Source: Nitrospira sp. (GTDB lineage Bacteria > Nitrospirota > Nitrospiria > Nitrospirales > Nitrospiraceae). Taken from it: a DNA stretch of 34,331 nucleotides. Under the pieces are notes generated by a model, which saw only the letters and a program-made list of their open reading frames with translations, made no database searches and was not told the DNA's origin. Shown one piece after another: positions 1 through 34,331 of this stretch. The number at the start of each line of letters is the position of its first letter. The first letter of the stretch is position 1. A program made the translations under genes and the position numbers. The stretch is taken from the NCBI GenBank assembly GCA_029881435.1, contig JAOUMR010000028.1:1-34331 (forward strand), given 5' to 3'.

Positions 1-324
1 AGGACCGCTCCGGTGTGACAGAAACCGGACACGTGAATGGAATGAACGACGGAGCAGGGGTCGTGAGCATGGAGCACGGTCGCCTCAGAAGCTGAGGCAC
101 ACGCGACATCTATCCTGAAATTTACCGATGTCGCGAGGTTCCGGATCGCACCATTGATAATGGGTGCTCACTCTTGTTCGACGGGTTACGCAACCCTTCG
201 CAAATAACACATTTGTTTTCCTGCACGGATACGAAGAAGCGTTGCCTTTTCTCCTCGAGCTCCATAAGATACGAAGCACTACCTACCCACTACATCACGT
301 GGAATAAGTCGAAAGGGGATATCG
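1..324. other. non-coding stretch before the sugar-phosphate operon
   Basis: I see no convincing gene here. One + frame is open from the window edge to a TGA at 93-95; it could be the tail of an upstream gene but is too short to judge. Two small inverted repeats are visible: an imperfect GCACC-ATT / AAT-GGGTGC arm pair around 146-164, and GGGTT-acgc-AACCC at about 183-196. A regulatory or terminator role is possible, but neither is followed by a T-tract. The stretch ends in a purine-rich ribosome binding site (GAAAGGGGA, 311-319). Confidence 0.4.
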
Positions 325-2019
325 ATGCCCACACGGCTGCGCGACACACTCCCGTCATCCTTTGTACCCACAATCAATTCAGCCCTTGAGAATCTACGCC
401 TCGATCGCGTCGTTGATCGCGTCTGGACCAGAGATCATCGCGTCTGGAAGGACAATCCCACGGAGATCCGTGACCGTCTTGGGTGGTTGACGGTGCAGGA
501 TGAGATGCGGCAACAGCTTCTTCAGCTGCACCATTGTGTGTCAGTCGCGAAGGAGATGAAGATAAAAGATGTCGTGCTCCTGGGAATGGGCGGCAGCAGC
601 CTGGGCCCTGAAGTCTTCCGTACGGTCTTTGGATCGCAGAAGGCCGCTCCTCGTTTGTGGGTTCTAGACTCGACCGTTCCAGGTTGGGTTCGACAGGTGA
701 CGAAGGCCATCTCCCCATCGAAAGCACTCTTTCTCGTTGCCAGCAAATCCGGGGGAACGATTGAGGTGATGTCGCTATTCAGCCATTTTTGGAAAGAGGT
801 GTCAAAAGCCAAAGGCAATCACGGCGGGAAACAATTTGTCGCGATCACGGATCCTGGGACAGGTCTTGAACGAATGGCAAAGGAGTATGGATTTGGGCAG
901 ATCTTCACCAATCCGGCCGATATCGGTGGACGCTATTCCGTCCTCTCCCTCTTCGGTCTTGTCCCGGCCGCACTCCTGGGCCTCGATATCACTCGACTCT
1001 TGGACCGGGCCACCGGGATGGCGGAACGATGCCGGAACCAGGACGATGTGGGAGCCAATCCCGGCGTCTATCTGGGAGCCGCCATGGGGAGCCTCGCGAA
1101 AACCGGGCGGGATAAAGTCACGATCATCGCCTCGCCTGCACTCACGACATTCGGCCTGTGGGTGGAACAGCTCCTTGCTGAAAGCACAGGCAAAGAAGGG
1201 ACGGGCCTCATTCCCATTGCACAAGAACCGGTCCTGAGGCCACAGGCTTATGGGAGCGACCGATTCTTTGTCTATCTGAAGCTCAAGGGAGACAAGAACG
1301 GAGCCCTGGATCAAGCGGTTCAGGCTCTGGTCAAGGCACAACATCCGGTCCTTCAGCTCGATCTTCGAGATCGCTATGACGTGGCAGGCGAATTTTTCCG
1401 ATGGGAGTTTGCGACTGCCATCGCCGGGCATCTCCTCGGCATTCAACCGTTTGACCAACCAAATGTTCAGGAGAGTAAGGACAACACCAATCGAGTCCTA
1501 GAAACACACCAATCGACAGGACGACTCCCGGAGCAGGCCAGTACCGATCCGAAAGAAGTCGCACCAGATCTCGCACACCATCTTCAGCCTGGCACCTATC
1601 TCTCCGTGTTGGCCTATACCACGCCATCACGTTCGCTCGAAACGGCGACGAGCCGACTGCGCAAAGCCCTGACGAGCACGCATCGTGTGGCCACCACATT
1701 CGGCTACGGCCCACGGTATCTTCACTCGACAGGACAACTCCACAAAGGCGGGCCCAGCACGGGCGTCTTTGTCGAATTGGTGGATCGCATGAAACCAGAC
1801 CTGGCGATCCCAGGTAAACCCTACTCCTTCGGCACGCTGGCGCAAGCGCAGGCAGCCGGTGATCTTGAATCGCTCCGTGCACACCATCGTCATGCCATCC
1901 GTGTTCAACTCGGCCCAGATCCAGCTAAGACGGTGGATCGCATCACCGCTGCTCTTCGGCCATCACCACCACGACGACGGGCCACCATGAAGAAACGTCG
2001 CCGAGTCACTCGCCACTGA
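325..2019 (+). CDS. pgi: glucose-6-phosphate isomerase
   Basis: This protein (564 aa) interconverts glucose-6-phosphate and fructose-6-phosphate in the cytoplasm. The first sugar-isomerase (SIS) fold has GMGGSSLGPEVFR near residues 87-99 and the phosphate-binding SKSGGT near 139-144, followed by GGRYSVLS near 201-208. The second half carries VEQLLAESTGKEGTGLIP, typical of the GPI branch that also occurs fused to transaldolase, and the C-terminus (YSFGTLAQAQAAGDLESLRA) resembles the tail of Tal-GPI fusions. No transaldolase domain is fused here: the ATG at 325 has a strong GAAAGGGGA Shine-Dalgarno sequence and the upstream DNA is not coding. The last ~20 residues are Arg-rich. The stop is one base before the next gene, so it heads a co-transcribed sugar-phosphate cluster. 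The family call is firm; the exact substrate preference is inferred. Confidence 0.9.
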   Translation: MPTRLRDTLPSSFVPTINSALENLRLDRVVDRVWTRDHRVWKDNPTEIRDRLGWLTVQDEMRQQLLQLHHCVSVAKEMKIKDVVLLGMGGSSLGPEVFRTVFGSQKAAPRLWVLDSTVPGWVRQVTKAISPSKALFLVASKSGGTIEVMSLFSHFWKEVSKAKGNHGGKQFVAITDPGTGLERMAKEYGFGQIFTNPADIGGRYSVLSLFGLVPAALLGLDITRLLDRATGMAERCRNQDDVGANPGVYLGAAMGSLAKTGRDKVTIIASPALTTFGLWVEQLLAESTGKEGTGLIPIAQEPVLRPQAYGSDRFFVYLKLKGDKNGALDQAVQALVKAQHPVLQLDLRDRYDVAGEFFRWEFATAIAGHLLGIQPFDQPNVQESKDNTNRVLETHQSTGRLPEQASTDPKEVAPDLAHHLQPGTYLSVLAYTTPSRSLETATSRLRKALTSTHRVATTFGYGPRYLHSTGQLHKGGPSTGVFVELVDRMKPDLAIPGKPYSFGTLAQAQAAGDLESLRAHHRHAIRVQLGPDPAKTVDRITAALRPSPPRRRATMKKRRRVTRH

Positions 2020-2020
2020 T

Positions 2021-2779
2021 ATGGCCGTCACCCCGGACATCGTTGTTGCGCGTCAGGGTCAGGAATGGGCGCAGAAGACAGCTGCCTTCATGCTGAGCGT
2101 CAGCGAGCAGGCCATTCACTCTACCGGTCGCTGTCTGATCGTGCTTTCTGGAGGATCTACGCCGAGGACGCTGTATCAGACCATTAGAACACCTGAATGG
2201 AGTACACGGTTCCATTGGTCGCGCATCGTGTTTCTGTTTGGAGACGATAGGTGCGTTGCGCCTGAACATCCCGAGAGCAATTTTGGCATGGCACAGCAGG
2301 AGTTGTTTCAACCATTGAACATCCCACGGGATCATATCTATCGGATGAAGGGTGAACACCAAGATCCCACGGCGGCGGCGGAAGACTATGAAAGAACCCT
2401 TCGCGATCTGACACAATGTTCTCCTCCAGCATTTCCTCGCCTAGACTTGATCCTCCTCGGCCTCGGAGATGACGGCCACACCGCATCGCTGTTCCCCGGT
2501 ACCGAAGCCCTGCAGGAGCCACTCAAGCTTGTCACGGTCGGCCAGGCGCCGACCGGGATTACACATCGTCTCACACTCACCCTAGGTGTGTTGAATCGAG
2601 CAGCTGTGATACTGTTCATGGTGACCGGGGCTGGGAAGGCAGAAATGGTCCGCAGAGTGATCGAGTCCGAATCCGATCGTTCTCTACCGGCTGCAAGGGT
2701 ATTGCCTGATTCCGGCCGACTCGTGTGGATGCTCGACCAAGCCGCCGCACAACAACTGACAATGAAACGATCGAACTGA
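2021..2779 (+). CDS. pgl: 6-phosphogluconolactonase
   Basis: This protein (252 aa) hydrolyses 6-phosphogluconolactone to 6-phosphogluconate, the second step of the oxidative pentose phosphate pathway. The Pgl/DevB fold is shown by LSGGSTPRTLYQ near residue 43, FGDDRCVAPEHPESNF near 72-87, and LGLGDDGHTASLFPGT near 146-161, which are the three signature blocks including the catalytic His region. Its length is normal for the family. The start codon lies one base after the pgi stop (TGATATG), which implies translational coupling. It probably works with a glucose-6-phosphate dehydrogenase encoded outside the window. Confidence 0.92.
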   Translation: MAVTPDIVVARQGQEWAQKTAAFMLSVSEQAIHSTGRCLIVLSGGSTPRTLYQTIRTPEWSTRFHWSRIVFLFGDDRCVAPEHPESNFGMAQQELFQPLNIPRDHIYRMKGEHQDPTAAAEDYERTLRDLTQCSPPAFPRLDLILLGLGDDGHTASLFPGTEALQEPLKLVTVGQAPTGITHRLTLTLGVLNRAAVILFMVTGAGKAEMVRRVIESESDRSLPAARVLPDSGRLVWMLDQAAAQQLTMKRSN

Positions 2780-2787
2780 GACGACAC

Positions 2788-3858
2788 ATGATTTTGGCAG
2801 GCGACATCGGCGGGACAAAAACAAACCTAGCCCTCTATGAATGGACCACAGAGCGAGCGGAACCTATTCGGTTGGAGAGTTTTCATAGCGGTGATTACAC
2901 CTCGCTGGAGGACATTCTTGAAGAATTCCTGACACCGCCTCGACCGCCGCTTCCTTTGGAGTCACTGGAGACCGAGGATGGTAGTAAGGGAAAACAAGAT
3001 GACGAGCGACCGCCTGAACGGGTAAAGCTCGCGGCAGCCTGCTTCGGCATCGCGGGACCAGTCATCGACAATCGCTGTCAAACGACCAACCTCCCCTGGA
3101 TCGTCGATGGCAGAACCATTGCCAAGCAGTTCGACATTCCACGGGTCCAGTTGCTCAACGACCTGGAATCCACCGCGTATGGTGTACTGTGGTTGCGTTC
3201 CGATGAGTTGGAAGTGCTGAATGCGGGCGATCCACCGAAGAAGCGGCAGGCTCTGGCACTGATTGCGGCGGGCACTGGGCTGGGCGAAGGCATCCTGTTC
3301 TGGGACGGCAAATCGTACCGTCCGATGCCGTCTGAAGGAGGCCATGCGGATTTTGCTCCAAACAACGACCAAGAAATCGAACTGCTTCGCTATCTCCGCA
3401 GCCAGTATCTCCATGTGAGCTACGAGCGCATTGTCTCAGGTCCAGGCCTCCATGCTATTTATGAATTTCTGCGCGACACCAAAAAGAACGAACCGACGTG
3501 GCTTGCGGAAAAGATCAAGGTCGGGAATCCGGCTGCGGAAATTGCTCAGGCTGGATTGCAGGGTCAGGCTGAAATCGCTCAGCAAGCGCTCCACCTCTTT
3601 GCGTCGATTTACGGAGCTGAAGCCGGAAACCTAGCCTTGAAAGCACTCTCGATGGATGGCGTGTATGTGGGCGGTGGCATCGCCCCAAAGCTCATCACCA
3701 AACTCCAAGATGGCACCTTCATGAAAGCCTTTACGAATAAAGGTCGTTACAAGAAATTGATGAGTCAGATGCCTGTGAAAGTCATCATGAACCCGCACAC
3801 CGCGTTGCTGGGTGCCGCCTCGGTTGCCGCAGCCCTCTCGCACGCTCCCTCGCCATGA
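2788..3858 (+). CDS. glk: glucokinase (Glk family, non-ROK)
   Basis: This ATP-dependent kinase (356 aa) forms glucose-6-phosphate from glucose. The N-terminus GDIGGTKTNLALYEW is the Glk phosphate-binding loop. LLNDLESTAYG near residue 122, the second glycine-rich block GTGLGEG, and SEGGHADFAP complete the family pattern. I chose the ATG at 2788 rather than the in-frame ATG at 2725 because the glucokinase fold begins at MILAGDIGGT and 2725 would lie inside pgl. A low-complexity Pro/Leu-rich insertion (about residues 50-75) makes it slightly longer than typical Glk. It starts 8 bases after pgl and overlaps rpiA by four bases (ATGA). In an autotroph it may serve glycogen or sugar recycling; that is inference. 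Confidence 0.88.
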   Translation: MILAGDIGGTKTNLALYEWTTERAEPIRLESFHSGDYTSLEDILEEFLTPPRPPLPLESLETEDGSKGKQDDERPPERVKLAAACFGIAGPVIDNRCQTTNLPWIVDGRTIAKQFDIPRVQLLNDLESTAYGVLWLRSDELEVLNAGDPPKKRQALALIAAGTGLGEGILFWDGKSYRPMPSEGGHADFAPNNDQEIELLRYLRSQYLHVSYERIVSGPGLHAIYEFLRDTKKNEPTWLAEKIKVGNPAAEIAQAGLQGQAEIAQQALHLFASIYGAEAGNLALKALSMDGVYVGGGIAPKLITKLQDGTFMKAFTNKGRYKKLMSQMPVKVIMNPHTALLGAASVAAALSHAPSP

Positions 3859-4553
3859 CGTCCCACAATCTCGATGGATTCAAGAAAGCCGCCGCGTTAA
3901 AAGCCGTAGAATTTGTACGCGACGGTATGGTCGTCGGACTCGGGACCGGGTCGACTGCCAAACATCTGGTGATCGCGCTCGGCGACCACGTCCGCGCTGG
4001 TATGAAGCTGCGGGGCGTGCCGACATCCCAAGAAACCGCCACGCTTGCCAGGGAAGTCGGGATTCCCCTCCTCGATTCGGAAAATCGGTGGGAGATCGAT
4101 GTTGCCATCGACGGGGCCGATCAGGTAGACCCAGGGTTCAATCTCATTAAAGGCGGAGGTGGGGCGCTCCTGAAGGAAAAGATTGTGGCGGCCTCGGCGA
4201 AACAGTTTATCGTCATGGTGGACCACACGAAACAGGTGCCGGTGTTAGGAGGCTCCTTTCCATTACCTATAGAAGTCATCCCGTTCGGGTGGGGCAGCAC
4301 AGCGCGAGAGATCGAGCGAGTCACCAAGAGCCCTGTCATCCTGCGTACACGTCAGGGAGCACCATTCAAGACCGAGGCTGGTCACTTCATCGTGGATGTT
4401 CAGATCAACCGAATCGATCAACCGGCTGAACTGGAAACAGCGCTCAACTCGATTCCTGGTGTCGTAGGAACCGGCCTCTTTGTCGGTCGGACGAATATTG
4501 TGATTGTCGGCACGCCTCAGGGGGTTCAGACCCTCCATGCCCCTCAGCGATGA
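3855..4553 (+). CDS. rpiA: ribose-5-phosphate isomerase A
   Basis: This enzyme (232 aa) interconverts ribose-5-phosphate and ribulose-5-phosphate in the non-oxidative pentose phosphate pathway. Family signatures are GLGTGSTAKHLV (residues ~28-39), DGADQVDP (~85-92) and KGGGGALLKEKIVA (~97-110), which contain the substrate-binding loop, catalytic Asp residues and catalytic Lys. Its length matches RpiA. The ATG overlaps the glucokinase stop as ATGA, so it belongs to the same operon and is probably translated by coupling. Confidence 0.93.
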   Translation: MTSHNLDGFKKAAALKAVEFVRDGMVVGLGTGSTAKHLVIALGDHVRAGMKLRGVPTSQETATLAREVGIPLLDSENRWEIDVAIDGADQVDPGFNLIKGGGGALLKEKIVAASAKQFIVMVDHTKQVPVLGGSFPLPIEVIPFGWGSTAREIERVTKSPVILRTRQGAPFKTEAGHFIVDVQINRIDQPAELETALNSIPGVVGTGLFVGRTNIVIVGTPQGVQTLHAPQR

Positions 4554-4698
4554 TGATTCAGTCAACCGGCGAGAGCTGTTGCGAGCATTGGCAAAGCAGA
4601 CTCGCTTCATCCTATCGCTTCCCCTTATGCATACTGTCATCTCCTTATCAGACCTATCCGAAACTGCCGCCACCACACTTCGACTGAAAGGTGATGAC

Positions 4699-7281
4699 AT
4701 GAATGACGACAATCCTCTCGGCAGCATCGATCCGTATCGACTCCCCCGGCATGTGATCCCCACGCGGTATGAATTGAGGCTTGAACCGGATCTGGCAGCG
4801 GCCACATTCTCCGGCCAAGTCGCCATCACTCTGATGGTCGAGCACGAGACACAAACCATTCTCTTAAACGCGACCGATCTCATCATCGAATCAACCGGAC
4901 TGGAGGGACCAACTGGTCAGAAGATTGAGACGACCGTCGAATTAGAGCCGTCGCTCCAACGTGCACAACTCTCTTGCCGGCAGATTGTGACACCAGGTGA
5001 GTGGCGGCTCCACCTCTCATTCCAAGGCCAACTCAACGATCAGCTACGAGGGTTCTATCGGAGCACGTATAAGGACGCGTCTGGCACGGTGCAGACCCTG
5101 GCGGCGACGCAGTTCGAAGCCACAGATGCTCGTCGAGCGTTTCCCTGTTGGGACGAACCTGATTTTAAAGCCGTCTTTGCGACGACGCTCGTGATCGATC
5201 CACAGTATACGGCGATCTCCAATACGTCGGTCAATTCAGAGTCTGTCGAGCACAGCAAGAAGGTGGTGCGGTTTGCCGAGACCATCAAGATGTCGACCTA
5301 TCTCGTCGCGTTTGTCGTCGGCCAGATGCAACCGACCAAGCCGGTCTTCGTTGGAAAGACTCCGCTCCGAATTTGGACCGTGCCAGGGAAACATGAACTC
5401 ACAGCATTCGGTCAGGATATTGCTGTTGCCTCGCTGAAGTTTTTCGAGGACTACTACGGCATCCCCTACCCCGGCGACAAACTGGATCTGGTGGCCATCC
5501 CCGACTTTGCGTCGGGCGCCATGGAGAATTTCGGGGCTATCACCTTCCGTGAGACGGCGCTGTTGGTCGATCCACGCGCAGGCACGCATGCCGAACTAGG
5601 GCGGGTCGCGGATGTCGTGTCCCATGAGAATGCCCACATGTGGTTCGGGGATTTGGTCACCATGTCCTGGTGGAACGGGCTCTGGCTGAATGAGGCCTTC
5701 GCGACCTTCATGGAGATGTTGGCCGTCGACGCGTGGAAACCGGAATGGAAGAGATGGGACACGTTCAGCGTGGCCCGCGCGGCGGCGTTCTCGGTCGATG
5801 GATTGTCAAGCACCAGACCGATCGAGTATCCCGTTCGCGCCCCCAAGGAGGCGGATGCCATGTTCGATATCTTGACCTACGAAAAAGGGGCCTCCGTCCT
5901 TCGGATGCTGGAACAGTACATCGGACCGATCGTTTTCCGGGACGGTGTGCGGCAGTACCTGCATCGCCACGCCTACGGCAATGCCGACACCAAAGATTTG
6001 TGGATCGCTCTCGGGACGGTCGCCCGCCAGCCGGTCACCGAACTGATGAACGGCTGGATCTTTCAACCAGGCTTCCCTTTGGTCACGGCAGAGATACGTG
6101 GCCAAGCACTGCAGCTGTCACAACAACGCTTCACCTATCTCAAACAAGAATCACCATCAGAAGAGCTGTGGCATATCCCAATCCAGATTCGTCTCACGAT
6201 CGGCGAGCACACCGAACAACGCCAGCTGTTGCTGACAGAGCAAGAAGCCACGGTCCCGCTACCGGTTGGAGTGACCGCCTTGTTAGTCAATGCAGGAGGA
6301 CATGGATTTTACCGGGTCCACCATCGCGGGTCTCTTCTGCAGCAACTCCTCGACCAAGACGACGATCGGCTGGCACCAATTGAACGGTTCAATCTCGTTA
6401 GCGATGCATGGGCTACGACAGTTGCCGGATTAATGCCACTCGCTGAGTATCTTGACCTGACCGCACGCTTCAAGAGTGAGCGAGACAAAAATGTCTGGGC
6501 GGTCTTACTCAACTCGTTCTCCTTTCTGAACAGAATTATCGCGCCTGATGAGCGAGCTTCCCTGCAGGCCCTGGTTCGTGACCGCGTGGCTCCGGTTGTT
6601 AAGGAATTAGGCTGGGATCCACAGCCGGGAGAGTCGGATCTCACACGAGAATTGCGGGGAGACCTACTCGGTGCCCTTGGGAGGAGGGGAAACGACCCGG
6701 CCACTCAACATCAAGCGGTGGAACGGTATCAGCTCTATCGTAAAGACCCCTCGGCTGTTGATCCGAATATCGTGCCTGCTCTCGTCGCTATCCTTGCGTA
6801 TATCGGGGACGAGACCCGCTACGAGGAATTCTCGGAGCTTTATCGTCGCGCTTCCACGCCTCAGGAAGAACGGCGGTACCTCTTTTCACTGACGATGTTC
6901 CGCTCACCGGAATTGCTGTCTCGAACGTTGAGCCGCACAATCAACGGTGAGATCCGCACCCAAGACGCTCCCTTCGTCGTTGCAGCCACCATGACCAGCG
7001 TGCATGGCCGTGAACTGGCTTGGGAATTTGTAAAGACGAACTGGGATCAGATGGACCGACTGTTTCCGAAACAAGGCCTGCGGCGTATGTGTGGAGGGGT
7101 CGTCGGGCTCGTGACACCGGAGCTTGAGCAAGACGTGCGTGCGTTCTTTACCTCACGCAAGATCGATCTAGGCGGGAAAACGCTGGATCAGTACTTGGAG
7201 CAGCTCCGAGTGGCCGTCTCGTTCCGGGAACGAGACGGCCACGCAATCTACAATGCGCTCGTCAGCGCGCTAGAGGCCTGA
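4699..7281 (+). CDS. M1-family zinc aminopeptidase
   Basis: This cytoplasmic-type peptidase (860 aa) removes N-terminal residues from peptides. The substrate-recognition motif GAMENFGAITFRE and the zinc site HENAHMWFGD (HExxH), followed by the distal Glu in WLNEAFATFME, are intact. An ERAP1-like C-terminal helical domain follows. I chose the ATG at 4699 because AAAGGTGA (4687-4694) is an ideally spaced Shine-Dalgarno sequence and M1 enzymes of this type begin just before DPYRLPRHVIPTRYELRL; an in-frame ATG at 4537 would overlap rpiA and add residues with no family similarity. The gene contains a perfect 33-bp palindrome near its 3' end (7210-7242), and its last ~280 bp are repeated as a fragment at 8236-8514. 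The family is certain; PepN-like naming would overstate specificity. Confidence 0.93.
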   Translation: MNDDNPLGSIDPYRLPRHVIPTRYELRLEPDLAAATFSGQVAITLMVEHETQTILLNATDLIIESTGLEGPTGQKIETTVELEPSLQRAQLSCRQIVTPGEWRLHLSFQGQLNDQLRGFYRSTYKDASGTVQTLAATQFEATDARRAFPCWDEPDFKAVFATTLVIDPQYTAISNTSVNSESVEHSKKVVRFAETIKMSTYLVAFVVGQMQPTKPVFVGKTPLRIWTVPGKHELTAFGQDIAVASLKFFEDYYGIPYPGDKLDLVAIPDFASGAMENFGAITFRETALLVDPRAGTHAELGRVADVVSHENAHMWFGDLVTMSWWNGLWLNEAFATFMEMLAVDAWKPEWKRWDTFSVARAAAFSVDGLSSTRPIEYPVRAPKEADAMFDILTYEKGASVLRMLEQYIGPIVFRDGVRQYLHRHAYGNADTKDLWIALGTVARQPVTELMNGWIFQPGFPLVTAEIRGQALQLSQQRFTYLKQESPSEELWHIPIQIRLTIGEHTEQRQLLLTEQEATVPLPVGVTALLVNAGGHGFYRVHHRGSLLQQLLDQDDDRLAPIERFNLVSDAWATTVAGLMPLAEYLDLTARFKSERDKNVWAVLLNSFSFLNRIIAPDERASLQALVRDRVAPVVKELGWDPQPGESDLTRELRGDLLGALGRRGNDPATQHQAVERYQLYRKDPSAVDPNIVPALVAILAYIGDETRYEEFSELYRRASTPQEERRYLFSLTMFRSPELLSRTLSRTINGEIRTQDAPFVVAATMTSVHGRELAWEFVKTNWDQMDRLFPKQGLRRMCGGVVGLVTPELEQDVRAFFTSRKIDLGGKTLDQYLEQLRVAVSFRERDGHAIYNALVSALEA
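7210..7242. repeat. perfect 33-bp palindrome inside the aminopeptidase gene
   Basis: The arm GTGGCCGTCTCGTTCC (7210-7225) is followed by a single G and then its exact reverse complement (7227-7242). It lies in the coding sequence for V-A-V-S-F-R-E-R-D-G-H, about 40 bases before the stop. RNA would fold into a strong stem. The duplicated fragment downstream (8443-8475) has lost the symmetry. Confidence 0.85.
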
Positions 7282-7325
7282 AGAATAGGAAACCATTCGT
7301 TGCCAGATTCGTACCGAATAGGGGC

Positions 7326-7736
7326 TTACCGTTTCCAACTCTCAATCGCCAGCTGTGGGATGCGTTGAAAATGAGCGAGGTTATTTGTGACGAGGGTACG
7401 TTGTGCATCGAGCGCTGTGGCCGCGATCAGAAGGTCGGCGTCGGGCAGCAGGGCTCCTTGACGATGCAGCTCTCCGTACAGGGTAGCCGCTCGTTCAATG
7501 ACCTGGTCCGTAAGGGATAGTATCAGGCTGCCTTGGCATAATAGGTTAAACGCCGCTTCTTGCGCCCGGGCACCTTTTGCCTTGAGTCCGCGCAAGAGTT
7601 CATACCTCGTGATAAGGGAGAAGGCCAGCTGTGCATGGTCGAGCAAATAGCTTCGGGCCCTCTGAACGACCAACGGATGTTGTTTCAGGAGTTCAGATAG
7701 GATATCGGTATCGAGAAGGACAAGCGGTTGGGGCAT
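7326..7736 (-). CDS. vapC: PIN-domain toxin ribonuclease (VapC type)
   Basis: This protein (136 aa) is a predicted Mg-dependent RNase toxin. PIN acidic residues are visible: the first Asp pair in LLDTDILSELLK (residues ~7-18), the Glu in TRYELLRGL, the Asp pair in LPDADLLIAATAL, and the final TNNLAHF block. Its length is standard for VapC. The ATG overlaps the antitoxin stop by one base (TGATG), the usual coupled antitoxin-first order. It is transcribed against the flanking aminopeptidase gene and sits between that gene and its broken duplicate. Confidence 0.87.
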   Translation of the reverse strand: MPQPLVLLDTDILSELLKQHPLVVQRARSYLLDHAQLAFSLITRYELLRGLKAKGARAQEAAFNLLCQGSLILSLTDQVIERAATLYGELHRQGALLPDADLLIAATALDAQRTLVTNNLAHFQRIPQLAIESWKR

Positions 7737-7972
7737 CAGGCAGCAGGCTCACGAAAGAACTGTTGCCTGTTTAACGCAATGGCTTCCACCTGTGCAACTT
7801 CGTCAGGGGTGAGGCCCTGAAAGACGCGCGCCGCCCGTTGCAGGATGTCCTCGGCGCTCACGGCGCTCTCTGTTTCAACTATGATCTGTACCTCAGCCTC
7901 CTCTGCAAGAACCAAAGGTTCCAGGGGTTGCAAGATCCCATCATGATATCGTGCTTTGACGGTCTGGCGCAT
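7736..7972 (-). CDS. antitoxin, AF2212/DUF104-like
   Basis: This small protein (78 aa) is the expected partner of the PIN toxin immediately downstream. The N-terminus MRQTVKARYHDGILQPLEPL matches the beta-strand pattern of AF2212-like antitoxins (a V.A.Y.DG.L.PLEPL theme) and is followed by an acidic helical toxin-binding tail. I chose the ATG at 7972 because GGAAGG precedes it at good spacing and family members begin at this Met; an in-frame ATG nine residues earlier has less support. It probably represses its own operon, as in other VapBC-like modules, although the DNA-binding fold is not obvious by eye. Confidence 0.78.
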   Translation of the reverse strand: MRQTVKARYHDGILQPLEPLVLAEEAEVQIIVETESAVSAEDILQRAARVFQGLTPDEVAQVEAIALNRQQFFREPAA

Positions 7973-8235
7973 TGAACCTTCCTTCGGAGGTCGGCACATT
8001 CTTGATAACTATCCTACCGGAAAACAGACAGAAACGCATCCGCTATCGTAGCTCCTCACTTATGGAGTATCGACTATCTGGTGGGGAAGAAACATGGCCA
8101 GAATATGGGACGGCCTCGGTGGCACGGAGACGTTGAGAAGCATGAAGCCTGTCACTTTTGGGTGAGAGGCGCCACCGGTCAGCACACGGGAGGCATGGTC
8201 GTTTAGGCTGTGCGCCATCGGTGTTTCGATTTCTC

Positions 8236-8514
8236 CTTGGCCGCAAACTCGCCTGGGAGTTTGTGAAGGCGAACTGGGATCAGCTGGACCGACTGTTTCC
8301 GAAACAAGGCCTCCGGCACATGTGTGGAGGGGTCGTCGGGTTCGTGCCGCCGGAGCTTGAGCAAGACGTCCGTGCGTTCTTTACCTCACGCAAGATCGAT
8401 CTAGGCGGGAAGACGTTGAATCAGTATCTAGAACAGCTCCGGGTGGCCGTCTCGTTCCGGCAACGAGAGCGCCACGCAATCTACAACGCGCTCGTCAGTG
8501 CGATATGGTCCTGA
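8236..8514 (+). pseudogene. 3'-terminal fragment of an M1 aminopeptidase gene
   Basis: The frame ending at 8514 repeats the last ~88 codons of the aminopeptidase at 4699-7281, with about 12 amino-acid differences and many silent changes (LAWEFVKANWDQLDRLFPK against LAWEFVKTNWDQMDRLFPK). Similarity starts near 8236 (opposite 7003), and the sequence before it is unrelated. There is no catalytic domain and no plausible start, so this is a relic of a duplicated or horizontally acquired paralogue. The VapBC-like pair lies between the two copies. Confidence 0.88.
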
Positions 8515-8669
8515 AACCGCGTGGGTCCGATGATGCGGTGAAGTGGGTCTTGTGTGACCGACCAGATCGGAAAGAGGCCTGCGATGGAACTCGCATTGTT
8601 CGATGAGTCGTTGTAGGGCGACTCTGCCAAGAATGAATGATCTACTGAGTTGGTGTCTCACTGCGCAGC

Positions 8670-9248
8670 TCAACCGATCTTTTCAGCTTCGTAGTAATTG
8701 TTTTCACCTTCATCAATATGAGTGCGGATTACGCGAAAGCCTTCGCGCTCGAGAGCGCGAGTGTACGCGGTTCGACCGAGTGACCAACATTCAAGACCAG
8801 TTGTGACATCCTGCCAGGTTCCCATTTCGACAGGAGCCGTGAAGAGAAAACGCCCTCGTGGCCGTAGGATCTCCGATACTCGATGGAGGAAGGCCAGTTG
8901 CTCGTCCTCATGAAGAAGAGACACAAGGCCGACTGATATGGCCGCGTCGAAGATCCGCCCGAAGTAGTCACTCTCCAGGGCCGACGCGCATTGCGTAGGA
9001 ATCGTGGAGAAGCGCAATCGAAATTGTCTCAGCAACGTGGATGATGTATCGACAGCCCATACCATGAGCCCCGAGTCCACTAGGATCCGCGTAATGGGGT
9101 ACCCTCCGCCGCAGGCGATTTCGACGACAGTACTACCAGAAGGTAGAGACCTCGCCCAACTCCGAACAATTCCGACTCCTACGCCGGACCGATCTCGAGT
9201 GTCGAGATATTTCAGTGCCTGCGTTTCATAGAAATTGGCTGCATCCAT
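8670..9248 (-). CDS. class I SAM-dependent methyltransferase
   Basis: This soluble protein (192 aa) transfers a methyl group from S-adenosylmethionine to an unknown acceptor. Motif I is VVEIACGGGYPIT (residues ~41-53), followed by an acidic end of strand 2 in VWAVDTS, the motif II/III region FDAAISVGLVSLL, and LRPRGRFLFTAPVE, typical of Methyltransf_11/25 proteins. The substrate cannot be read from the sequence. It stands alone on the - strand between a decayed aminopeptidase fragment and a repeat-rich gap, so it is probably islet cargo. A 16-bp palindrome lies 65-80 bases upstream of its start. Confidence 0.82.
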   Translation of the reverse strand: MDAANFYETQALKYLDTRDRSGVGVGIVRSWARSLPSGSTVVEIACGGGYPITRILVDSGLMVWAVDTSSTLLRQFRLRFSTIPTQCASALESDYFGRIFDAAISVGLVSLLHEDEQLAFLHRVSEILRPRGRFLFTAPVEMGTWQDVTTGLECWSLGRTAYTRALEREGFRVIRTHIDEGENNYYEAEKIG

Positions 9249-9312
9249 CTATCAGTTGTTTACTCCACCAAGGAGGCAATGGCCAAATTGAGAGATAGCC
9301 TGCTAGACACTG

Positions 9313-9328
9313 GTACGATCAATCGTAC
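9313..9328. repeat. 16-bp palindrome upstream of the methyltransferase
   Basis: GTACGAT-ca-ATCGTAC: two perfect 7-bp arms around a 2-base centre. Its place 65-80 bases upstream of the - strand methyltransferase start would suit an operator, but no regulator is identified. Confidence 0.55.
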
Positions 9329-9440
9329 GATTCGGACATAAGACTACTCAAGACCACAACCCTCATATGTATATTTCATGGACCATGGCTCTCACCACAA
9401 GTAGGATTTGCATAATGGCCTGCTTCAAACCAGACGTCAA

Positions 9441-9460
9441 ATGTATGGTCATTCATACAT
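9441..9460. repeat. 20-bp inverted repeat
   Basis: ATGTATG-gtcatt-CATACAT: two perfect 7-bp arms with a 6-base spacer in non-coding DNA. Function unknown. Confidence 0.5.
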
Positions 9461-9700
9461 CCGCTCATAATGACGACTTCCTTGGGTAGGAATGTGCATT
9501 CTCTTCAAGGCCACCGCCACCCTATCTGCCCTGATCACATTGCCCCGGTCTACCATCGGCTGCTGCAACACAAAAGCCATCACCGCATCGGCCCCGGCAC
9601 GGGCGGCATGAAGACCAACTACCCCAACCAGCTTTGTGTTGCCGTGGCATTCTGCGAAGAGAAAGGGTGTACACTTTAAGCGTGGCCGACACAGGCAAGC

Positions 9701-9806
9701 CAGCCTAGTCCATGAGAACCATGCCCTTCCTCTGTTCGATGTAGCAAGCATTCCTAGCCTTTCCTCTCGCAGGTCTCCTCACCGATGGCAGTCCCGGCAG
9801 CTTCCT
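9701..9806 (+). repeat. 106-bp diverged direct repeat, copy 1
   Basis: This segment aligns over the same 106-base length, nearly without gaps, with 11439-11544. Both begin with CAGCCTA and end with GTCCCGGCAGCTTCCT, and they share blocks such as TTTCCTCTCG; the rest has diverged. Both copies point the same way and lie outside the Phd/PIN toxin-antitoxin pair. Confidence 0.65.
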
Positions 9807-9861
9807 GAATGGGAAATTGGGGTCAGAGAACAATTCCTGAGCCGACCACCAAATAGGATTA

Positions 9862-9895
9862 GGAAGATTAAGGTCGGTTCTTGACCTTGCCCTCG
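9862..9895 (+). repeat. 34-bp direct repeat, left copy
   Basis: It begins GGAAGATTA and ends GACCTTGCCCTCG, and matches 11100-11133 at 33 of 34 bases. The two copies bracket the Phd/PIN toxin-antitoxin genes in the same orientation. Confidence 0.88.
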
Positions 9896-10205
9896 TAAAG
9901 TCGTTGTGAGAGGCGGATCTTGTATTGTGTGCCAGCAAACACTCGAAACGAGTTGACCCACGCATCGCCTAAACTATCAACGCTTCAGATATGAAATAGT
10001 GTCAGTCATGACTATCGACTTGTCGCGATCAGCCCAGGCCAGCGGAGGTCTGCTCCCTGGAAAGTTCTTGGCACGCCGATGAACAGATTGAAAGCTGTTT
10101 CCTCTTTGTACCTCCCCCCCATGTGCTGACCGCGATGCCCTGTCCCATACCGCGCGGTGGTCTGCTGGGGGGATGGCTAGGGCGTGAGATATTGGCGGAA
10201 CTTCC

Positions 10206-10235
10206 TTGGACTCGCATCCTGAGTCGGTGTACACT
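10206..10235 (+). promoter_or_regulatory. candidate promoter of the Phd/PIN module
   Basis: TTGGAC (10206-10211), an 18-base spacer and TACACT (10230-10235) precede the antitoxin ATG by ~35 bases. The spacer includes GACTC/GAGTC arms, and the -10 lies in a TGTACA palindrome, which would suit antitoxin autoregulation. Reading by eye only. Confidence 0.42.
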
Positions 10236-10269
10236 GTGCAGCACGAATTATGAGCAACAGGGCAATCCC

Positions 10270-10566
10270 ATGGTAAAGACCCTCAGCGCAAAGGCTATCC
10301 AAAACGAGTTCCCCTCCCTACTCGGCCGCGTTCGACGGAAAAAGGACACCGTGATCGTTGAAGAGCAGGGTCAACCGGTAGCCGCCATGATGCCCTTTGA
10401 TCGGTATCAGCTCTTAACTAAAAAACGGAACCAGCTCTTTGCGGTCATTGATCGGGTATGGGCCAAGAACAAGAACGTACCGGCTCGTCAAGCCTTACGC
10501 GATGCCACTCAGGCCGTGAAGCACACCAGAGCGACCCGTCGAAGCCGCAGGCGGCTGAGTGCCTAA
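10270..10566 (+). CDS. Phd/YefM-family antitoxin
   Basis: This protein (98 aa) is predicted to bind operator DNA and neutralise the PIN toxin encoded next. The N-terminus MVKTLSAKAIQNEFPSLLGR and the strand VIVEEQGQPVAAMMPFDRYQ follow the Phd/YefM fold (set-up helix, then a conserved P-A-A-.-M-P-.-.-.-Y). The Arg/Lys-rich C-terminus (RATRRSRRRLSA) is unusual for an antitoxin tail. I chose the ATG at 10270 because the conserved fold starts there; the in-frame open region back to 10123 has no family similarity. It overlaps the toxin gene by eight bases. Confidence 0.82.
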   Translation: MVKTLSAKAIQNEFPSLLGRVRRKKDTVIVEEQGQPVAAMMPFDRYQLLTKKRNQLFAVIDRVWAKNKNVPARQALRDATQAVKHTRATRRSRRRLSA

Positions 10567-10996
10567 GGTTGTTCTCGACACGAATATCCTCGTCAGCGCA
10601 TTCATCACTCCACGCGGCACTCCAGCGAAACTTCTTCGAGCATGGCGGGACGGACAGTTTGACTTGGTCACAAGTCCACCCCTGTTCGTTGAGCTTCAAG
10701 AGACCCTGCACCGCCAGAAAATCCTTACCCGCTATCACCTGACGCAAGAAGACATCCACAACTTCTTGACGCTTCTTGCAAGCGGCACCGTGTGTGTTCC
10801 TGGAACTACAACCTTATCAGCTCCCATTCAAGACCAAGACGATCTCATGGTGCTTGCTACGGCCATCGAATCTCAGGCTGCTTATTTGGTCACCGGAGAT
10901 AAAGAATTACTTCACCTGGAGCAATTCCGGTCCATACAGATCGTCACCCCTTCGATCCTTCTCAAGGCATTACATTCCAATAAGTTGAAAGTCTGA
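10559..10996 (+). CDS. PIN-domain toxin (COG1569-type)
   Basis: This protein (145 aa) is a predicted RNase toxin. The acidic centre is visible as VVLDTNILVSAF (Asp at residue 7), VELQETL (Glu), DQDDLMVLATAIE and TGDKELLHL, which is the order found in putative toxin-antitoxin PIN proteins annotated as COG1569. It starts with GTG inside the last codons of the antitoxin, so translation is coupled. The pair lies between 34-bp direct repeats, which suggests that the module arrived or moved as a unit. Confidence 0.84.
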   Translation: MPKVVLDTNILVSAFITPRGTPAKLLRAWRDGQFDLVTSPPLFVELQETLHRQKILTRYHLTQEDIHNFLTLLASGTVCVPGTTTLSAPIQDQDDLMVLATAIESQAAYLVTGDKELLHLEQFRSIQIVTPSILLKALHSNKLKV

Positions 10997-11099
10997 TGAG
11001 CACATCAGGTCGAGGTGAAGTGAGGTCTGACAGGACAAATGACCTATTGGGGTCTTCTCCTTCCCGGGTGGCGAACTCGGTCTGAATTCATATCGTGGC

Positions 11100-11133
11100 G
11101 GAAGATTAGGGTCGGTTCTTGACCTTGCCCTCG
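11100..11133 (+). repeat. 34-bp direct repeat, right copy
   Basis: It matches 9862-9895 with one substitution (A to G at the tenth base). It begins about 100 bases after the PIN toxin stop. Confidence 0.88.
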
Positions 11134-11182
11134 CGGACCACGACTCGCAAAGATTCGTTGCTCCAGACGGAGCTCTATAGCC

Positions 11183-11446
11183 ATGGCAAAAGACGGCAAT
11201 GTGGCGACCGTCACGGATCGCAAGAGCCAGGTCACCAGTTACACCTATGATCCGTTGAACCGGCGCGCCAAGACGACTTTCCAGGATGGGACCAGTACGA
11301 ACTACACCTACGATGCCGGGAATCGGCTCACCCAGGTGCAGGAGAAAGATTCGGGCGGGACAGTCACCGCGAGGACACCAGGACCTAAGATCGACATGGG
11401 GTCCGAGTCGCTTATGGCCCAACGCCAGCTTGGGAATCCAGCCTAA
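11183..11446 (+). pseudogene. YD/RHS-repeat fragment
   Basis: The open frame encodes two consecutive YD repeats: VTSYTYDPLNRRAKTTF and TNYTYDAGNRLTQVQ, diagnostic of the RHS/YD-repeat shell of large secreted or polymorphic toxin proteins. Only ~60 residues of repeat remain. The frame then runs into unrelated sequence (after about 11375) and the second 106-bp repeat, with no secretion signal or toxin tip. It is best read as debris from an rhs gene; the ATG at 11183 is probably not a functional start. Confidence 0.72.
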
Positions 11447-11544
11447 TTCCTGTGAGCCGTGCCTTTGTTCAATTCAATGTAGTAGTCATTACCAGAGTTT
11501 CCTCTCGTCCGTCTTCCTTCTGGCATAAGTCCCGGCAGCTTCCT
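11439..11544 (+). repeat. 106-bp diverged direct repeat, copy 2
   Basis: This is the second copy of the 9701-9806 element, same orientation and length. It overlaps the tail of the YD-repeat fragment frame. Confidence 0.65.
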
Positions 11545-11560
11545 ACGAATATACCCGCAG

Positions 11561-11589
11561 TTGCTCCAAGCCAACGCACTCGATAGAAT
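11561..11589 (+). promoter_or_regulatory. candidate promoter of the PilZ gene
   Basis: TTGCTC, a 17-base spacer and TAGAAT (11584-11589) give a predicted start site roughly 14 bases before the ATG at 11610. The -10 is good and the -35 weak. Confidence 0.4.
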
Positions 11590-11609
11590 TTACAGCAATC
11601 TGGTATCCG

Positions 11610-12131
11610 ATGGGACGCACGACATCCAACATCACCTGTCCGACTTGCAAAGCGGTCAAGGTCCGCCTGGCGGCAAGAAAGGGGCTTTCTGATGCCCTTC
11701 TTGGCGGATTCACCATTTATCCCTTCCGTTGTCAGCTCTGTGCGGACCGCTTTCGGAAGTTTCTCGGACGCCGTACGCTGAATCCACGGAGAAGCTTCGA
11801 TCGTGTAGATGTGTCGTTCCCGGTCTGGTTTCGACCACACCGGACCCCAGGCTCTCCGCGACTGGGGCAGGAAGGCGTGATAGAAAACCTTTCGATTCGT
11901 GGGTGCCGGATTCGTACCACCGCCCCAGTTATCCTCGGCTCCCGTTTGGAACTGGAATTCCAGTATTCCAACGATTCGCTTCCGATTACGATTGCGGAAG
12001 CGGTGGTTCGCGCTTCAGGAGGGGATGGTACGGTCGGCTTGCGATTCACGCGCCTCCATCGAGGAGAAGAGAGGCGGATTCGGCGCATCGTCGATGTGTG
12101 GTTGCCCGAACCCATGTCGTCACACTTCTAG
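11610..12131 (+). CDS. zinc-ribbon plus PilZ-domain protein
   Basis: This cytoplasmic protein (173 aa) is a likely cyclic-di-GMP receptor. Residues ~10-45 hold two Cys pairs (CPTC and CQLC), a probable zinc ribbon. The PilZ domain follows, with the c-di-GMP-binding RxxxR-type stretch RRSFDRVDVSFPVWFR (~59-74), the second motif NLSIRGCRIRT (the usual D/N-x-S-x-x-G) and the closing strand VGLRFTRL. There is no output domain, so it may act through protein partners. It is a single gene, convergent with the ABC permease gene that ends 33 bases away. Confidence 0.8.
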   Translation: MGRTTSNITCPTCKAVKVRLAARKGLSDALLGGFTIYPFRCQLCADRFRKFLGRRTLNPRRSFDRVDVSFPVWFRPHRTPGSPRLGQEGVIENLSIRGCRIRTTAPVILGSRLELEFQYSNDSLPITIAEAVVRASGGDGTVGLRFTRLHRGEERRIRRIVDVWLPEPMSSHF

Positions 12132-12164
12132 CGTCGACTGCCACGGGGAGCCTTAGTGTCAGCC

Positions 12165-14834
12165 CTATTCCTGGCGAAGCACGGCCAAGGGCGGTTGGCC
12201 GAGAATTCGGTAGGTGCTGAGGAAGCCCACGAGGACGGTGAGTGTGACTGTAGCTGCAAATCCCATAGCTAGCACACCTGGTTGAAGACTCCAGCTCAAG
12301 TCAAAGATCGTCTCGAGCACCGCCCACGATAATCCGCTGGCCAGCGCGATCCCCAGAAATCCGCCTAGGGCTCCCAGCAAGGCGTATTCAACCGCAAACG
12401 AACGGGCGATCACGCCGCGTGTCGCTCCCAAGGCTTTGAGAATCACGGATTCATAGAGTCGACGATAGCGGGTCGCGGCCAATGCTGCTGCCATCACCAA
12501 GGCCCCTGACAAGACACAGAACAATGCCACGGCGCGGATGGCAAGGGACAGTCGATCCAGCACCCGCGCAAAGCTATCGAAGACGTCTCCAATATTGATT
12601 GCCGTGACATTCGGGAATGAGGCCACCACTGCCTGTTGGAGAGGCACTTCGTCGGATGGGGGAACCCGAACCGTGGCCACATAGGTGTGAGGGGCTCCTT
12701 CGAGAGCACCGGGGGAAAAGATCATGTAGAAATTTGTGGAAAAGTTGCCCCACTCCACAGATCGAACACTACTGATCTCTCCTTTGATCGACGAACCTTG
12801 GATGTCGAGTTCCAAGGTATCGCCCACCGTGACCCCGAGTTGCTTCGCAGCATCCTCTTCGATCGAGATCAGCGGCTTGGTGAAGACTTGTCCGGGCTTC
12901 CACCACTCGCCCTGCACCACCTTGTTATCTTTGGGCAGGTCTTGAAGGAAGGTGAGGACGTACTCGCGGGCGAGGTACCATTTCTTCCGTCGCTCTTCTT
13001 TCTGGGCTGATTTGTCCTTCTGTTCTTCTTCCTCAGACGACGGCTCGACCTTCACGGGTTCGCCCTTGACGGCGGACAGCCGCGATCGGACCAACGGGGT
13101 CAACCGAGGAGCAGGGCCACTGGATCGCTGACGCAGGAGACCACCCATTCCTTCTGCCTGGTCAGGCTGGATATCGATGAAGAAAAAGGTCGGGGCGTCC
13201 ATCGGCCGATTCTCGCCCACCTGCGCGAGTAAAGATCGTTCGACAAGCGAGACGGTCGTCACGACCATCACACCGATGCCGATCGCAATCGTGATACTCA
13301 CTACCTGACTTCCCGGCCGAGTCACATTCCCCACCGCCTGTCGAAGCGCCAGCTGCTCAGGTCGTGGCCATTGCTTGATGGCGGTTAAGGCGGCACGGGC
13401 GGATGCACCCAATAACAACACAGCGCCTGCAAACGCCAGGATGAATAATAGTCCGACCCTCCACGACCCGGCTTGCCAGATCGATAATAGCGCCAATCCG
13501 AGGCTGATTCCGATCGACACGAGCAACTTGATCCGGTCAAGGGTACGCCAAGGGACCCACCATCTGATCCGTCCAGAACGTAGCATTGGGGCTGATGGAG
13601 TGACCTCACGGCGAAAGATTCGCGCTGGTTTGACGTCACGGATCGTCAGCAACGGCCACAAGGTAAAGAGCAGCGTCGACAGCATGCCCAAGGCCAATCC
13701 CTTTAACAACGGAGGGAGCGAAAGGCCCATTCCTCCGTTCGTGAAACCCAATTGGTCGAGAAGATCCGGGGCCACCATAGCGGCGATCACCCACGGGAGT
13801 CCCAAGTGGAGAAGTATGCCGATGAGCAAGCCGACGAGACTTCCGACCAAGCCCAGCATCAGCGCCTGCAATCCATAGGTCAGCACGATGGTTTGGGAAT
13901 CCGCACCGACCGTCTTGAGAATCGCGATCGTGTTCAGCTTTTCTCGCACGAAGGCATGCACCGAGGTGGCGACTCCCAAGCCCCCCACAAACAGGGCGGT
14001 TAACCCGATGAGGCCCAAATAACGAGTCAGTTGTTCCAAGGACTGCCTCAGTTGCGGTTGGGCTTCACGGTAGCTTGATACACGAGCTGACTCCGATGTC
14101 AGCCTTGCACGCAATTCGTAGAGTAGAGGCTCGGGCGGCGTGTGACTTGGAGTTTTCAACAGATACCGTTCACGGACTCTGCTGCCCACTTTGATTAACT
14201 CAGCGGCGTGCAGCCCCTCTTGCGACATCAGGACACGAGGACCAAGGCTGAAGGCGTTGGCCATGCGATCGGGTTCCGTTCTGACGACACCATTGATAAC
14301 GAACTGAGCTTGCCCAATCTTAAGCTGATCCCCAACCGACAGTCCCATTCTGATGAGCAGAGACTCTTGCACCACCACCCCAAAACAGGCGAGTCCTGAA
14401 CATGCTCGATCTTGCCGGCGAAGTAATTCTCTTACATCGGTGTCGGGCTCAACGCGGAGTGAGCCATACAACGGATACTCTGACTCGATGGCCTTGAGCT
14501 CAACAATCTGTGTCGGTTGGCCAACAGTGGTAGGTTCGGCCCGTGCCGCCATCGCAACAAGCTCGCTGACATGCGTGAGCACGATGCCACGCTCGCTCAA
14601 CGAGTCCAAGACTTCCTGACCGTTGGGACTGATGGGGCGAGAGAGCCGAATTTCGAGGTCGCCGCCCAGCAATCCACGCGCTTCTTTCGTCACGGTTCGC
14701 TCGACCTGCGTGCCGAAAAGAGACACACCCGTCAGCGCGCCGACACCGATGGCAATGCAGACCAAGAAATAGAGAAAGTGTCGCCATGCGGCGCGTGTCT
14801 CACGCCAGGCCATCTTGACCACGAACCCGGTCAT
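12165..14834 (-). CDS. ybbP: ABC exporter permease, YbbP/FtsX-like
   Basis: This inner-membrane permease (889 aa) is probably part of a YbbAP-type exporter for lipids or hydrophobic molecules. The N-terminal TM helix (residues ~18-40) is followed by a MacB-type periplasmic domain, then a three-helix FtsX bundle around residues 270-390, a central pair of helices (~435-480), and a second periplasmic domain with FtsX bundle ending in VTLTVLVGFLSTYRILGQPPLAVLRQE. A charged Glu/Lys-rich stretch (SSEEEEQKDKSAQKEERRKK) interrupts the second periplasmic domain. The start overlaps the ATPase stop by one base (TGATG). The substrate is unknown; the neighbouring esterase supports the YbbAP assignment. 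Confidence 0.87.
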   Translation of the reverse strand: MTGFVVKMAWRETRAAWRHFLYFLVCIAIGVGALTGVSLFGTQVERTVTKEARGLLGGDLEIRLSRPISPNGQEVLDSLSERGIVLTHVSELVAMAARAEPTTVGQPTQIVELKAIESEYPLYGSLRVEPDTDVRELLRRQDRACSGLACFGVVVQESLLIRMGLSVGDQLKIGQAQFVINGVVRTEPDRMANAFSLGPRVLMSQEGLHAAELIKVGSRVRERYLLKTPSHTPPEPLLYELRARLTSESARVSSYREAQPQLRQSLEQLTRYLGLIGLTALFVGGLGVATSVHAFVREKLNTIAILKTVGADSQTIVLTYGLQALMLGLVGSLVGLLIGILLHLGLPWVIAAMVAPDLLDQLGFTNGGMGLSLPPLLKGLALGMLSTLLFTLWPLLTIRDVKPARIFRREVTPSAPMLRSGRIRWWVPWRTLDRIKLLVSIGISLGLALLSIWQAGSWRVGLLFILAFAGAVLLLGASARAALTAIKQWPRPEQLALRQAVGNVTRPGSQVVSITIAIGIGVMVVTTVSLVERSLLAQVGENRPMDAPTFFFIDIQPDQAEGMGGLLRQRSSGPAPRLTPLVRSRLSAVKGEPVKVEPSSEEEEQKDKSAQKEERRKKWYLAREYVLTFLQDLPKDNKVVQGEWWKPGQVFTKPLISIEEDAAKQLGVTVGDTLELDIQGSSIKGEISSVRSVEWGNFSTNFYMIFSPGALEGAPHTYVATVRVPPSDEVPLQQAVVASFPNVTAINIGDVFDSFARVLDRLSLAIRAVALFCVLSGALVMAAALAATRYRRLYESVILKALGATRGVIARSFAVEYALLGALGGFLGIALASGLSWAVLETIFDLSWSLQPGVLAMGFAATVTLTVLVGFLSTYRILGQPPLAVLRQE

Positions 14835-15592
14835 CAGCCGAATTGGAAGGGGGACGTGGTTGAGGACAATCGGCCTGACTTTCGGGAGTCGGTTGATATG
14901 TCGTCGACGAATGATGAGTTGGAAGGCATGCTATCGGACTCCAGTCGCCCATCCCGCAACGACAGCACGCGCTGCATCGATGAGGCCAACGCGGTGTCGT
15001 GGGTCACGAGCACAAGCGTCGTCCCATGATCGCGGTGGAGAGCCAGTAGTAGTTCGACGATATGGGAGCCGGTCGTGCTATCGAGGTTACCCGTTGGCTC
15101 ATCCGCCAGCAAAATCGGTGGACGACAGGCAAAAGCGCGGGCAACGGCTACTCGTTGTTGTTCCCCACCGGACAATTGGACCGGATAGTGTCCCATGCGA
15201 TCGGACAACCCCACTGCGGAAAGCAAATCAGCCGCGCGATCACCAGCCCGACTCTCTCCGCTGAGTTCGAGTGGAACCGCAACATTCTCAACGGCGGTGA
15301 GTGTGGGAATGAGATGAAACGACTGGAAAATGTAGCCTACCTTTTCACGCCGAAATCTGGCCATCCTGCTTTCTGCCATGGTCGTGATGTCCGTGCCATC
15401 AAGATGAATCGATCCGGCGCTCGGCCGATCAAGACCTGCCATCAAGCCGAGTAACGTCGATTTTCCACTTCCGGACGGTCCCACGATCGCGACTGTCTGT
15501 TTCGCCGGAATCTCAAAATTAATACGGTCAAGGATGGTGACCGAACGCCCTCCCGCGGCCAAGACCATCGACACATCCGTCACAGTGATCAT
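14834..15592 (-). CDS. ybbA: ABC exporter ATPase, YbbA/LolD-like
   Basis: This ATPase (252 aa) drives the permease encoded downstream. Walker A is GPSGSGKST (residues 38-46), the Q-loop is in FQSFHLIPTLTAVENVAVPL, the signature is LSGGEQQRVAVARA, Walker B is ILLADEPTGNLD, and the switch His is in LVLVTHD. This is the LolD/MacB/YbbA subfamily. About 30 Ser-rich residues after LRDGRLESD extend beyond the usual end. It is divergent from the TesA-like gene across 72 bases, matching the arrangement known in E. coli. Confidence 0.92.
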   Translation of the reverse strand: MITVTDVSMVLAAGGRSVTILDRINFEIPAKQTVAIVGPSGSGKSTLLGLMAGLDRPSAGSIHLDGTDITTMAESRMARFRREKVGYIFQSFHLIPTLTAVENVAVPLELSGESRAGDRAADLLSAVGLSDRMGHYPVQLSGGEQQRVAVARAFACRPPILLADEPTGNLDSTTGSHIVELLLALHRDHGTTLVLVTHDTALASSMQRVLSLRDGRLESDSMPSNSSFVDDISTDSRKSGRLSSTTSPFQFG

Positions 15593-15634
15593 CGAACCCC
15601 TCTTGTATCCTCTGACTCAGAACGTACAGAGAAT

Positions 15635-15645
15635 GATAGTATACT
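15635..15645 (+). promoter_or_regulatory. possible -10 region of the esterase gene
   Basis: TATACT (15640-15645), overlapping TAGTAT (15637-15642) preceded by TGA, lies 20-25 bases before the esterase start in a 72-base divergent gap. The -35 match is poor. The core AGTATACT is self-complementary, so it could serve either strand. Confidence 0.33.
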
Positions 15646-15664
15646 GCACGAGCAAAGAGAGCGA

Positions 15665-16369
15665 ATGTTGAGTGACATCATGCGACGAGCACGAACATTT
15701 CTGGCGATATCGCTACCCGTAGTGCTGATACTTGTATGGCCTATCACGGTGAATGCCGTCTCGCCGTCGGCATCGGATACCAGGCCTCGAATCGTGGCTT
15801 TCGGCGACAGTCTCACAGCTGGGCTCGGGGTGCAAGCCGATGAATCCTATCCCGCCCAATTGCAGCGGAGGCTGGATGACCTGAAGTATCCCTATCGAGT
15901 GATTAATGCCGGTGTTAGTGGCGACACCACGGCCGGTGGGCTTCGACGTGTGCCGTGGATCCTCAAGAATGAACCTGAGCTGGTGATCCTCGAATTAGGC
16001 GCCAACGATGGACTTCGAGGGCTCAGCGTCGATCAAACCAAAAGCAATCTGCGACAGATCGTCAAACAATTGAAAGAAGCCGGCGCCGCCGTTGTCCTTG
16101 CCGGTATGAAGCTCCCACCAAACTATGGAAAGGACTACACCACTCGCTTCGAGGCCATCTATCCGGCGCTCGCACAAGAGTACCATCTTCCCTTGATCCC
16201 CTTCTTTCTGGAAGGGGTAGGAGGTGCGTCTTCATTGAATCAAGCCGACGGCATTCACCCGACGAAGGACGGGTATGAAATCGTCGTCGAGCAGGTACTC
16301 AAAGTCATCAAGGCGGTGCTGAACGAACGACTGCAAGAGCCCGGAGTCGCCCAAACGTCAGGTCACTGA
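15665..16369 (+). CDS. tesA: TesA-like GDSL esterase/lysophospholipase
   Basis: This exported hydrolase (234 aa) acts on acyl esters or thioesters. An N-terminal signal/anchor (residues ~9-32) precedes the SGNH blocks: FGDSLTAGLG (catalytic Ser), AGVSGDTTAGG (Gly), LELGANDGLRG (Asn), and DGIHPTKDGYEIV (Asp/His). This matches E. coli TesA in length and motif order. Start sites at 15665 and 15680 are both possible; AGAGAG favours the first and GAGTGA the second. Divergence from ybbA-ybbP supports a joint role in handling acyl or lysophospholipid products at the envelope. Confidence 0.9.
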   Translation: MLSDIMRRARTFLAISLPVVLILVWPITVNAVSPSASDTRPRIVAFGDSLTAGLGVQADESYPAQLQRRLDDLKYPYRVINAGVSGDTTAGGLRRVPWILKNEPELVILELGANDGLRGLSVDQTKSNLRQIVKQLKEAGAAVVLAGMKLPPNYGKDYTTRFEAIYPALAQEYHLPLIPFFLEGVGGASSLNQADGIHPTKDGYEIVVEQVLKVIKAVLNERLQEPGVAQTSGH

Positions 16370-16386
16370 CTCGATCTTCGCCTGAA

Positions 16387-16408
16387 TCAGACCTGATAAT
16401 AGGTCTGA
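16387..16408. terminator. perfect hairpin between convergent genes
   Basis: TCAGACCT-gataat-AGGTCTGA is an 8-bp perfect stem with a 6-base loop, lying between the 3' ends of the esterase and small membrane protein genes. Neither side has a clear T-tract, so intrinsic termination is only probable. Confidence 0.45.
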
Positions 16409-16433
16409 GGACGTACGGTGGGCCAAAGAATTA

Positions 16434-16625
16434 TTACGACGACTTCTTAATGAACGTGTCGTAGACGCCGTACGCGAGGATCCCTCCGATCAGCACATAA
16501 TATATGGCGCTGATTCCGCTGTAATCCGGAGGCCCTTCTCCCTCTGGAGCATTCGCCAATACCGGCAACGCCGGGGCCAGAAGGACTCCCGTGATCGCAC
16601 CCATGTGTGAAAGTAACCGTTTCAT
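16434..16625 (-). CDS. small membrane protein with signal peptide
   Basis: I do not recognise this 63-residue protein. It has a Lys/Arg start, a hydrophobic core ending in LPVLANA (a plausible signal-peptidase site near residue 26), a short Gly/Pro-rich segment, then one TM helix (ISAIYYVLIGGILAYGVYD) and a basic end (KKSS). I chose the ATG at 16625 because a GGAGGGAG Shine-Dalgarno sequence lies just upstream; the longer open frame adds residues with no signal-peptide logic. Such single-helix proteins often accompany respiratory complexes, but nothing here proves that. Confidence 0.68.
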   Translation of the reverse strand: MKRLLSHMGAITGVLLAPALPVLANAPEGEGPPDYSGISAIYYVLIGGILAYGVYDTFIKKSS

Positions 16626-16746
16626 CTTTGCTCCCTCCAAGATCTGAAAAGCTAAAGAAGGCCGCATTTTACTGGACCTCAATTGGAAGGCGCAAGGGGG
16701 ATCAGTAGGCCGATTGGGGATGCAACGAACGAAGCACAACAACTCT

Positions 16747-17643
16747 TTAGGGGGCTGGCTTAACCGCGGCCTTCAGTGTCTGTGCAATTTCTTTGACGGA
16801 GTTGGCGAATTGTTCGAACGGCGAACCCTCTTGAAGCAGTTCGCGTGCTGCCGCCCGCATCTGTTCCTCATGCTTGATCATTTCAGTCGCTAACTCTGCC
16901 ACTTTAGCCATGGTCTCTTGGTAGGTCGCTATGTCACGCTGAAGCGCTTGAGCTGTGGTCTGCGTGGCCTTCATCTCGTCAATCGAAGTTCGGAGCTCCT
17001 GAGACAGTCTTCGTACGTGCGTCTCACGGTCTCGGATCTCAGCCGTCAGCCTGGTGGAGCCTTGATCGCTTTCACGACGACTGTCCGCAAGACCGCGAAT
17101 GGTTTCGATCCAAATCGAGACCTCGCTGCGTTTGAGTGTGGGAGGGTCAGGAAGCTGTTGGTGTGTCTGGATCGCTTTCGTGGCCGGGTGGAGCCATTCC
17201 ATAAACTGCATGGCATCGCTCAATTTCACGTCGGCTGCGCGCCATTGTGTTGAGGGTGTTTTGCCATTCAGAGAAGGAGAGGCCAGGGGAGGGATGTCGG
17301 ATTCTTCTGAAACACTCGGTTGTTGAGACTGTTGAGGCTGAGCCCGTCGATAGTATTCCAGCAGGGCCGCGATGCAATGGCGGCACATGGGTTCTTCGGG
17401 AAGGGCGCATGAGCACTTTGAAATGAGGTGGCCGTCTTTCAGGCGAATAGTTTGTTCGTGGAGACCGGAGTTCCCAATGAGGGTAGACGTGATCCGGGCG
17501 TCGTCAGCCTCCATGATGCGGACCCGGCTTTCGCTCAAATACCTCTGGGCGATTTGAAAGGCGGAGCCTTCTGAAATGGCCTGGATCATCTGGGGATCCA
17601 GCAAGCCAAGCCGCTCCGCGCTGCAAGGAATCTTGTTTCGCAT
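16747..17643 (-). CDS. SWIM zinc-finger protein with long coiled coil
   Basis: This protein (298 aa) has a SWIM-type zinc motif, C77-x-C79-x7-C87-x-H89 (KCSCALPEEPMCRHC), in its N-terminal third. A Pro/Ser-rich linker (~100-130) follows, and then heptad-like helices over about residues 190-270 (SQELRTSIDEMKATQTTAQA and onwards), predicting a coiled coil. SWIM domains bind DNA or protein; the combination suggests a scaffold or DNA-associated role. I cannot name the protein. It is on the - strand, with both neighbours separated by about 120 bases. Confidence 0.72.
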   Translation of the reverse strand: MRNKIPCSAERLGLLDPQMIQAISEGSAFQIAQRYLSESRVRIMEADDARITSTLIGNSGLHEQTIRLKDGHLISKCSCALPEEPMCRHCIAALLEYYRRAQPQQSQQPSVSEESDIPPLASPSLNGKTPSTQWRAADVKLSDAMQFMEWLHPATKAIQTHQQLPDPPTLKRSEVSIWIETIRGLADSRRESDQGSTRLTAEIRDRETHVRRLSQELRTSIDEMKATQTTAQALQRDIATYQETMAKVAELATEMIKHEEQMRAAARELLQEGSPFEQFANSVKEIAQTLKAAVKPAP

Positions 17644-17775
17644 GGTCGATGCGCAAGTCGTTCCGGGAACCTGAATTGATCCAGTCTGCCGGGTGAGTCG
17701 AGTCGTGTCAAGCCTCGCCTGGTTTCTTGGTCGCTTGTATCCGGTTGCCTGAAAGGAGCCTGGGTCGCGAGTGCA

Positions 17776-18786
17776 CTACCGGCATGGCTTCACTGGGCGT
17801 GCTTTGTCCATTGGCGTCAGCCAAATATAATCAGCGATGGGTTCTTGCATCAGCGCGCGAATGTCTTCCGTTTTGCTCGCGTCAAAGGAAAGCAAATAAA
17901 TCGTTGCCTGTTTGACCGCTCCACTCAGCCGTCTGGCTACACGCTTCGGCACGGGGAGGTTATATTGAATGTGGCCGGCTCCCGTGTAGCTCACGATCAT
18001 GCGACGGGAGCCCGTTTGATTCCGGCGGAATTCTTGTTCGCGCAAGACCAGTGTCCTTGCCATGCCTTCGTCGCGCACCATAGATGCTTCGTACATCGTG
18101 CGATAGTGCTCCGCGGATCCTCCATGGCATCGTTGGAGTTGACCGAAGATCCTCTCCCGATAAGCGGGATCGTCGACGATCTCCTCTCGATCCAGCTCCC
18201 ATGTAGCCCAATCCGGCTCTTGTTTGGCTTGATCGAGCCCGAGTTTCACAACGCGGCGAATCAATGGTTTGGGTGGGTTCATGGCACGAACGGACAAATG
18301 TCGATTTCGAGCGAACGTGAGCAATGGCGCGTAATCCTCAAATGCGCCGCCCCAATTTTGTTTCCAGCGCACTTGCTCCAAAAACCCTTGCGTGGCTGGT
18401 TGAGTGGTCGATACATAGCTATCCAAGGCTGGTTGGCCATCCCATCCGAACATCTCCATCCCGATCGTAGGTTCAACCCCCTTTGCAACCAGTTGATTCA
18501 GCACCTTCAAGGCCGCTTCGATATGGTACGGGTTGTGGTGCTCTTCTCCCAGATAGACAATGTCCTGCTGCTCCAAGTCCTTCACCAAATCGGCAAACGA
18601 GATGACGTGGCCGGTTTGGGTGTCAAGAATGTGCCAGGGCTGCCAACCAGCCTCGATCTTGGAGCCGAGGCCGCCAGCGCCCTCTACCGCGCAGCCCATC
18701 GGGAACACGAGCAGGCAGATCAGGAGACTCAGCCTGAAGGCCGACCGCCCTGTTAGCACAGAACTCACAATGACAGGTCTTCTCAT
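17776..18786 (-). CDS. ChaN-like haem-binding-type lipoprotein
   Basis: This envelope protein (336 aa) belongs to the ChaN/DUF399 family. A signal peptide ends in LLVFPMGC (Cys32), a near-canonical lipobox. The ChaN domain has IVYLGEEHHNPYHIEAALKVL, GMEMFGWDGQPALDSYV and the closing SYTGAGHIQYNLPVPKRV block. Family members bind haem or are linked to iron acquisition; here the ligand is inferred. I chose the ATG at 18786 because ATAGGAGTGG precedes it and it gives a proper signal peptide; an in-frame ATG at 18852 would bury that signal. Confidence 0.83.
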   Translation of the reverse strand: MRRPVIVSSVLTGRSAFRLSLLICLLVFPMGCAVEGAGGLGSKIEAGWQPWHILDTQTGHVISFADLVKDLEQQDIVYLGEEHHNPYHIEAALKVLNQLVAKGVEPTIGMEMFGWDGQPALDSYVSTTQPATQGFLEQVRWKQNWGGAFEDYAPLLTFARNRHLSVRAMNPPKPLIRRVVKLGLDQAKQEPDWATWELDREEIVDDPAYRERIFGQLQRCHGGSAEHYRTMYEASMVRDEGMARTLVLREQEFRRNQTGSRRMIVSYTGAGHIQYNLPVPKRVARRLSGAVKQATIYLLSFDASKTEDIRALMQEPIADYIWLTPMDKARPVKPCR

Positions 18787-18909
18787 GAAACCACTCCTAT
18801 CACAACGATCGAGTGTGAACAAGCACGCTTGACCCTGACGAATGAAGATCACTATGCTCTGGTTCGATATCCAAATTCACCCTCAGACTGACACAGTTGT
18901 TTAGGCTGC

Positions 18910-20202
18910 ATGAATCCCGACCCGCTTGCCGAATTTCGCCGTCTCGTGGGTCATCGTGCGCGCCGTTTCCCCAAACAATGGGAAGCATCTAAAAAATTGA
19001 TCGAAGGGGCCACCCTCCCCTCAACCCTCGTCCGACTCCATTACACCCTTCTGGACAAAGATCTTCCAGCTTCAGTGAAGGGACCCCTGCTCCGCCTGTT
19101 CGAGCGGGAGGCGCCACAACATGTCCAAGATCTGGATGGAGCGTGCCTGAAATCTCTCACAGGCCTTCCTCCAGCCAAAGCTCTCCGCGCGCTGAGTGTC
19201 TTTTTCGAATTGGTCCCAACTCCAGGCTCTAGGTGGCCCGTGACAGGGCTGGCCAGCGAGGACCTAGAACGGTTGGTGCGCAACATGGACAATCCGTTCG
19301 ACCTCCTTCGTCGCGCAGACGTGGCGTCGCTCCTAGACATTGGCGCAGGGGATCTCTCTTTTGCAGAGGAATTGGTTGGTGTGTATAGCGCTGACCTCAG
19401 GCAACAGAACCGAGAGCTTATTATGCACTGTCTGGATCGACTCGATCCTCGTTCACAGTTGGGAGGCCCTCTCCATGCTAGACCGGACCGGCTCCGCGCG
19501 TTACAGCAGACACCTGGGTTGTCGTTTGCTTTCTTCGGCAATCAAGACATGTTTGAGCTGGAACCTCTGGATGAGCAGGACTCGCTAGCCCCTCGATACA
19601 CCATCGCCACCTGCTGGGCGCCTGCCACTCCCACCTTCGCCTACGAACCGACGAGACTTTCGCGATCGCTGATCGATCAGGAGCTCATACGGACCAAAGG
19701 GGTCTTTCGCCAGACGCGCTTTGAGCGAGAGCGAGCTCTCGAAGTCGTGCATGGCGATCGCCTCTTGCTCTTCCCACCGTGGAAGTTCGAGATCATCGGC
19801 CCTCTGGCACTATTGAGTCTGCTCGCCCGGCGAGGAGCCGTCTGTGTGGTGGGATCAGTCGATGATCAAGTGTTTTGGGAACTCCTTGCGCAATTGCTCG
19901 ATGAACCGCGCTATCGACCGCAAGAAGAACCCTTTAACATGGGTACCGTACCGAAGATATTCGGAGACCTATACGATGTTCTCGTCGGTCTGCCGGTCGG
20001 TGAGTCCGTCGACCTGTCGAGCCTCGCGACACTCCGGCGTCAGTATCCGCCTTCGGGAGATGGCTTCGTCTGTGTGTTTCGGTATATCTGTATTCGACGG
20101 GGAGCCACCTTCTCGGACAGCCCAGCGAGCAGTACGGCACGGAAGTTTTCCTCCATGAACGAAGAAGTTCCCCCCTGGATGCTCACGCTGGTTCCCGCGT
20201 AG
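18910..20202 (+). CDS. uncharacterised protein with SAM-methyltransferase-like motif
   Basis: I do not recognise this 430-residue soluble protein. The middle has ADVASLLDIGAGDLSFAEEL (residues ~136-155), which matches motif I of Rossmann methyltransferases. The region after it lacks clear motifs IV-VI, so activity is uncertain. Distinctive blocks are FFGNQDMFELEPL, IATCWAPATPTFAYEPTRLS and LLLFPPWKFEIIGPLALLSL. The N-terminal ~130 residues look helical. It is divergent from the ChaN-like gene; the MoxR operon behind it has its own promoter. No strong Shine-Dalgarno sequence precedes the ATG. Confidence 0.68.
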   Translation: MNPDPLAEFRRLVGHRARRFPKQWEASKKLIEGATLPSTLVRLHYTLLDKDLPASVKGPLLRLFEREAPQHVQDLDGACLKSLTGLPPAKALRALSVFFELVPTPGSRWPVTGLASEDLERLVRNMDNPFDLLRRADVASLLDIGAGDLSFAEELVGVYSADLRQQNRELIMHCLDRLDPRSQLGGPLHARPDRLRALQQTPGLSFAFFGNQDMFELEPLDEQDSLAPRYTIATCWAPATPTFAYEPTRLSRSLIDQELIRTKGVFRQTRFERERALEVVHGDRLLLFPPWKFEIIGPLALLSLLARRGAVCVVGSVDDQVFWELLAQLLDEPRYRPQEEPFNMGTVPKIFGDLYDVLVGLPVGESVDLSSLATLRRQYPPSGDGFVCVFRYICIRRGATFSDSPASSTARKFSSMNEEVPPWMLTLVPA

Positions 20203-20260
20203 CAATTCAGGCGGATTCGAGCCTGACAGCGAAATCGCGAGGTGCAAAAAACATGAATAA

Positions 20261-20289
20261 TTGACCGATCTTAGACCCTTTGTTAGACT
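20261..20289 (+). promoter_or_regulatory. extended -10 promoter of the moxR operon
   Basis: TTGACC (20261-20266), a 17-base spacer ending in TGT, and TAGACT (20284-20289) form an extended -10 promoter about 58 bases before the MoxR start. The same TGTTAGACTT string occurs before the DUF502 gene (32320-32329). Confidence 0.62.
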
Positions 20290-20347
20290 TCGACCGTGTT
20301 CGATCACCAAGTCTTTCCACAGCGATCTCCCGCGCGTTAGTCCCAAC

Positions 20348-21289
20348 ATGAACGCAACACCGACCATTCCAGATATCTTGGAGAATATTGCCCGGGTGAT
20401 CAAAGGGAAACCCCATGTCATCGAGATGAGTGTCGTTGCCCTCCTGGCTCGTGGGCATCTGCTTCTCGAAGACGTTCCCGGGGTCGGGAAAACGACCCTC
20501 GCCCATAGTCTTGCGCGATCGCTCGATTGCTCCTTTAAGCGCATTCAGTTCACGAGCGATCTGCTTCCCTCGGACATTGTCGGCGTGTCGATTTTTAACA
20601 GGCAGAAACAGGCCTTTGAATTCATGCCTGGACCGATTTTCGCCAACATCGTGTTGGCGGATGAAATTAATCGAACGACACCAAAAACCCAGAGTAGTCT
20701 CTTAGAGGCGATGAGCGAGGCACAGATTTCCTTCGACAATAAGACCTATCCCCTGAGTCAGCCGTTTATGGTCATTGCAACCCAGAACCCCGCAGAATAT
20801 CATGGAACGTTTCCACTCCCCGAGTCGCAGCTCGATCGCTTTCTCATGCGGCTTCGCATCGGTTATCCGGTGCCCGAAGAAGAACGAAAGGTGTTGGAAC
20901 GCCCCCAATCGTTGCATCCGGCCGAAGAGCTGTGCCCGTTACTCACCGCGCACGATGTCGTGGCGCTCCAAGACCAAGTCGATAAGGTTCGCATGGAGGA
21001 GAGCATCACGGACTATCTCCTGGCTATCGTGCAGAGTACAAGGCAGTCGGATCTCTTATCCCTGGGCGTCAGTACACGGGGCGCTCTGGCGTTAAGTCGA
21101 GCGGCCAAAGCGTTGTCGTTTGTTCGCGGCCGGGCCTATTGTCTGCCGGACGATGTGAAGGAGCTTGCCCCTATCGTGCTCTCTCATCGCATCATGGTGG
21201 CACGCGCGCAGGGTTCACGCCAGCGTAGCTCTGAACACACTGAGCAGATCATCCAGGACTTGGTCGATTCGGTTCCAGTCCCTGTCTAA
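20348..21289 (+). CDS. MoxR-family AAA+ ATPase
   Basis: This protein (313 aa) is a chaperone-like ATPase that usually acts with von Willebrand/DUF58 partners. Walker A is EDVPGVGKTTLAHSLA, Walker B is VLADEINRTTPKTQSSLLEA, sensor 1 is VIATQNPAEYHGTFPLPESQ, and an Arg-finger region follows in LDRFLMRLRIGYP. Its length is typical. The ATG at 20348 begins the conserved fold; an in-frame ATG at 20261 would coincide with the promoter. The genes that follow (DUF58 and TgpA-like) give the classic three-gene arrangement. The assembled target is unknown. Confidence 0.92.
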   Translation: MNATPTIPDILENIARVIKGKPHVIEMSVVALLARGHLLLEDVPGVGKTTLAHSLARSLDCSFKRIQFTSDLLPSDIVGVSIFNRQKQAFEFMPGPIFANIVLADEINRTTPKTQSSLLEAMSEAQISFDNKTYPLSQPFMVIATQNPAEYHGTFPLPESQLDRFLMRLRIGYPVPEEERKVLERPQSLHPAEELCPLLTAHDVVALQDQVDKVRMEESITDYLLAIVQSTRQSDLLSLGVSTRGALALSRAAKALSFVRGRAYCLPDDVKELAPIVLSHRIMVARAQGSRQRSSEHTEQIIQDLVDSVPVPV

Positions 21290-21331
21290 GTCTTTCCTGA
21301 AACGAGCTGGCCGGCGCGGAGCTGGTGGGAC

Positions 21332-22450
21332 ATGCCCCTTCAAATGCCTGTTTTCGTGCGACGATGGTTTCTTCATCGGTCCACAAGGGTCACGTCCGAA
21401 GGCCTTCAATTCTTGGTCTTTACCCTTGCGATCGGCATCGCCGCCATCAATACCGGGAACAATCTTTTCTATCTTCTGCTCGCGATGATGCTGAGCCTTA
21501 TCCTGATCTCAGGCATCGTCGCAGAGTACTGCTTGCGACGACTCGACTTTCACCGCCATCTTCCAGACCTCATTGTTGTGAATCAACCGGTCACCGCCAC
21601 ACTAGTAGTAAAGAACCGGAAATCACGCCTCCCTAGTTTTTCCCTGGCGATCTTCGACGTGAGCGATGGGCGCAACTTGGCTCGTGGGGTAACCATTCAC
21701 GAACTGCCTGCAGGTGCCAGCCGGTTGGTGCCGTATCCCTTTCTCGCAACGCGACGGGGGAAGCTGCGTTTGGATGGCGTTCGCGTTGCAACGGAATTCC
21801 CTTTCGGACTCTTCATGAAAAAGGCTTTTTACCACGTTGAAGGATCGGTCATTGTTTGCCCTGAGATCATCCCACTGGACGAGAGTCTGCTCCAAGGACT
21901 GATGAGTACCGGTCAAGAGCAGAATCTTCATCGACGGGGCCATGGGAGTGACTTGTATAACTTGCGTCTGTATCACGCGGGAGATGACTCGCGGAGTATT
22001 CATTGGCCAACGACTGCTCGGACCTCCCAGCTGACGGTTCGAGAGACCGAGGCCGAAGAGCAACGCCGAGCGACCATTCGTCTGTCGACCATCGCCCCCG
22101 TTAGCCACGATATAGTATTTGAGCAAGCCGTCTCATTGGCTGCGTCCCTGGTTCAGCATTTGGCGCGGCAAGGCTACCTCATACAACTGATCGTGGGATC
22201 AGACTGCTCGACGTTCGGCCAAGGGGACGCACACCTCCACGAGCTTCTGCGCATGCTCGCCCTCTGTCAACGAAGCGATCCCTCCGGAGAATTCATGGCG
22301 AGGGAAAGGCTCGACCGCGACCGCAGGGAGGATGAAGGCGGGACAGAGATCGTCGTGCAATCGTGGTGTGGACCGGAGGATCACCAGCCTGGACGCCTGA
22401 CTCTTCTGGTCGACGGTCAGCCCGTCGACGGAGCTATACATGCCCTTTAA
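21332..22450 (+). CDS. DUF58-domain membrane protein
   Basis: This protein (372 aa) is the usual partner of MoxR ATPases. Two closely spaced TM helices (residues ~24-65) are followed by a beta-rich domain and then the DUF58 block GSDLYNLRLYHAGDDSRSIHW (here ~207-227), plus TARTSQLTVRETEAEEQRR, which precedes a VWA-like fold. Its end overlaps the transglutaminase gene by 11 bases, so the two are translationally coupled. The role is inferred from family context: envelope or peptidase complex assembly. Confidence 0.87.
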   Translation: MPLQMPVFVRRWFLHRSTRVTSEGLQFLVFTLAIGIAAINTGNNLFYLLLAMMLSLILISGIVAEYCLRRLDFHRHLPDLIVVNQPVTATLVVKNRKSRLPSFSLAIFDVSDGRNLARGVTIHELPAGASRLVPYPFLATRRGKLRLDGVRVATEFPFGLFMKKAFYHVEGSVIVCPEIIPLDESLLQGLMSTGQEQNLHRRGHGSDLYNLRLYHAGDDSRSIHWPTTARTSQLTVRETEAEEQRRATIRLSTIAPVSHDIVFEQAVSLAASLVQHLARQGYLIQLIVGSDCSTFGQGDAHLHELLRMLALCQRSDPSGEFMARERLDRDRREDEGGTEIVVQSWCGPEDHQPGRLTLLVDGQPVDGAIHAL

Positions 22451-24626
22451 TCAGGCGCTTCGACTGACTTCAATTCTATTGGCGGCGGTCTCATTTATCG
22501 GACTGACGCTTGGGTCAGGCCTGCCTGCGTGGTTGGCGATGTTGACTGGTGGGGGACTGATTGTTGTGCTCCTACGTCAGTTTACAACCGGGGACCTCAG
22601 GCACCTTGCCACGCACGTTTCTTTCTCACCGGCCGGTTGGAACCTGCTGGTCATTGTTGGGTTTCTGTGGTTTTGGGTGGATATGTTCTGGATTTCAGGT
22701 GAACTTCTTCCGGCGGGAATCCATTTTCTCATGATCCTGATGGTCATTAAGTTATTCAACCTCAGGCTTCGTCGCGACTATCTGCATCTCTATGCCATCA
22801 GTCTCGTTGCAATCCTCGCGTCGGGCTCCCTTACGACGGATCTGTGGTACTTCCCAATCTTCTTGCTCTATCTCGTGGCCGGGGTCTGGACGCTTATCCT
22901 ATTTCAAATAACCAAAGGCGCTGAAGACACAGGTGCCCCGCCAATGGGCGGTCAGCCGCCACAGCCAGAGTTGCTCGGCCGAGTCACACCCCAACTCTTT
23001 TGGCTGGCAAACGGACTGGCGCTGGTGTGCTTTGGGATGACATTGGCGATCTTCTTCACGATTCCTCGGATCAGCGCGGGGTTTTATCAGAAAGGCTTTG
23101 GGGAAAATATTCGCACGTCTGGATTCTCCGAGACAGTCAACTTAGGTGCAATAGGGCCGATCAAGCGGGATCCAAGCATTGTGATGCGGGTCAAGGTGCC
23201 GCGGCACACTCTACACGCTGTGGACCGGCTTTATGTACGAGGAGTCTCCTTCGATCAATATGACGGAAAATCCTGGATGAATCGATTGGGCTACCGACGG
23301 AATCTCAGCGAGGAAAGTCCTGGGATGTTTATCATTCGTGGGCATGAAGGTCCCGCACCATCTCGCCTGGGCGACGCGATTCAGCAGAATATTCTTCTAG
23401 AGCCGCTCGATACGTCCGTACTCTTCGCCGCTCCGTTCGTTGAAAAAATCAGCGGGAAGTTCCCGGCGGTCCAATCAGATTTTGCAGGGTCGGTGTATCT
23501 TCCGTTCCCCAGCTCATCGCGTATTGAATACTCTGTTGTCTCTCGCGTACATCCTGTGTTGCCGGCCGATCTTGGCTCCGAGCTCACCGTTTACCCAGAA
23601 TCATTTACCAAACATTTCCTCCAAATCCCCTATACATCGGAACGGATCGGTGAGCTAGTAAAAGCCATTACAGGCTCTCAGCGCAGTCCCTATGAAAAAG
23701 CGCAGGCCATTCACACGTTCCTCATGCGCAACTATCGGTATAGCCTTGATGCACCTCTTGCGGGAGTGGATCGCCCGCTTGAAGAATTTCTCTTCTTTCG
23801 CAAAACGGGGTATTGCGAGCACTATGCGACAGCCATGGTGATCATGCTGCGGACCGTAGGAATTCCTGCGCGTCTTGTGACCGGGTTTCTCGCCACAGAG
23901 TGGAATGAATATGGAAGCTACTATGTCGTTCGACAGCAAGATGCTCATGCATGGGTTGAAGTGCACCTGCCACATTCCGGATGGGTCATGATGGATCCGA
24001 CTCCACCTTCGGTGGAACCGGTGGGGGACGTGTATCCTGCTTGGCGGGCTTTGGAACGTATTCTGGATAATGTCAAACTCCAGTGGAGTCGCTTCTTTGT
24101 GCAATACAGTGCCGCGGATCAACTGGCCGTTGTGCGAGAATTAAAAGCCGGCGGTAAATCTGTTGGCCATAAGGCGTTCGATTCCGTCACCACACTCTTC
24201 AGTCCGTTCATGAAACTGTTTGGGGGGATTCCAGATTACGTGTTCCCAAGTATCCTGCGGCCACAGGGGTCGATTTGGGGTCTCGTCATTGTTGCATTCA
24301 TCATTATGCTTGGGTTGAGCGTGAGAAGAATCTTGGCAAGGGCGTTTCCTGATAAGAAGATCACGCAGGAAGACCACCGTATCGTGGATCTCTACAAGCA
24401 GATGATCAAACGTCTCGCTGACAAAGGTATTGCGAAAACAGCTACCACCACGCCTCTTGAGTTTGTTCACCTCGCTCGCATCAGATGGGGTGAAGCGAAT
24501 CTCGTGGTGGCTTCAATTACCGAGCTTTATTGCAGAACTCGGTTTGGTGGAATACCGCTTACCGATGAGGAACTGGGAATGGCGGAGGATGGGCTCAGAC
24601 AGCTGACAATATTAGGGAAATCATGA
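22440..24626 (+). CDS. TgpA-like membrane transglutaminase-domain protein
   Basis: This protein (728 aa) has an N-terminal membrane part (DUF3488-type) with about five to six TM helices in residues 8-155 and another near 185-205. A periplasmic domain with a transglutaminase core follows, with the triad visible as Cys459 in KTGYCEHYATAM, His503 in DAHAWVEVHL, and Asp519 in MMDPTPPS. A last TM helix (~622-642) precedes a short cytoplasmic tail. The order MoxR, DUF58, TgpA is a widespread operon. The reaction could be peptide cross-linking or protease-like; family members are poorly characterised. Confidence 0.9.
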   Translation: MPFNQALRLTSILLAAVSFIGLTLGSGLPAWLAMLTGGGLIVVLLRQFTTGDLRHLATHVSFSPAGWNLLVIVGFLWFWVDMFWISGELLPAGIHFLMILMVIKLFNLRLRRDYLHLYAISLVAILASGSLTTDLWYFPIFLLYLVAGVWTLILFQITKGAEDTGAPPMGGQPPQPELLGRVTPQLFWLANGLALVCFGMTLAIFFTIPRISAGFYQKGFGENIRTSGFSETVNLGAIGPIKRDPSIVMRVKVPRHTLHAVDRLYVRGVSFDQYDGKSWMNRLGYRRNLSEESPGMFIIRGHEGPAPSRLGDAIQQNILLEPLDTSVLFAAPFVEKISGKFPAVQSDFAGSVYLPFPSSSRIEYSVVSRVHPVLPADLGSELTVYPESFTKHFLQIPYTSERIGELVKAITGSQRSPYEKAQAIHTFLMRNYRYSLDAPLAGVDRPLEEFLFFRKTGYCEHYATAMVIMLRTVGIPARLVTGFLATEWNEYGSYYVVRQQDAHAWVEVHLPHSGWVMMDPTPPSVEPVGDVYPAWRALERILDNVKLQWSRFFVQYSAADQLAVVRELKAGGKSVGHKAFDSVTTLFSPFMKLFGGIPDYVFPSILRPQGSIWGLVIVAFIIMLGLSVRRILARAFPDKKITQEDHRIVDLYKQMIKRLADKGIAKTATTTPLEFVHLARIRWGEANLVVASITELYCRTRFGGIPLTDEELGMAEDGLRQLTILGKS

Positions 24627-24684
24627 CAGCAGCGTTAGTCTCAGCATGAATGACCAGCACACCTGAAGAGGGATGGGAATGTAT

Positions 24685-24759
24685 TGGAGCGGGAAAAGGG
24701 ATTTGAACCCTCGACCCTCGCCTTGGCAAGGCGATGCTCTACCACTGAGCTATTCCCGC
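24685..24759 (-). tRNA. tRNA-Gly (anticodon GCC)
   Basis: Read on the - strand, a GCGGGAA acceptor arm pairs with TTCCCGC, followed by T and an encoded CCA. The D-arm is AGCTCAGTGGTAGAGC, the anticodon arm TCGCC-TTGCCAA-GGCGA gives anticodon GCC, and the T-arm contains GGTTCAAATCC. It is a complete cloverleaf. It lies convergent to the TgpA-like gene, upstream of the nxr control region. Confidence 0.96.
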
Positions 24760-25073
24760 TCGAGAGGTCTGAAGGTTCGGAGTGTACTGAGCTATCAGTA
24801 TCGTGTCAAGCTACGAATCCGATCGGATCAAGTACGTTGATTCAGTACAGTCACTTGGAGTCATCCAGTCTTGGGTCCGTTCCCTTCCGCGAATAGGTTA
24901 CCGTATCGTAACGTCATGAGTGTGATGTGGCGGTACTGCGCTCAACATATCAAAATAATAGGGATTATCATCATACAAATGGCAGGTAGACATCATGGTC
25001 TGAAAAGAAATGCTACGCAAGCTACCCATCAATAGACCAGAGATGACCGTCAATTCTAAAGAGAGCCGACCAA

Positions 25074-25114
25074 AATACTCATTGTGTTTTTAGGCGTTTA
25101 GAATACTCATTGGG
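25074..25114 (+). repeat. two direct repeats upstream of the nxr promoter
   Basis: AATACTCATTGTG (25074-25086) and AATACTCATTGGG (25102-25114) differ at one base and are 28 bases apart. They lie roughly 50-90 bases upstream of the start site predicted from the sigma-54-like element, a position suited to an activator. Confidence 0.6.
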
Positions 25115-25138
25115 TAATTATGGACGCTGGATTCATAA

Positions 25139-25154
25139 TGGCGCAGATATTGCG
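25139..25154 (+). promoter_or_regulatory. sigma-54-like -24/-12 promoter element for nxrA
   Basis: TGGCGCA-GATA-TTGCG matches the sigma-54 pattern TGGCACG-N4-TTGCW at 9 of 12 defined positions, with the essential GG and GC and exact spacing. The predicted start near 25165 would give a leader of about 260 bases. Match read by eye; no RpoN gene is visible in this window. Confidence 0.45.
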
Positions 25155-25165
25155 AACATTTTTTA

Positions 25166-25194
25166 TTGCAACATATTGTTCCAAATGGTATATG
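25166..25194 (+). promoter_or_regulatory. alternative sigma-70-like promoter for nxrA
   Basis: TTGCAA, a 17-base spacer and TATATG (25189-25194), four of six matches in each hexamer. An interrupted inverted repeat GC-AACA-tat-TGTT-CC-type (25168-25182) overlaps the -35 and spacer and could be an operator. It competes with the sigma-54 reading. Confidence 0.38.
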
Positions 25195-25260
25195 CCACAC
25201 CGCATGTAACTTTAAGTGGAAAGAAGAGAATAGACGTAGAAGAGATTTAATCGCGACTTT

Positions 25261-25294
25261 TGATGAGTCACAACAGATGATGAGTCACAACAGA
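25261..25294 (+). repeat. exact 17-bp tandem duplication in the nxrA leader
   Basis: TGATGAGTCACAACAGA occurs twice back to back (25261-25277 and 25278-25294), 133 bases before the nxrA start. The unit contains ATGAGTCA, a partly symmetric core. Confidence 0.92.
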
Positions 25295-25426
25295 TTTGAA
25301 AGATTATTCCCCTTGGGATGGTAAGCGTTTAATCTCGATAGAAGGTTGTCCTGAGGGAGAATCGAAGAGAAATCGCAAAGCAACGATGATTCACGCAAGC
25401 TTATAATCGTCGAGGAGGTATCAACA

Positions 25427-28400
25427 ATGTTCTTGTCACGTCGACAATTTTTGAAAGTTTCTGCTGGCACAGTTGCTGCCGCAGCCGTGGCAGATAACGT
25501 TCTGGCGTTGACGGCGCTCCAGCCAGTTATCGAAGTCGGCAACCCCTTGGGGGATTATCCTGACCGATCGTGGGAGCGTGTCTATCACGATCAATATCGT
25601 TACGATTCATCCTTTACATGGGTTTGTTCCCCGAACGACACACACGCCTGTCGCGTCCGTGCGTTTGTGCGGAACGGTGTGGTTATGCGTGTGGAACAAA
25701 ACTACGACCACCAAACCTATGAAGATTTATACGGAAATCGAGGCACGTTCGCGCACAACCCACGGATGTGCCTGAAAGGATTTACCTTTCATCGGCGGGT
25801 GTACGGACCGTATCGGTTGAAGGGGCCATTGATGCGGAAGGGTTGGAAGCAATGGATGGATGACGGATCCCCAGAGCTTACCCCAGAAACAAAGCGAAAG
25901 TACAAGTTCGACAGTCGGTTCCTCGACGATATGCTCCGGGTGTCGTGGGATACGGCTTTCACCTATGCAGCCAAGGCGATGATTGTGATTGCCACCCGAT
26001 ATAGCGGGGAAGCCGGAGCGCGGCGTCTGCGAGAGCAAGGCTATGCACCAGAAATGATTGAAATGATGAAGGGTGCCGGGACCAGGTGCTTTAAGCACCG
26101 CGCTGGGATGCCGGTCCTTGGTATTGTCGGTAAGATGGGCAATACGCGCATGAACGGTGGAATCAACGCATTGCTGGACACCTGGATTCGTAAGGTTGGT
26201 CCTGATCAAGCACAGGGTGGACGGTACTGGTCGAATTACACCTGGCACGGAGATCAAAATCCCTCTCAGCCATTCTGGTCCGGTGTTCAAGGGTCGGACA
26301 TTGACTTGTCAGACATGCGCTTCTCGAAGTTAAACACCAGCTGGGGTAAAAATTTCGTCGAAAATAAAATGCCGGAGGCCCACTGGAAATTGGAGTGTAT
26401 CGAACGCGGTGCCCGCGTCGTCGTCATCACCCCAGAGTACAACCCAACTGCGTATCGTGCTGACTACTGGATGCCCTTGCGTCCTGAGTCAGATGGTGCA
26501 CTCTTTTTGGGCGCCCTGAAAATCATCATCGACGAAAACATGCACGACACTGATTTTCTGAAGCAATTTACCGACGCTCCCATCCTGGTGCGTACGGATA
26601 CGTTGCAATACCTGGATCCACGCGATGTCATCGCAGACTACAAGTTCCCGGATTTCTCGAAGAGCTATTCGGGCCGTATTCAATCGTTGAAGCCCGAGCA
26701 AATTCAGCGTTTGGGCGGGATGATGGTCTGGGATCTTAACAAAAAGCAGGCCGTCCCACTCCATCGGGAGCAGGTTGGCTGGCATTACATCAATAGCGGC
26801 ATCGATGCGGCCCTCACCGGCAGCTATCGGGTGAAACTACTCAACGGGCGGGAAATCGATGCGATGCCGGTCTGGCAGATGTACCTCGTTCACTTCCAAG
26901 ATTACGATCTGGACACAGTCCACCAAATCTGCCGTACACCAAAGGATCTCATCGTACGGTGGGCAAGGGACTCCGGCACGATTAAGCCGGCCGCGATTCA
27001 CAATGGCGAAGGGGTCTGCCACTATTTCCACATGACGCCGAATGGGCGAGCAGCTGCGATGGTCCTCATCATCACCGGTAACGTCGGAAAGTTCGGCACC
27101 GGACAGCATACCTGGGCAGGGAACTACAAAGCCGGGACATGGACAGCTACACCCTGGTCCGGCGCTGGTCTCTCGGTCCATACCGGAGAAGACCCATTCC
27201 ATATCACGTTGGATCCCAACGCGCATGGAAAGGAAATTAAGACCAAGTCCTACTATTACGGTGAGGAAGTCGGCTATTGGAATCACGGTGATACAGCTCT
27301 GATTGTCAATACGCCTAAGTATGGCCGGAAAGTATTCACCGGTAAGACCCACATGCCAACACCCAGCAAGCTTCGCTGGGTGGTCAACGTCAACGTGCTG
27401 AATAATGCAAAGCATCACTACGATATGGTGCGTAACGTGGATCCGAACATCGAATGTCTTATCACGCAGGACATCGAGATGACGTCCGATGTGAATCACA
27501 ACGACATTGCATTCGCCTGTAACTCCTGGATGGAATTTACCTATCCGGAAATGACCGTGACGGTCTCCAATCCGTGGGTTCAGATCTGGAAGGGTGGTAT
27601 TAGGCCGTTGTACGACACCAGAAACGACCTTGACACTTTCGCTGGAGTCGCCGCGAAGCTCTCCGATATGACGGGCGACAGACGGATGCGCGACTACTTC
27701 GCGATGGTCTATGCCAACCGTGTCGATGTGTACGCCCAGCGTATGCTCGATGCCTCGAGCACATTCTATGGCTACTCTGCCGACGTCATGCTCAAGTCGG
27801 AAAAAGGCTGGATGGTTATGGTCCGCACATACCCGCGCCATCCGTTCTGGGAAGAGACCAACGAGTCGAAGCCAATGTGGACCCGCAGCGGTCGATACGA
27901 GAACTATCGTATCGAACCTGAGGCCATTGAATACGGGGAAAACTTTATCTCCCATCGTGAAGGTCCTGAAGCGACGCCGTATCTGCCAAATGCTATCTTC
28001 ACGACGAATCCCTATTGCAGACCGGATGACTACGGTATCCCAATCACTGCACAACACCACGATGATAAAACAGTGCGCAACATCAAGTTGTCGTGGCACG
28101 AAATCATGCGTCATTCTAATCCCTTGTGGGAGAAGGGCTACCAGTTCTACTGTGTCACCCCGAAAACGCGCCACCGTGTCCATAGTCAATGGTCGGTGAA
28201 TGACTGGGTTCAAATTTACGAATCTAATTTCGGCGATCCCTATCGAATGGATAAGCGGACGCCAGGGGTGGGCGAACACCAGATCCATATCAACCCCCAG
28301 GCGGCCAAAGACCGAGGCATCAACGACGGCGACTATGTGTACGTCGATGGCAACCCGGTTGACCGACCCTATCGAGGGTGGAAACCAAGCGATCCCTACT

Positions 28401-28864
28401 ACAAAGTGGCCCGGTTGATGATTCGTGCGAAGTACAACCCGTCTTATCCGTACCATGTCACTATGGCAAAACATGCGCCGTTCGTTTCAACGCCAAAGTC
28501 GGTGAAAGGACATGAAACCAGACCTGATGGACGGGCCATCGCGATCGATACCGGCTATCAGTCCAACTTCAGGTATGGAGCACAGCAGTCCTTTACGCGT
28601 AATTGGCTCATGCCAATGCACCAAACTGACTCCTTGCCTGGTAAGCATGCCGTCGCTTGGAAGTTCAAGTGGGGTTACCAGGTCGATCACCATGCGATCA
28701 ACACAGTCCCGAAGGAATGTCTGATCCGTATTACCAAAGCGGAAGACGGCGGCATTGGCGCTCGAGGTCCATGGGAACCAGTCCGCACCGGCTTCACGCC
28801 CGGTCAGGAAAATGAGTTTATGATCAAGTGGCTAAAGGGTGAACACATCAAGATTAAAGTCTAA
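25427..28864 (+). CDS. nxrA: nitrite oxidoreductase alpha subunit NxrA
   Basis: This protein (1145 aa) is the catalytic molybdo-bis-PGD subunit that oxidises nitrite to nitrate, the energy-yielding step of nitrite oxidizers. The N-terminus SRRQFLKVSAG is a twin-arginine motif followed by an Ala-rich hydrophobic stretch, so the complex is probably periplasmic, as known for Nitrospira. The FS0 cluster motif is C67-x3-D71-x3-C75-x39-C115, with Asp where NarG has a Cys. YTWHGDQNPSQPFW (~271-284) holds the likely Mo-ligand Asp276, judged by position against NarG. The type II DMSO reductase fold continues to KIKV. Its length fits Nitrospira NxrA. A consensus AGGAGGT ribosome site sets the start. 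It is followed by a hairpin and nxrB. Confidence 0.96.
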   Translation: MFLSRRQFLKVSAGTVAAAAVADNVLALTALQPVIEVGNPLGDYPDRSWERVYHDQYRYDSSFTWVCSPNDTHACRVRAFVRNGVVMRVEQNYDHQTYEDLYGNRGTFAHNPRMCLKGFTFHRRVYGPYRLKGPLMRKGWKQWMDDGSPELTPETKRKYKFDSRFLDDMLRVSWDTAFTYAAKAMIVIATRYSGEAGARRLREQGYAPEMIEMMKGAGTRCFKHRAGMPVLGIVGKMGNTRMNGGINALLDTWIRKVGPDQAQGGRYWSNYTWHGDQNPSQPFWSGVQGSDIDLSDMRFSKLNTSWGKNFVENKMPEAHWKLECIERGARVVVITPEYNPTAYRADYWMPLRPESDGALFLGALKIIIDENMHDTDFLKQFTDAPILVRTDTLQYLDPRDVIADYKFPDFSKSYSGRIQSLKPEQIQRLGGMMVWDLNKKQAVPLHREQVGWHYINSGIDAALTGSYRVKLLNGREIDAMPVWQMYLVHFQDYDLDTVHQICRTPKDLIVRWARDSGTIKPAAIHNGEGVCHYFHMTPNGRAAAMVLIITGNVGKFGTGQHTWAGNYKAGTWTATPWSGAGLSVHTGEDPFHITLDPNAHGKEIKTKSYYYGEEVGYWNHGDTALIVNTPKYGRKVFTGKTHMPTPSKLRWVVNVNVLNNAKHHYDMVRNVDPNIECLITQDIEMTSDVNHNDIAFACNSWMEFTYPEMTVTVSNPWVQIWKGGIRPLYDTRNDLDTFAGVAAKLSDMTGDRRMRDYFAMVYANRVDVYAQRMLDASSTFYGYSADVMLKSEKGWMVMVRTYPRHPFWEETNESKPMWTRSGRYENYRIEPEAIEYGENFISHREGPEATPYLPNAIFTTNPYCRPDDYGIPITAQHHDDKTVRNIKLSWHEIMRHSNPLWEKGYQFYCVTPKTRHRVHSQWSVNDWVQIYESNFGDPYRMDKRTPGVGEHQIHINPQAAKDRGINDGDYVYVDGNPVDRPYRGWKPSDPYYKVARLMIRAKYNPSYPYHVTMAKHAPFVSTPKSVKGHETRPDGRAIAIDTGYQSNFRYGAQQSFTRNWLMPMHQTDSLPGKHAVAWKFKWGYQVDHHAINTVPKECLIRITKAEDGGIGARGPWEPVRTGFTPGQENEFMIKWLKGEHIKIKV

Positions 28865-28866
28865 AT

Positions 28867-28931
28867 GCAATTCCCTGGGGCTCCTGCGACATCCTTCTGT
28901 GATGCGTTGGAGCAACCATCCCAGGAATTGC
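28867..28931 (+). other. large hairpin between nxrA and nxrB
   Basis: GCAATTCCCTGGG (28867-28879) pairs with CCCAGGAATTGC (28920-28931) with one bulged C. Inner arms GCTCC (28880-28884) and GGAGC (28909-28913) continue the stem. It fills most of the 92-base spacer, starting just after the nxrA stop. Without a T-tract, an mRNA processing, stability or stoichiometry element is more likely than a terminator. Confidence 0.7.
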
Positions 28932-28956
28932 TAATGTAAGCATTACGGAGGGGACT

Positions 28957-30246
28957 ATGCCTGAAGTATATAACTGGCAACTGGGACGGAAGATGTTGTA
29001 CCCATATGAGGAACGACATCCCAAGTGGCAGTTTGCCTTCGTCTTCAATATCAATCGGTGCTTGGCGTGTCAGACCTGCAGTATGGCTGACAAGTCGACC
29101 TGGCTCTTCTCAAAGGGACAGGAATACATGTGGTGGAATAATGTGGAGACCAAGCCCTATGGCGGTTACCCACAGTTCTACGACGTCAAAATCACACAAC
29201 TGATCGAACAGGTTAATCCAGGTGGACAGGTCTGGAACGTGCGCGTCGGTCGGAAACATCATGCCCCCTATGGTGTCTTTGAAGGGATGACCATCTTCGA
29301 CGCAGGCGCCAAAGTCGGGCAGGCGGCCATCGGCTATATTCCCACAGACCAGGAGTGGAGATTTGTCAACATCTATGAGGATACCGCCACGTCGATGCGA
29401 GCCCTTGTTGAGGGTATCGATAAGACCGGCTTTTCCCGTGATGAGCCATGGAAGATGACCGGCAGCAGTCTTCCGGAACACGAAACATTCTTCTTCTATC
29501 TCCAGAGAATTTGCAACCACTGCACCTATCCAGGCTGCTTGGCAGCGTGCCCTCGAAAGGCCATCTATAAAAGGCCTGAAGATGGAATTGTTCTGATCGA
29601 TCAGAACAGATGTCGTGGGTACAAAAAGTGCGTGGAACAGTGTCCCTACAAGAAGCCTATGTATAGAGGCACCACCCGCGTCAGCGAAAAATGTATCGCC
29701 TGTTATCCTCGTATCGAGGGTAAAGATCCGTTAACCGGTGGTGAGCCGATGGAAACACGCTGTATGGCGGCCTGCGTTGGAAAGATTCGCATGCAGAGCC
29801 TTATGCGCATCGGGGACGATGGGCTGTGGGCTGAGGATCGCTGGCACCCACTCTACTATGCCATCCGTGTGGAGCAAGTAGCCTTGCCGCTCTATCCGCA
29901 ATGGGGGACAGAGCCAAACGGTTTCTACATCCCACCACGGCACTCACCCAGAGGGTATGCTCGGCAGATGTTCGGTCCAGGTGTCGACAATGCGATTGAA
30001 AAGTACCTGGTGCCAAGCCGCGAGTTGCTGGCCGTGCTCCAGCTCTGGAGAGCGAGCCAACAGATCGTGTTCCGCTATGACGTCATTCCAGGGCCGAAAG
30101 TGTTTGAAACGCAAATTCACGGTAAGCGCTTCGAGATGTATAACGATACAGTGTTGGGCTTCAACAAATCAGGCAAGGAAGTGGCACGTGTTCAAGTTGA
30201 AGAGCCAATCTATATTAGGCCTGCGGAACGGGTGACCTGGCTATAA
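28957..30246 (+). CDS. nxrB: nitrite oxidoreductase beta subunit NxrB
   Basis: This protein (429 aa) is the electron-transfer subunit carrying electrons from NxrA to the membrane subunit or cytochrome c. Four Cys motifs are present in NarH-like order: CLACQTCSMAD (residues 35-45, with Asp where NarH has its fourth Cys), CNHCTYPGCLAACP, CRGYKKCVEQCP (Tyr in the slot that marks a [3Fe-4S] cluster), and CIACYPRI with ETRCMAACVGKIR. There is no signal peptide, so it is probably exported with NxrA through Tat. GGAGGGG precedes the ATG. No gamma subunit gene lies next to it; NxrC must be elsewhere. A terminator-like hairpin follows. Confidence 0.96.
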   Translation: MPEVYNWQLGRKMLYPYEERHPKWQFAFVFNINRCLACQTCSMADKSTWLFSKGQEYMWWNNVETKPYGGYPQFYDVKITQLIEQVNPGGQVWNVRVGRKHHAPYGVFEGMTIFDAGAKVGQAAIGYIPTDQEWRFVNIYEDTATSMRALVEGIDKTGFSRDEPWKMTGSSLPEHETFFFYLQRICNHCTYPGCLAACPRKAIYKRPEDGIVLIDQNRCRGYKKCVEQCPYKKPMYRGTTRVSEKCIACYPRIEGKDPLTGGEPMETRCMAACVGKIRMQSLMRIGDDGLWAEDRWHPLYYAIRVEQVALPLYPQWGTEPNGFYIPPRHSPRGYARQMFGPGVDNAIEKYLVPSRELLAVLQLWRASQQIVFRYDVIPGPKVFETQIHGKRFEMYNDTVLGFNKSGKEVARVQVEEPIYIRPAERVTWL

Positions 30247-30272
30247 GCCAAGACTAGGAGCTTAGCTTTAAA

Positions 30273-30313
30273 AAGCGGGGGCAGATCTCCAGACGGGGAT
30301 CTGCGCCACGCTT
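30273..30313 (+). terminator. terminator-like hairpin after nxrB
   Basis: AAGCG (30273-30277) pairs with CGCTT (30309-30313), enclosing GGCAGATCtCC / GGgGATCTGCgCC arms around the loop AGAC. The stem is long and GC-rich, 27 bases after the nxrB stop. The following sequence (GTAACATT) is only weakly T-rich. Confidence 0.6.
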
Positions 30314-30530
30314 GTAACATTAAAATCGGATCTTATCCCACTGGCCAAGTCACGCTGACGTTTCTAATCTCGTTCCGTCACCTCTCGAAGTAATTCGTCA
30401 ACAGACCTTCAGTTAATATTTCCTCATCCTACTGGCCGGCCGCATATGTGCATCCATCGCAAATCAGTAGAGCCACCTTATCCTTGACCATCAGTCTTTC
30501 GGCTCAGCTCGTGCTGGATCTTCTGCGCAC
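30314..30530. other. non-coding gap after the nxr terminator
   Basis: I see no gene, repeat or stable hairpin of note here. With the terminator before it and a candidate promoter after it, the nxrB-to-next-gene gap is 359 bases. Confidence 0.45.
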
Positions 30531-30559
30531 TTGACGAGATACCATCCCTCCAGTATGGT
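30531..30559 (+). promoter_or_regulatory. candidate promoter for the 109-aa protein
   Basis: TTGACG (five of six matches), a 17-base spacer and TATGGT (four of six) give a start near 30566, about 40 bases before the GTG at 30606. Confidence 0.5.
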
Positions 30560-30605
30560 TTTGGGAAGGAACATCGTACACCGTAGGTGAGGGAGCACTC
30601 GCAGC

Positions 30606-30935
30606 GTGACAGCCCATCCGCAGCAATCAATCCCATTTGCTGCTCAAGCCATTCCATTCGAAGAGTTTCTTGCAGCTGGAAAACTCCCAGAAGGCTATCT
30701 TGCGGGCGAATATGTCGAGCAACAGTTTGTCGAGAGGCTTGTTCATTACATTCTGAGTGTTCCGGCCGGGAGTTATAGTATGGCCCAACTCAGCCAACTC
30801 CTTGAGCAACTGGATCCTCGAGGCCAAGTCTTCTTTTTCAAGCGATTGAAAGAAACCAGCCCAGATTGCCTCAAGGATTTTGCGCCGCTCTATTATGGCT
30901 TCATGAACGAATTCCATTCGCTCCTCTTCACGTAG
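30606..30935 (+). CDS. uncharacterised small protein downstream of nxrB
   Basis: I do not recognise this 109-residue protein. It has no signal peptide or TM segment. It looks mostly helical and is rich in aromatic residues, with blocks FEEFLAAGKLPEGYLAGEYV and LLEQLDPRGQVFFFKRLKET. It starts with GTG, preceded by GAGGGAG at slightly long spacing (10 bases); no better start is seen. It has its own candidate promoter and so is probably not part of the nxrAB transcript. A maturation or regulatory role for Nxr would be guesswork from position alone. Confidence 0.62.
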   Translation: MTAHPQQSIPFAAQAIPFEEFLAAGKLPEGYLAGEYVEQQFVERLVHYILSVPAGSYSMAQLSQLLEQLDPRGQVFFFKRLKETSPDCLKDFAPLYYGFMNEFHSLLFT

Positions 30936-30950
30936 CTAGAAAAATACTCC

Positions 30951-30978
30951 TTGTCCGCTCACCAATCTCATGTATAAT
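30951..30978 (+). promoter_or_regulatory. promoter of the 122-aa protein
   Basis: TTGTCC (30951-30956), a 16-base spacer and a perfect TATAAT (30973-30978) precede the ATG at 31008 by 29 bases, with AAAGGAG between. Confidence 0.6.
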
Positions 30979-31007
30979 TGCGCTTCATCCTTAGGCAAAG
31001 GAGCGTC

Positions 31008-31376
31008 ATGAATCCATCGTTACAAAGAGGCGTCACCAGTTTTTACAATCTAATTTACGAAGCCCAAGCCTTCGCCACGGCAATGGCCAGGATTGATACC
31101 GCCGAACAGGAGCATTATGCCGGCCGTATTGAAGGACTCAATTGGGTTTTAGATCGTTGTCAGGAATTAGAAGATATGGATACTAATCTCACTCCCTCCT
31201 CTCTTCAGCGAATACTGGGAGAGGTGAAATCAGACCTGGAACATGAACTCTCCGTTCAGCGTAGAGAAAAAGGGCGTCGTGCGGATGGACGTGAGGAGGC
31301 ACTCAATTTTGTCGCAGACTACCTCTCCAGCCTGATCACCGCGACAGAGATCGAATCCGCTAAGACAACGGTCTGA
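31008..31376 (+). CDS. uncharacterised helical protein
   Basis: I do not recognise this 122-residue protein. It is soluble, highly charged and almost entirely helical by eye, with heptad-like segments (EQEHYAGRIEGLNWVLDRCQ and EVKSDLEHELSVQRREKGRR), so a coiled-coil or helical-bundle protein is likely. The ATG at 31008 has an excellent AAAGGAG ribosome site and a promoter directly upstream; the longer frame from 30978 would start inside the promoter. An imperfect hairpin follows the gene. Confidence 0.72.
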   Translation: MNPSLQRGVTSFYNLIYEAQAFATAMARIDTAEQEHYAGRIEGLNWVLDRCQELEDMDTNLTPSSLQRILGEVKSDLEHELSVQRREKGRRADGREEALNFVADYLSSLITATEIESAKTTV

Positions 31377-31386
31377 CGTTCAGGGA

Positions 31387-31421
31387 CCTAGTATTCAGCG
31401 TTTCTAATACCAGGATTATTT
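31387..31421 (+). terminator. candidate terminator
   Basis: CCTAGTATT and AATACCAGG form a 9-bp stem with one mismatch and a 10-base loop, followed by ATTATTT. It lies 11 bases after the stop of the 122-aa protein gene. Confidence 0.42.
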
Positions 31422-31519
31422 AAGAGAGGACACCCCGTTACCCTCTAAACGGCCAGTTAGCGAGAATTGAGCGGCACCGGGTTGTTGGGAAAATCCAACA
31501 GCCCCAACATTCTTATCCC

Positions 31520-31549
31520 TTGACGCGCAAATCAATATACCCATAGAAT
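31520..31549 (+). promoter_or_regulatory. promoter of the zinc-ribbon protein gene
   Basis: TTGACG, an 18-base spacer and TAGAAT (31544-31549), five of six matches in each. The predicted start is at about 31556, just past the ATG at 31555, which favours the in-frame ATG at 31585 as the translation start. Confidence 0.5.
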
Positions 31550-31584
31550 TAATTATGCATTTGCCTCCACGAAGGCCGACGGGA

Positions 31585-31836
31585 ATGATTGCGGGTCAAC
31601 GCGTTGCTCGAAGTCGAGAACGACCACCCGCAGACCCCGTTCAACGCCAGTTTGATTCTCTCAAGGCCTCGCTTCTCTTCTGCCCACGCTGCCAGGTTGC
31701 AACGCCGACGCGGGAACGCCTTCTGCTTGTTTTACCCAGCGGGAATCTCTATGAGTACCGGTGTGCCCACTGTGGAACGTCCACAGGGTCAAAAACAGAA
31801 AACCCCCTCAAGCCAATCCAGATCATTGGACCATAA
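31585..31836 (+). CDS. small zinc-ribbon protein
   Basis: This unrecognised protein (83 aa from 31585; 93 aa if it starts at the ATG at 31555) has two Cys pairs, FCPRCQV and CAHCGTS, separated by a short hydrophobic beta hairpin (RERLLLVLPSGNLYEYR). This is a rubredoxin-knuckle zinc ribbon. An Arg-rich N-terminus precedes it. I preferred the start at 31585 because GAAGG lies nine bases upstream and the promoter predicts a transcript that begins at 31556. A nucleic-acid-binding role is possible but unproven. Confidence 0.62.
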   Translation: MIAGQRVARSRERPPADPVQRQFDSLKASLLFCPRCQVATPTRERLLLVLPSGNLYEYRCAHCGTSTGSKTENPLKPIQIIGP

Positions 31837-31953
31837 CGACGGCACTCCTCGGTTAGGGTCACGCATCAAACGTAACAAGCGTGTAACACATCGACTCATC
31901 CCACACCCATATTGACTCAACGTGTTAGGAATACAAAAAGAATGCGAGGGGCT

Positions 31954-32223
31954 TCACTGAACCGGTAGGATTTGTTCCAATGGAATGCCCTCTTCAATGA
32001 GCATCACCGGGATTTGCCCACGGATAGGATACAGAATTTTTTGATCCTCACGAATCAGGCCGCCTTCTATCTGACCAACCAAAAGTCGGTTTGCTTTGTT
32101 CCTCACAAGACCCTTCCCGAGGGCAGCATTAACCTGCTGAATGAGGTTCGCATCAGCCAGCGTCACGCCCTGTTTAGTTTCAGGGCAGCACAAGATGGCA
32201 AGAAGATCCGGGTCAAGACTCAT
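31954..32223 (-). CDS. Trm112-family (UPF0434/YcaR-like) protein
   Basis: This short protein (89 aa) has the Trm112 pattern: LLAILCCPETKQGVTLADAN at the start, and a closing block YPIRGQIPVMLIEEGIPLE. Bacterial members are small, and in eukaryotes and archaea Trm112 activates methyltransferases of rRNA, tRNA and release factors. Only one of the usual zinc-ligand pairs (CCP) is present, common in bacterial forms. It is divergent from the DUF502 gene. No good Shine-Dalgarno sequence is seen before the ATG. Confidence 0.82.
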   Translation of the reverse strand: MSLDPDLLAILCCPETKQGVTLADANLIQQVNAALGKGLVRNKANRLLVGQIEGGLIREDQKILYPIRGQIPVMLIEEGIPLEQILPVQ

Positions 32224-32319
32224 AAATGATACAGTAACAAACGAGATACATCAGCAGAATAATTCATCCGACTACAGAGTGCAAGGGATGCCAAGCGACT
32301 CCTAATATGACCCTGATTC

Positions 32320-32328
32320 TGTTAGACT
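32320..32328 (+). promoter_or_regulatory. extended -10 element of the DUF502 gene
   Basis: TGT-TAGACT, the same extended -10 string found before moxR, lies 28 bases before the ATG. There is no convincing -35 at normal spacing. Confidence 0.4.
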
Positions 32329-32356
32329 TACGAGGTCGTTATCAGGGCCCTTCACC

Positions 32357-32965
32357 ATGATCAGGTCATTCTGGAAAACCTGCGTAGCCGGTCTGATCGT
32401 AATAGTTCCGGCCTGTGCCACCTTCTTAATACTTTCCACATTATTTACGACTCTCGACAGTCTTGTAGGCCGGTACATGTATTATACTGTTCCCGGGCTT
32501 GGCCTCTTGCTGTTGGTACTCCTCATCATTCTCGCGGGCATCTGCCTGGATCACGTCGCTGGACAGAATATATTGACACGCATAGAACGTCGACTTGAGA
32601 AGATCCCTCTGGTGCAAAGCATTTACCTTACCTTAAAGGGCATGACGGACGTTCTGAACTTTCGGTCTCGTTTTGGCCAGAGTAAGGTCGTCGCGTTTCC
32701 GTTCCCTCGTGACGGCTGTTGGGCATTAGGATTTGTCATGGGAATCGCGCCACCCTCCATTCAGGTCGTCCCCTCTCAGACCTTGTTCATGGTCTTTGTC
32801 CCGACCGCTATCCATCCCTTTACAGGCTTTCTGGCGTTACTCCCGGAACAAGTGCTTCGCCCTGTTAATCTACCCGTGGAAGACGCCATGAAAATGGAGT
32901 TCTCCGCCGGGTTCTACCGCCCAAAGACCGGATGGCTCAGCCCGCCAGAGCAACAGCCACGATGA
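32357..32965 (+). CDS. DUF502 inner-membrane protein
   Basis: This protein (202 aa) has two TM helices (residues ~10-30 and ~46-65) followed by the conserved DUF502 body: RIERRLEKIPLVQSIYLTLK, VVAFPFPRDGCWALGFVMG, and VFVPTAIHPFTGFLALLP. Its function is unknown across the family. Its length matches. It ends seven bases before the acetyltransferase start, so the two are probably co-transcribed. Confidence 0.86.
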   Translation: MIRSFWKTCVAGLIVIVPACATFLILSTLFTTLDSLVGRYMYYTVPGLGLLLLVLLIILAGICLDHVAGQNILTRIERRLEKIPLVQSIYLTLKGMTDVLNFRSRFGQSKVVAFPFPRDGCWALGFVMGIAPPSIQVVPSQTLFMVFVPTAIHPFTGFLALLPEQVLRPVNLPVEDAMKMEFSAGFYRPKTGWLSPPEQQPR

Positions 32966-32971
32966 GGACTC

Positions 32972-33469
32972 ATGCCTGAGGCTATCCATATACGACCGGC
33001 TGGACAAGACGATACAAACACGATCACAGCGTTTAATGCCGCCATGGCACTCGAAACCGAGCAACGCCACCTTGACCAGGCTACCTTGCGAGATGGGATT
33101 CGCTCATTATTATCACACCCCGAGTATGGTTTTTATATTATCGCCGAACGTTCACCACTCAATGAGAATCAGCCCATCGGACAGATGATGATTACATTTG
33201 AATGGAGTGATTGGAGGAACGGGGTATTTTGGTGGATCCAGAGTGTGTATGTTGTCCCTGGCCAACGTGGTCAGGGAGTCTATCATGCCATGCATCGCCA
33301 TATTCTCGATAAAGCCGGCAAGGATCAGCGTGTCTGTGGCATCCGCTTATATGTCGCACGGGACAATCATCAAGCGCACGCGGCATACCAACGCGTCGGC
33401 TTAGTCCGGTCTCCATATGAACTCTATGAGCAGGATTTTGTCTTGGGACGAAATGGATTTCCGAAATAA
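32972..33469 (+). CDS. GNAT-family N-acetyltransferase
   Basis: This protein (165 aa) transfers an acetyl group from acetyl-CoA to an unknown amine. It opens with HIRPAGQDDTNTI, the usual first strand. The acetyl-CoA pyrophosphate loop is VYVVPGQRGQGVYHAMH (Q/RxxGxG-like), and LYVARDNHQAHAAYQRVGL is the typical C-terminal helix of GNAT proteins. GAGGA precedes the ATG. It sits between the DUF502 gene and two lipoprotein genes in a close + strand row. Confidence 0.88.
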   Translation: MPEAIHIRPAGQDDTNTITAFNAAMALETEQRHLDQATLRDGIRSLLSHPEYGFYIIAERSPLNENQPIGQMMITFEWSDWRNGVFWWIQSVYVVPGQRGQGVYHAMHRHILDKAGKDQRVCGIRLYVARDNHQAHAAYQRVGLVRSPYELYEQDFVLGRNGFPK

Positions 33470-33482
33470 CTCAGGAGAGATC

Positions 33483-33869
33483 ATGAAAGTCAGTCGTTGC
33501 ATACTGGGACTGTTCCTTATTGCCTTTCTCTCTCAAGCCTGCGCCTTCAGCCGTGGGACGTTGGGTGACGAGATCAACGCGGACGCCATCGCTGCCATCA
33601 AGAAGGGCGCAACCACACAAGCAGAAGTGCTCCATCTCCTGGGTGCACCGGATCGTCTGATGCAGCTTAATGGCCGGGACGTCTTTCAATATTATCGATA
33701 CGATGCGAAAGCGGGGAGCCTCCTGTTGATCATCCTCAATTTCAGTCGTCTTTCCATGAAGAGTGACGACCTGTTTGTCATTCTGAGTAAAGATGGTCTG
33801 GTCGAAGATGTCATTTCGTCGAAGCGGACCGATGGCATGAAATTTCGATTCTGGCCCTTTGGGCAGTGA
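33483..33869 (+). CDS. small lipoprotein, SmpA/BamE-like fold
   Basis: This predicted lipoprotein (128 aa) has a short signal ending in AFLSQAC (Cys21, a non-ideal lipobox). The mature part contains IKKGATTQAEVLHLLGAPDR, which matches the helix-turn pattern of SmpA/OmlA (BamE-type) domains: G.T...V...LG.P. A beta-rich tail follows. I chose the ATG at 33483 because AGGAGAG precedes it at good spacing; the in-frame start at 33417 would overlap the acetyltransferase and lose the signal peptide. It need not be BamE itself. Confidence 0.76.
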   Translation: MKVSRCILGLFLIAFLSQACAFSRGTLGDEINADAIAAIKKGATTQAEVLHLLGAPDRLMQLNGRDVFQYYRYDAKAGSLLLIILNFSRLSMKSDDLFVILSKDGLVEDVISSKRTDGMKFRFWPFGQ

Positions 33870-33873
33870 GACA

Positions 33874-34296
33874 ATGAATATGTATAAGAGCGTGATCTTC
33901 TGGCTGGTGGCAGCGGTTGTCTGTTTGCCATCGTTCGGCTGTAACGTCGTTCGTGTCTCTCTGAATACGCCCCTCACTCCAGAGGATGTCGCATTTATTG
34001 TCCCAGGAGATACGACTCTCACCGATGTGGTGACCAAGCTTGGGGTACCTGATGCACTCACCGATTCCGAGACAGGAATTCTGGCGACGTACCGTTTTAT
34101 AGATCTGAAATACTCACGGGTCAACTTTGGTTGGTTGGCGAAACCATGGACACCCGTGGACCCGGATCTGATCTTTTCCCGAACAGGACTTGCAGTCGAC
34201 GCGTTTCAAGTAGCCTTCGATCCTGACTGGGTTGTGCAACACCATGCCTTTCAGCGAAGACTCTCGATGCCACCCTTCTACCCCAATCCGTTCTGA
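33874..34296 (+). CDS. second small lipoprotein with SmpA-like motif
   Basis: This predicted lipoprotein (140 aa) has a hydrophobic signal ending in CLPSFGC, a good lipobox. The mature part has IVPGDTTLTDVVTKLGVPDALTD, again the G.T...V...LG.P pattern found in the gene just upstream. It starts four bases after that gene's stop, so the two are an obvious pair, perhaps paralogues. An ATG two codons later is an alternative start. The role is unknown; an envelope location is inferred. Confidence 0.74.
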   Translation: MNMYKSVIFWLVAAVVCLPSFGCNVVRVSLNTPLTPEDVAFIVPGDTTLTDVVTKLGVPDALTDSETGILATYRFIDLKYSRVNFGWLAKPWTPVDPDLIFSRTGLAVDAFQVAFDPDWVVQHHAFQRRLSMPPFYPNPF

Positions 34297-34331
34297 TCAC
34301 CAAGGCCTTTGTCTCCTGTGAATTGGTGATC
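34295..34331 (+). terminator. inverted repeat at the window edge
   Basis: GATCACCAA (34295-34303) and TTGGTGATC (34323-34331) are perfect 9-bp arms starting at the lipoprotein stop codon. This is probably the stem of a terminator whose T-tract lies outside the window. Confidence 0.5.

Follow-up and report, generated by a model that had tools for sequence, protein, structure and literature searches.

The window, that is the whole stretch of 34,331 nucleotides of Nitrospira DNA analyzed here, carries the genes for the alpha and beta subunits of nitrite oxidoreductase (Table 1). In soils, waters and treatment plants, much of the oxidation of nitrite is due to Nitrospira. The nxrA reading frame encodes 1145 amino acids with a molybdopterin oxidoreductase domain, is followed by the gene for the iron-sulphur subunit, and has orthologs of 95-98% identity in other Nitrospira genomes, including that of N. 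moscoviensis. Its ATG at 25427 is preceded by a Shine-Dalgarno-like AGGAGG at 25413-25418, and the intergenic region upstream of it measures 668 bp. No activator gene was found near nxrA among the annotated genes of the window, and no Rfam leader element was found in the nxrA leader. The leader does contain a tandem duplication, of TGATGAGTCACAACAGA, which is absent from the aligned relatives.

Table 1. Features of the nxr locus, in coordinates of the window
Feature	Position	Strand	Basis or remark
tRNA-Gly (gcc), divergent neighbour, boundary of the intergenic region	24685..24759	-	ARAGORN, Rfam
GTTACCGTATCGTAAC, dyad GTTAC-N6-GTAAC, candidate enhancer (upstream activating site)	24897..24912		inverted-repeat enumeration, conservation
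Direct repeat AATACTCATTGKGTNNTTA, contains TACTCA	25074-25092 and 25102-25120	+	19-bp repeat
Candidate -24/-12 (sigma-54) promoter element TGGCGCAGATATTGCG	25139..25154	+	sequence, order-wide conservation
Predicted sigma-54 transcription start	25165	+	12 bases past the C of the -12 GC; from geometry only
Sigma-70-like bipartite element TTGCAA-N17-TATATG, TG before the second hexamer	25166..25194	+	conservation limited to close relatives
Exact 17-bp tandem repeat TGATGAGTCACAACAGA in the nxrA leader	25261..25294	+	
nxrA, nitrite oxidoreductase alpha subunit	25427..28864	+	N-terminal TAT signal, molybdopterin domain
nxrB, nitrite oxidoreductase beta subunit	28957..30246	+	

The -24/-12 element and the sigma-54 machinery

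The original prediction placed a sigma-54-like promoter at TGGCGCAGATATTGCG, and the details on which it was based are borne out by the sequence: the element has the exact GG-N10-GC geometry (GG occupies 25140-25141 and GC 25152-25153), it ends 273 bases before the nxrA ATG, and it contains both the TGGC and the TTGC box of sigma-54 promoters, for which a consensus of TGGCAC-N5-7-TTGCT has been given (PMC12316311). Scored with a generic sigma-54 matrix, which was composed from general knowledge of the consensus and not from a published table, the element reaches 13.6 of 19.1, a score that one in 2000 dinucleotide-shuffled versions of the last 330 bp also attains, as do five in 2000 when the whole 668-bp intergenic region is shuffled. 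Counted with one mismatch allowed, TGGC-N7-TTGC as such is not enriched in the window (34 occurrences vs 31 by chance), and since the loose pattern is thus about as frequent as chance would have it, the letters alone prove little. Taken alone, the element is therefore only modestly significant.

The genome from which the window comes (3.7 Mb, 99.85% complete) contains one intact copy of rpoN, the gene whose absence the original prediction had named as grounds for giving up the reading. The RpoN protein has a glutamine-rich region I, a DNA-binding domain and the RpoN box ARRTVAKYR, and it is accompanied in this genome by about two dozen sigma-54 activator genes and by four genes of the HU/IHF family. 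Only five sites in the whole genome match the strict consensus TGGCAYR-N4-TTGCW, and all five are followed by a correctly oriented open reading frame starting 33-203 bp on, some of the genes being flgF-, fliL- and lpxC-like by sequence. As flagellar-like genes are among those that follow the strict sites, the sigma-54 of this organism appears to recognize the usual consensus.

Conservation across Nitrospirales and competing promoter readings

About 50 genomes of the order supplied upstream DNA of nxrA genes, which was grouped into 50 clusters, two rows being joined when they shared at least 150 identical bases in 330; one member of each cluster was scored, and sites that reached at least 9 in the 330 bp before the nxrA start counted as hits. 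In this comparison, which had been proposed together with the original prediction, GG-N10-GC proved to be conserved in 36 of the 50 divergent clusters (2.5 in shuffles, with a maximum of 5), and no cluster (0/50) had the element on the reverse strand. With the same two half-matrices set at each of the other spacings between N6 and N15, the number of clusters with a hit fell to 1-5. An anchored alignment revealed strong conservation for TGG and TTGC only, with flanks that are near-random, and the distance from the element to the ATG varies between about 114 and 288 bases, so that mere inheritance of one unaltered stretch from a common ancestor does not explain the pattern. It is this order-wide conservation, with its GG-N10-GC geometry, that makes the element more than a chance occurrence. 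The bases after TGG are often C/T-T-C/T-G instead of C-A-C-G.

Of the 52 genomes whose nxrA upstream DNA was usable, 44 have at least one nxrA with the element and 8 have none; the 44 comprise 28 of 32 genomes of the window's family, 15 of 17 of family f3 and 1 of 3 of family f2. Diverged second nxrA copies in some of these genomes (L068, L070, L073, L075 and L077) lack the element and serve as an internal control. At one further locus (L040/L079, genome G054), similarity of the nxrA frame begins only at residue 3, and the DNA upstream of it is seemingly unrelated, possibly owing to an assembly join or an altered start.

Strong conservation is by itself no proof of sigma-54 binding, and the conserved GG-N10-GC could also be the site of a transcription factor instead of a promoter. 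We consider this extremely improbable, because the letters are those of sigma-54 promoters and were matched by a matrix made for sigma-54, because the pattern is not a dyad and occurs on one strand only, and because it is accompanied, at the usual distance, by an enhancer-like dyad and in places by an IHF-like site.

A more concrete competitor is the sigma-70-like alternative that the original prediction had noted just downstream, and which is indeed present (TTGCAA at 25166-25171, 17 bp, TATATG at 25189-25194). If nxrA were transcribed from a sigma-70-type promoter, with a start near 25201, GG-N10-GC would be incidental or a minor second promoter. This reading draws on six aligned close relatives in which TTG(C/A)(A/G)A and TG-N-TATATG are invariant on both sides of a 17-18 bp spacer with divergent letters, and on the constant distance of 46-48 bp that separates TG-N-TATATG from the -24 T in four clusters. 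However, the second hexamer is without the last-position T in all aligned cases, the motif occurs in none of the other clusters, where both the dyad and the -24/-12 element are retained, and a sigma-70 promoter leaves both the remote dyad and the fixed GG-N10-GC unexplained. T at the last position of the -10 hexamer is nearly obligatory in sigma-70 promoters. Judged by the sigma-70 criteria (TTGACA/TATAAT, 16-18 bp, A2 and T6 of the -10), the window's element lacks T6, and TTGCAA-N17-TATATG is not listed by the sigma-70 rule of the scanner. Transcription of nxrA from a sigma-70-type promoter in place of the sigma-54 one thus seems quite unlikely.

A combination of the two, compatible with the best explanation, would be a pair of tandem promoters in this subclade only, the sigma-54 promoter being regulated and the sigma-70-like one providing basal transcription. 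In the close relatives of the window, the two elements are conserved side by side at a constant distance from each other, the sigma-70-like one lying 12 bp downstream, but its -10 hexamer is poor and it could instead belong to the early transcript; we therefore regard tandem promoters as conceivable, with the odds somewhat against them.

The upstream dyad and its link to the -24/-12 element

The candidate enhancer GTTACCGTATCGTAAC stands outside the coordinates of the original prediction. It was recognized by enumerating exact 5+5 inverted repeats in the solo clusters, i.e., those for which no activator gene was found in the upstream stretch (n = 27): GTTAC-N6-GTAAC occurs in 11 of them, and the next best repeat in 2. 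Of the 27 solo clusters, 23 have the dyad with at most one mismatch between -260 and -195 relative to the -24 T, including all 17 from the window's family; among the 23 other nxrA clusters, a one-mismatch dyad is found in three only. Controls with 59 permuted dyads gave 0-1 clusters, as did other gap lengths, gap 6 alone being conserved. The copy in the window is exact, and the sole other match with fewer than two mismatches lies at 31872. Neither a convincing intergenic sigma-54 site nor a dyad was found at the nxrC/TorD/cytochrome cluster or in the ammonium transporter region, and the module is thus not shared with nxrC here. As far as can be read from sequence, the dyad and the -24/-12 element form a classic enhancer-promoter arrangement.

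The DNA between dyad and promoter contains, in other clusters, an IHF-like site defined as WATCAA-N4-TTR with no more than one mismatch. It is present in 17 of 36 clusters, lying either between -41 and -38 or between -52 and -50 (0.5 in shuffles, with a maximum of 4). The two positions differ by one helical turn, and the sites belong mostly to family f3; at these fixed offsets, the site is absent from the window itself. The window has the direct repeat AATACTCATTGKGTNNTTA in this region and, with it, two copies of TACTCA, a hexamer found at -112 to -125 (about -114) in 11 clusters of the window's family. A seven-mer search across families gave nothing above shuffles, TACTCA being present in the window's family only. 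AATACTCATTGKGTNNTTA and its TACTCA may possibly mark a second protein site.

A combined scan for dyad and promoter in 84,980 species returned 26 places. Ten of these are in Nitrospira, nine of them directly before nxrA; the 16 outside Nitrospira fit chance, as 10-20 random matches are expected by a rough estimate. The tenth Nitrospira match, in Nitrospira sp. BO4, lies before the gene for a 409-aa predicted outer-membrane protein (a call made by reading the sequence of a protein without a Pfam match), which is followed by a chlorite dismutase gene. This BO4 locus (L203 3135-3388 and 3665-5920, JAMPUU010000020.1) is on the contig that also carries nxrA. From dyad to -12 box, the second copy spans 273 bp and is 73% identical to the organism's own nxrA promoter, and the similarity ends one base past the -12 TTGCG. 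Similarity that extends from dyad to promoter and then stops so sharply indicates that the two were moved as a unit by evolution, which provides good evidence that they are a functional unit, and it suggests that the outer-membrane protein and chlorite dismutase genes of BO4 belong to a regulon shared with nxrA.

Candidate activator and proposed circuit

Activators encoded next to nxr genes elsewhere fall into two main clades, one NtrC-like (N. moscoviensis nxrA_2 to nxrA_5) and one of GAF type, and the window's genome contains no close orthologs of these nxr-adjacent activators of its relatives. Some genomes of the order have few activators, namely two each in G086 and G093 and four each in G046 and G076. 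The sole activator orthogroup common to these four genomes, to G063 and G049 and to the window's genome is an NtrX-like response regulator (tree support 100/100), although G086, G093 and G049 are only 90-92% complete and an activator could be missing from each. Its gene in the window's genome is located on contig C35, away from nxrA, and adjoins a kinase gene with PF19312 NtrY_N, HAMP, PAS, HisKA and HATPase_c domains, an arrangement with synteny in six other genomes. The activator loop reads GAFTGA in the orthologs and GSFTGA in the copy of the window's genome, and the DNA-reading helix is nearly identical across families.

NtrYX systems have been described in Paracoccus, Brucella, Neisseria and Sinorhizobium (PMC9409073, PMC9223101, PMC7240162), and as they act elsewhere on denitrification and respiratory genes (PMC9409073), a nitrite-related role fits. 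The candidate pair resembles NtrYX in the NtrY N-terminal region, HAMP and PAS domains of the kinase and in a regulator that scores best with the NtrX model. It differs in that this score, 522.9 bits, is below the equivalog cut-off of 600, in that its linkage to nxr comes by elimination only, and in the dyad. Sites of NtrX in Alphaproteobacteria are CAA-N2-5-TTG or GCA-N9-TGC (PMC9223101), and GTTAC-N6-GTAAC fails to match them, which argues against NtrX as the reader of the dyad, or at least gives it no support; nor does the dyad match any described activator site that could be identified. The NtrX-like protein, arrived at by elimination, may be the activator at the solo nxrA loci, at odds that we would put not far below even.

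There is about an even chance that this role is filled instead by lineage-specific activators or by a GAF-domain NifA-like protein (encoded in the window's own genome on C4 or C30), an alternative that concerns the activator step alone and leaves the promoter reading unaffected. Other nxrA copies own neighbouring activators of two distinct clades, and the GAF activator on contig C4 has orthologs of 73-89% within the window's subclade; it has none, however, in many element-bearing genomes, the retention of one dyad across families suggests one reader, and the genomes with two or four activators have only the NtrX-like one in common. One activator of GAF type (L009) was considered as a universal reader and rejected, its orthologs stopping at the subclade. 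G086 and G093, which are compact and belong to family f3, with two activators found in each, one of them NtrX-like, may be useful as minimal sigma-54 systems.

Whichever activator acts, we conclude that TGGCGCAGATATTGCG is very probably the core of a sigma-54 promoter for nxrAB within a trans-activated dyad circuit. Strong support for the originally claimed sigma-54 promoter of nxrA comes from rpoN, the conserved GG-N10-GC and the dyad, with the reservation that a second promoter or basal transcription is possible in this lineage. The promoter would drive nxrAB from a start near 25165, so that the leader would measure about 260 nt. The sigma-54 form of RNA polymerase would wait in a closed state at the -24/-12 element until an AAA+ activator acts, and an activator dimer bound to the dyad, about 230-260 bp upstream, would contact the polymerase through a presumed DNA loop and open the promoter using ATP; in other families, the IHF-like site may bend the DNA between dyad and promoter. 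The activator would be supplied in trans, the best candidate being the NtrX-like response regulator beside the NtrY-like kinase, with both its identity and its signal being putative. Under such control, nxr might switch off completely in the absence of nitrite, as the original prediction proposed.

This arrangement is like that of the enhancer-dependent sigma-54 promoters of the nif, gln, flagellar and phage-shock types in its GG-N10-GC, its TTGC, its remote dyad and, in many relatives, its IHF-like site. Unlike these, it would drive the central energy enzyme of a chemolithoautotroph, and in contrast to the usual sigma-54 systems the enhancer of nxrA is rather far away, about 230-280 bp from the start. 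We thus describe a well-supported sigma-54 promoter at an unusually important gene, together with a new, still unproven candidate circuit; no paper describing the -24/-12 element or the dyad of nxrA was found in a literature search that lacked most subscription journals. More tentatively, a single sigma-54 module (GTTAC-N6-GTAAC, bend site and -24/-12 element) might serve nitrite oxidation throughout the order, being read in trans by one conserved NtrYX-type system and copyable to other genes, e.g., that of the outer-membrane protein with chlorite dismutase downstream, which would thereby join the regulon. Searching for the module offers a route to the rest of the nitrite-oxidation regulon, and a conserved promoter and enhancer at loci without a neighbouring regulator provide exact sites and a short list of activators for direct testing.

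The action of sigma-54 regulators on nxr has so far been inferred from neighbouring regulator genes (PMC6606698, PMC7522533), and neither nxrAB_1 of N. moscoviensis nor the single nxrAB of N. inopinata has such a neighbour (PMC6606698). The dyad and the -24/-12 element are nonetheless present at N. moscoviensis nxrAB_1 (L046/L060), and the locus in the window resembles this nxrA_1 in having the dyad and no neighbouring regulator. The N. moscoviensis paralogs with adjacent sigma-54-dependent regulators (PMC6606698) have sigma-54-type elements upstream too (nxrA_2 and nxrA_5), but differ in lacking a conserved dyad and in having a regulator gene 0.4-0.5 kb upstream of nxrA. The elements of nxrA_5 and nxrA_2 (L061 and L064), next to an NtrC-like activator, read TGGCACA-N3-CTTGTA, with GT in place of GC, at -149 and -114, respectively, and nxrA_5 is the strongly expressed copy in N. 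moscoviensis (PMC6606698).
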